Source: Acholeplasmatales bacterium
GTDB lineage: Bacteria; Bacillota_I; Bacilli_A; Acholeplasmatales; Anaeroplasmataceae
Direction: 5' to 3'
Assembly (NCBI GenBank): GCA_016280975.1
Contig: JAEEHU010000018.1
Coordinates: 1-42,941, forward strand
Length of the DNA stretch: 42,941 bases
Shown here: positions 1-42,941 of the stretch, in pieces
Numbering within the stretch: position 1 is the first letter of the stretch
Layout of the letters: the number at the start of each line of letters is the position of its first letter
Translations under genes and position numbers: made by a program
The notes under the pieces: model-generated
The model's input: only the letters and a program-made list of their open reading frames with translations
Database searches by the model: none
What the model was told of the DNA's origin: nothing

Positions 1-23
1 AAAACTATAAAAAATAGAAACGC

Positions 24-52
24 TTGACATTTAGTATTTTATCCTTTATACT
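24..52 (+). promoter_or_regulatory. strong promoter TTGACA-17-TATACT
   Basis: TTGACA lies at 24-29 and TATACT at 47-52, with the ideal 17-bp spacer. Transcription would start near 59 and meet a terminator at 111-135, so the product would be a transcript of about 75 nt unless the terminator is read through. The -35 region (24-36) and 58-71 form an imperfect inverted repeat (TTGACATTTAGTA against TACTAAAATGTCAA), which could be an operator. Confidence 0.65.
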
Positions 53-58
53 ATAGAT

Positions 59-135
59 ACTAAAATGTCAAATGTATTTGACAAATATTCTTTTCTTTTC
101 TTGTTTTTTTAGGAGGAGGCAACTCCTCTTTTTTC
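59..135 (+). ncRNA. candidate short transcript (small RNA or attenuated leader)
   Basis: This is the stretch between the predicted start site of the 24-52 promoter and the T-tract of the 111-135 terminator. It contains a 7-bp hairpin at 66-83 (TGTCAAA, loop TGTA, TTTGACA), a pyrimidine-rich single-stranded stretch, and the terminator hairpin. A 15-codon Phe-rich ORF (65-112, MSNVFDKYSFLFLFF) ends exactly where the terminator stem begins. It has no SD, so a leader-peptide attenuator is possible but unproven. No known RNA family was recognised. Confidence 0.35.
111..135 (+). terminator. rho-independent terminator
   Basis: Stem 111-118 pairs with 123-130 around a GCAA tetraloop (one G-T pair), followed by a run of T. 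Confidence 0.7.
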
Positions 136-211
136 TTGGCAAAAATTTTATAAAAAGAGAAGTAGAATAGGTTATTTTAACTCCTATTTTACAATATATT
201 TCTCAATAAAT

Positions 212-235
212 AATGGCTTTACCAAGCCATTTTTT
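212..235 (+). terminator. rho-independent terminator
   Basis: AATGGCTT (212-219) pairs with AAGCCATT (224-231) around a TACC loop and runs into T residues to 235. Confidence 0.75.
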
Positions 236-329
236 CGTGTTATAATTATTGTGTCCTAGGAAAAGATAACAAGTTAATAATATTTAGTAACAAAATGATT
301 TTACTCTTTATAAGAATAATTATATATGG

Positions 330-335
330 TATAAT
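330..335 (+). promoter_or_regulatory. candidate -10 box for pgsA-recA
   Basis: TATAAT at 330-335, with no good -35 at the right distance. It is the closest promoter-like element to pgsA, and a second TATAAT lies at 241-246. Confidence 0.35.
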
Positions 336-364
336 TATTATCGTGTGAAAGAGAGTTAGATAGT

Positions 365-955
365 ATGACACTTCCTAATAAATTAACGTTAGTTAGAATT
401 ATTTTAATACCAGTGATGATTATATTATTTTATATTCCCTGGTTCAGTGAAAATTTCATCTTTTTAGGTGTATCTTATTTATATTTCATTGAGCTTTTAA
501 TATTTAGTATTGCATCACTTACAGACTTTTTAGATGGTTATATTGCAAGAAAATATAATCTAGTTACTACATTTGGTAAATTCTTAGATCCACTTGCAGA
601 TAAGATGCTAGTATTTAGCTCAATGGCAATTTTAATGCTTAATAATAGTGGAGTTATTCCAAATGGACCACTTGTTCCTATGTGGTGCTTTGTAGTTATG
701 ATAATAAGAGAATTTATGGTATCAGGTATTAGAATGCTTGTTGCTCAAAAGGGTGTTGTTATAGCTGCAGGTAAGCTAGGTAAGTGGAAGACTTTCGTAA
801 CTATGATTGCGATTATGGTACTTTTCTTATCAGGTATTCATGAGGTAGTAATTTGGATTGGACAAATATTAATTTATATTTCATGTCTTCTTACTATATT
901 ATCTGGAATTGAATATTTTTATAAGAGTAGAAGCGTTATTTTTGAATCAATGTAG
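365..955 (+). CDS. pgsA: CDP-diacylglycerol--glycerol-3-phosphate 3-phosphatidyltransferase
   Basis: Integral membrane enzyme that transfers glycerol-3-phosphate to CDP-diacylglycerol, giving phosphatidylglycerophosphate, the committed step to phosphatidylglycerol. The 196-aa length is normal. The CDP-alcohol phosphotransferase signature is complete: D57-G58, A61-R62, G71, D75 and D79 fit DG(x2)AR(x8)G(x3)D(x3)D. The N-terminus (LPNKLTLVRI) matches the family start. About four to six hydrophobic segments follow. It lies 15 bp upstream of recA, a common Firmicute arrangement, and is probably cotranscribed with it. The SD before the ATG is weak (GAGAG). Confidence 0.95.
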   Translation: MTLPNKLTLVRIILIPVMIILFYIPWFSENFIFLGVSYLYFIELLIFSIASLTDFLDGYIARKYNLVTTFGKFLDPLADKMLVFSSMAILMLNNSGVIPNGPLVPMWCFVVMIIREFMVSGIRMLVAQKGVVIAAGKLGKWKTFVTMIAIMVLFLSGIHEVVIWIGQILIYISCLLTILSGIEYFYKSRSVIFESM

Positions 956-970
956 AAAGAGGTTAAAACT

Positions 971-1954
971 GTGGATAATAAAGAAAAGAATCAAGCATTA
1001 GAGGCTGCCTTAAAATCAATAGAAAAAGAATTTGGTAAAGGCTCAGTTATGAGACTTGGTGATAAAGTTGATGATAAAGTTGACGTAATTTCATCTGGTT
1101 CAATTTCACTTGATAGAGCACTTGGTGTTGGTGGATATCCTAAAGGAAGAATAATTGAAATATATGGACCTGAATCATCAGGTAAAACAACATTTGCACT
1201 TTCTGCAATAGCTCAAGCTCAAAAGAATGGTGGCTATGCAGCATTTATCGATGCAGAACATGCACTTGATCCAGTATATGCTAGAAATTTAGGCGTAGAT
1301 ATTGATAATTTAATCTTATCTCAACCAGATTCAGGAGAACAAGCTTTAGAGATTGCTGAGGCTTTAATCAAGTCTGGATCAGTTGATATTATAGTAGTAG
1401 ACTCAGTTGCTGCTTTAGTTCCTGAGGCTGAATTAAATGGTGAAATGGGAGATAATCATGTTGGTCTTCATGCAAGATTAATGAGCCAAGCTATGAGAAA
1501 GATGGCTGGTATTATCTCTAAAACTAACTGTGTTGCAATTTTCATTAACCAAATAAGAGAAAAGGTTGGAGTTATGTTTGGTAATCCAGAAACTACAACT
1601 GGTGGTAGAGCATTAAAGTTCTTCGCATCTATCAGACTTGAGGTTAGAAAAGGAGAAGCAATCAAAGATGGAACTAATCTATTAGGTAATAGAGTTAACC
1701 TAAAGGTTGTTAAGAATAAGGTTGCACCTCCATTTAGAACTGCTGAATGTGATGTAATATTTGGAAAGGGTATTTCTATGCTTGGAGAGCTTGTTGATTT
1801 AGCTGTTGAGGCTAATATTATCAATAAGTCTGGAGCTTGGTTCTCATATGAGGGCTCTAAGATTGGCCAAGGTAGAGAAAATGCTAAGGAATTCTTAAAG
1901 AATAATCCTGATATTGCAGCTAAAATTGAAGAGCAAGTTAGAGCATTAAATTAA
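971..1954 (+). CDS. recA: recombinase RecA
   Basis: DNA strand-exchange ATPase for homologous recombination and SOS co-protease activity. It starts with GTG behind an AGAGG site at 957-962. The Walker A motif GPESSGKT is at residues 66-73, and the Walker B region with the following VDSVAALVP motif is intact. At 327 aa it is slightly short, with a brief C-terminal tail, and no intein is present. It is downstream of pgsA and followed by its own terminator. The identification is unambiguous. Confidence 0.98.
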
Positions 1955-1963
1955 TTATTAAAT

Positions 1964-1995
1964 GTGGTAATCTAAAAAATTACCACTTTATTATT
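1964..1995 (+). terminator. recA terminator
   Basis: GTGGTAAT (1964-1971) pairs with ATTACCAC (1979-1986) around a 7-nt loop, followed by a T-rich stretch. Confidence 0.75.
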
Positions 1996-1998
1996 TGT

Positions 1999-2027
1999 TT
2001 GACATATACCCTACGGGGGTATATAAT
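1999..2027 (+). promoter_or_regulatory. csoR-copA promoter with CsoR-type operator
   Basis: TTGACA (1999-2004), 17 bp and TATAAT (2022-2027) form a near-perfect promoter. The spacer holds an inverted repeat, ATATACCC (2004-2011) and GGGTATAT (2017-2024) separated by TACGG. This G/C-tract dyad is typical of CsoR operators, so apo-CsoR bound here would block RNA polymerase. Transcription would begin near 2034, 14 nt before the csoR ATG. Confidence 0.85.
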
Positions 2028-2047
2028 AATTGCGTGAGGTGAAATAT

Positions 2048-2338
2048 ATGTCATGTCCAAATTGTAATAAAAAAGAAAGAACTACAGATGAGAAAAAAGC
2101 ATTAATAAATAGACTAAATAGAATTATTGGTCAGATGAATGGAATTAAGGAAATGATTTTAGATGATAGATATTGTGATGATATCCTTATTCAGCTTTCT
2201 GCAGTAGATAAATCAATAAAGTCTTTAGCAAATGTTATTTTAGATAATCATATGCATACATGCTTAATTGAGCATATAGAGAATAAGGATTATGAAATAA
2301 TTGATGAAATAGTAGAATTGTTTAGGAGATTTCAATGA
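2048..2338 (+). CDS. csoR: copper-sensing transcriptional repressor CsoR
   Basis: Member of the CsoR/RcnR/FrmR all-helical repressor family, which dissociates from DNA on binding Cu(I). The Cys-His-Cys copper site is visible as C43, H68 and C72 in the 96-aa protein. An extra CPNC pair sits at residues 3-6 of the N-terminal tail. The ATG at 2048 is chosen because GAGGTG (2036-2041) is correctly spaced and because the upstream in-frame TTG (2030) lies before the predicted transcription start. It overlaps copA by 4 nt (ATGA) and is autoregulated through the operator at 2004-2024. Confidence 0.9.
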   Translation: MSCPNCNKKERTTDEKKALINRLNRIIGQMNGIKEMILDDRYCDDILIQLSAVDKSIKSLANVILDNHMHTCLIEHIENKDYEIIDEIVELFRRFQ

Positions 2339-4812
2339 AAAAGAAGTTTGATATAGAAGGTATGACATGTGCCGCATGTCAGGCTCACGTTGAAAAGGCA
2401 ACTAAAAATCTAGAAGGCGTTTCAAATGTTAATGTCAATTTATTAAGTAATTCTATGGATATTGAATTCGATGAGAATTTTTGTAAGATAGAAGATATTA
2501 AAAAGGCAGTATATGATGCTGGATATAAAGCATATCTAAAGGAAGATACTAAAAAAGAAGAAAAGGTTAAATCTCATACTTTAAGAGATTTAATTATTTC
2601 TTCAGTATTCTTAATTTTACTTATGTATGTATCTATGGGAAATGGAATGCTTAATTGGCCATTATTTCCTTTTATGAGTATGGAGAGTAATAAGATGGGA
2701 TTTGCATTATCTCAGTTCATATTATTACTTCCAATAATATATATCTATAGAAAGTACTTTATAAATGGCTTAAGGATGCTATTTAAAAGAAATCCTAATA
2801 TGGATACTTTAATTGCTATAGGAAGCTTAGCATCTATAATATATGGAGTTTTCTCATTATTTATGATCTCATATGGATATTATTTAATATCTATAGGTGA
2901 TAATTCAGGTATTCAAATAATTGAAAACTACCATATGAATTTATACTTTGAATCAGCTGGTATGATTTTAGTTTTAGTTTCTTTGGGAAAATTTCTAGAG
3001 GAATTATCAAAAAGAAAAACAACTAAGGAGCTAGAAAATTTAATAAAATTAAAGCCTGATACTGCACTATTATTTGAGGATAATAAGGAAGTATTAATTG
3101 ATGCGAAGGATGTAAAAATTGATGATATCCTAATTATTAAAAAAGGAGCTATTGTTCCTGTAGATGGAGTAGTAGTTGAAGGAAATGGATCAATTAACGA
3201 GGCAAATATTACAGGTGAATCTATTCCAAGATATAAGGATATTGATGATTTATGCTATTCATCAACAATCTTAGAAAGTGGTTATTTAAAGATTAAGGCA
3301 ACTAAGGTTGGTGATGATACATCAATTGCTAAAATAATTAATTTGGTAAGTGAGGCATCAAATAGTAAAGCACCAATATCAAAGCTTGCCGATAGAATAT
3401 CTAAGTTATTTGTTCCAATTATCATATTAATTTCATTATTAACATTTACAGTTAATATGATTTTAGCCTCAAGCTTAAATTATGATAATTCATTTGAGCT
3501 TGCCTTAAATTTTGCTATTACAGTATTAGTTATTGCATGTCCTTGTGCCCTAGGCCTTGCAACACCAGTTGCTATTATGGTTGGAACAGGAAAAGGTGCG
3601 TCTTTAGGCTTATTAATCAAGAACGCAAGTATATTAGAAAATACAGGTAAGATTAAAACTATAGTATTTGATAAGACAGGAACTATCACAAATGGTACAC
3701 CTAATGTCTCTGATTTTAATATAGATGATAAATATAAGGATATCATCTATTCAATGGAAGTAAAATCAAGTCATCCACTTGCTAATTCTATTTGTAAATA
3801 TTTAAATGATTCTAATAATTTAGATATCGAAATAGAAGAAATAGTAGGTATGGGTATAAAGGCTTTATATAATAATGAGACATATTATATTTCAAACGAT
3901 AAGATATTAATAAAGCTAAATATTGAAAATACCTACAAGGATGTAATTGATAAATTATCTAAAGAAGGAAAAACTCCATTATTATTCATTAAAAATAATG
4001 AAATCTTAGGATACTTAGCTTTAAAGGATGAGGTTAAGGAAAACACTAAGGATGCGATAAAAGCCTTAAATGATATGAATATTAAGACTATTATGCTTAC
4101 AGGTGATAATAATATTACAGCCTCATCTATCGCAAATGAGATAGGAATTAGTAGTGTTATATCTGATGTACTTCCAGTTGATAAGGGAGATATCATTGAT
4201 AAATTAAAGATGGAAAATGGTGGCTTAATATCAATGGTAGGAGATGGTGTTAATGATGCAATTGCGCTATCTAAAAGTGATATTGCAATATCAGTTAAAG
4301 GCGCATCAGATGTTGCCATTGGTACATCTGATATAATATTAGTATCAAATGATTTATTTGATATTGTTAATGTAATAAGACTTTCTAAAAGAGTTTTATT
4401 TACAATTAAATTATGCTTATTCTGGGCATTTTTCTATAACTTGATATGTGTAGTTTTAGCAACAGGATTCTTATTCTATGTAAATGGATTTAAGATGATT
4501 CCAATGTATGGTTCTATTGCTATGAGTATATCAAGTGTAAGTGTAGTATTAACTGCACTATCAATTAATTTGTTTAAAAAGAAAAATAATAATATAAAGG
4601 AGATTAAAGAAATGAAAGAAGAAATTAAGGTATTAGGAATGATGTGTGAAAAGTGTGAGCATCATGTTGAGGAGGCTTGTAAGATTAATTCAAATATTAC
4701 AAGCGTAAAGGCAAATAGAAAGAAGAATAATGTAGTAATTGAATATAATGATTCAATTAATTTAGATGAGATTAAAGAAAGCATTAAAAATGCTGGTTAT
4801 GAAGTAAAATAA
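2335..4812 (+). CDS. copA: Cu(I)-translocating P-type ATPase with a C-terminal CopZ-like domain
   Basis: P1B-type ATPase that exports Cu(I) from the cytoplasm. The order is: N-terminal heavy-metal domain (GMTCAAC, C12 and C15), membrane helices, TGES actuator motif near 293-296, CPC metal site in the membrane (402-404), DKTGT phosphorylation site (D446), HP motif (H480-P481) and GDGVNDA (636-642). At 825 aa it is longer than usual because a second metal-binding domain (MMCEKC, C771 and C774) follows the last helix, whereas most CopA proteins carry these only at the N-terminus. Met760, which begins this extra domain, is preceded by a strong in-frame SD (4596-4602). It is translationally coupled to csoR. 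Confidence 0.95.
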   Translation: MKKKFDIEGMTCAACQAHVEKATKNLEGVSNVNVNLLSNSMDIEFDENFCKIEDIKKAVYDAGYKAYLKEDTKKEEKVKSHTLRDLIISSVFLILLMYVSMGNGMLNWPLFPFMSMESNKMGFALSQFILLLPIIYIYRKYFINGLRMLFKRNPNMDTLIAIGSLASIIYGVFSLFMISYGYYLISIGDNSGIQIIENYHMNLYFESAGMILVLVSLGKFLEELSKRKTTKELENLIKLKPDTALLFEDNKEVLIDAKDVKIDDILIIKKGAIVPVDGVVVEGNGSINEANITGESIPRYKDIDDLCYSSTILESGYLKIKATKVGDDTSIAKIINLVSEASNSKAPISKLADRISKLFVPIIILISLLTFTVNMILASSLNYDNSFELALNFAITVLVIACPCALGLATPVAIMVGTGKGASLGLLIKNASILENTGKIKTIVFDKTGTITNGTPNVSDFNIDDKYKDIIYSMEVKSSHPLANSICKYLNDSNNLDIEIEEIVGMGIKALYNNETYYISNDKILIKLNIENTYKDVIDKLSKEGKTPLLFIKNNEILGYLALKDEVKENTKDAIKALNDMNIKTIMLTGDNNITASSIANEIGISSVISDVLPVDKGDIIDKLKMENGGLISMVGDGVNDAIALSKSDIAISVKGASDVAIGTSDIILVSNDLFDIVNVIRLSKRVLFTIKLCLFWAFFYNLICVVLATGFLFYVNGFKMIPMYGSIAMSISSVSVVLTALSINLFKKKNNNIKEIKEMKEEIKVLGMMCEKCEHHVEEACKINSNITSVKANRKKNNVVIEYNDSINLDEIKESIKNAGYEVK
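4596..4602 (+). promoter_or_regulatory. internal SD before in-frame ATG 4612 (candidate free CopZ start)
   Basis: AAAGGAG lies 9 nt before the ATG at 4612-4614, inside and in frame with copA (codon 760). Initiation here would give a 66-aa protein ending with copA at 4812, the size of the CopZ copper chaperone, with an MxCxxC motif. It could be a chance SD in A/G-rich coding DNA. Confidence 0.45.
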
Positions 4813-4830
4813 TTTATATGAAGTATTTAT

Positions 4831-4841
4831 TATGATATAAT
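4831..4841 (+). promoter_or_regulatory. extended -10 promoter of the FAD-Nudix-PHP-engB operon
   Basis: TATGATATAAT has a TG one base before TATAAT (4836-4841) and no -35 box. The predicted start, near 4848, coincides with the GAGG ribosome site at 4847-4850, so the leader is only about 11 nt. Confidence 0.7.
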
Positions 4842-4858
4842 AAATCGAGGTTTTAATT

Positions 4859-5908
4859 ATGAATATTGCGATTATAGGTGCTGGTGCTTCTGGTTTATAT
4901 TTAGCATCACTTTTAAAAGATTCTAAAATTAAATATCAGATTTTCAATAAGGGTAAGGTTGGATCTAAGATACTTGCATCTGGTAATGGTAGATGTAATA
5001 TTTCTAATAAAAATTTAGATTATGATAAATATCATAACAACGCTATTGCAAAATACTTAATTGATAATTATAAGGATAAATTATATAAATCATTCGATGA
5101 TTTAAAGATTTATACAAAAGAGCTAGATGAGGGAAGATTATACCCAATATCTGAATTCTCTGAATCAGTATTAGATATTATTTTAGATAATATAAATAAG
5201 AATTCTATTATTGATTTAGAGGTTACTAAAATAAATAAGAAAAATGGAAAATATTATATTAATAATGAGTATGGTCCATTTGATAAAGTAGTAGTCGCAA
5301 CAGGCTCACCTGCAGGCTTGAAGGTTGGAAGAAGCTTATCATTTTTAAATGATTTAAATGTTAAGATTAATCCATTTAAGCCATCACTATCTGGATTCTT
5401 ATTGAGTGAAGATGTAAAGGATATATCTGGCGTTAGAGCGAAGGCTTCTGTTTCCTTATATAACGATAATAAGCTTATTCATGAGGAATCTGGTGAAATT
5501 ATTTTTAAGGATAAGGGTATATCAGGAATTTGTATAATGAATCTATCAAGCTATTATAATAAGCTTGAGTTTAAAAATCCAAAGTTAAAAATAGATTTAT
5601 ATAATGGTAAAAAATATGATTCTTATAAATCTGTATTAAATCCAAAATTACATAAATATATCATTAAGAATAATTTAGGATTTGGTATATTAGAATTTAA
5701 TATAAAGGGCTTATATCCTATGGAATTTGCTCAAGTGGCAGCTGGTGGAATTGATATTAATGATATTAATTTAAACCTAACACTTAAAAATGATAATGAT
5801 ATCTATGTTATGGGTGAAATAATAGATTGTGATGGATTATGTGGTGGATATAATTTATCATTTGCATTTATGTCTGCACTTCTTGTAAATGAGGAGTTAA
5901 GAAAATGA
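4859..5908 (+). CDS. BaiN/HI0933-family FAD-dependent oxidoreductase
   Basis: Flavoprotein with an N-terminal Rossmann fold (GAGASG, G7-x-G9-x-x-G12). The GNGRCNISN motif near residue 45 and the C-terminal CGGYNLSFAF motif are typical of the HI0933/BaiN family. The reaction is not established for most members. At 349 aa it is shorter than the usual ~400, mainly in the middle domain. It is the first gene of a six-gene unit and overlaps the next flavoprotein by 4 nt, so the two may work together. The start is set by GAGG at 4847-4850. Confidence 0.8.
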   Translation: MNIAIIGAGASGLYLASLLKDSKIKYQIFNKGKVGSKILASGNGRCNISNKNLDYDKYHNNAIAKYLIDNYKDKLYKSFDDLKIYTKELDEGRLYPISEFSESVLDIILDNINKNSIIDLEVTKINKKNGKYYINNEYGPFDKVVVATGSPAGLKVGRSLSFLNDLNVKINPFKPSLSGFLLSEDVKDISGVRAKASVSLYNDNKLIHEESGEIIFKDKGISGICIMNLSSYYNKLEFKNPKLKIDLYNGKKYDSYKSVLNPKLHKYIIKNNLGFGILEFNIKGLYPMEFAQVAAGGIDINDINLNLTLKNDNDIYVMGEIIDCDGLCGGYNLSFAFMSALLVNEELRK

Positions 5909-7455
5909 AATATGTAATCGATAATTTTAAAATATCACCCAAGGATCAGGATAAGCTAGAAGCTATTATTAAAAATAAATATAAGCTAGGTGATTTTAAA
6001 TATAAAATCATTCGTAGATCAATAGATGCTAGAAAAAAGACTGATGTTAAATTAATCTATAAAATCGTAATAGAAGTAGATAAAAAAGTTAATAATAAGG
6101 ATTTAGTTGAATATATTGATAAGGATATTAAGCTTAAATATCCAAAGTATAAGAATTCAGATAGACCTATTATCGTAGGCTTTGGACCTGCTGGTATGTT
6201 TGCAGGATTATATCTTGCACGCTGTAATGCAAGACCTATCATAATTGAGCGTGGTGGTAAGGTTGAAGATAGAAAAAAGGATATTGATGAATTCTTAAAT
6301 AATAAGAAATTAAATATCAATTCTAATATTCAATTTGGTGAAGGTGGAGCTGGTACTTTTTCTGATGGAAAATTGACTACTAACCTTAAGGATCCACTTG
6401 TTAATTTTATCTTAAATGAATTCTATTTACATGGTGCTAAAGAGGATATCCTATATGATAGTATGCCTCATATAGGTACTGATTATCTTGAAATAATAGT
6501 TAAAAATATTAGAGAAGAAATCATATCATTAGGTGGAGAATTCTATTTTAATACTAAATTTACTAAAGTAAGTGGAGATAATAATTTAGAAGTATCTGCC
6601 CTTGATTTAAAGAATAATAAAGAGATTAATTTTAAAACTAATCATCTAATTTTAGGTATTGGTCATAGCGCAAAGGATACTATTAGATATTTATATAATG
6701 AGTTAAATATCAATATGGAACAAAAGGCATTCTCTATGGGTGTAAGAATTGAGCATAAAAAGGAAGCTATAGATTATGCTCAATATGGAGAATTCCATAA
6801 ATATTTACCAAGTGCCTATTATAAGCTTGCGACACATATAAATGGGCGTGGTATTTATACCTTCTGTATGTGTCCTGGTGGCTATGTAATGGCATCTCAA
6901 TCAGATAATGATACTATTTTAGTAAATGGTATGAGTAATAATAAAAGAGATGGAAAAAACTCAAATAGTGCTATTTTAGTTGATGTCAAGCCATCTGATT
7001 ATGATAAGGGTAATGTCTTAGATGGTATTGATTATCAAGAAAAATATGAGCATTTAGCCTATCTTGAGGCTAAAGACTATAGAGCGCCAGCTAATTTAGT
7101 TGGTGAATTTTTAAATGATGATATTGCAAAATCATTAAGAAGTATTAATACATCATATCCACATGGCTTATTTTTTACAGATTTAAGGAAATGTTTGCCT
7201 GAATTTGTAGTTGATGGCATAAAAAATGGTATAATTGAATTTGATAAGAAGCTAAAAGGCTTTAATAATCCAGATGCGGTTTTAGTTGGCATAGAGGCAA
7301 GAAGCTCATCTCCTGTAAGAATACTAAGAGATGAAAAGGGTATAAGTAGTAAAAAGGGTATCTATCCAATTGGTGAGGGCGCAGGATACGCTGGTGGTAT
7401 AGTTACATCGGCTGTAGATGGATTAAAATGTGCTCTAAATATAGTTGAGGAGTAA
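5905..7455 (+). CDS. FAD-dependent dehydrogenase (COG2509 type)
   Basis: A 516-aa flavoprotein with an ~80-residue N-terminal domain before the FAD-binding motif GFGPAG (92-97). The sequence GEGGAGTFSDGKLTT near 150 and the C-terminal GEGAGYAGGI motif are characteristic of this uncharacterised dehydrogenase group. The substrate is unknown. Its ATG overlaps the stop of the preceding flavoprotein gene (ATGA), indicating coupled translation. The Nudix gene begins 2 nt after its stop. Confidence 0.8.
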   Translation: MKYVIDNFKISPKDQDKLEAIIKNKYKLGDFKYKIIRRSIDARKKTDVKLIYKIVIEVDKKVNNKDLVEYIDKDIKLKYPKYKNSDRPIIVGFGPAGMFAGLYLARCNARPIIIERGGKVEDRKKDIDEFLNNKKLNINSNIQFGEGGAGTFSDGKLTTNLKDPLVNFILNEFYLHGAKEDILYDSMPHIGTDYLEIIVKNIREEIISLGGEFYFNTKFTKVSGDNNLEVSALDLKNNKEINFKTNHLILGIGHSAKDTIRYLYNELNINMEQKAFSMGVRIEHKKEAIDYAQYGEFHKYLPSAYYKLATHINGRGIYTFCMCPGGYVMASQSDNDTILVNGMSNNKRDGKNSNSAILVDVKPSDYDKGNVLDGIDYQEKYEHLAYLEAKDYRAPANLVGEFLNDDIAKSLRSINTSYPHGLFFTDLRKCLPEFVVDGIKNGIIEFDKKLKGFNNPDAVLVGIEARSSSPVRILRDEKGISSKKGIYPIGEGAGYAGGIVTSAVDGLKCALNIVEE

Positions 7456-7457
7456 AT

Positions 7458-7862
7458 ATGAAAAAGATTTCTTGTGGTGTTATTTTATATAAAAAGGTAA
7501 ATGGTGTTAATGAATATGTGCTTGTAATGGAATCGACTGGTTCTTATTCATTCCCAAAGGGACAATTAAATGAAAATGAATCAGTACTTGATTGTGCATT
7601 AAGAGAGACTTTAGAAGAAACTGGTGTCACTCCAACATTAATTCCAAATATGAAAAGAACAATTACATATAAGATACCAACAGGAGATATTAAGGAAGTT
7701 ACTTATTATGTTGGTGAATACGAGGGTGAATTAAATCCAATTGATAAGGCAATCTTACAAGCTAAGTCTTATCCAATTGATGTATGCTTATCCTTATTAA
7801 AATTCAATCAACTTAAGGATTTACTTCTTGAAGTAGATTTTATGTTAGGACTAAAGAAATGA
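7458..7862 (+). CDS. Nudix hydrolase
   Basis: A 134-aa single-domain Nudix pyrophosphohydrolase. The Nudix box spans residues 35-57: G35, E41, R49-E50, E53-E54 and G56. It fits GX5EX7REUXEEXGU except that the usual aliphatic residue after RE is Thr51. The SFPKG segment before the box is typical of bis(5'-nucleosyl)-tetraphosphatase-like members, but the substrate cannot be read from the sequence. A GAGGAG SD lies in the end of the upstream gene. It overlaps the PHP gene by 4 nt. Confidence 0.85.
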   Translation: MKKISCGVILYKKVNGVNEYVLVMESTGSYSFPKGQLNENESVLDCALRETLEETGVTPTLIPNMKRTITYKIPTGDIKEVTYYVGEYEGELNPIDKAILQAKSYPIDVCLSLLKFNQLKDLLLEVDFMLGLKK

Positions 7863-8668
7863 TAGCTGATTTACATACACATTCAACATACTCTGATGGT
7901 AAATATACTATCTATGAGCTTGTTGATTACGCAAAGGAAAAAAATCTTGATATAATGGCACTTACCGATCACGATACTGTAAATGGTGATGATTTAGCGT
8001 ATAACTATGCTAAAGAAAAGGGGCTATTTCTTTTAAGAGGAATTGAGCTTTCAACAAGATGTGATGGCGAGATGGTTCATATTATTGGTCTATTTAAAAA
8101 TAATATAGTGCCAGAATCTCTAAGAAAAGTGACAAATGATATGTTGTTTGAAAGAAGAAATCGAGCTATTAAAATGATGAATAATATTTCATCTGAGTGT
8201 AATTTAGAGATTCATTTAGATGAGCTATTGAAATTTAATTCTATAACAAGAAAGAATATGCTTGATCATATAATGAAATATAATGATATCAATTATAATG
8301 ATGCTAAGAAGCTATTCTCATATGAATCTAAGTTTTATATTCCATCAAATAATTTAAGTGTATCAGATGGAATAAAAATATTAGATGATGCGGGGGCTAT
8401 TAAAATACTTGCACATCCATGCTTAGTTAAGGATGAAGTATTAGAAAAAATAATTGATTTAGGATTTGATGGAATGGAATGTTACTATACAAATCCGAAA
8501 AATGATATTGAAAAATATAAGAAAATTGCAAAAGAGCATAACTTATTTATTTCTGGTGGTAGTGATTTTCATGGGGATAATTCCCATGGAGATTTAAAAT
8601 CATCATATATTGAAGATAAGGAGGTATTACCAATATTAAAGCTATTGGGAATAGAATATGGTAATTAA
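7859..8668 (+). CDS. PHP-domain metallo-phosphoesterase (COG0613 type)
   Basis: A 269-aa PHP domain with the expected metal ligands: DLHTHSTYSDG (H6, H8, D13), LTDHDT near 36-41, RGIELST near 60-66, a LAHP motif near 180 and GGSDFHG near 232-238. Characterised relatives are 3',5'-nucleoside bisphosphate phosphatases or 5'-3' exoribonucleases of the RNase AM group, so a role in nucleotide or RNA turnover is likely but inferred. It overlaps the Nudix gene (4 nt) and engB (11 nt). Confidence 0.85.
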   Translation: MIADLHTHSTYSDGKYTIYELVDYAKEKNLDIMALTDHDTVNGDDLAYNYAKEKGLFLLRGIELSTRCDGEMVHIIGLFKNNIVPESLRKVTNDMLFERRNRAIKMMNNISSECNLEIHLDELLKFNSITRKNMLDHIMKYNDINYNDAKKLFSYESKFYIPSNNLSVSDGIKILDDAGAIKILAHPCLVKDEVLEKIIDLGFDGMECYYTNPKNDIEKYKKIAKEHNLFISGGSDFHGDNSHGDLKSSYIEDKEVLPILKLLGIEYGN

Positions 8669-9242
8669 ATCTGCAGAATTTATTAAATCAGCTGTAAGCC
8701 TAGAAACACTTCCAGATGATGAAAGAAAAGAAGTAATGTTTTGTGGAAGAAGTAATGTTGGTAAATCTTCCTTTATAAACATGCTAGTAAATCGTAAGAA
8801 TTTAGCACATACATCATCAAATCCAGGTAAGACTCAAACATTAAATTTCTATTTAATTAATGATGATTTTTATTTAGTTGACGTTCCTGGATATGGATAT
8901 GCACGTGTATCAAAGGAAATAAAGAAAACCTTTGGTATTATGATTGAGGACTATTGTAAGAATAGAGATAATTTAAAAATGGCATTCCTACTTGTTGATT
9001 TTAGACATAAGCCAACAGAGGATGATAAGCTAATGTATGACTTTTTAAAGTATTATAATGTTCCTGTAACTATAATCGCTACTAAATCTGATAAGGTTAA
9101 AAATAGCGAAAGAAGAAAGTGTAAGGAAACTATTATTGAAACATTAGAATTAGCTGAAGGTGATAGATTTATTATCACATCTAGCGAAAAGCGTGAGGGC
9201 TTAGGTGCTGTATATACGCTACTTGATGAGGTGATAGAATGA
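8658..9242 (+). CDS. engB: ribosome biogenesis GTP-binding protein EngB/YsxC
   Basis: Essential TRAFAC GTPase for late assembly of the 50S subunit. The 194-aa protein has G1 GRSNVGKS (30-37), a G2 Thr in the SNPGKTQT segment, G3 DVPGYG, G4 TKSD and a G5-like TSS. It starts inside the end of the PHP gene and its TGA overlaps the ATG of the next membrane protein. In many Bacilli engB follows lonA. Here lon is elsewhere in the window. Confidence 0.95.
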   Translation: MVIKSAEFIKSAVSLETLPDDERKEVMFCGRSNVGKSSFINMLVNRKNLAHTSSNPGKTQTLNFYLINDDFYLVDVPGYGYARVSKEIKKTFGIMIEDYCKNRDNLKMAFLLVDFRHKPTEDDKLMYDFLKYYNVPVTIIATKSDKVKNSERRKCKETIIETLELAEGDRFIITSSEKREGLGAVYTLLDEVIE

Positions 9243-9679
9243 AGCTTTCAAAATATTTATGGATAATACTTGGTGTATCACCACTTGCGTTATACGCACT
9301 AACTATGTTTTTACCAATATATTATTATCCACTATATGTAGATGGATCAGCAGTTATGCCATACTATGGATATACACTTTATCAATCAATATTTGAAAAT
9401 ATATTTATAAAGGGTATATATGATTTTTATGACATTATGCTATTTATAGGTGGAGTATTTATAGTACTTGGAACTATAATATTCTTTATATTCTCATTTA
9501 GTAAAAAGCTAGATGTATTTGGATATTTAGGATTATTATTCTCACTTGTAAGTCAATTTGGATTATATATATTTGCGTTAACACAGGTTGGAAATATATT
9601 AATATCTATTTATTCAGTCCTACTTGTATATAATATTTTTGTTGGATTATTCGTAGGATATAATATTTTAAAGAATTAA
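9239..9679 (+). CDS. small polytopic membrane protein, unknown
   Basis: A 146-aa hydrophobic protein with four predicted membrane segments at about 7-30, 62-88, 94-115 and 121-142. A Tyr-rich loop (residues ~28-50) follows the first helix. No family motif was recognised. The ATG overlaps the engB stop (ATGA), and a terminator follows, so it is the last gene of the operon. Confidence 0.7.
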   Translation: MKLSKYLWIILGVSPLALYALTMFLPIYYYPLYVDGSAVMPYYGYTLYQSIFENIFIKGIYDFYDIMLFIGGVFIVLGTIIFFIFSFSKKLDVFGYLGLLFSLVSQFGLYIFALTQVGNILISIYSVLLVYNIFVGLFVGYNILKN

Positions 9680-9708
9680 AGTGCCGATTATTTCGACACT
9701 TTTTTTGT
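9678..9708 (+). terminator. operon terminator
   Basis: A 10-bp stem (9678-9687 with 9693-9702, one mismatch) is followed by seven T residues. It overlaps the stop codon of the membrane protein gene. Confidence 0.75.
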
Positions 9709-9750
9709 TTTTGTAACATGAATAAAAATAATTTTATTCTTATTTTTCAT

Positions 9751-9761
9751 TATGCTATAAT
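9751..9761 (+). promoter_or_regulatory. extended -10 promoter
   Basis: TATGCTATAAT with TATAAT at 9756-9761 and no -35 box. The predicted start near 9768 leaves a leader of about 11 nt containing the AAGGTG ribosome site. Confidence 0.65.
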
Positions 9762-9778
9762 AAAAAAGGTGTTTTTAT

Positions 9779-10642
9779 ATGTTTAAATTATCATTAGGTG
9801 TTTATTTAAAAAGTTACAAGTTCATATGGGTTCCAATTGTAATACTTGCGGTATTTATGGGAATTGGAACGATTATTTTATATTTTGGAGCGAAGGATTT
9901 ACTTACTAATGTAGGAACTGAATTAAAGGCTATTTCAGGTGACTTTAATTTTGATGCGAATGACGTAATATCTTTTATGGTTAAGTCAGTTGATGAAATA
10001 GGCTCAGGTAAGGTAGACGCTATAAATTATAAGTTCTTAATCGAGAAGGTGTTAGAATTTATAAAGGAGCATAATCCTTCATATGAGGCTTATGAGGCTA
10101 ATATAAGAGCGATAGTAGAATCACATGGAGAGAATATTAATATTTATTTCATAATATTCTTAATCTGTACATTCCTAGGTATATTTGGAGGATTCTTCTT
10201 TACATCATTCTTAATAGCTAAAAAGAATGTTAAGCATTCATTATTTAAAACTATTATTGTTTTAATATTTAACGCAACAATCGCGGCAGCTATGCTTACA
10301 CTTGCAACATTCTTACTTACTAAGTGGGTTCCAAGTGCGATTATAGTCGCAGTAGCGTTATTATTAATTAATTCATTTATAATGCTATTTGAGGCATATA
10401 TGCTTCAAAAGGATGATAAGCTTAAGTTTAGAGATGTAATCTCATTTAAAAATGTATTTTTATTACTAATATGTAATTTATTTATGATTGCACTATCTGT
10501 TGGTATATCATTTGGATTATTCTATATTCCAATTAAGATAATACCTATAATCTTAATTTATAGTATTGTTATTTTAACAATCGCTGACTTTAAGATTTTA
10601 GCAGAAAACTATGTTCAAAAGTTAAAAGAAGGTAAGATTTAA
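9779..10642 (+). CDS. polytopic membrane protein, unknown
   Basis: A 287-aa protein with predicted helices at about 15-37, 122-146, 157-180, 184-208, 223-250 and 253-272. The first helix is separated from the rest by an ~85-residue, mostly polar segment, probably outside the membrane. The layout resembles YIP1/DUF975-like membrane proteins, but no family can be assigned. The DAHP synthase gene begins 1 nt after the stop and its SD (AAGAAGGTAAG) lies inside this gene, so the two are cotranscribed. Confidence 0.65.
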   Translation: MFKLSLGVYLKSYKFIWVPIVILAVFMGIGTIILYFGAKDLLTNVGTELKAISGDFNFDANDVISFMVKSVDEIGSGKVDAINYKFLIEKVLEFIKEHNPSYEAYEANIRAIVESHGENINIYFIIFLICTFLGIFGGFFFTSFLIAKKNVKHSLFKTIIVLIFNATIAAAMLTLATFLLTKWVPSAIIVAVALLLINSFIMLFEAYMLQKDDKLKFRDVISFKNVFLLLICNLFMIALSVGISFGLFYIPIKIIPIILIYSIVILTIADFKILAENYVQKLKEGKI

Positions 10643-10643
10643 T

Positions 10644-11687
10644 ATGATATTCAGAAGAAGAGTTTTAGAACCAGAAGAAATAAAGAAAATGTATCCTTTA
10701 AGTAAGGAATTAGAAAAGATAAAAAAGGATAATGATGAGCAAATAAGAAAAATATTCACAGGTGAGGATAATAGATTATTTTTAATCATTGGTCCTTGTA
10801 GTGCTGATAGAGAGGATGCAGTAATTGACTATTGTAAGAGATTAAGAGTATTACAAGAAAAGGTTAAGGATGCAATTTTTATGATTCCAAGAATCTATAC
10901 AAATAAGCCAAGAACTACAGGTGAAGGATATAAGGGTATGTTACACCAACCTAATCCTAATGCTGATGTAGATATGGCTAAGGGTGTTATTGCAGTAAGA
11001 AAGCTTCATATCGATGTATTAGAAGAAACAGGCTTCTCTACAGCTGATGAAATGCTTTATCCTGATAACTTTACTTATTTATCTGATGTTTTATCTTATG
11101 TTGCAGTTGGAGCACGTTCAGTTGAAAACCAAGAGCACCGTTTAGTCGCATCAGGAATAGAAGTTCCAGTTGGTATGAAAAACCCAACATCTGGCGATTA
11201 TAAGGTTATGCTAAATTCAGTTAACGCAGCTGAGCATCCTCATACATTCATTTATCGTGGATGGGAAGTAGAAACAAAGGGTAATCCTCTTGCTCATACT
11301 ATTTTAAGAGGATATACAAATAAGCATGGTGATTCAAATCCAAACTACCATTATGAGGATATACTAAGACTTATTAATATGTATGATGAAAATAAATATA
11401 TTAATCGTGCAATTATAATCGATTGTAATCATAATAACTCAGGTAAGAAGTTTGAAGAACAAATAAGAATAGCTAAAGAGGTACTTCATTCTAAGGGTCA
11501 TTCTAAGGAAATTAATAAGCTTGTTAAGGGCTTAATGATTGAATCTTATCTAGAGGATGGATCTCAACCAGTAGATGGTAATATTTATGGTAAATCAATA
11601 ACTGACCCATGTTTAGGATGGGATAAAACTGAAAAGCTAATACTTGAGCTTGCAGAACAAATTAGAAAAATTAATTCAGAAGATTAA
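10644..11687 (+). CDS. 3-deoxy-7-phosphoheptulonate (DAHP) synthase, AroG-type, copy A
   Basis: Condenses phosphoenolpyruvate and erythrose-4-phosphate, the first step of the shikimate pathway. It is a 347-aa class I enzyme of the AroF/G/H type. The metal ligands are present: C52 in GPCSAD, His in DCNHNNSGK, Glu in MIESYLEDGSQ and Asp in TDPCLGW. The second copy 72 bp downstream is about 93% identical. Differences cluster at 143-149 and 172-174, which match the Phe feedback site of E. coli AroG. It is coupled to the upstream membrane protein gene. No other aromatic pathway gene is in the window. Confidence 0.95.
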   Translation: MIFRRRVLEPEEIKKMYPLSKELEKIKKDNDEQIRKIFTGEDNRLFLIIGPCSADREDAVIDYCKRLRVLQEKVKDAIFMIPRIYTNKPRTTGEGYKGMLHQPNPNADVDMAKGVIAVRKLHIDVLEETGFSTADEMLYPDNFTYLSDVLSYVAVGARSVENQEHRLVASGIEVPVGMKNPTSGDYKVMLNSVNAAEHPHTFIYRGWEVETKGNPLAHTILRGYTNKHGDSNPNYHYEDILRLINMYDENKYINRAIIIDCNHNNSGKKFEEQIRIAKEVLHSKGHSKEINKLVKGLMIESYLEDGSQPVDGNIYGKSITDPCLGWDKTEKLILELAEQIRKINSED

Positions 11688-11689
11688 AA

Positions 11690-11711
11690 AATGGGCGTAA
11701 GCCCTTTTTTT
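11690..11711 (+). terminator. terminator between the DAHP synthase copies
   Basis: GGGC (11693-11696) and GCCC (11701-11704) around GTAA, flanked by A and T runs. Confidence 0.7.
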
Positions 11712-11722
11712 GATAGTCCATT

Positions 11723-11733
11723 TATGATAAAAT
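11723..11733 (+). promoter_or_regulatory. extended -10 promoter of DAHP synthase copy B
   Basis: TATGATAAAAT with TAAAAT at 11728-11733 gives copy B its own promoter. A GGAGGA ribosome site is at 11745-11750. Confidence 0.6.
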
Positions 11734-11758
11734 TTCTAGTAAACGGAGGAATTTATCT

Positions 11759-12799
11759 ATGAAATTCAAAAGAAAAGTATTAGAACCAGAAGAAATTAAA
11801 GAAATGTATCCTTTAAGTAAGGATTTGGAAAAAATAAAAAAAGATAATGATGAGCAAATAAGAAAAATATTTACAGGCGAGGATAATAGATTATTCTTAA
11901 TCATTGGTCCATGTAGTGCTGATAGAGAGGATGCAGTAATTGATTACTGTAAAAGATTAAGAGTATTACAAGAAAAGGTTAAGGATGCTATATTTATGGT
12001 TCCTAGAATCTATACAAATAAGCCAAGAACTACAGGTGAAGGATATAAGGGTATGTTACATCAACCTAATCCAAATGCCGATGTTGATATGGCTAAGGGT
12101 GTAATCGCAGTAAGAAAGCTTCATATGGATGTTTTAGAACAAACACATTTCTCAACTGCAGATGAAATGCTATATCCTGATAACCACCTATATTTATCAG
12201 ATTTACTATCTTATGTTGCAGTAGGTGCACGTTCTGTTGAAAACCAAGAACATAGACTTGTTGCCTCAGGTGTAGATATGCCTGTTGGTATGAAAAACCC
12301 AACATCTGGTGATTATAAGGTAATGCTTAATTCAGTTAATGCTGCTCAACACCCACATACATTTATTTATCGTGGATGGGAAGTAGAGACTAAGGGTAAT
12401 CCTTTAGCTCATACTATTTTAAGAGGATATACAAATAAGCATGGTGATTCTAATCCAAACTATCACTATGAGGATATCCTAAGACTTATTAATATGTATG
12501 ATGAGAACAAGTATCTAAATCGTGCAATTATAATTGACTGTAATCATAATAATTCAGGAAAGAAATTTGAAGAACAAATAAGAATCGCAAAAGAAGTATT
12601 ACATTCAAAGGGACATTCTGAAATTATTAATAAGCTTGTTAAGGGTTTAATGATTGAATCATATTTAGAAGATGGTTCACAACCAGTAGATGGAGCTATT
12701 TATGGTAAATCTATTACAGATCCATGCCTAGGCTGGGAAAAGACTGAAAACCTAGTATTAGAGCTTGCAGAACAAATTAGAAAAATTAATTCAAAATAA
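11759..12799 (+). CDS. 3-deoxy-7-phosphoheptulonate (DAHP) synthase, AroG-type, copy B
   Basis: A tandem paralogue of the preceding gene, 346 aa, with the same catalytic and metal residues. About 24 residues differ. They include I2K, K15E, G130H, F143H, T144L, V149L, I172V, E173D, V174M and E197Q. Synonymous changes are scattered through the gene, so the duplication is not brand new or has drifted at silent sites. Unlike copy A, it has its own promoter, a strong SD and its own terminator, so the two can be expressed independently. Confidence 0.95.
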   Translation: MKFKRKVLEPEEIKEMYPLSKDLEKIKKDNDEQIRKIFTGEDNRLFLIIGPCSADREDAVIDYCKRLRVLQEKVKDAIFMVPRIYTNKPRTTGEGYKGMLHQPNPNADVDMAKGVIAVRKLHMDVLEQTHFSTADEMLYPDNHLYLSDLLSYVAVGARSVENQEHRLVASGVDMPVGMKNPTSGDYKVMLNSVNAAQHPHTFIYRGWEVETKGNPLAHTILRGYTNKHGDSNPNYHYEDILRLINMYDENKYLNRAIIIDCNHNNSGKKFEEQIRIAKEVLHSKGHSEIINKLVKGLMIESYLEDGSQPVDGAIYGKSITDPCLGWEKTENLVLELAEQIRKINSK

Positions 12800-12803
12800 A
12801 ATT

Positions 12804-12822
12804 GGGCTTTAAAGCCCTTTTT
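12804..12822 (+). terminator. terminator of DAHP synthase copy B
   Basis: Perfect palindrome GGGCTTT/AAAGCCC (12804-12817) followed by T residues. Confidence 0.8.
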
Positions 12823-12836
12823 AATTAGGTGACATT

Positions 12837-13217
12837 ATGTATTGTATAACTTCATTTAAAGTCAATATATGTATGCTTAGTGAGGATGAAAAGGATAGTA
12901 TTATAAATCTAATATCATTAGATACTGGAATGACTGAGGATAATTTATTCATTGGCTTAATAAAAAAGGAAACTGATGATATTCATTATAAGCTATTTGA
13001 ACAAATAAATGAGACACTAAGTATAATTATAGATAAAAAGGATTTATTAAAGGAATTAGGAGAAAAATTTAATATAAGATATTCTCTTGAAATTAAGTTT
13101 TCTGATATAGAAAAGGAAATAGAAAATAATCGTTCTTTTAATATACCAGAGGATGTAAAAACTTTCATTGAGGAAATTGGTGGATATATTAATCTTCAAA
13201 ATGGATATTTTGATTAG
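12837..13217 (+). CDS. hypothetical protein, possibly DUF4279-like
   Basis: A 126-aa soluble acidic protein without signal peptide or membrane segment. The order of strands and helices, the KKDLLKEL segment near 67-74 and the final IEEIGGYINLQNGYFD loosely recall DUF4279, a family often annotated as immunity or phage-linked, but the match is weak. The RBS is poor. It lies between two terminated units, with no clear promoter of its own. Confidence 0.5.
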   Translation: MYCITSFKVNICMLSEDEKDSIINLISLDTGMTEDNLFIGLIKKETDDIHYKLFEQINETLSIIIDKKDLLKELGEKFNIRYSLEIKFSDIEKEIENNRSFNIPEDVKTFIEEIGGYINLQNGYFD

Positions 13218-13316
13218 TTTTCTCAAAAAGACAGTTAACTAAGCCATTTTTCTCAAAAATATATTATTGAAATAGTAGTATTTTAGTGTTAATCTTTATC
13301 TATATTTGGTGTTATT
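13218..13316 (+). repeat. 12-bp direct repeat upstream of the RecQ-like gene
   Basis: TTTTCTCAAAAA occurs at 13218-13229 and again at 13248-13259, 30 bp apart (about three helical turns). A GTTAAC palindrome lies between them. It could be a regulatory site for the helicase gene, or chance in AT-rich DNA. Confidence 0.35.
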
Positions 13317-14543
13317 ATGGATAAGAATGAAGTATTAAAATATTATTATGGATATGATAAATTAAAAACTGAACAGGAAAAAATAATTGATTCAATATTA
13401 AGTGGAAATGATACAATTGGAATTCTACCTACAGGCTTTGGAAAAAGTGTTTGCTTCCAAATACCTGCATTAATTTTATCAGGTATAACAATTGTTATTA
13501 CTCCACTTATTTCTTTAATGCAGGATCAAGTAAACAATTTAAAGAAAAAGCATATTAAGGCAGAGTATATAAATTCATTATTATCATATGATGAACAAAA
13601 GATTATCTATGAAAAAATAAGAGATGGTAGTGTAAAACTACTTTATGTATCAGCAGAAAGATTAAAGAATAATGAATTTAAAAGAATAATATCAAGTGTA
13701 GAAGTGTCATTAATAGTATGTGATGAGGCACATACATTATTATGGAGTGAGGATTTTAGATTTTCTTTAGCCGAGATTCCAACATTTATAAATATGCTTA
13801 AAAATAGACCCTATATTATGGCCTTAACTGCGACATCAACTGATATTACAACTAGAAAAATAATATCACTTTTGAATATGAAAAATCCTAATATCATATC
13901 CTTTGATTGTGATAGAAAGAATATATTTTATAAGGTTATTAATACAAATAATAAGGATAGAGATTTATATTTCTATTTAAAAGATAAAAAGGATATTCAT
14001 GGAATAATATATTGTCTAACTATTAATCATGTAATACATGTATCAGACTTTTTAAAATCAAAGGGCTTTAATGTATCTATATATCATGGAAGCCTAGATT
14101 CAAAAGAAAAAAAGTATATTCAAGAGGAATATACTAAAAACAATATTAAGATAATAGTCGCGACTAATGCCTTTGGTATGGGTATTGATATACCTGATAT
14201 TAGATATGTAATCGAATATGATATACCACAGTCAATTGAGGATTTCTCTCAACAGGTAGGTAGAGCATCAAGAGATGGAAAGTACGCAGAAGGAGTAATA
14301 TTATTTAATCTTAATGATAGAAAAACAATAGAATATTTTATTGATAATATAGAAGAAAATAATAGATCTAAAAAAGAATTAGATATTGTAAAGGCTAGTA
14401 AATATAAAAAGCTAGATAATGTCATAAAGATGTGTATGACAAATACATGTATTCATAAATATGTATCTAATTACTTTGGAATTAAGCATAGCGATAGATG
14501 TAATATGTGCTCAAATTGTAAAAGAAGTAAGTTCATATTCTAA
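13317..14543 (+). CDS. minimal RecQ-type ATP-dependent DNA helicase
   Basis: A superfamily 2 helicase of 408 aa. The N-terminal RecA-like domain has PTGFGKS (38-44) and DEAH (136-139). The C-terminal domain has FGMGIDIPDIRYVIEYDIPQS and the arginine-finger motif QQVGRASRDGK. A Cys-rich zinc module (the CIHKYVSNYFG segment, then CNMCSNC) ends the protein. The winged-helix (RQC) and HRDC domains of standard RecQ (~600 aa) are absent, and the usual HCISQWGHDFR motif reads HTLLWSEDFR. It is a short RecQ variant, not visibly a frameshift, since a terminator follows the stop directly. The SD is weak. Confidence 0.85.
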   Translation: MDKNEVLKYYYGYDKLKTEQEKIIDSILSGNDTIGILPTGFGKSVCFQIPALILSGITIVITPLISLMQDQVNNLKKKHIKAEYINSLLSYDEQKIIYEKIRDGSVKLLYVSAERLKNNEFKRIISSVEVSLIVCDEAHTLLWSEDFRFSLAEIPTFINMLKNRPYIMALTATSTDITTRKIISLLNMKNPNIISFDCDRKNIFYKVINTNNKDRDLYFYLKDKKDIHGIIYCLTINHVIHVSDFLKSKGFNVSIYHGSLDSKEKKYIQEEYTKNNIKIIVATNAFGMGIDIPDIRYVIEYDIPQSIEDFSQQVGRASRDGKYAEGVILFNLNDRKTIEYFIDNIEENNRSKKELDIVKASKYKKLDNVIKMCMTNTCIHKYVSNYFGIKHSDRCNMCSNCKRSKFIF

Positions 14544-14549
14544 TAAAAA

Positions 14550-14579
14550 ATAGGATGCAATTTGCATCCTATTATTTTT
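14550..14579. terminator. bidirectional terminator between the helicase and RNase J genes
   Basis: ATAGGATGCA (14550-14559) pairs with TGCATCCTAT (14563-14572), flanked by A-rich sequence on the left and T-rich on the right, so it can serve both convergent genes. The RNase J stop codon begins in the stem. Confidence 0.85.
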
Positions 14580-16266
14580 CTGGATTAATATCCATAAATA
14601 TTGGTATTACTATTGGCTTTCTATCTGTCTTTTCGTATATGATTCTAGATAATTCAGTTACTAAGCTTTTTTCGATTTGAGGTAAGCTTACTAAATTCAT
14701 TTTATTCATTTCTGAAATAACGAACTTTTTAGTTTCATCAACGAAGTACTTAGTTAATTCTTCACTATCTTTCATATAGATAAATCCACGAGATACTACC
14801 TGTGGATCAAGAGGTATATTTTTATTCTTAGTATCAATAGTAATGATTAAAGAAAACATACCATCTTCAGATAAAGCTTTTCTTTCTTTAATTATATTAG
14901 TTGAAATATCACCAATACCAGTTCCATCAATATAAACATCACCAGCTTGAACATGTCCTGCGATTCTAGCAGAATGATCATTAATAGCTAGTACATCACC
15001 ATTTTCCATAATGAATGTATTCTCAGGCTTAACTCCTGTTTCAATAGCTAAGTCTGCATGAACTCTTTGCATTCTATATTCACCATGAATTGGCATAAAA
15101 TACTTAGGCTTTAATAATGTAAGCATTAGCTTTAATTCACCTTGAGAGGCATGTCCTGTTGTATGAGTATCGGCAATTGGTGAATGTGTTATAACATTAG
15201 CACCATTTTTAAATAGCTGATTAATTGTTCTATTAACTCCCTCTTGGTTTCCTGGAATAGGAGAAGAAGAGAAAATAATAGTATCAGATGGAATTAGCTT
15301 AATTACTCTATGTGAACCGTTAGCAACTCTTGATAGGGCAGCTAGTGGCTCTCCTTGAGAACCAGTACATAATAAACACATTTCATTTGGCTTATAATTA
15401 TTAATCTCCTCAGGATCAATGATTGTACCCTTTGGAGCTTTTATATAACCAACGTTTTGACCAACCTCAATAGTTTTTTCCATTGAACGTCCAAATATTG
15501 CAATATGTCTATTACATTCAACACATGCTTCAATTATTTGTTGGACTCTAAACATATTAGATGCGAATGTCGCAACAATAATTCTATCCTCAATTTTTGA
15601 GAATAATTCTTTAATAGATTTACCAATTTGGCTTTCGCTACTAGTAAATCCTTCTCTTAAAGCATTAGTAGAATCGGCAAGTAAGCATAATACACCTTCT
15701 TGGCCTAAATTAGCAAGCTTATCATATTCAGCTCCAGGTCCAACTGGAGTTAAATCTATTTTAAAGTCACCAGTATGAACAATAGAACCAAGCTCAGTTT
15801 TAAATACTATCGCAAATGAATCAGGTATAGAGTGATTTACTCTTACGAATGATATATCTACACCCTTAAAATTAAATACGAAGTGTGATTTAAATTCTAC
15901 AATTTGTGTACTATTTAATAACTCTGGATATTCAATAAGCTTATTTTCAATTAAGTCAACTGTCACACCAGAAGCATATATTTTTGGAATCTTAACCTTC
16001 TTTAGAAGGAATGGTATTCCACCAATATGGTCTTCGTGACCGTGTGTTATAAATAAACCTATAATTCTATGTTGATTTTCAATTAAATAACTAAAGTCTT
16101 GAATTACGTAATCTACGCCTAATAAATGTTCATCAGGGAATAATATACCCGCATCTATTATAAATAGTTGTTCAAGGTAGTCGATACAGTACATATTTTT
16201 GCCGACTTCGCCTAAACCACCAAGCGCAAAAATACCAATTTCAGATCTTGATTTGATCTTTTCCAT
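14572..16266 (-). CDS. rnj: ribonuclease J
   Basis: Metallo-beta-lactamase/beta-CASP nuclease with endo- and 5'-3' exoribonuclease activity, central to Firmicute mRNA decay. The 564-aa length is standard. The zinc motif HGHEDH is at 75-80, followed by HTGDFK, LADSTNA, the beta-CASP HSPIADTHTTGHAS region and PIHGEYRM. The start is fixed by a strong AGGAGG site 5 nt upstream (16272-16277). Whether it is J1 or J2 cannot be said from one copy. Confidence 0.95.
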   Translation of the reverse strand: MEKIKSRSEIGIFALGGLGEVGKNMYCIDYLEQLFIIDAGILFPDEHLLGVDYVIQDFSYLIENQHRIIGLFITHGHEDHIGGIPFLLKKVKIPKIYASGVTVDLIENKLIEYPELLNSTQIVEFKSHFVFNFKGVDISFVRVNHSIPDSFAIVFKTELGSIVHTGDFKIDLTPVGPGAEYDKLANLGQEGVLCLLADSTNALREGFTSSESQIGKSIKELFSKIEDRIIVATFASNMFRVQQIIEACVECNRHIAIFGRSMEKTIEVGQNVGYIKAPKGTIIDPEEINNYKPNEMCLLCTGSQGEPLAALSRVANGSHRVIKLIPSDTIIFSSSPIPGNQEGVNRTINQLFKNGANVITHSPIADTHTTGHASQGELKLMLTLLKPKYFMPIHGEYRMQRVHADLAIETGVKPENTFIMENGDVLAINDHSARIAGHVQAGDVYIDGTGIGDISTNIIKERKALSEDGMFSLIITIDTKNKNIPLDPQVVSRGFIYMKDSEELTKYFVDETKKFVISEMNKMNLVSLPQIEKSLVTELSRIIYEKTDRKPIVIPIFMDINPEK

Positions 16267-16310
16267 GGCATCCTCCTATTTATTTCGAATATGAATAATC
16301 CACTAAAAGT

Positions 16311-16339
16311 ATTATATCTTAAAAAAAGGCAAAATTCAA
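16311..16339 (-). promoter_or_regulatory. promoter of RNase J gene
   Basis: On the minus strand TTGAAT (16339-16334), 17 bp, TATAAT (16316-16311). It faces away from the proS promoter. Confidence 0.6.
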
Positions 16340-16416
16340 TTGTAAAGCCCTTTTATTTTATGAAAGCGCATTATTTGATTTATTAAATTTTAATTTAATA
16401 GAATTATTTTAATAAA

Positions 16417-16427
16417 TATGCTATAAT
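16417..16427 (+). promoter_or_regulatory. extended -10 promoter of proS
   Basis: TATGCTATAAT with TATAAT at 16422-16427 and no -35 box. The leader would be about 25 nt. Confidence 0.65.
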
Positions 16428-16458
16428 ATTTGAGATTTTTTAAGTGTGGAGGGCTTTT

Positions 16459-18165
16459 ATGAAGGCAAGTAACATGTTATTAGCAACATTAAAAGAAGCA
16501 CCAAATGAGGCAAAAATTGCATCTCATATTTTACTTCTTCGTGCAGGTATGATCAAAAATGAGGTTGCAGGTATTTATAATTATTTACCACTTGGTTTAA
16601 GAGTATTAACTAAGGTTGAAAATATTATTAGAGAAGAAATGGATAATTTCGGTGGAATTGAGATTAGATGCTCTGCAATTCAACCAAAGGAATTATGGGT
16701 TGAATCAGGAAGATGGGTTAAGTATGGTCCTGAATTAATGCGTCTTGAGGATAGACATAAAAGAGAATTCTGCTTAGGTCCAACTCATGAAGAGGTATTT
16801 ACATCTATCGTTAGAGATTTAGTAAAATCTTCTAAGCAATTACCTATATTACCATATCAAATTCAAACTAAATATAGAGATGAATTAAGACCAAGATTTG
16901 GTTTAATGCGTGGTAGAGAATTCATAATGAAGGATGCTTATTCATTCGATAAGGATGAGGCAGGATTAGAAAAGTCATACCAAAAAATGTATGATTGCTA
17001 TTCTAAGATTTTCACAAGATTAGGACTTCACTTCCAAGCAGTATTAGCTGATACAGGAAATATTGGTGGTAATGGCTCTCATCAATTCATGGCTTTATCT
17101 GATATTGGTGAATCTGAAATCATGTATTGTGATAACTGTGGATACGCTGCAGACGTTGAAAAGGCATCAATTAAGGAAATGGAAAAAGATAATTCTGAAA
17201 TGCTTGAATTAAAGGAAGTAGAAACTTTAAATCAAAGAACAATTGAAGAAGTATCTAAGTTCTTAAATGTTGATCCTAAGAAGACTGCAAAGACTATTAT
17301 CTATCATGATTATTTAAATAATAAGCTAATCGCAGCTGTAGTACGTGGCGATAGAGAAATAAATGAAATTAAATTATGTAATGAATCTGGTTCTAATGAA
17401 AACTATTTAGAGCTTGCAAAGGATGAAGAAATCTTATCTTTAGGTTCAGTTCATGGATTCTGTGGTCCTAAGGGCTTAAAGTGCGATATCTATATTGATG
17501 TTGAGGTTGCAAATTCTAAGAATTTAGTAATTGGTGCCAATAAGTTAAATTACCATTTATTAAATGCAAATTATTCTCGTGACTTTGATGGTAAGGTATG
17601 TGATTTGAAGAAAGCTGAAAAGGGTGATTTATGTCCAGTATGCGGTAAGCCTTTAAATCAAGAAAGAGGAATTGAAGTAGGTCAAATCTTCAAACTTCAA
17701 ACTAAGTATAGTGAACCTATGAAGTGTGTATATGTTTCTGAAAAGGGAGAAAATATACCAATGGTTATGGGCTGCTATGGAATTGGTGTTACAAGAACAT
17801 TACAATCAATTGTTGAGCAATATCATGATGACTTTGGTATTAAGTGGCCACTAAATGTCGCTCCATATCATGCAGTAATAGTTCCTATTAATTATAAGGA
17901 TGATACTCAAAGAGCTCTTGCTGAGAAAATTTATGATGAATTAAAGAAGAAGCATGTTGAGGTTGTTCTTGATGATAGAGATGAACGTCCAGGCTTCAAG
18001 TTCAAGGATTGGGAATTAATTGGTATTCCTTATATGATCATTTGTGGAAAAAGAGCAAATGAGGATATCGTTGAATTTAAGGTAAGAGAAACATTAGAAA
18101 AGACTGAATTAAGCTCTACTGATGCTATTAAGAATGTAGTAGATGCTGTTTCTAATATTGAATAA
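16459..18165 (+). CDS. proS: prolyl-tRNA synthetase (bacterial type with editing domain)
   Basis: Class II aminoacyl-tRNA synthetase charging tRNA-Pro. The 568-aa protein has the N-terminal catalytic core with GPTHEE and the motif 2 loop (RDELRPRFGLMRGREF), an INS-type editing insertion in the middle (~220-400), motif 3 (GCYGIGVTRTL) and the C-terminal HGTP anticodon-binding domain. The ATG at 16459 is chosen over the upstream GTG (16444) because GGAGGG (16448-16453) is 5 nt before it and because the protein then starts like its homologues (MKASNMLL). Confidence 0.95.
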   Translation: MKASNMLLATLKEAPNEAKIASHILLLRAGMIKNEVAGIYNYLPLGLRVLTKVENIIREEMDNFGGIEIRCSAIQPKELWVESGRWVKYGPELMRLEDRHKREFCLGPTHEEVFTSIVRDLVKSSKQLPILPYQIQTKYRDELRPRFGLMRGREFIMKDAYSFDKDEAGLEKSYQKMYDCYSKIFTRLGLHFQAVLADTGNIGGNGSHQFMALSDIGESEIMYCDNCGYAADVEKASIKEMEKDNSEMLELKEVETLNQRTIEEVSKFLNVDPKKTAKTIIYHDYLNNKLIAAVVRGDREINEIKLCNESGSNENYLELAKDEEILSLGSVHGFCGPKGLKCDIYIDVEVANSKNLVIGANKLNYHLLNANYSRDFDGKVCDLKKAEKGDLCPVCGKPLNQERGIEVGQIFKLQTKYSEPMKCVYVSEKGENIPMVMGCYGIGVTRTLQSIVEQYHDDFGIKWPLNVAPYHAVIVPINYKDDTQRALAEKIYDELKKKHVEVVLDDRDERPGFKFKDWELIGIPYMIICGKRANEDIVEFKVRETLEKTELSSTDAIKNVVDAVSNIE

Positions 18166-18176
18166 TTAATAATAAG

Positions 18177-18212
18177 ATGCTAGAAAATATATCCTCTAGC
18201 ATTTTTATTTTA
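18177..18212 (+). terminator. proS terminator
   Basis: ATGCTAGA (18177-18184) pairs with TCTAGCAT (18195-18202) and is followed by T-rich sequence. Confidence 0.75.
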
Positions 18213-18240
18213 TTGAGTATCTATTATAAAAATAGTAAAA

Positions 18241-18268
18241 TTGAAATATAAAGAGTACGAATTATAAT
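18241..18268 (+). promoter_or_regulatory. promoter of the sirtuin gene
   Basis: TTGAAA (18241-18246), 16 bp, TATAAT (18263-18268). GGAGG at 18291-18295 is the ribosome site. Confidence 0.55.
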
Positions 18269-18299
18269 TTAATGAATAATGAATTAATTTGGAGGCATT

Positions 18300-19037
18300 A
18301 TGACTGATATTGAGAAATTAAAAAAAGCTATCCAGGATAGCAATAAAATAGTAGTATTTTCAGGTGCTGGCTTATCTACAAATTCAGGTATACCTGATTT
18401 TAGATCAGCTGATGGTATTTATAATGAAAAGCTTAATTCAATGTTTTCTTCAGAAGAAATCATATCTCATAGCTTCTTTTTAAAATATCCTAAGGAATTT
18501 TATGATTTCTATTTTACTAAAATGGTATATAAGGATGCTAAGCCTAATAGTGGTCATATATTCTTTAAGGAGCTTGAAAAATTAGGTAAGGATGTAACTA
18601 TAGTTACTCAAAATATTGATGGACTTCATTCCCTAGCAGGAAGTAAAAAGGTAATTGAGGTTCATGGAACGATATTAAAGAATTATTGCATGAAGTGCCA
18701 TAAGTTTTATTCACTTGATGATATCTTATCTAAAAAGCCAGTTCCATATTGTGATTGTGGTGGAATAATAAAGCCTGATGTAGTTTTATATGAGGAATCA
18801 TTAAATGAAAAGGATATTTATAGTGCAATTAATAGTATAGAAGAAGCTGATATGCTTATAGTCGTAGGTACATCGCTTGTAGTATATCCAGCAGCATCAT
18901 TTGTAAGATATTATAGAGGTAATAAGCTAGTACTATTAAACAAGAGTGCAACACCTTATGATAGTAGCTGTGATATTGTTATTCATGATGATATTAAAAA
19001 TATAGTAGAAGAATTAAAAGGAGCTAAATTATTTTAG
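18300..19037 (+). CDS. NAD-dependent protein deacylase, Sir2 family
   Basis: A 245-aa sirtuin that removes acyl groups from lysine with NAD+ as cosubstrate. The NAD motif GAGLSTNSGIPDFR is at 22-35, TQNIDGLH at 103-110, the catalytic His122 in EVHGT, and a four-Cys zinc site is C130/C133/C151/C153. The last C-x-C pair is tighter than the usual C-x2-C. Its end overlaps the end of the convergent hydrolase-like gene by 14 nt. Confidence 0.92.
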   Translation: MTDIEKLKKAIQDSNKIVVFSGAGLSTNSGIPDFRSADGIYNEKLNSMFSSEEIISHSFFLKYPKEFYDFYFTKMVYKDAKPNSGHIFFKELEKLGKDVTIVTQNIDGLHSLAGSKKVIEVHGTILKNYCMKCHKFYSLDDILSKKPVPYCDCGGIIKPDVVLYEESLNEKDIYSAINSIEEADMLIVVGTSLVVYPAASFVRYYRGNKLVLLNKSATPYDSSCDIVIHDDIKNIVEELKGAKLF

Positions 19038-19043
19038 CTCCTT
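19018..19043. terminator. hairpin shared by two convergent genes
   Basis: AAGGAGCTAAA (19018-19028) pairs with TTTAGCTCCTT (19033-19043) around TTAT. Stop codons of both convergent genes fall inside it. The T-tracts on both sides are modest (CTTCTTTAAT on plus, TTTTAATTCTTC on minus). Confidence 0.6.
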
Positions 19044-19725
19044 CTTTAATATATGTTTTTAAATCTTCAAATGTATCAACTGAATTTTCATTAAAGTTAG
19101 TAATATATTTAGTTGAATTAGTAAATATCTTATCTAGCTTATTATAAAAATTAATATCCTCTAAAGAAGAATTTTCACCTTGATATAGGTAAATTCTTTT
19201 TTCTTTATCATAATTATTATTTATAAAATTAAGAAGTGATTCAGTATCAGTATCCTTAATATCAGGATTAAAGAACATTCCACCTAAAAACATTTCATAA
19301 TTATATAGCATATATAAGGCAGATATACATGAATCCTCAACACCCATAATATAATAATTGCCATTAAGTCTATATTTAGCACTAATGATACTTAGTAATT
19401 CATTAGTTATATAATCAAAGAATATAGTAGATAAGCTAATATCAACATCCTTTAATTTACCATTATAATATGGATTTAATTCAGATGTTCTCCATTCGGG
19501 AATTCTTGGTGAATGAATACCTATAGTTATAAAAGAATCATCTAATGATTCAGCCAAATTGATTTTCTTATATTTTTCATCTAAATAAGAAAAATAATAA
19601 TCTCCATCAAACAGGAATACTAAAGGATATTCCTTATTTGATTTATAATAATCATCTGGAACATTAACTGTGATTTTAAGTTTTCTTTTTAGCTTGAATG
19701 CTGTTAAGGTAAAGCCTTCTATCAT
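19024..19725 (-). CDS. alpha/beta-hydrolase-fold esterase-like protein, probably inactive
   Basis: A 233-aa protein resembling the esterase D/enterochelin-esterase family: VNVPDDYY, YPLVFLFDGDYYF near 33-45, and IPEWRTSELNPY near 77-88. The nucleophile elbow, normally GxSxGG, reads IMGVEDSCISA, so the Ser position is Glu. No clear catalytic His is visible near the C-terminus, where NENSVDTFEDL replaces the usual GxH segment. It is therefore probably a non-catalytic relative. The ribosome site is weak (GGTG). A pseudogene is unlikely because the frame is open throughout. Confidence 0.65.
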   Translation of the reverse strand: MIEGFTLTAFKLKRKLKITVNVPDDYYKSNKEYPLVFLFDGDYYFSYLDEKYKKINLAESLDDSFITIGIHSPRIPEWRTSELNPYYNGKLKDVDISLSTIFFDYITNELLSIISAKYRLNGNYYIMGVEDSCISALYMLYNYEMFLGGMFFNPDIKDTDTESLLNFINNNYDKEKRIYLYQGENSSLEDINFYNKLDKIFTNSTKYITNFNENSVDTFEDLKTYIKEGAKII

Positions 19726-19795
19726 TTAAATCACCATATAAATTTTAACAAATTTGAATAAATAAAAATAGTACTTTTAAAAACTATGCATATTT

Positions 19796-19822
19796 TTAGC
19801 ACTTACATATTGACAGTGCTAA
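19796..19822. promoter_or_regulatory. CIRCE element (HrcA operator) upstream of htpG
   Basis: TTAGCACTT, 9 bp, CAGTGCTAA matches the CIRCE consensus (TTAGCACTC-N9-GAGTGCTAA) at 16 of 18 positions. It overlaps the -35 box at 19810-19815, so HrcA binding would block the htpG promoter. Confidence 0.85.
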
Positions 19823-19838
19823 AATATCGAATTATAAT
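19810..19838 (+). promoter_or_regulatory. htpG promoter
   Basis: Consensus TTGACA (19810-19815), 17 bp, TATAAT (19833-19838). The -35 box is embedded in the CIRCE element. Confidence 0.85.
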
Positions 19839-19871
19839 AGTTGTGTATTTCAAAATAAGGAGATTATTTAT

Positions 19872-21758
19872 ATGGCAAAGCAAACTAAAAAATTTAAAAC
19901 AGAAACTAAAAAGCTACTTGATATGATGATTAATTCTATCTATACTCATAAAGAAATTTTCTTAAGAGAATTAGTATCAAATGCAAGTGATGCAATCGAT
20001 AAAAGACATTATTTATCTTTAACAAACACTAATATTCCAAACGCTGATTATGAAATTAAGGTAGAATTTGATAAGGATAATCGTACAATCACTATTACTG
20101 ATAATGGTGTTGGTATGACTTTAGAGGAGCTTGAAAATAATTTAGGTACAATTGCTAAATCAGGCTCAAAGGAATTCTTAGAGGCAGTCGAAAAGGAAAA
20201 TACACCTGATGTTGATATTATTGGTCAATTTGGTGTAGGATTCTATTCTGCATTTATGGTTGCTAAAACTGTAGTAGTTGAAACTAAGAGTGTAACTGAT
20301 AATACATCTCATAAGTTTACATCTGAGGGCTTAGAATCATATACAGTTGAGGATTCTGATTATAATGAATATGGTTCAAAGATTACTTTATATTTAAGAG
20401 ATAATACAGAAGATAATAATTATGATGAATTCTTAGATGAATATAAGATTAAGGATTTAGTAAAGAAGTATTCTGATTATGTAAGATATCCAATTAAGAC
20501 TTGGGTTACTAAATATGATCCTAAATCAGATGATGATAAGGACTCTGAGCCTAAAACTCATCTAGAGCTTGAAACTATTAACTCTATGCTACCTATCTGG
20601 AAGAAAAACAAGAGTGAGGTAACAGATGAGGAATTAAATAATTTCTATAAGAATAAATTTATGGATTATCAAGATCCATTCGCTACAATCAATGTTAATG
20701 TTGAAGGTATGCTAACTTATAATGCATTATTATTTATTCCTAAAAAGCCATTCTATGATTTTTATGGAGATAGAAATGAAAAGGGATTACAACTTTATAC
20801 AAAGGGTGTATTCATTTTAGATAAATGTAAGGAATTAATTCCTGATTATTTAAGATTTGTAAAGGGATTAGTTGATAGTGCTGATTTACCTCTTAATATT
20901 TCTCGTGAAATGCTACAAGAGGATAAGGCAATTAAAAAGATTGCAGTAAATGTTGAAAAGAAGATTCTTGCTGAGTTATCAAGAATTTTAAAGAACGATA
21001 GAGAAAAGTATGAACAATTCTTTAAGGATTATGGTCTAAACCTAAAGTTTGGTATCTATGAGAATTATGGTGAGAAGAAGGATTCATTAAAGGATTTAAT
21101 TATCCTAAAGAGATATACAGAGGATAAGCTTGTTACATTTAATGAATATGTAGAAAAGATGAAGGAAGACCAAAAGTATATTTATTATGCAATTGGTAAG
21201 GATAAGGATTCTGTTGATAAATTACCTCAAATGGATTTAATTAAGTCAAAGGGCTATGATGTATTAATCCTATCTGATGATGTAGACGAATTTATGCTAC
21301 ATGCAATTAAGGATTATAATGAAAAGGAATTCAAGTCTGTAAATCAAGATGATTTAGGTCTAATTGATGAGGAAGAAGCTAAGAAGATAGATGAATTAAA
21401 GGAAGAAAAGAAGGATTTCTTAAAGGAATTTAAGGAAGCTTTACCTAATGTTAAGGATGTAACTCTATCTAAGAAGCTAGTTGATAGTCCTTGCTGTATA
21501 ACAGCTGATGGTGGCTTATCTTTTGAAATGGAAAGAGTATTAAAGGCTCAAAATCAAGATGTTAAGGCAGATAGAATCCTAGAATTAAATCCAAATCATA
21601 AGCTATTTACTAAATTAGAGGCTTTAGCTAATGTAGATAAGGATGAATTTAAAAAGCTTGCTAATATCTTATATGTAGAGGCTTTGCTTCAAGAAGGAAT
21701 CTTACCTGATGATCCTAAGGCATTTAATGACAGCATAACTGAATTACTTTTAAAATAA
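19872..21758 (+). CDS. htpG: chaperone protein HtpG (Hsp90)
   Basis: ATP-dependent Hsp90-family chaperone, 628 aa, normal bacterial length. The GHKL ATPase domain has RELVSNASDA near 33-43, DNGVGM near 75-80, GTIAKSG and GQFGVGFYSAF. The middle and C-terminal domains follow. AAGGAG at 19857-19862 is 9 nt before the ATG. Expression should be heat-inducible through HrcA, since a CIRCE element overlaps the promoter. Confidence 0.96.
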   Translation: MAKQTKKFKTETKKLLDMMINSIYTHKEIFLRELVSNASDAIDKRHYLSLTNTNIPNADYEIKVEFDKDNRTITITDNGVGMTLEELENNLGTIAKSGSKEFLEAVEKENTPDVDIIGQFGVGFYSAFMVAKTVVVETKSVTDNTSHKFTSEGLESYTVEDSDYNEYGSKITLYLRDNTEDNNYDEFLDEYKIKDLVKKYSDYVRYPIKTWVTKYDPKSDDDKDSEPKTHLELETINSMLPIWKKNKSEVTDEELNNFYKNKFMDYQDPFATINVNVEGMLTYNALLFIPKKPFYDFYGDRNEKGLQLYTKGVFILDKCKELIPDYLRFVKGLVDSADLPLNISREMLQEDKAIKKIAVNVEKKILAELSRILKNDREKYEQFFKDYGLNLKFGIYENYGEKKDSLKDLIILKRYTEDKLVTFNEYVEKMKEDQKYIYYAIGKDKDSVDKLPQMDLIKSKGYDVLILSDDVDEFMLHAIKDYNEKEFKSVNQDDLGLIDEEEAKKIDELKEEKKDFLKEFKEALPNVKDVTLSKKLVDSPCCITADGGLSFEMERVLKAQNQDVKADRILELNPNHKLFTKLEALANVDKDEFKKLANILYVEALLQEGILPDDPKAFNDSITELLLK

Positions 21759-21782
21759 TTTAAATAAAGTTCGGTATTTTAT

Positions 21783-21813
21783 AAAAAGTTGCATTTGCAA
21801 CTTTTTTATTTTT
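21783..21813 (+). terminator. htpG terminator
   Basis: AAAAAGTTGCA (21783-21793) pairs with TGCAACTTTTT (21796-21806), followed by TATTTTT. Confidence 0.8.
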
Positions 21814-21876
21814 GTTTGGCGTGCTTAAATATATAGTATACTGATTATAAAAATAAATATTTTAAAAGATTTTTAG

Positions 21877-21894
21877 AATGAAAACTTTTTCATT
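21877..21894. repeat. 18-bp palindrome upstream of pflA
   Basis: AATGAAAA-CT-TTTTCATT, about 34 bp upstream of the pflA -10 element. It could be an operator or activator site. No known regulator is assigned. Confidence 0.4.
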
Positions 21895-21922
21895 AAAATG
21901 AAAGGCTCTATTATTAATTTAC

Positions 21923-21933
21923 TATGATATAAT
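21923..21933 (+). promoter_or_regulatory. extended -10 promoter of pflA
   Basis: TATGATATAAT with TATAAT at 21928-21933. The predicted start near 21940 coincides with the GAGG ribosome site (21940-21943), so the leader is about 13 nt. Confidence 0.65.
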
Positions 21934-21952
21934 CTTGTCGAGGTTAATATAA

Positions 21953-22693
21953 ATGGAAGGTAAGATTCATTCAGTTTTTGCTGGTGGCACAGTTGATGGA
22001 CCTGGTATTAGGTTTGTAATATTTGTTAAGGGCTGTCCTTTAAGATGCAAATATTGTCATAATCCAGATACTTGGACATTTGATAATTCAATTAAATATA
22101 CTCCAGAGGAGATAGTTAATGAGGCCTTAAAATATAGAGGATATTTTAAAACTGGTGGCGGAGTTACAATTTCTGGTGGAGAGCCTTTATTACAAATTGA
22201 TTTTGTAATAGAAGTATTTAAATTATTAAAGAAGAATAATGTCCATACTGCGCTAGATACATCAGGTATTATATTTGATGATTCTAATTTAGAATTAATG
22301 AATAAATTTGATGAGCTAATCAAATATACTGATCTAGTATTGCTTGATATTAAGCATATCGATAACAATGAGCATATTAAGCTTACTGGAAAAAGTAATG
22401 AGAACATCTTAAAGTTTGCAAAATATTTATCAGATAATAATATCCATATGTGGATAAGACATGTTTTAGTTCCAACTATAACATTAAATGATGAATATTT
22501 AATTAAAACTAAGGAATTTATTGATACCTTAAAGACAGTAGATAAGATAGAAGTTTTACCATACCATACAATGGGTATTGTTAAATATAATAATTTAGGT
22601 ATCTCATATCCTTTAGAGGGAATTAATCCTCCAACTAAGGATGAGGTAAGACACGCAAAGTATTTGTTAGGGGTGATAAAGGATGTGGCTTAA
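21953..22693 (+). CDS. pflA: pyruvate formate-lyase activating enzyme
   Basis: Radical S-adenosylmethionine enzyme that makes the glycyl radical on pyruvate formate-lyase. It has 246 aa. The [4Fe-4S] motif C28-x3-C32-x2-C35 (CPLRCKYC) is followed by HNPDTW and SGGEPLLQ, all typical of PFL-AE. Its substrate here would be the separately encoded glycyl-radical protein at 25165-25398. It overlaps the next gene (thioredoxin-like) by 11 nt. Confidence 0.95.
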   Translation: MEGKIHSVFAGGTVDGPGIRFVIFVKGCPLRCKYCHNPDTWTFDNSIKYTPEEIVNEALKYRGYFKTGGGVTISGGEPLLQIDFVIEVFKLLKKNNVHTALDTSGIIFDDSNLELMNKFDELIKYTDLVLLDIKHIDNNEHIKLTGKSNENILKFAKYLSDNNIHMWIRHVLVPTITLNDEYLIKTKEFIDTLKTVDKIEVLPYHTMGIVKYNNLGISYPLEGINPPTKDEVRHAKYLLGVIKDVA

Positions 22694-23015
22694 TAGTAGT
22701 AATTATAAGGACTACCTTAAAGGTATCACAGTTGTGGAGGTCTCGGGAGAGTCTTGTGCTAACTGTATATCCTTAATGAATGTTTTAGATAGGCTTTTAT
22801 CCAAAAGAGATGATGTTAAGCTATATCATATTGAAGCAGCTGAAAATACAATGGATTTAATAGAAAAATTTGAGGTTCAAGCTGTACCTACAGTGCTTGT
22901 TTTATATGATGATATAGTAAAAGCAAAGTGTAGAGGATATCAGCCTGAAGAGATACTAGAAATATGGTTAGATAGTAAAATTGATGATATCAAAAAAGAA
23001 TATAAATTAGTTTAA
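22683..23015 (+). CDS. thioredoxin-fold protein with CxxC motif
   Basis: A 110-aa protein with the thioredoxin pattern: VVEVSGESCANC (C25-A-N-C28), then a helix, then the cis-Pro segment AVPTVLVL (P69) and a C-terminal helix. The CANC motif is not the usual CGPC, so it is a thioredoxin-like disulfide reductase or a sensor rather than classical TrxA. It starts within pflA and is translationally coupled to it, and lies just before pflB. A link to the redox state or oxygen protection of PFL or its activase is inferred. Confidence 0.8.
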   Translation: MWLNSSNYKDYLKGITVVEVSGESCANCISLMNVLDRLLSKRDDVKLYHIEAAENTMDLIEKFEVQAVPTVLVLYDDIVKAKCRGYQPEEILEIWLDSKIDDIKKEYKLV

Positions 23016-23038
23016 TTCTTTGTTGAATTTTAAATATA

Positions 23039-23093
23039 GTTAGTATAAAATATGAAGGTATGTTTTATAAACTAACATAAATTATTTATGTTA
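23039..23093. promoter_or_regulatory. pflB upstream region with palindromic operator candidate
   Basis: A perfect 9-3-9 palindrome (TAACATAAA, TTA, TTTATGTTA) lies at 23073-23093, about 25 bp before the pflB ATG. Just upstream, GTTAG at 23039-23043 and CTAAC at 23072-23076 bound a second, imperfect inverted repeat. TATAAA at 23044-23049 is a possible -10, so the 21-bp palindrome would lie downstream of the start site as a roadblock-type operator. It does not closely resemble a Rex or Crp/Fnr site. Confidence 0.5.
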
Positions 23094-23118
23094 ATAAAAA
23101 AGAAAGAGAGATTTGATT

Positions 23119-25149
23119 ATGTATAAAGGATGGGAAGGATTCGTTCCTGGTAAGTGGTCTAATGATGAAATAAACGTTAGAGACTTTATTCAAAGAAATT
23201 ATAAGCCTTATGAAGGCGACGGTAGCTTTTTAGCTGGTCCAACAGAGGCTACAAAGAAGCTATGGAAAATAGTACGTGATCTACAAGATAAAGAAAGAGC
23301 TAATGGTGGTGTATTAAAGGCTGATACTGATATTGTATCAACATTAACAAGCCATAAGCCTGGTTATTTAGATAAGGATTTAGAAAAGATCGTTGGTCTT
23401 CAAACTGATGAACCATTTAAGAGAAGCTTACAACCATTTGGTGGTATTAAGATGGCTGTTCAAGCTTGTGAAATGTATGGTTATAATGTATCAGATAGAG
23501 TAAAGGAAATCTTCTCTAAATATCGTAAGACACATAATGATGGTGTATATGATGCATACACACCTGAAATGCGTGCTGCTCGTTCATCTCATATTCTAAC
23601 TGGTCTTCCTGATACTTATGGTAGAGGTAGAATCGTTGGTGACTATAGAAGAATCGCACTTTATGGTATTGATTATCTAATTAGACATAAGGAATTAGAT
23701 AAGAGCCTAATCGATGGTGATATGCTACCAGATAAGATTAGAGATAGAGAAGAAATAGCTGAACAAGTAAAAGCATTAAAGGCTTTAAAGGAAATGGCAT
23801 TATCATATGGTTGTGATATTTCACTTCCTGCTGAAACTGCTCAACAAGCTATCCAAGCTTTATATTTTGGTTATTTAGGCGCAGTAAAAGATCAAAATGG
23901 TGCAGCTATGTCAATTGGACGTAACTCAACATTCTTAGACATCTATATTGAAAGAGATTTAGAAAAGGGAATTTTAACAGAATCTGAAGCACAAGAATTA
24001 ATGGATCATTTCATTATGAAGCTTCGTATTGTTAAGTTCATGAGAATTCAATCTTATAATGAATTATTCTCAGGAGATCCAACTTGGGTAACTGAATCAA
24101 TTGGTGGTATGGGAACTGATGGTAGAACATTAGTAACTAAGAACTCATTCCGTGTTCTACACACTCTTGATAACCTAGGACCAGCACCAGAGCCAAATCT
24201 TACAGTATTATGGGCAAAGAACTTACCTATGAATTTCAAGAAGTTCTGTGCTGATTTATCAATTAGAACATCTGCAATTCAATATGAATCAGATGAATTA
24301 ATGAGACCTGAAATGGGCGATGATTATTGTATCGCTTGTTGTGTATCTTCAATGAGAGTTGGTAAGGATATGCAATTCTTCGGTGCTCGTGCTAATTTAG
24401 CTAAGTGCTTACTATACGCATTAAATGGTGGTAAGGATGAATTAATGCTTGATAAGAAGACAGGTCGTCCTCTTCAAGTATCTCCTAAATTTGAATCAAT
24501 CACTTCAAATGATCCACTTGATTATAATGAAGTATTAGATAAGTATGATCAAATGATGGAATGGCTTGCTGGATTATATGTTAATACATTAAACCTAATT
24601 CATTATATGCATGATAAATATTCATATGAAGCAATTGAAATGGCACTTCATGATACAAAGGTACATAGATATTTCGCAACAGGTATAGCTGGACTTTCTT
24701 GTGCAGTAGATTCACTTTCAGCAATCAAATATGCAAAAGTAACTCCTATCAGAAACGAATATGGAATTATCACAGACTTCAAGACTGAAGGTGATTTCCC
24801 TAAATATGGTAATAATGATGATAGAGCAGATGAAATTGCAGTATGGCTTGTAAAGACATTCATGAACAAGATTAGAAAGCATTATACTTATCGTGAATCT
24901 GAACCTACAATGTCAATTTTAACTATTACATCTAATGTTGTATATGGTAAGAAAACTGGTAACACTCCAGATGGTAGAAGAGCAGGTGAACCTTTAGCTC
25001 CAGGTGCAAACCCAATGCATGGTAGAGATTCACATGGTGCTTTAGCATCTTTAGAGTCTGTTGCTAAGCTTCCATACGAGTATTCAAGAGATGGTATTTC
25101 TAATACATTCTCTATTACTCCTCAATCATTAGGAAAAGACGAAGATTAA
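23119..25149 (+). CDS. pflB: pyruvate formate-lyase, catalytic part lacking the glycyl-radical domain
   Basis: Converts pyruvate and CoA to formate and acetyl-CoA. The sequence follows E. coli PflB closely (GFVPGKW, FIQRNY, C407-C408 catalytic pair in [38 protein letters not shown]) but stops at SLGKDED. It has 676 aa instead of ~750-760. The missing C-terminal glycyl-radical domain is encoded by the next gene after 15 bp. The stop is followed by a clean SD and ATG, so this is a gene split, not a sequencing frameshift. The ATG at 23119 is preferred over the TTG at 23113 by homology (MYKGWEGF). Confidence 0.93.
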
Positions 25150-25151
25150 TT

Positions 25152-25157
25152 AGGAGG
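25152..25157 (+). promoter_or_regulatory. SD of the separate glycyl-radical gene
   Basis: AGGAGG, 7 nt before ATG 25165. It shows that the glycyl-radical domain is translated independently. Confidence 0.85.
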
Positions 25158-25164
25158 AAATTTT

Positions 25165-25398
25165 ATGTCAACAAAGGTAGATAATTTAGTACAAATGTTA
25201 GATACTTACGTAGCTGATGGTGGTTATCATTTAAATGTTAATGTATTCAATCGTGAAACATTACTTGATGCACAAGCTCATCCTGAAAAGTATCCACAAC
25301 TTACAATCAGAGTATCTGGTTATGCAGTAAATTTCATCAAATTAACTAAGGAGCAACAAGACGACGTTATTAGTCGTACAATCCACGAGTCAATGTAA
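25165..25398 (+). CDS. stand-alone glycyl-radical domain of pyruvate formate-lyase
   Basis: A 77-aa protein that corresponds to the last part of Pfl[19 protein letters not shown] leads into [13 protein letters not shown], with radical Gly52, and the end [18 protein letters not shown]. coli GrcA/YfiD (127 aa) has the same domain but acts as a spare part beside a full-length PFL. Here the main PFL chain has no such domain, so this protein should be an obligatory subunit. The start is firm (AGGAGG, 7-nt spacing). A terminator follows, so it is the last gene of the PFL unit. Confidence 0.93.
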
Positions 25399-25405
25399 TA
25401 AAATT

Positions 25406-25432
25406 GGAACTAGAAAATTCTAGTTCCTTTTT
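25406..25432 (+). terminator. terminator of the PFL locus
   Basis: GGAACTAGAA (25406-25415) pairs with TTCTAGTTCC (25418-25427) and is followed by T residues. Confidence 0.85.
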
Positions 25433-25440
25433 AATTTCTA

Positions 25441-25469
25441 TTGATATTTAATGATTATATTGCTATAAT
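25441..25469 (+). promoter_or_regulatory. promoter of the folate riboswitch-folT unit
   Basis: TTGATA (25441-25446), 17 bp, TATAAT (25464-25469) with a TGC extension. Transcription would start near 25476, just before the aptamer. Confidence 0.75.
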
Positions 25470-25487
25470 AATTGAGTATTTTTTAAA

Positions 25488-25616
25488 ACAGAGTAGCAAA
25501 GTATGCGTTAAGTGCCATATCACGGGATGTTGGGTATGGACGAACACTATTTGTGGCGGTATCTTTGCGCGTCCGCTGTATTTTATATGGTGGGGCTCTT
25601 TAATTGGAGGCCTTTT
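25488..25616 (+). promoter_or_regulatory. tetrahydrofolate (THF) riboswitch
   Basis: The conserved blocks GAGTAG (25491), GCGTTAAGTG (25505-25514), GGGATGTTG (25524-25532), GCGG and GCGTCCGCT appear in the order of the folate aptamer. Stems support the fold: ACAG (25488-25491) with CTGT (25576-25579), GCAAAG (25496-25501) with CTTTGC (25563-25568), and CCATA (25515-25519) with TATGG (25535-25539). The expression platform probably hides the ribosome site: GGCTC upstream can pair with GAGGCC, which includes the GGAGG before folT. The gene downstream is a folate transporter component, as expected. Confidence 0.88.
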
Positions 25617-25620
25617 TATT

Positions 25621-27051
25621 ATGAAGAAAAACATATTAAAGGCATTGTTTAGATATAAATCAGCAATGCTTGTATTTATTTTAGTAGGATTTTTAGCTGG
25701 TTACTTTGTAACAAGTTTTATATTCAATAATTATTTTTCCTACTATGAATTTAATATTGAAACTAATTTAGCAACTAATTTAGTTTTTAATGAGGATTAT
25801 TTTGAAAAAAGAATAAACTCAATTATTAAAGCTAATGAAAAATTAACACAGTATAATAATGAAGTGAAAAAATATAATGAACTAGTAGTTTTATATAACT
25901 CTAAGCCTGAAAATGAGTCAAATAAAAAAACTGAAATAAAGACAGTTTCTAATACTCCAATTTATTATTGGAAGGTTGATGATATAGTTAATTCTTATAA
26001 GGATATTGGAAAGAATATAATTGTAGATAGTATTGATAATACAAATTATAGAATTAGAATTCAAAATGTAAAATTTACTACATCATTCATTTCCTCATCA
26101 CAAAAAACTAATGAGGGTATAAATAAATGTAAAAAATCAATAACTACAATATTAACATCAAAAGGAATAGAAGTAGCAGCTATTACAATTGATGATGATG
26201 TCATTTTAGGTAGTGATAACACATTTGAACTACTTAAAAATGGTTTTAGCTATTCATTAGCGCCATATTATGATGTTAAGATAACATCTGATTTTAATAT
26301 TACTAATTACCATAATCCATATGGATATGGTGGACTTGCAGCATTTGCAATGTTCTTATTCTCAATAGCATTTTTCTTTATAATAATTAAAGCTAAAAAT
26401 GAAGATTATTTAGTAGATATAGTTGATAATGAAAAGATCTATTCAACACCATTTCATAAATCGTATTGGAAGAATTCATTAAAGCCATTTAAGAATATCA
26501 AGGATATGGTTGTACTTGCAATGCTTTTAGCATTAGTATGCGTATTTAAATTAATTAAAATACCATCAGGCTTTGGTGCCTTAGGTATTGGATTTACATA
26601 TTTAATACTTGCAGTTATTGGAATGATTTATGGTCCAATAGTTGGTTTATTTACAGGAGCATTCTCTGATATTATGGGCTTTGTAATTGCTCCAACTGGA
26701 GGAATGTTCTTTATAGGATATACACTAGATGCAGTAGTATCATGCTTCCTATATGGTATATTTTTCTACAAGACAAAGCTTACATATACAAAGTGTCTAA
26801 TGGTAAGAACTATTATTAATTTAGTTGTTAATGTAGTATTTGGATCACTATGGTATATGATAGTATTTGTTGGCGATTTTACTTATGAAGGATATATGAC
26901 ATACATGACATTTATATCTCTTCCGAAGAATTTAATATATTTATTACCACAGTCAATTGTTTTATTCCTAGTGCTTAAAATAATGACAAAACCACTTGCA
27001 ATGTTTGGCTTAATTGATAATAAAGTTAAGGAAAATGTTACATTATTCTAA
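25621..27051 (+). CDS. folT: folate ECF transporter S component FolT with a large N-terminal extension
   Basis: Substrate-binding membrane subunit of an energy-coupling-factor transporter. The C-terminal ~190 residues (from ~285) are the S component, with IPSGFGALGIGFTYL and GPIVGLFTGAFSDIMGF. The first ~280 residues are unusual: a membrane helix at ~14-36, about 200 mostly polar residues with a charged, coiled-coil-like part, and a second helix at ~238-260. Typical FolT has ~170-200 aa and none of this. The start (ATG 25621, GGAGG upstream) follows the riboswitch, and reading further upstream would translate the aptamer. Confidence 0.88.
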   Translation: MKKNILKALFRYKSAMLVFILVGFLAGYFVTSFIFNNYFSYYEFNIETNLATNLVFNEDYFEKRINSIIKANEKLTQYNNEVKKYNELVVLYNSKPENESNKKTEIKTVSNTPIYYWKVDDIVNSYKDIGKNIIVDSIDNTNYRIRIQNVKFTTSFISSSQKTNEGINKCKKSITTILTSKGIEVAAITIDDDVILGSDNTFELLKNGFSYSLAPYYDVKITSDFNITNYHNPYGYGGLAAFAMFLFSIAFFFIIIKAKNEDYLVDIVDNEKIYSTPFHKSYWKNSLKPFKNIKDMVVLAMLLALVCVFKLIKIPSGFGALGIGFTYLILAVIGMIYGPIVGLFTGAFSDIMGFVIAPTGGMFFIGYTLDAVVSCFLYGIFFYKTKLTYTKCLMVRTIINLVVNVVFGSLWYMIVFVGDFTYEGYMTYMTFISLPKNLIYLLPQSIVLFLVLKIMTKPLAMFGLIDNKVKENVTLF

Positions 27052-27054
27052 TAG

Positions 27055-27080
27055 AAAAGTGTAACTTTTTCTTTATTTTT
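27055..27080 (+). terminator. folT terminator
   Basis: AAAAGT (27055-27060) pairs with ACTTTT (27064-27069) around GTA, and T-rich sequence follows. Confidence 0.6.
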
Positions 27081-27088
27081 AAATTATT

Positions 27089-27115
27089 TTAGCAATCTAC
27101 TTGCACAAGTGCTAA
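27089..27115. promoter_or_regulatory. CIRCE element (HrcA operator) upstream of lon
   Basis: TTAGCAATC, 9 bp, AAGTGCTAA matches CIRCE at 16 of 18 positions. It covers the -35 box at 27101-27106. Confidence 0.78.
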
Positions 27116-27129
27116 AAATGGTGTATATT
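27101..27129 (+). promoter_or_regulatory. lon promoter
   Basis: TTGCAC (27101-27106), 17 bp, TATATT (27124-27129), with the -35 inside the CIRCE element. Confidence 0.7.
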
Positions 27130-27170
27130 ATATGTGCAGTTTAATAAAACTGTAGAAAGAAGGTATTCCT

Positions 27171-29489
27171 ATGCAAGAAAATAATAAGATTGTTTTACCT
27201 GCAATTGCTATAAGAGGAATAGTACCTCTTCCTTCTAATGAATTTAAAATTGAAGTAGGTAGAGAAAATTCTGTTTTAGCTTTAGATGCTTCTGAAAAGA
27301 TGTATGGCGGTAACGTTATATTATTAATTCAAAAGAATGTAACTGCTGAAACTGTTACACCTGAGGATGTTGAAAGAATCGGTGTATTAGGTAAGGTAAC
27401 TTTAAAGTTAAAACTTCCTAATAATAATTATAGGGTAAAGTTTAAAATTGCAAATCGTGTTGAGATAAAGGAATTTACATCAACAGAACCATATTTCGTT
27501 GTTAATTATGAAAAATTATTCTCAATTTTAAATAATGACGACATTGAAAATGCTTATATTAAGCAAGTTGCATCAGAAATTACTAAGGGTAGTCAAATGC
27601 TACAATCTCCAGAAGAGGTTGCAAGATTACTTTCTAGTGGTGCTAATGCTGATTCAATTTCAGATGTTATTGCTTATCAATTAAAGCTTAATAGTGGTCA
27701 ATCTAAATATAAGTATCTTGAAGAATTATCAGTATCAAAGCGTTTAGAAATGATCTTAGAGGATATTGAACGTGAAAAACAAATCGTTGAGATTGAAAAT
27801 AAGATCAATAAGGATGTTAAGAAGTCAATTGATGATTCTCAAAAAGAATATTACTTAAGAGAAAAGATGAAGGCTATCCAAAACGAGCTTGGCGATAAGG
27901 CAAGACAAGAAGAGGATGTTGAAAGAATAAGAAAGGCTTTATCTGAAAAGAAATTACCAGAAGGTATTAGAAAGAAAGCAGATGAAGAATTACAAAAGTA
28001 TGCAAATACTAATAATCAAATGGCAGAAGCTTCAATTATTAGAGCATATCTTGATTTAATTATTGCTCTTCCTTGGGATGAATCTAGTGAAGATAATAAC
28101 GACTTAAAGGATGTTGAAGAAAAATTAAATAAAACTCACTTTGGATTAACTAAGGTTAAGGATAGAATTATTGAATATTTAGCAGTTAAAATGATGACTG
28201 GTCATAATCCATCAACAATTCTATGCTTCGCAGGCCCTCCAGGAGTAGGTAAAACATCTTTAGCTAAGTCAATAGCTGATGCTTTAGGAAGAAAGTTCGT
28301 TAAGCAATCACTTGGTGGTGTAAGAGATGAATCTGAAATTAGAGGTCATAGAAGAACATATATCGGTGCCCTTCCAGGAAGAATTATTAAGGGTATGAAG
28401 GATGCTAAAACATCTAACCCAGTATTCTTACTAGATGAAATCGATAAGATGACATCTGATTATAGAGGAGATCCTGCTGCGGCTATGCTTGAAGTATTAG
28501 ACCCAGAACAAAATAAATTCTTCTCAGATAATTACTTAGAAGAGCCATATGATTTATCACAAGTAATGTTTATTACTACTGCAAATGATTTATCTAATAT
28601 TCCAGCTCCGCTACGTGACCGTATGGAAATCATTGAGCTTTCAAGCTATACAGAAATTGAAAAGTTCAATATCGGTCAAAAGTATCTATTCGAAAGAAAT
28701 CTAGAAGAGCACGGATTAAAGAAGGACCAATTATCAATTTCTGATGAGGCTATGTACGAAATAATTCGTTCTTATACTAGAGAAGCTGGTGTACGTGAAT
28801 TAAATCGTATGATCGCAACTATTTCAAGAAAGACTGTAAAGAAGATCTTAGTTGATAAGGTTAACAAGGTTGAGGTTACAAAGGAAAATTTAACTGACTT
28901 CTTAGGAAAGGTTAAATTTACTAATAACCAAAACAGAGGTGAAAACCAAGTTGGTGTTGTAACTGGTCTTGCTTGGACTCAATTCGGTGGCGATACACTA
29001 GATATTGAAGTAACATTATATCCAGGAAAAGGCGGATTACTATTAACTGGTAAATTAGGTGATGTTATGAAGGAATCAGCTCAAGCTGCATTCTCTTATG
29101 TAAAATCACATGCAGAGCAATATGGAATCGATAGAAAGACATTAGAAAATAACGATGTTCATATTCACGTACCTGAAGGTGCTACACCTAAGGATGGTCC
29201 TAGTGCTGGTGTTACATTAACTACAGCGTTAGTATCTGCACTTTCAAATAGACCAGTTGATTGTCATATCGGTATGACTGGTGAAATAACTTTACGTGGT
29301 GCTGTACTTCCTATTGGCGGCTTAAGAGAAAAATCTATTGCTGCATCTCGTAGTGGTCTTACTAAGATTTTCATTCCTAAGGAAAACGAAAATGATATAG
29401 AAGATATCCCTGATGAGGTAAAGAAAGTACTTGAAATTAAGCCAGTATCTCATATATCAGAAATCTTAGATTCTGTATTTAGTAAGTAA
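27171..29489 (+). CDS. lon: ATP-dependent protease LonA
   Basis: AAA+ serine protease that degrades misfolded and regulatory proteins. The 772 aa contain the N-terminal substrate-binding domain, a coiled-coil region near 200-260, Walker A GPPGVGKT (355-362), Walker B FLLDEID, and the C-terminal protease domain with catalytic Ser678 (PKDGPSAG) and Lys721. The layout equals that of B. subtilis LonA. An AGAAGG site precedes the ATG. HrcA control through CIRCE is inferred from the operator. CIRCE control of lon is known in Mycoplasma but is not the B. subtilis arrangement. Confidence 0.97.
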   Translation: MQENNKIVLPAIAIRGIVPLPSNEFKIEVGRENSVLALDASEKMYGGNVILLIQKNVTAETVTPEDVERIGVLGKVTLKLKLPNNNYRVKFKIANRVEIKEFTSTEPYFVVNYEKLFSILNNDDIENAYIKQVASEITKGSQMLQSPEEVARLLSSGANADSISDVIAYQLKLNSGQSKYKYLEELSVSKRLEMILEDIEREKQIVEIENKINKDVKKSIDDSQKEYYLREKMKAIQNELGDKARQEEDVERIRKALSEKKLPEGIRKKADEELQKYANTNNQMAEASIIRAYLDLIIALPWDESSEDNNDLKDVEEKLNKTHFGLTKVKDRIIEYLAVKMMTGHNPSTILCFAGPPGVGKTSLAKSIADALGRKFVKQSLGGVRDESEIRGHRRTYIGALPGRIIKGMKDAKTSNPVFLLDEIDKMTSDYRGDPAAAMLEVLDPEQNKFFSDNYLEEPYDLSQVMFITTANDLSNIPAPLRDRMEIIELSSYTEIEKFNIGQKYLFERNLEEHGLKKDQLSISDEAMYEIIRSYTREAGVRELNRMIATISRKTVKKILVDKVNKVEVTKENLTDFLGKVKFTNNQNRGENQVGVVTGLAWTQFGGDTLDIEVTLYPGKGGLLLTGKLGDVMKESAQAAFSYVKSHAEQYGIDRKTLENNDVHIHVPEGATPKDGPSAGVTLTTALVSALSNRPVDCHIGMTGEITLRGAVLPIGGLREKSIAASRSGLTKIFIPKENENDIEDIPDEVKKVLEIKPVSHISEILDSVFSK

Positions 29490-29494
29490 TGATT

Positions 29495-29527
29495 AAGTTA
29501 CCACGATTAATGTGGTAACTTTTTTTT
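29495..29527 (+). terminator. lon terminator, overlapping the next gene's leader
   Basis: AAGTTACCAC (29495-29504) pairs with GTGGTAACTT (29512-29521), followed by a T run to 29527. The SD of the next gene (GGAGG, 29528-29532) begins directly after the T run. Confidence 0.85.
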
Positions 29528-29537
29528 GGAGGTATTT

Positions 29538-29963
29538 ATGACTATTGAAGAAGTAAAAGTTGAAGTAGTAACAGATGATGATAAAAAGCATATATTTTGT
29601 AAAAAGTCTTCTTTTAAGAAAAAGAATAGAACATTTTTACTAACTATAATGTCATGTATGCTATTTATTTCACTTACAGCATTTATTGTTGTATCAGCAA
29701 TTACAGGACTATGGCATCCTATGTGGACATTAATCTTATTTGGTACTGTAGTTGAATCTATTTTTGAGTGTATTTTAAAGAAAAGAATTGTTAGATTTGC
29801 ATATCCATCATTAATTATAGGTTTATATGTAATGATTAGCCATTTTACAGGTTTATGGCATCCACTATGGGTATTATTCCTAACTATTCCAGTATTTTAT
29901 ACAACTGCAATTAGAATTGATGCATTAGTATTTAAAAATCGTATTGAAAAGGGAGATTTATAA
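29538..29963 (+). CDS. small membrane protein with repeated GLWHPxW motif
   Basis: A 141-aa protein with a charged cytoplasmic N-terminus (~30 aa) and about four helices in two pairs. The motif TGLWHPMWTLILF near 60-72 recurs as TGLWHPLWVLFLT near 105-117, so the membrane part looks like an internal duplication. Similar GLWHPxW pairs occur at the C-termini of some Firmicute membrane-anchored regulators, but no DNA-binding domain is present here. The ATG at 29538 is preferred over the TTG at 29526 because GGAGG is 5 nt upstream. No promoter is visible, so it probably depends on lon readthrough. Confidence 0.7.
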   Translation: MTIEEVKVEVVTDDDKKHIFCKKSSFKKKNRTFLLTIMSCMLFISLTAFIVVSAITGLWHPMWTLILFGTVVESIFECILKKRIVRFAYPSLIIGLYVMISHFTGLWHPLWVLFLTIPVFYTTAIRIDALVFKNRIEKGDL

Positions 29964-29978
29964 TAAATCTCTTTTTTT
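29953..29978 (+). terminator. terminator overlapping the end of the membrane protein gene
   Basis: GAGATTTA (29953-29960) pairs with TAAATCTC (29964-29971), with the stop codon TAA as the loop and a T run after it. Confidence 0.85.
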
Positions 29979-29983
29979 ATAAA

Positions 29984-29994
29984 TGTGATATAAT
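29984..29994 (+). promoter_or_regulatory. extended -10 promoter of the CDF gene
   Basis: TGTGATATAAT with TATAAT at 29989-29994. AGGAG at 30004-30008 is the ribosome site. Confidence 0.6.
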
Positions 29995-30015
29995 TTATTT
30001 AATAGGAGTTATATT

Positions 30016-31122
30016 ATGAATAGAGAAAAGGAAATAGTAAAAACATCCATTATTGGTATTTTAACAAATATATTACTTGTTGGCTTTAAAGCATTTATTG
30101 GAATTTTGGCTATGTCTATATCAATTATTATGGACGCAGTTAATAACCTAACAGATGCCTTAAGCTCACTTATTACTATTATTGGTACTAAGCTTGCAAA
30201 TAAAAAGCCAAATAAGGCTCACCCATATGGATATGGAAGAATTGAATATTTAACATCAACATTAATTGCATTTATTATTTTATTTGCTGGTGCGACGGCT
30301 ATATATGAATCAATAGTATCATTAGTTGAAAATAAAACACCATCATATGATAACTGGGCAATTATAATTGTATCTGTTGCGATAGTAGTTAAAATATTAC
30401 TTGGTTTATTCTTTAGATATAAAGCAAAGAAGGTATCATCAGATGCCTTAAAATCATCTGGGACAGATGCTTTATTCGATAGTATATTATCATTAGCAAC
30501 ATTAATTGCGATTATTGTATCAATGACAGCTCATGTTTATATTGAAGGATATTTAGGTATAATTATTGGTCTATTCATTTTAAAATCTGGATTTGAAGCT
30601 TTAAAAGAATCACTAGCTCAAATTATTGGAAGTAGACTTGAAACTGAAAAGGCTAATGCAATTAAGAATTTAATCCTTGATAATCATAAGGAAGTATTAG
30701 GTGTATATGACTTAATCGTAAATAATTATGGACCTGATAAATCAATAGGATCAGCTCATATTGAGGTAAATGATAGTATTACTGCAAAAGAAATACAGCT
30801 ACTTGAGCGAGAAATACAAACGGAAGTATATATTAATTTTTCTATTATTATGACTGTTGGTATTTACGCATCTAATGATTCTACAGAAATATCAAAAAAG
30901 ATAAAGGACTATCTACTTGAGATATTAAAAAAATATCCACACATCATTCAGATGCATGGCTTTTATGTAGATGAGGTAAAAAAATTAGTATTATTTGATA
31001 TCATATTTGATTTTGATGAGGAGAATCAATCAGGAGTTATTTCTGAAATAAATACTACACTTAAAGAAAAGTTTAGTGAATTTACATTTAATATAATAAT
31101 TGATACAGATTTTTCAGATTAA
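30016..31122 (+). CDS. cation diffusion facilitator (CDF) metal exporter
   Basis: A 368-aa proton-coupled divalent metal exporter with about six helices and a C-terminal cytoplasmic domain longer than usual (from ~200). The transport site reads N43-x3-D47 in helix 2 and D151-x3-D155 in helix 5. Zinc exporters usually have His in one of these pairs, so manganese or iron is the more likely substrate. HPYGYGRIEYL (69-79) is the conserved cytoplasmic loop. A bidirectional terminator separates it from the minus-strand gene. Confidence 0.88.
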   Translation: MNREKEIVKTSIIGILTNILLVGFKAFIGILAMSISIIMDAVNNLTDALSSLITIIGTKLANKKPNKAHPYGYGRIEYLTSTLIAFIILFAGATAIYESIVSLVENKTPSYDNWAIIIVSVAIVVKILLGLFFRYKAKKVSSDALKSSGTDALFDSILSLATLIAIIVSMTAHVYIEGYLGIIIGLFILKSGFEALKESLAQIIGSRLETEKANAIKNLILDNHKEVLGVYDLIVNNYGPDKSIGSAHIEVNDSITAKEIQLLEREIQTEVYINFSIIMTVGIYASNDSTEISKKIKDYLLEILKKYPHIIQMHGFYVDEVKKLVLFDIIFDFDEENQSGVISEINTTLKEKFSEFTFNIIIDTDFSD

Positions 31123-31150
31123 AAAAAGGGAGATTTTAAATCTCCTTTTT
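31121..31150. terminator. bidirectional terminator
   Basis: GGAGATTT and AAATCTCC (31129-31145), flanked by A and T runs. It serves the CDF gene and the convergent radical SAM gene. Confidence 0.8.
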
Positions 31151-32080
31151 CTTATAATAAATTCCTTGATATAAATTTTCACGTCGTAATTTTTTATCTA
31201 TTTCATTCATTACAACAAGCTTCTTAATTGTCCATTTTGGTTCAATTAAATCATCAATTTTACCATCAGCGGATAATCTATGAATAATTATATCATCTCT
31301 TAAATGACATATTTCATCAACAACTATATCTACATATTGAGATAATGATAGAGGTGATATAAGTCCATTTTTATATTCTTCCTCCATCTTAGTATTTTTT
31401 AGAATAAGAAGTGAGTGAAGCTTAATACCTTGAATATCTAGACTATTTACAAAATCAATTGTATTTAAATAGTCTTTTTTTGCCTCACCAGGAAGTCCAT
31501 TAATTATATGAATTACTACCTCAATATTTTCGCATCTTAATTTTTTAACACAATCAATAACCTCTTGATTAGTTATACATCTATTAATTAATATACCTGT
31601 TTTCTCATTTGATGTTTGAAGGCCAAGCTCAACCGTAACTGGAATACTCTTATTTAATTCTCCTAAATATTTAATACATTCATCAGTTATAGCATCAGCT
31701 CTTGTTGCGATATCTAATCCTACACATTTATCGCCTGCAGCCTTAATAGCCTCACTATATAATTTTTTTAATTCATCAAGTGGCTTATAGGTAGAAGAAT
31801 TAGCTTGAAAATATGGAATATAATATATATCTGGCCACTTTTTTTCCATAATAGTTTTAATATCTATAAATTGCTCTAATATTGATTTATCTTTATCTCC
31901 AGCAAAATCTCCAGAGCCTAAGCTTGAACAAAATGTACAGCCACCATATCCTTTTTTACCATCTCTATTAGGACAAGTAAAAGAACCATTAAGGTTGATT
32001 TTGGCAACCTTATGATTAAATTTAGACTTATAATATTCAGTTAATGTATTATATCTTTTATCTTTTGTAAAATAGTTCAT
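31136..32080 (-). CDS. radical SAM protein, YhcC/TIGR01212 family
   Basis: A 314-aa radical SAM enzyme with the family-specific iron-sulfur motif C36-x11-C48-x2-C51 (FTCPNRDG...GGCTFCS). The function of the family is not settled. Other conserved parts are ELGLQTSNEKT and HIINGLPGE. It starts 2 nt after the exonuclease III stop on the minus strand and is cotranscribed with it. The SD is hardly visible, so translation may be coupled. Confidence 0.88.
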   Translation of the reverse strand: MNYFTKDKRYNTLTEYYKSKFNHKVAKINLNGSFTCPNRDGKKGYGGCTFCSSLGSGDFAGDKDKSILEQFIDIKTIMEKKWPDIYYIPYFQANSSTYKPLDELKKLYSEAIKAAGDKCVGLDIATRADAITDECIKYLGELNKSIPVTVELGLQTSNEKTGILINRCITNQEVIDCVKKLRCENIEVVIHIINGLPGEAKKDYLNTIDFVNSLDIQGIKLHSLLILKNTKMEEEYKNGLISPLSLSQYVDIVVDEICHLRDDIIIHRLSADGKIDDLIEPKWTIKKLVVMNEIDKKLRRENLYQGIYYKKKEI

Positions 32081-32082
32081 AA

Positions 32083-32835
32083 TTAAATATCTAATTCAAG
32101 AAGAACTGGACAGTGATCAGATCCATAAATATCAGATAGTATTTTACTATCCTTTACCTTACCCTTTATATCATCTGATACGATAAAATAGTCAATTCTC
32201 CATCCTATATTTTTTTCTCTTGCATGGAAGCGATAGCTCCACCATGAATACTCAACTCTATTTGGATATAAAAATCTATAAGTATCAGTAAAACCTGCAC
32301 TTAATAAAGTTGAAAATTTATCTCTTTCCTCAAATGAGAAGCCTGGATTATGAGTATTTGATTCAGGATTTTTTAAATCGATTGGATTATGAGCTACATT
32401 TAAATCACCAGTATAGATAATTGGCTTATCCTTTTTTAAATTAGAAAGATATGATCTCATATCATCCTCAAATTGCATTCTATAATCTAATCTTTTTAAT
32501 TCCTCTTGAGCATTTGGTACATAGGCAGTAATAAAATAGAATTTATCAAATTCTAATGTAATTACTCTACCCTCATCATTATATTTTTCTCCATCAATGC
32601 CGTAAGTTACATTAATAGGCTTTTCCTTAGAATAGATTAAAGTACCTGAATAGCCTTTTTTCTCTGCGCTATTCATATATCTATTATATCCCTCAATTTC
32701 AAGGTCTGCCTGGCCCTCTTGCATCTTTGTTTCTTGTACTGCAAATATATCGGCATCAACACTTTTAAAGAAGTCATCAAAGCCCTTAGTTTTACATGCT
32801 CTTATACCATTAACATTCCAGCTTACAAATCTCAT
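32083..32835 (-). CDS. exoA: exodeoxyribonuclease III / AP endonuclease
   Basis: DNA repair enzyme cutting abasic sites and removing 3' blocks. The 250-aa protein shows SWNVNGIRA at the start, the catalytic Glu in VQETK, YTGDLNVAHNPIDLKNP, WRIDYFIVSD and the terminal GSDHCPV motif. The ATG at 32833-32835 is preferred over an upstream ATG (32871), because a TGAGGT site lies 5 nt before it and because the protein then begins as in homologues (MRFVSWNVNG). Confidence 0.94.
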   Translation of the reverse strand: MRFVSWNVNGIRACKTKGFDDFFKSVDADIFAVQETKMQEGQADLEIEGYNRYMNSAEKKGYSGTLIYSKEKPINVTYGIDGEKYNDEGRVITLEFDKFYFITAYVPNAQEELKRLDYRMQFEDDMRSYLSNLKKDKPIIYTGDLNVAHNPIDLKNPESNTHNPGFSFEERDKFSTLLSAGFTDTYRFLYPNRVEYSWWSYRFHAREKNIGWRIDYFIVSDDIKGKVKDSKILSDIYGSDHCPVLLELDI

Positions 32836-32871
32836 ATATACCTCACATAAAATCTTAAAAATTCTAATCAT

Positions 32872-32882
32872 ATTTTATCATA
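32872..32882 (-). promoter_or_regulatory. extended -10 promoter of the exoA operon
   Basis: On the minus strand TATGATAAAAT, with TAAAAT at 32877-32872. Confidence 0.6.
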
Positions 32883-32899
32883 TTTTAAATTGTATTTAC

Positions 32900-32915
32900 A
32901 TAAGTAAATACTTAT
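32900..32915. repeat. 16-bp palindrome between divergent genes
   Basis: ATAAGTA-AA-TACTTAT lies between exoA (minus) and the membrane protein gene at 32995 (plus). It is a candidate operator for one or both. Confidence 0.45.
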
Positions 32916-32959
32916 TTCATATTTTTATAATTGTTTAGTAAAATTGTAATAATTTGATG

Positions 32960-32965
32960 TATAAT
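32960..32965 (+). promoter_or_regulatory. candidate -10 box
   Basis: TATAAT upstream of the membrane protein gene. No good -35. A strong AAAGGAG site is at 32983-32989. Confidence 0.4.
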
Positions 32966-32994
32966 AAAAATATAATATATCGAAAGGAGAACAT

Positions 32995-33492
32995 ATGAAA
33001 ACATTTTTAAAATTTTCAGGAATTTTTGCATTAATCGTAGCAGTAGTAGCATTTATTCTAGTAATGGCTACACCAGCAATTTCTATCCATGTAATCGGAA
33101 ACACTTATACTAATATCGCAGGTACATCTGTGTTATTTGGTGAATCTGCTTTAGGAATCCAAGTATGGAAACCATCACCATTATCATTAATCGCATGGAT
33201 TTTATTAATCGTTGCACTATTATTATTAGTATTTGGTGCTTTACTTCCTTTCTTAAAGGTAAAGTCATTAAATAAGTTCGCAGGATTATTAAACATTATC
33301 GCTGTTGTTGCTTTAGTTGTTGCAGGTATATTCATTTTCATTACAGTTCCAGCTTTCTACGGAGCACAAGGATCAGATGTAAATGCTAATGCAGCATTAA
33401 GTGCTGGTTGGGTAATTGGAGGAATTCTTTCAATCGCAGCTGGTGTTTTAGCGGTAGCTCCCGCATTTGCAGATTTCATTTCTAAAAAGTAA
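32995..33492 (+). CDS. four-helix membrane protein, unknown
   Basis: A 165-aa protein with helices at about 8-27, 64-90, 98-120 and 136-158. The first extracytoplasmic loop (~28-60) lacks Cys. The small-residue-rich helices give a claudin-like layout without known function. It is a single-gene unit with a strong SD and a terminator, so it may be well expressed. Confidence 0.7.
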   Translation: MKTFLKFSGIFALIVAVVAFILVMATPAISIHVIGNTYTNIAGTSVLFGESALGIQVWKPSPLSLIAWILLIVALLLLVFGALLPFLKVKSLNKFAGLLNIIAVVALVVAGIFIFITVPAFYGAQGSDVNANAALSAGWVIGGILSIAAGVLAVAPAFADFISKK

Positions 33493-33510
33493 TTATTATT
33501 AATAACAATA

Positions 33511-33543
33511 AAAAAGGAGATTAAGAATTCTTAATCTCTTTTT
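33511..33543. terminator. bidirectional terminator
   Basis: A perfect 11-bp inverted repeat, GAGATTAAGAA/TTCTTAATCTC (33517-33538), with A and T runs on either side. Confidence 0.85.
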
Positions 33544-34363
33544 CGTATTTTAATTTGTAATAAATATATTCATTTAATATATCATCAAATTGCTTATATT
33601 TATATATTCTATGCATTTCGTAGATTCTCCATTGCTTAATATTTCTAGCCTTTGGATAAGGAAGAAGAAATAATCTTTTAGCAAAGTGTCTTACTACAGT
33701 ATTTTTTCTTAAATGCTTTTGGTCATTAAATTTTTGATTTATTAACTTAAATTTAGTTGTTGATCTAATTAATGCACTTTGATCTGCAAAAGGAAGATGC
33801 TTTTTTCTTATTAAGGCTCTAGCCTTAGTTAAAATGCCAGTTTTCTTACATTCTGCCATATTAAATAGAAGTACACCTGCATTAATATATCTTGGATTTA
33901 ATAGAAGCTTTCCATAATGATCATTTGCTGCTAAATATTCATATCCTTCTACATCTAAATTATATAATTCCTCGATATCTCTATTAAACATAGTATCACA
34001 ATCAAGATATAATAATTTATCATTTGGCATTCCAGGGATAATATCAGCTAGTAGTCTTAATAATGTATATGGACTACAATAGCAGCCTTCATTAGGTGAG
34101 CCCTTAAATTCCTTATTATAATATTCTGTTACATCAATTTTAGTGACAGAATTTTTTTCATTATATTTCTTAACAATACCATCTAAATATTCAATTTCAG
34201 AATCACTAATTGGTGTATATTCCTTCTTTAAGAAAGAAACATCCATTGTATAAACATAAAAATTAAAATAATCCTTAGTTTGTGTTCTTTTTAGTATTGA
34301 TAATATTCCAGTTAGTACGCCATCAAAAACATAGCTATTACCACTATATAAAACATTTATCAT
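33521..34363 (-). CDS. glycosyltransferase family 8
   Basis: A 280-aa GT-A fold transferase. The family DxD metal motif is D121-C-D123 in LLYLDCDTMFNRD, followed by NAGVLLFNMAE and a DQSAL segment. Such enzymes add galactose or glucose from a UDP-sugar to lipopolysaccharide, glycolipid or teichoic acid. The C-terminal ~70 residues are basic and aromatic, which suggests membrane attachment. It lies 3 nt after the PlsC-like gene on the minus strand, so a glycolipid or lipid-linked acceptor is plausible. Confidence 0.88.
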   Translation of the reverse strand: MINVLYSGNSYVFDGVLTGILSILKRTQTKDYFNFYVYTMDVSFLKKEYTPISDSEIEYLDGIVKKYNEKNSVTKIDVTEYYNKEFKGSPNEGCYCSPYTLLRLLADIIPGMPNDKLLYLDCDTMFNRDIEELYNLDVEGYEYLAANDHYGKLLLNPRYINAGVLLFNMAECKKTGILTKARALIRKKHLPFADQSALIRSTTKFKLINQKFNDQKHLRKNTVVRHFAKRLFLLPYPKARNIKQWRIYEMHRIYKYKQFDDILNEYIYYKLKYEKEIKNS

Positions 34364-34366
34364 AAT

Positions 34367-35125
34367 TTAATCCTTCTTTATATATTTGATTATTTCTACT
34401 GTGTTTAATTTGCTACGCTCTACCATAGCATTATATACTTCATCTCTTAATTTCTTTCTTGCATCCTTTTTAGGCAAATTCATATCTGGATAAAAAGGAC
34501 CATCTATATATGTTTCAGAAATGATTTTATTCTTTTTCTTATGATATATAGTAGTAGAAGAAAATACAGGCTTATTATATTCAATAGGATATCTAAAAGA
34601 TGCATCCTTAAAATTTCTAATATATGTTGAATAAGGCCAAATATGTGCCTCAGGGTATATTGCAATTGCATGCTTTTTTTCTATATGGTATTTAATACAT
34701 TTAGTGAAATTTCTTAAAGCTCCATTTGTATCAGGAAGCGGAATAGCTCCAAGTGATCTTGCAACTAAGCCTATATGAGGAATACTTACATTATTAGCAT
34801 TAGTAATAATATAGGCATCCTTAAAGCCTGAAATCATAGTTGGCATAACTGCATCAATAATATGATGAGTATGATTACCATATATGAAATAAGAACCTTT
34901 AATTTTTTTCATACATTTTTTATTTCTTATTTTATGTCTAAACTTAAAAAACAAATATAAATGTGCAATTGGATTAGCGATTATTCTATACCAAAATATA
35001 TGAGTTAATTTTCTAAGTGGATTTTTAAAATAATATTTATAATTATCATCAATTACTCTTGGAGTAATATCATCACCAGAAAATTCATCATTTAATTCAT
35101 CGCTATAATAAACAATTTTTTCCAT
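34367..35125 (-). CDS. PlsC-like lysophospholipid acyltransferase family protein
   Basis: A 252-aa protein related to 1-acyl-glycerol-3-phosphate acyltransferases. Motif I is GNHTHHIIDAVMP (83-95), with one residue more between H85 and D91 than the canonical NHx4D. YPEAHIWPY takes the place of the usual FPEGTR block. A hydrophobic segment lies near 44-62. Because both motifs deviate, the acceptor could differ from lysophosphatidic acid. It is cotranscribed with the GT8 gene. Confidence 0.75.
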   Translation of the reverse strand: MEKIVYYSDELNDEFSGDDITPRVIDDNYKYYFKNPLRKLTHIFWYRIIANPIAHLYLFFKFRHKIRNKKCMKKIKGSYFIYGNHTHHIIDAVMPTMISGFKDAYIITNANNVSIPHIGLVARSLGAIPLPDTNGALRNFTKCIKYHIEKKHAIAIYPEAHIWPYSTYIRNFKDASFRYPIEYNKPVFSSTTIYHKKKNKIISETYIDGPFYPDMNLPKKDARKKLRDEVYNAMVERSKLNTVEIIKYIKKD

Positions 35126-35140
35126 ATAATATACCCTAAT

Positions 35141-35169
35141 AAAAGATAAAAACTAGAATGAACTAGCTT
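35141..35169 (-). terminator. weak terminator after the diacylglycerol kinase gene
   Basis: On the minus strand a 7-bp stem (35163-35169 with 35150-35156, one G-T pair) is followed by TTTTTATCTTTT. It overlaps the DagK stop codon and may only partly stop transcription into the PlsC-like gene. Confidence 0.55.
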
Positions 35170-36017
35170 TTATCCTTTAAATATCTTTTATCACATACAA
35201 ATTCTAATGCTCTTACTTTGGTGATGTTAACAGTATTTGTAAGCTGATTATATTCACCATCAGTATTGAATGAATCAAAACTTGTTTCGATTTTTAAACT
35301 ATCACATTTTTCATGATGTGACGCTTTATTAAATACGAAGAATAATAGAAGTGCAAAAGCAGTAGTGACTCTTGTACCTCTAAACAATACTAAATCTAAA
35401 TCTTTATTCTTTTTAATGCTATATCCAGCAATATGATTAGAATTAGTAACAATTACTAATGAGTATTTACCCTCAATAGTTTTATCATTTACAGTAATTT
35501 TGACATGCTTATGTCTAAATTTAAATAATTCAACAAGTCCTCTTAAATAATATCCAAAGGGACCAAATAATCTTTTTGATTTTGATTTATAGCTAATTGA
35601 TGATAAAAATCCAATAGCAAAAGCATATGAAAAATATGAATCATTAGCTTTATAAATATCATGTGTTTTTGTTTCAAATTTAAGAAGTGCTTCAACAGCC
35701 TTCTTATATCTTTTTTTAACACCAAGATTATGAATCATGTCATTAACAGTACCAAGTGGAATGATTCCTATTTTAGTTGGGAATCTTGACTCAATTACTC
35801 CTGATACGACCTCGTTAACTGTACCATCACCACCACAGGCAACTATTAAATCATATTGAGTATCTAAGCTTTTAATATATTCAGTTATTGCCTTTGGGCC
35901 AGTTGATTTATATTCATCAACCTCAAATTTTTTTGAAAGTGCAGTTTTAGCGTAATCTAAAATCTTTTTTCTTTTTTTCTTTCCGCTATTTGGGTTATAG
36001 CAAAGTAGACAGTTCAT
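35163..36017 (-). CDS. diacylglycerol/lipid kinase family protein (DagK/YegS type)
   Basis: Phosphorylates diacylglycerol or a related lipid with ATP. From the ATG at 36015-36017 it has 284 aa. The N-terminal NPNSGK and the ATP motif CGGDGTVNEV (G62-G63-D64-G65) are intact, followed by PLGTVNDM, where GTxNDFA is usual. This start lies 2 nt after the ktrA stop. A longer frame would overlap ktrA and lacks homology. It sits between potassium uptake genes and an acyltransferase plus GT8, suggesting phosphatidic acid or glycolipid metabolism. Confidence 0.85.
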   Translation of the reverse strand: MNCLLCYNPNSGKKKRKKILDYAKTALSKKFEVDEYKSTGPKAITEYIKSLDTQYDLIVACGGDGTVNEVVSGVIESRFPTKIGIIPLGTVNDMIHNLGVKKRYKKAVEALLKFETKTHDIYKANDSYFSYAFAIGFLSSISYKSKSKRLFGPFGYYLRGLVELFKFRHKHVKITVNDKTIEGKYSLVIVTNSNHIAGYSIKKNKDLDLVLFRGTRVTTAFALLLFFVFNKASHHEKCDSLKIETSFDSFNTDGEYNQLTNTVNITKVRALEFVCDKRYLKDKS

Positions 36018-36019
36018 AA

Positions 36020-36679
36020 TTATTTTCCATTTAAGAACGCATCGAATTTTGTAATACTCTTTTTGTCGCCGCACACAACAGCAATTTCATTTTTCATAAG
36101 CTTATCAGTACCACGAGGGATATAGAAGTCGCCATTAGGCTTAATAATACCAACGATATTGACACCGAAATTATTACGAATATCTAGTTCAATAAGGTTT
36201 TTATCAATAGTTTCACCAACTGTAACCTTAACAAGGGCGAAATTATTAGTAACCTCATAGTAATCTAAGATAGAATCACTTGTTATTTGGTTTGCAAGTG
36301 AAATAGCAGAAGCCTCTTCTGGAATAATTACATCATCGGCACCTAATAATTTATAAACTTCCTCATGAGCTTCGGTATCAGCTCTTACGGTAATCTTTTT
36401 AACACCTAATTTCTTAAGGTTAATTAATGTTAAAATTGAAGCTTGTAAGCTATTACCGATAGCAACAACAGCGTGGTCAATAGAAGATGCACCAAGCTCA
36501 GCTAAAACTGATTCCTTAGAAGCATCAGCTATAACACAGTGAGGAACAAATTTTGAAATTTGAGTAACCATTTCTTCATCGATATCAACTGCTAAAACAT
36601 CACAGTTCATTTCAACTAATGTTTTTGCAATATTTGATCCGAATCTTCCTAATCCTATAACAATAAAACTCTTTTTCAT
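36020..36679 (-). CDS. ktrA: potassium uptake regulatory subunit KtrA
   Basis: Cytoplasmic RCK protein that gates the KtrB channel. It has 219 aa. The RCK_N Rossmann motif is GLGRFG (G9, G11, G14), with an acidic residue after the second strand (VDIDEE). The RCK_C domain is at ~135-219 and could bind c-di-AMP as in B. subtilis KtrA (inference). It overlaps ktrB by 4 nt. Confidence 0.92.
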   Translation of the reverse strand: MKKSFIVIGLGRFGSNIAKTLVEMNCDVLAVDIDEEMVTQISKFVPHCVIADASKESVLAELGASSIDHAVVAIGNSLQASILTLINLKKLGVKKITVRADTEAHEEVYKLLGADDVIIPEEASAISLANQITSDSILDYYEVTNNFALVKVTVGETIDKNLIELDIRNNFGVNIVGIIKPNGDFYIPRGTDKLMKNEIAVVCGDKKSITKFDAFLNGK

Positions 36680-38007
36680 CCTATAATCACATTCTCCTCT
36701 ACATATTGAATGCTTTCCTTTGAAGCATTCATCCAGTTTTTATTTACAACACCAATAACTGTTAATGGTCCTAATCTACCAAATAGCATTAAGAAACAGA
36801 TTATTAATCTATTAGCTGTATTAAGCTGATTAGTTATACCCATTGAAAGTCCAGTCGTTGAGAATCCTGATGTAACCTCAAATAATACTTCATCGATTCT
36901 AAATTCAGGTTGAATAATTGATACTAGGAATGTACCTATTATTACAATCATAACGGCAAATGATATTAATACGAATGCCTTGAACAAATTAGAATCAGAT
37001 ATTTTTCTATGGAATGCTCTAGCTTTTTTACCTCTTGCAAAATATATAATTGCAATAATAACAACAGCTAAAGAAGTAGTCTTAACACCACCACCAGTTG
37101 AACATGGAGATGCACCAATGAACATAAGTACTAAGCATATTACATAAGCTGCAGGATGATCTTTTAATTGCGACATATTATATGTTGAAAATCCTGCGGT
37201 TCTACATGTTACTGATGTGAAGAAGGCTTGAAGGAATGAGAATCCACCAGCTTCCTCATTGAAATTAACAGCCTTAAGTAGGAATCCTCCACCAATTACT
37301 AAAACTCCTGTAATAGTTAAAGTAATTTTTGTATGTAAGGATAACTTAGACCATCTTTTATTTCTAAATATATCATCAATGACAACAAATCCTATACCAC
37401 CAAGTATTATCATCGACATAGTTGTTAAATTTAAAATTAAATCATCTTTAAATGGAATCATAGAGTCTGCACCAAATATATCAAATCCAGCATTGTTAAA
37501 TGCAGAAGCTGAATGGAATAGTGCAACTCCAAGTGCATCCCAGAAATTATAACCATATGTCAATGTAAGTGGGAAAATATTTATAATTGCACCAATTAAT
37601 TGAACTGATGCTGAAATTAAAACAATTCTTTTTACTAATGAAATAATTCCCTTAACAGAAGATTGGTTTAGCGATTCCTTTAATAAGAATCTATTACTAA
37701 CACCAATTTTGGCACCTAAAACTGTGAAGAAGAATACGGCAATTGTGATAAATGATAAACCACCGACCTCCATTAATAGTGCCATAACAATTTTACCGTA
37801 AATTGAAAATTGTACTGCGACATTTTGTACAGAAAGACCAGTTACACAAACAGCACTTGTTGCCATAAACAATGAGTCAACAAAGCCGATTGATTCTCCG
37901 CTTACTGTAGCCCAAGGTAATATTAATAAAATAGTACCAACAGTTATAACTCCTAAAAATGAAAGAATAATTATCATATATGGGTGTATATTACGTCTAC
38001 CCTTCAT
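36676..38007 (-). CDS. ktrB: potassium channel subunit KtrB (Trk family)
   Basis: A 443-aa membrane subunit of the Ktr K+ uptake system with four M1-P-M2 repeats. Selectivity-filter regions can be seen at SAVCVTGLS near 47-55, SAFNNAGF near 168-175, CRTAGFST near 270-277 and SGFSTTGLS near 385-393, each with the invariant Gly. GAGGTG precedes the ATG. Expression starts at the promoter at 38040-38068. Confidence 0.93.
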   Translation of the reverse strand: MKGRRNIHPYMIIILSFLGVITVGTILLILPWATVSGESIGFVDSLFMATSAVCVTGLSVQNVAVQFSIYGKIVMALLMEVGGLSFITIAVFFFTVLGAKIGVSNRFLLKESLNQSSVKGIISLVKRIVLISASVQLIGAIINIFPLTLTYGYNFWDALGVALFHSASAFNNAGFDIFGADSMIPFKDDLILNLTTMSMIILGGIGFVVIDDIFRNKRWSKLSLHTKITLTITGVLVIGGGFLLKAVNFNEEAGGFSFLQAFFTSVTCRTAGFSTYNMSQLKDHPAAYVICLVLMFIGASPCSTGGGVKTTSLAVVIIAIIYFARGKKARAFHRKISDSNLFKAFVLISFAVMIVIIGTFLVSIIQPEFRIDEVLFEVTSGFSTTGLSMGITNQLNTANRLIICFLMLFGRLGPLTVIGVVNKNWMNASKESIQYVEENVIIG

Positions 38008-38035
38008 GATATCACCTCTTATTTTTTATTACATA

Positions 38036-38056
38036 ATGAATTATACTATAATTCAT
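38036..38056. repeat. 21-bp perfect palindrome over the ktrB -10 box
   Basis: ATGAATTATA, one C, TATAATTCAT. The left half contains the complement of the ktrB TATAAT (38040-38045). It is an operator candidate, or a symmetrical promoter. Confidence 0.5.
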
Positions 38057-38068
38057 ACCTTATAACAA
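38040..38068 (-). promoter_or_regulatory. ktrBA promoter
   Basis: Minus strand TTGTTA (38068-38063), 17 bp, TATAAT (38045-38040). No ydaO-type c-di-AMP riboswitch would fit in the short leader. Confidence 0.6.
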
Positions 38069-38100
38069 GAAAAATTGAATAATAGATAATATTATTATCT

Positions 38101-38136
38101 ATTAAAAAATTAAAAGTTCAAGACTAATCTTGAACT
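38101..38136 (-). terminator. terminator of the GltD-like gene
   Basis: AGTTCAAGA/TCTTGAACT (38115-38123 and 38128-38136) overlaps the stop codon. The minus strand continues with a TTTAATTTTTT tract. Confidence 0.8.
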
Positions 38137-39380
38137 ATAATTCCGTGCTTTTTCTTAACGTATCTATCGATTTCTTCAGCGGCAAGTTTTGTTGCAGCTA
38201 CGGCCTCAACAACTGTTTTTGCTCCAGAAACTACATCGCCAGCAGCATATACACCCTCACGTGTTGTAGCACCAGTTTCATTTGCTGCAATTAAGCCACG
38301 CTTATTAGTATCTATTTGCTTACTATTATTAACGATATTTGATAATGGTCCTTGACCTACAGCAATAATAACTGAAGAAGAAGGAATCTTATATGGATGC
38401 TCTGAATCATTCTTGTATTCAATAGTTCCATCCTCTTTTTCAATCTTTAATACTGGCTCAACAATAATACCATCTTGCTCTATTTTGATTGTATTTAGAT
38501 AGTAGTTCATATGAACACCATCTACCTCAGCAAATCTTAATTCCTCTTCAAGTGCTGTAACATCCTCTCTACCTCTAAAGAAGATAATATCAACTTTAGC
38601 ATTACTCTTACGTAGGATTGTTCTTGCTGCGTCCATCGCAACATTACCAGCACCAATAATTACTACCTTATCGCCTAGGTTATCATATGAATCAGGATTC
38701 TTTAGATAATCTATTGCGAAATGTACATTACCAAGTGATTCTCCAGGAATTCTTAATCTATTTGGATTCCATACACCTGTACCAATGAATATTGCATCAT
38801 ATCCATCTCTAAACATATCATCAATTGTAATTGTTGGTCCAATTAATGTATTTGGTCTAAAAAGAATACCAAGCTCATACATTCTTGCAAGTAGCTTATC
38901 AAGAAGTGATTTAGGTAATCTAAATTCTGGAATACCATATCTTAATACTCCACCAATTTTATCCTTTGAATCAATTATTGTAACCTTATATCCTTTTTTA
39001 GCCATTAATATTGCAAGTGTTAAACCAGCAGGGCCAGCACCAATAATTGCAATCATAAATCCATTTTGTTCAGGCTTTTTTAATTTAGCCTTATCAAGAT
39101 AGAAAGAACTTATATATTGCTCAACCTCATAAAACTTAATTGGATTTCCTTTTTTATTTAACACGCAATGACCATAACAATTCTTTTCATGTGGACAAAT
39201 AAGTGAACATAAAGCAGTTAATGGATTGTTTTCAAATAGCATTTCACCTGCTTCATTCATCTTACCATCTAAAAACATTTGCATTATAGCTGGGATTTCA
39301 GTTTTAACAGGACAACCTTCCTTACAAAGTGGCTTTTTGCACTTCAAACATCGTTGTGCTTCATCGATTATTTCAGCCAT
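38124..39380 (-). CDS. GltD-like NAD(P)-dependent oxidoreductase (glutamate synthase small-subunit family)
   Basis: A 418-aa FAD/iron-sulfur protein. The N-terminal domain has two cysteine clusters (C11, C14, C19, C23 and C58, C62, C68, C72) for [4Fe-4S] centres. Then come GAGPAGL (FAD), the GGVLRYGIPEFRLP motif and the second Rossmann motif GAGNVAMD for NAD(P)H. The end has AAGDVVSGAKTVVEAV. No large glutamate synthase subunit is adjacent, so it could act as an electron-transfer subunit or as an NfnB/SudA-like enzyme. GGAGG precedes the ATG. A minus-strand TATAAT at 39424-39419 is the likely -10. Confidence 0.88.
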   Translation of the reverse strand: MAEIIDEAQRCLKCKKPLCKEGCPVKTEIPAIMQMFLDGKMNEAGEMLFENNPLTALCSLICPHEKNCYGHCVLNKKGNPIKFYEVEQYISSFYLDKAKLKKPEQNGFMIAIIGAGPAGLTLAILMAKKGYKVTIIDSKDKIGGVLRYGIPEFRLPKSLLDKLLARMYELGILFRPNTLIGPTITIDDMFRDGYDAIFIGTGVWNPNRLRIPGESLGNVHFAIDYLKNPDSYDNLGDKVVIIGAGNVAMDAARTILRKSNAKVDIIFFRGREDVTALEEELRFAEVDGVHMNYYLNTIKIEQDGIIVEPVLKIEKEDGTIEYKNDSEHPYKIPSSSVIIAVGQGPLSNIVNNSKQIDTNKRGLIAANETGATTREGVYAAGDVVSGAKTVVEAVAATKLAAEEIDRYVKKKHGIIVQD

Positions 39381-39418
39381 TATTTTTACCTCCTAAAATC
39401 GCTATTTTCTTATCAAAT

Positions 39419-39424
39419 ATTATA
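39419..39424 (-). promoter_or_regulatory. -10 box of the GltD-like gene
   Basis: TATAAT on the minus strand, about 39 bp upstream of the start. No convincing -35. Confidence 0.45.
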
Positions 39425-39461
39425 ACAAAAATTTACATAATTATAAATATTTTTTTTGATT

Positions 39462-39472
39462 TATGCTAAAAT
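39462..39472 (+). promoter_or_regulatory. extended -10 promoter giving a leaderless rluA-family mRNA
   Basis: TATGCTAAAAT, with TAAAAT at 39467-39472. The start site expected 7 nt downstream is 39479, which is the A of the ATG. No SD can fit. Confidence 0.6.
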
Positions 39473-39478
39473 AAAAAT

Positions 39479-40321
39479 ATGAGATTAGAGTTTATATGTG
39501 AAAATGATGAAATCAGAATAACAGAAGAATTAAAAAAACATCTTTCTAAAAGAATGTATCGTCACCTAAAGGGATATAATATTGATATTTATATCAATGG
39601 TGAGAAAAAAGAAACATTCGAGTTTATAAATAAGGGCGATGTAATAACATTTGATTATGATATCGAAAAGGAAGTTGAATGGCCCTTGTATGAATCAAAA
39701 ATTGATGTTCTTTTTGAGTGCGAAAATTACTTGATTGTAAATAAGCCATCAGGTCTTTTAACTATACCTACAAAATGTAATCCAAAGTCACTTTATCAAG
39801 AGATTTTATTCTATTTGAAATCAAAAAATGATAACTCTAATATTTCTATTTTAAATAGACTAGATAAGGATACATCTGGCTTATTAATGGTTGCTAAAAA
39901 CCCTTATTTTACAAATCTGATGAGTCCTATCCATAGTAAAATGGAAAGAAGATATCTTGCACTTTGTCATGGTATTTTTGATGAAAAAGTTGGAAGAATT
40001 GAAAATAAAATAAGAAGATCAGATGATTCAAATAAAAGAATAATTTCTGATGATGGACAAATTGCAATTACAAATTATAAGGTAATAGAAGAATATGATA
40101 ATTTATCTTTAGTTGAATTTATTTTAGAAACAGGAAGAACTCATCAAATAAGACTTCATGCAAGTAGTATAAATCATCCAATTTGTGGAGATGATTTATA
40201 TGGTACATTTGATGAATTTGATAGATTATGCTTACATAGTTATTATATGAAATTTACAGATCCTTTAACTTTAGAGTTAAAAGAGTTTAAAAAGGAGATT
40301 GATTTCTTTGGAAGAACTTGA
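39479..40321 (+). CDS. RluA-family 23S rRNA/tRNA pseudouridine synthase
   Basis: Converts uridine to pseudouridine in structured RNA. The 280-aa protein has an N-terminal S4-like region (~10-60) and the catalytic motif LNRLDKDTSG with Asp129. ETGRTHQIRLH near 220-230 is the conserved C-terminal motif. The exact RNA target (RluC/RluD/TruC-like) cannot be told. The mRNA appears leaderless. The next gene starts inside its 3' end. Confidence 0.92.
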   Translation: MRLEFICENDEIRITEELKKHLSKRMYRHLKGYNIDIYINGEKKETFEFINKGDVITFDYDIEKEVEWPLYESKIDVLFECENYLIVNKPSGLLTIPTKCNPKSLYQEILFYLKSKNDNSNISILNRLDKDTSGLLMVAKNPYFTNLMSPIHSKMERRYLALCHGIFDEKVGRIENKIRRSDDSNKRIISDDGQIAITNYKVIEEYDNLSLVEFILETGRTHQIRLHASSINHPICGDDLYGTFDEFDRLCLHSYYMKFTDPLTLELKEFKKEIDFFGRT

Positions 40322-41087
40322 AGAAGAAAAGAAGAAAAAATATAAAAAATATAGAATAACAATCTCTATTATTTTAATGGCTATTTTAATTGGTGGAATT
40401 GTTGGATTAACTATATGGTTATATCCATATTTTTCAAGAATTCTAACAGACCAAGAGTATAAAGAAATGGTTGTTGAAAAGGTTAGAAGCTTTGGAAATA
40501 TAGGAGCTGTTTTTGCCTTAATTGGAGCTCAAATTATTCAAACAGTTTTAGCTATTATTCCAGTTGGTCCAATCGTAATGGTATCAGGTATTTTATTTAA
40601 TCCTTGGATTGGAGTTTTAATATCACTTATTGGTCAAACAATTGGTTCAATTGTTGTCTATCTATTAGTAAAACTAATAGGTGTTCGATTTGTTGCCTTA
40701 TTTTTTGATCCGGATAGAATTAGAAAAACTAAGATTTTAGAAAGCGAAACAAGAACTGGTGTTATTATGACGGGATACTTTATGATTCCTGCCTTACCAA
40801 AGGATTTAGTATCATTTGCGGCACCATTTACTAATATCAAATTTAGATGGTTTGTTCTAATATCTTTTTTTGCAAGAATACCTCTAACTATAGTATCAGT
40901 AATGATGGGTGAAGCACTTATTACTGGAGATTATTTACTTGCGATAATAATTGCAGTCATATCATCTATTTTGGCATTTTTATGCTTCGTGTTTAATTCT
41001 AAGATTACAAGTTTCTTAGAGAAGATTTCAAAAAAAGAAAAAATAGTTGAAAATGATATGAAAGATAACGAAAATAAAGTTGAATAA
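40308..41087 (+). CDS. TVP38/TMEM64 (DedA-superfamily) membrane protein
   Basis: A 259-aa protein with about six helices and the central VTT-domain features: a re-entrant region near GPIVMVSGILFNPWIGVLIS and the FMIPALPKDLVSFAA segment. Relatives are lipid scramblases or flippases. The start is TTG at 40308, about 10 nt after AAAGGAG (40291-40297). The in-frame TTG at 40299 is too close to this SD. It overlaps the pseudouridine synthase gene by 14 nt. Both termini are highly charged. Confidence 0.85.
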   Translation: MEELEEEKKKKYKKYRITISIILMAILIGGIVGLTIWLYPYFSRILTDQEYKEMVVEKVRSFGNIGAVFALIGAQIIQTVLAIIPVGPIVMVSGILFNPWIGVLISLIGQTIGSIVVYLLVKLIGVRFVALFFDPDRIRKTKILESETRTGVIMTGYFMIPALPKDLVSFAAPFTNIKFRWFVLISFFARIPLTIVSVMMGEALITGDYLLAIIIAVISSILAFLCFVFNSKITSFLEKISKKEKIVENDMKDNENKVE

Positions 41088-41123
41088 AGTGTTTATATTT
41101 GATAAAATATAAATGCTTTTTTT
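41087..41123 (+). terminator. terminator
   Basis: A 14-bp stem (41087-41100 with 41105-41118, two G-T pairs) around GATA, followed by T residues. It overlaps the stop codon of the upstream gene. Confidence 0.8.
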
Positions 41124-41138
41124 GTGGTTGGTGATAGT

Positions 41139-42695
41139 ATGTTAAAACAAATTTTATTAAAAATTAAAGAATCATTAATATCAGTTTTACCGATATCACT
41201 ATTGGTTTTAATATTATCATTCACACCACTATTCGATTTAACAGGAAGTCAAAGATTGATTTTTATTTTAGCATCAATCTTTTTAGTTATAGGTATAGCA
41301 CTATTTAATTTAGGTGCTGATATGGCTATGAGTGTAATAGGAGAGCAGGTAGGTTCTGCCTTAATGAAATCCAAAAAGCTCTGGATTATAGCCTTAGTAT
41401 TATTCTTTATGGGAATGCTTATTACTGTTGCAGAACCAGATTTAAGTGTTCTTGCAAATCAGGTTTCTAAGTTTTTAAATAACTGGGCACTGATATTCGC
41501 AGTAGGTGCTGGTGTAGGAATATTCTTAGTAATTGCTGTTTTAAAGATTATATTTAAAAAGGATTTATCTGCAATGCTAATTTTCTTCTATATGATGCTA
41601 TTTGCTATAACAGCATTATTACTTGAGCGTGGAGCTAAAAACTTCTTAGCACTTGCATATGATACTGGTGGAGTTACAACAGGACCTATTACAGTACCAT
41701 TTATAATGGCACTTGGTTTAGGTATAGCTACGACAATTGGTGGTAGAGGAGCTAAGGAAAACTCATTCGGTTTAGTATCATTATGCTCAATTGGACCAAT
41801 TATTGCAGTATTATTTTTAGGATTCTTTGTTGATTTAGATACATTAAATTCATCTGGTAGTTCATTATTTGATATGACTAAATACTTCATGAGTGAAGAT
41901 TTTGGTGAGGTCATGGTCCAATATGGATATACAGTTTTAAATACAATTAAGGAAGTCACAATAGCCCTTGGACTTGTTGTTGGATTCTTCCTAATAATTA
42001 ATTTTATTTTTATTAAGCTTCCAAAAAGAAAAATGATTAAAATTGCAATTGGTATTGGATATACATTCTTAGGATTAGTATTATTCCTATCAGCTGCATC
42101 AATTGGATTCTTATCTGTTGGATTTGCTATGGGTAATCAAATGGCAACTAACTATGGACCAGTACCAATAATAATTATTGGATTTGTACTTGGTCTAGTT
42201 GTAGTATTAGCCGAGCCTGCAGTACATGTCTTAACACACCAAGTTGAAGAAGTAACAATGGGTGGAGTTAAGAAAAAGACAATGCTTATAGCTTTATGTA
42301 TAGGTGTTGGTATATCAATTGGACTTTCAATGATTAGAATCTATTTTGATTTCTCAATTTTATATTATTTAATTCCAGGTTATATAATTTCCTTAGGATT
42401 ATCATTCTTTGTTCCTAAGATTTATACATCAATCGCATTCGACTCTGGTGGTGTAGCATCAGGTCCACTAACATCATCATTTATTTTACCTTTTGCAATA
42501 GGTGCTTGTTATTATTTCCACCCTGCAAATTTATTAAATGATGCCTTTGGTATTGTTGCTATGGTTGCTATGACACCGCTTATTACAATTCAAATATTAG
42601 GTTTAAATAGTCAAATTAAGCTTAAGGTTAGAAGATCTCATCGTCTTAAGAAGATTAATTCTAGTGATGATGAGCAAATAATCAATTTTATGTAG
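41139..42695 (+). CDS. DUF1538 family membrane protein
   Basis: A 518-aa polytopic protein with about 12 helices made of two related halves. Each half carries an AEP motif (VAEPDLSVLANQV and LAEPAVHVLTHQV) and a D(T/S)GGV(T/A)(T/S)GP motif (DTGGVTTGPIT and DSGGVASGPLT). This inverted or tandem repeat suggests a transporter, but no substrate is known. The ATG at 41139 is preferred over the GTG at 41124. GGTGAT lies just upstream. No own promoter is clear, and an upstream terminator separates it from the TVP38 gene. Confidence 0.85.
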   Translation: MLKQILLKIKESLISVLPISLLVLILSFTPLFDLTGSQRLIFILASIFLVIGIALFNLGADMAMSVIGEQVGSALMKSKKLWIIALVLFFMGMLITVAEPDLSVLANQVSKFLNNWALIFAVGAGVGIFLVIAVLKIIFKKDLSAMLIFFYMMLFAITALLLERGAKNFLALAYDTGGVTTGPITVPFIMALGLGIATTIGGRGAKENSFGLVSLCSIGPIIAVLFLGFFVDLDTLNSSGSSLFDMTKYFMSEDFGEVMVQYGYTVLNTIKEVTIALGLVVGFFLIINFIFIKLPKRKMIKIAIGIGYTFLGLVLFLSAASIGFLSVGFAMGNQMATNYGPVPIIIIGFVLGLVVVLAEPAVHVLTHQVEEVTMGGVKKKTMLIALCIGVGISIGLSMIRIYFDFSILYYLIPGYIISLGLSFFVPKIYTSIAFDSGGVASGPLTSSFILPFAIGACYYFHPANLLNDAFGIVAMVAMTPLITIQILGLNSQIKLKVRRSHRLKKINSSDDEQIINFM

Positions 42696-42704
42696 GAGAC
42701 TAAC

Positions 42705-42794
42705 TATTAGAAGTCAAGAGTAAAATTAAAGAATTAGTTAAATAAAAAAAGAGGAATTAAAGCGTAGTTCCCCTTACCCCAAAGACTTCTAATA
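42705..42794. repeat. 11-bp inverted repeat at the insertion-sequence end
   Basis: TATTAGAAGTC (42705-42715) and GACTTCTAATA (42784-42794) are perfect inverted repeats 68 bp apart, between the DUF1538 stop and the transposase stop. They could pair in an RNA or mark the element's end. Confidence 0.6.
42744..42773 (-). terminator. terminator of the transposase transcript
   Basis: On the minus strand GGGGAA (42773-42768) pairs with TTCCTC (42756-42751), with one G-T pair, followed by seven T (42750-42744). Confidence 0.6.
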
Positions 42795-42806
42795 AAAGCC
42801 TATGTA

Positions 42807-42941
42807 TTATTTTAAAAGAATTGAATTAAAATCTTGATTAGTTACTTCTAAATGATAAATTATTCTAACAAGTTTACGAACAACATGAGACAAGGCAACT
42901 CGATGGTTCTTACCTTCTTGGTGGTGCTTTTTAGAATAATA
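42807..42941 (-). mobile_element. IS110-family transposase, C-terminal fragment (cut by the window)
   Basis: The minus strand is open from the window end to a TAA at 42807-42809. The last 44 residues read YYSKKHHQEGKNHRVALSHV, then VRKLVRIIYHLEVTNQ and a short tail. The spacing of Tyr, Lys-rich, H-x-VA and RKLxRIIY motifs is typical of the C-terminus of IS110/IS1111 transposases, which use a DEDD/serine mechanism and bridge RNAs. Only the 3' end is in the window, so it is unknown whether the element is intact. Confidence 0.75.

Follow-up and report, generated by a model that had tools for sequence, protein, structure and literature searches.

An N-terminally extended FolT from a member of the Anaeroplasmataceae, with a putative polysaccharide co-polymerase-like outside domain

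S components of ECF importers have to detach from a shared module, dock on it again and topple in the membrane, a cycle that a bulky outside domain tethered by two helices would be expected to constrain. The solved structures of the S component FolT (PDB 4huq, 4z7f, 5d0y, 7nnt; subfamily TIGR04518) have a six-helix fold and an AXXXA motif in helix 1, a motif named in the available part of PMC11109136, and residues that contact folate in EfFolT are given in the accessible sections of PMC4525288. Polysaccharide co-polymerases (PCPs), which comprise Wzz, the membrane part of Wzc and KpsE (PF02706), are built from a helix, an outside alpha/beta dome and a second helix; the Wzz proteins organize how sugar polymers are assembled. 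According to the excerpted text of PMC11041684, KpsE forms a ring around an ABC transporter, and most of the ring contacts come from its dome.

The locus described here encodes a FolT protein which differs from these FolT structures by about 290 extra N-terminal residues. The extra part is best explained, with a probability of about 0.5 for this reading as a whole, as a PCP-dome-like module that serves assembly. No report of such a fusion was found in literature searches on FolT and ECF fusions, on folate in Anaeroplasma and on S components combined with PCPs or extensions.

The extended folT frame and its distribution

The window is a stretch of 42,941 nucleotides (contig JAEEHU010000018.1, assembly GCA_016280975.1) from an Acholeplasmatales bacterium of the Anaeroplasmataceae. 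A sequence-only reading had assigned positions 25621-27051 to a FolT fused to a large, membrane-anchored extracytoplasmic domain. The coordinates are correct, as a single frame starts with an ATG at the first of these positions and is preceded by a Shine-Dalgarno sequence and a THF riboswitch (Table 1), the latter scoring 71.2 bits against a gathering cut-off of 36. A protein start near residue 280 finds no place in the sequence, since the only ATG codons there are at residues 296 and 301 and neither has a Shine-Dalgarno sequence, and relatives do not encode the N-terminal part separately next to FolT.

Table 1. Features of the extended folT locus, in window positions
Feature	Position	Strand	Basis
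THF riboswitch aptamer (RF01831)	25487..25580	+	Rfam cmscan
Shine-Dalgarno GGAGG	25606..25610	+	sequence
Extended folT, 476 residues	25621..27051	+	frame conserved in relatives
Extension helix 1, residues 13-39, membrane	25657..25737	+	AlphaFold/DSSP
Outside alpha/beta part, residues 40-232, PCP-dome-like	25738..26316	+	model, fold comparison, profiles
Extension helix 2, residues 233-257, membrane	26317..26391	+	AlphaFold/DSSP
Cytosolic linker, residues 262-290, conserved D-N-x-x-I-F/Y-x-T-P-F-H-K-x-Y-W motif	26404..26490	+	alignment
FolT S component, residues 291-455	26491..26985	+	TIGR04518 and FolT structures
C-terminal tail, residues 456-476	26986..27048	+	kept in relatives

A search of 60 relatives gave 40 that matched at E <= 0.001, some of them through a short FolT alone. 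The frame was free of stops in 35 aligned proteins, drawn from 37 strongly matching frames with the window included; L004 was left out for its chimeric contig and L037 because its frame runs into a contig end. Two peptide patterns run on a collection of one genome per species (84,980 species) retrieved 63 loci, of which 52 encode long proteins of 366-528 residues and six encode short ones of 266-267, the rest being an unfused Clostridia FolT (L112), a chimera (L061) and three loci cut by contig ends (L080, L106, L113). The long form is present in strain Anaeroplasma bactoclasticum ATCC 27112 (L075), a member of a wall-less genus. In an order-wide search of 160 genomes at the TIGR04518 cut-off, 53 of the 58 genomes belonging to families f1 and f2 exceeded the cut-off, with 44 long frames (394-549 residues), seven short ones (266-285) and two broken ones (the chimera G023 and G003, at a contig end). 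The other families contributed 47 genomes above the cut-off, with frames of 174-279 residues except for one of 656 (G072), which was rejected as a different fusion; FolT of the neighboring families lacks the extension. Ten unfused FolT proteins that were inspected start near FolT helix 1, most of them behind a similar leader. At least two further long forms, in G445 (f11) and G470 (f21), were found in a sample of 395 genomes of the class.

The leader GGAGGCC...ATG also recurs in relatives, and the THF riboswitch precedes the gene in 43 of 52 long-form loci, ending 32-73 nt 5' of the start; at the gathering score it was found in none of the six short-form loci. Two loci carry a tandem pair of THF riboswitches ahead of folT (L079:3182-3388 and L107:708-922). 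These results show that the fusion is real and, in Anaeroplasma-type gut bacteria, widely inherited as a single frame under a THF riboswitch. The seven short-form genomes of the order-wide search retain both extension helices with almost nothing between them. A rapidly built tree of the FolT parts of 72 proteins requires one change each for the long (54), short (seven) and unfused (11) groups; it is moderately supported, the Clostridia row sits on a long branch, and the short form may be either a loss or the older state.

The FolT half

The C-terminal half belongs to FolT, as had been read from the sequence, except that its onset, placed near residue 280, shifts to about 291 in the model. It matches TIGR04518 with 75.8 bits (cut-off 60), Pfam ECF_trnsprt with 43.1 bits and solved PDB FolT chains at E 1e-16, and it is predicted to adopt the six-helix S-component fold, with Z 17-19.7 against FolT structures. 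A fold match to Lnt (Z 7.3 and less) falls on this half. The AXXXA motif of helix 1 corresponds to A300/A304, each 68% conserved among 53 proteins. Conservation in the linker motif reaches 96% for F278, 92% for D269, 89% for N270, 85% for Y282 and 83% for H279 in the same set, and the C-terminal tail shows a mean identity of 31% among relatives.

The same genome holds an EcfT-EcfA pair (G000:C81). Given the intact AXXXA motif, the modeled fold and this ECF module, the FolT half is apparently functional. In the genome, given as 99% complete, the only Pterin_bind protein found is a MetH-like frame of 800 residues; a separate dihydropteroate synthase was not detected, making folate uptake plausible. 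The protein probably binds and transports folate, with the riboswitch as indirect support. The 335-residue EcfT frame, with an apparent extra stretch, was considered as a partner of the extension and rejected: main EcfT frames measure 323-357 residues whether or not the family has the extension, so that EcfT length is independent of it (a contig-end piece in G059 and shorter second T-like frames in G008, G035 and G038 were excluded).

When numbered along the alignment, the EfFolT contacts given in the accessible sections of PMC4525288 are partly retained. D64, T81 and N117 have identical equivalents in D350, T368 and N404, and R26 and F80 are conservatively replaced by K310 and Y367, whereas K36 and T121 are changed to G322 and G408. 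Less surely, via a Lactobacillus alignment, R142 corresponds to S433 and K145 is kept as K436. Since the changed residues (K36, T121 and probably R142) lie on the glutamate side, ligand handling may differ from that of EfFolT.

Structure and relatives of the extension

An AlphaFold model based on an alignment of 33 proteins (mean pLDDT 81.5, pTM 0.72) predicts two helices flanking an outside domain of about 190 residues, followed by a further helix (280-290) and FolT, in agreement with the membrane-anchored domain initially proposed. Within the outside part the only helices are 58-93, 119-132 and 166-179, and residues 183-215 are not confidently modeled. The divergent A. bactoclasticum protein was modeled separately from its own 11 sequences (pLDDT 77.1, pTM 0.59). 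Across 53 proteins, mean pairwise identity is 20.8% in the outside part versus 50.4% in FolT. The best-conserved outside columns are Y116, F152, Y143, Y42 and F46 (72-79%), all at strand positions, and the alignment of the 53 proteins contains no conserved polar residue in the outside part, which is thus best described as a retained fold devoid of a conserved polar site.

A PCP (Wzz) plan had been suspected from sequence ahead of the searches. In fold comparisons, Wzc was the best non-S-component match to residues 1-260 of the window model (Z 8.2, rmsd 6.1, 165 aligned), with lower-ranking matches to WzzE (Z 6.8, rmsd 6.4, 167 aligned) and KpsE (Z 4.9, rmsd 8.0, 156 aligned), and Wzc matched the A. 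bactoclasticum model likewise (Z 8.3, rmsd 4.9, 162 aligned), although a Z near 8 may reflect a common arrangement. The absence of a family from the fold listings was not counted as evidence. Pfam Wzz, the commonest non-S-component family, matched weakly in 8 of the 35 members (best E 0.031), and a Wzz search of the 60 genomes hit the fused frame in ten (E 0.003-0.06), so that in both sets every extension stays below the Pfam cut-off; for the window protein itself no PF02706 match was listed at E up to 10. Direct comparison of the extension with true Wzz proteins by hhalign gave 84-91%. With the outside columns shuffled and the extension helices kept, the mean was still 71% and the maximum 93.8%, indicating that this match is mostly driven by the helices. 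The outside parts alone gave 2.3%, with a score of 17.3 against 8.6 +/- 1.7 for shuffled columns (maximum 13.3). Searches of PDB sequences with profiles of the extension and of its standalone relatives returned no PCP, only coiled-coil or single-helix chance matches.

These standalone relatives were detected by a profile of the extension (51 sequences) run on the 60 relatives. It finds standalone membrane proteins of Anaeroplasmataceae and related bacteria in 12 of these genomes (E 4.4e-15 to 1.6e-4), with matches spanning up to positions 2-167 of its 198, and also touches two true standalone Wzz proteins (E 0.003-0.004); no standalone relative was detected in the window genome. The 11 complete members (L288-L298; the copy in G026 is cut) measure 383-475 residues and comprise an N-terminus like EEGISLxxIFKVIF, a dome-like stretch, a long stretch that appears coiled-coil-like by eye and a last helix. 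They differ from the extension in this long stretch and in lacking FolT. By hhalign, the extension matches the family at 99.0% (E 2e-18) and the outside parts alone at 98.0% (E 3e-13), with at most 1.3% in 60 shuffles, and these profile comparisons firmly support homology that includes the outside part.

The standalone family itself matches Wzz at 96.3% in hhalign. Pfam Wzz matches at E <= 0.14 occur in 6 of 10 standalone proteins scanned (best 2.6e-5), and in the Wzz search of the 60 genomes the member in one genome (G031) exceeds the cut-off with 27.7 bits. The outside part of the family matches Wzz no better than shuffles do and the direct extension match is helix-driven; therefore, the family is regarded as PCP-like and not filed as PCP. 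By eye, sugar-nucleotide and glycosyltransferase-like genes accompany one of four standalone genes whose contexts were inspected, out of seven regions retrieved. Genomes of the window's family also contain Wzz proteins joined to a C-terminus that is kinase-like by eye (frames of 446-559; L149, L154, L157-L159, L163, L165, L166, L169, L174, L175), indicating that the group possesses PCP source genes.

Compared with PCPs, the extension shares the predicted order of helix, outside alpha/beta part and helix, and differs by its Pfam scores, by the long helical crown, which is not present in its model, and by being fused to an importer subunit with no polysaccharide genes among the neighbor genes inspected in the window. 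That the extension and the standalone family belong to the PCP fold (Wzz, Wzc, KpsE), without the crown, is supported but not proven, and this part of the explanation is considered likely. A link between the extension and a standalone, PCP-like membrane-protein family appears to be new.

Possible roles and neighboring loci

In the proposed mechanism, the chain would enter the membrane through the first helix, form about 190 residues outside, return through the second helix and continue through the cytosolic linker into the usual six FolT helices. FolT would bind and carry folate by its ordinary toppling cycle, while the outside part would serve assembly as in PCPs, either by holding FolT in clusters or by placing it at the ECF module that S components share. 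The best guess, so far unproven, is an S component that is ordinary except for an added PCP-dome-like module for assembly or positioning. The helix pair is the constant element of this module, since seven genomes retain it in the absence of the outside domain. Such a role is put first because of the ring contacts of the KpsE dome, as described in the excerpted text cited above, and because the fold is kept with no conserved polar site; argued by analogy to PCPs and KpsE, it is tentative. A more specific form, in which a PCP dome was recruited to vitamin import and an outside ring gathers several FolT copies around the shared ECF module, mirroring on the import side the KpsE cage that surrounds the KpsMT exporter, would be a long shot. 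Should the outside part form rings, the use of PCP folds would extend from polymer export to import.

The helix pair could instead be the working part, as a tether, an orienting element or a docking aid of an eight-helix S component, and the outside domain a dispensable, rapidly changing surface decoration or spacer left from the source gene. The seven genomes with 266-285-residue frames, which retain the pair, and the low identity of the outside part agree with this. The same genome also encodes a second S component (L117:1306-2487 on the minus strand, contig C82, 393 residues), presumably RibU-like, in which the S component follows a helix pair that encloses an outside loop of about 100 residues, repeat-like in pattern. 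Most of its relatives have a short loop at this position, and extended S components may be a habit of the group. The FolT-extension profile does not find L117 and has no second match in the window genome, so that a shared insert in other S components was rejected. The persistence of the long form in 44 genomes and the conserved strand residues indicate that the outside part stays folded under selection, and the tree leaves the short form as either ancestral or derived; a working helix pair with a dispensable domain is a somewhat unlikely alternative to the assembly module. Natural long and short forms within one family provide ready-made constructs for studying the limits of toppling and of module sharing.

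Slightly less probable is convergence, by which the two helices and the alpha/beta domain between them would have arisen independently of the PCPs. The helix-driven profile match and the weak outside-only match would fit. Against it, Wzc ranks first over residues 1-260 in both models, which are of divergent sequences, the standalone family, whose homology to the extension is firm, attains the Wzz cut-off in G031, and the extension profile touches true Wzz proteins.

The outside domain could also capture folate, which had been among the first suggestions, or polyglutamyl folate or a carrier, and pass it on to FolT. The domain would sit by the outward-facing site and the glutamate-side residues are changed, but conservation is highest at strand positions with aromatic or aliphatic residues, short forms exist without the domain and the closest folds are not binding proteins. 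Low identity and the lack of a conserved polar residue make a capture site unlikely, and this reading is considered improbable. An artefactual origin, through a misassigned start or a sequencing error that joined two genes, is ruled out by dozens of assemblies, produced by separate projects, in which the frame, its leader and the riboswitch are conserved, the chimeric contig of G023 with RING-like sequence ahead of FolT being the one case of this kind. Taken as a whole, the sequence-only observation of an extended FolT is confirmed and its interpretation partly supported; among its guesses at function, the relation to the PCP-like family leans toward a role with partners or in assembly. Not covered by it are the extension's relatives, the form reduced to two helices and the changed folate-site residues.

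Several other loci were noted alongside. The names GrcA, PriA, Fmt, TrmFO, RibU-like and lon-like are presumptive. A RING-like, cysteine-rich sequence precedes the FolT half in L004:722-1528 / L061 (CAMJOZ010000052.1), which is probably a chimeric contig, as the matching N-terminal half lies at another contig end (L300). The different fusion of G072 (L231:364-2307, minus strand) is a 647-residue ORF with a FolT-like S component as its first third and a TrmFO-like remainder, by eye; TrmFO is taken here to be a folate-dependent tRNA methyltransferase. A TrmFO-like gene, by eye, also lies downstream of folT in L108.

The neighbors of folT in the window are pfl, a glycyl-radical ORF and a presumably lon-like gene. 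The pyruvate formate-lyase gene is split inside its glycyl-radical domain (23113-25149 and 25165-25398): the 678-residue pfl ORF covers Gly_radical positions 2-50 and is followed by a stop, GGAGG and ATG, and a 77-residue ORF covers positions 52-106. This break is shared by 12 genomes of the genus, window included, and its position is, by eye, close to where the tPFL construct of PMC8683613 is truncated.

A SAM riboswitch lies between folT and a PriA-like gene in nine loci (L051, L053, L057, L060, L075, L077, L091, L103, L107), with an Fmt-like gene, by eye, after the PriA-like gene in those that reach that far; the window differs in having the lon-like gene 3' of folT. Elsewhere in the window, two tandem ORFs with near-identical starts (10644-11687 and 11759-12799) appear DAHP-synthase-like by eye.
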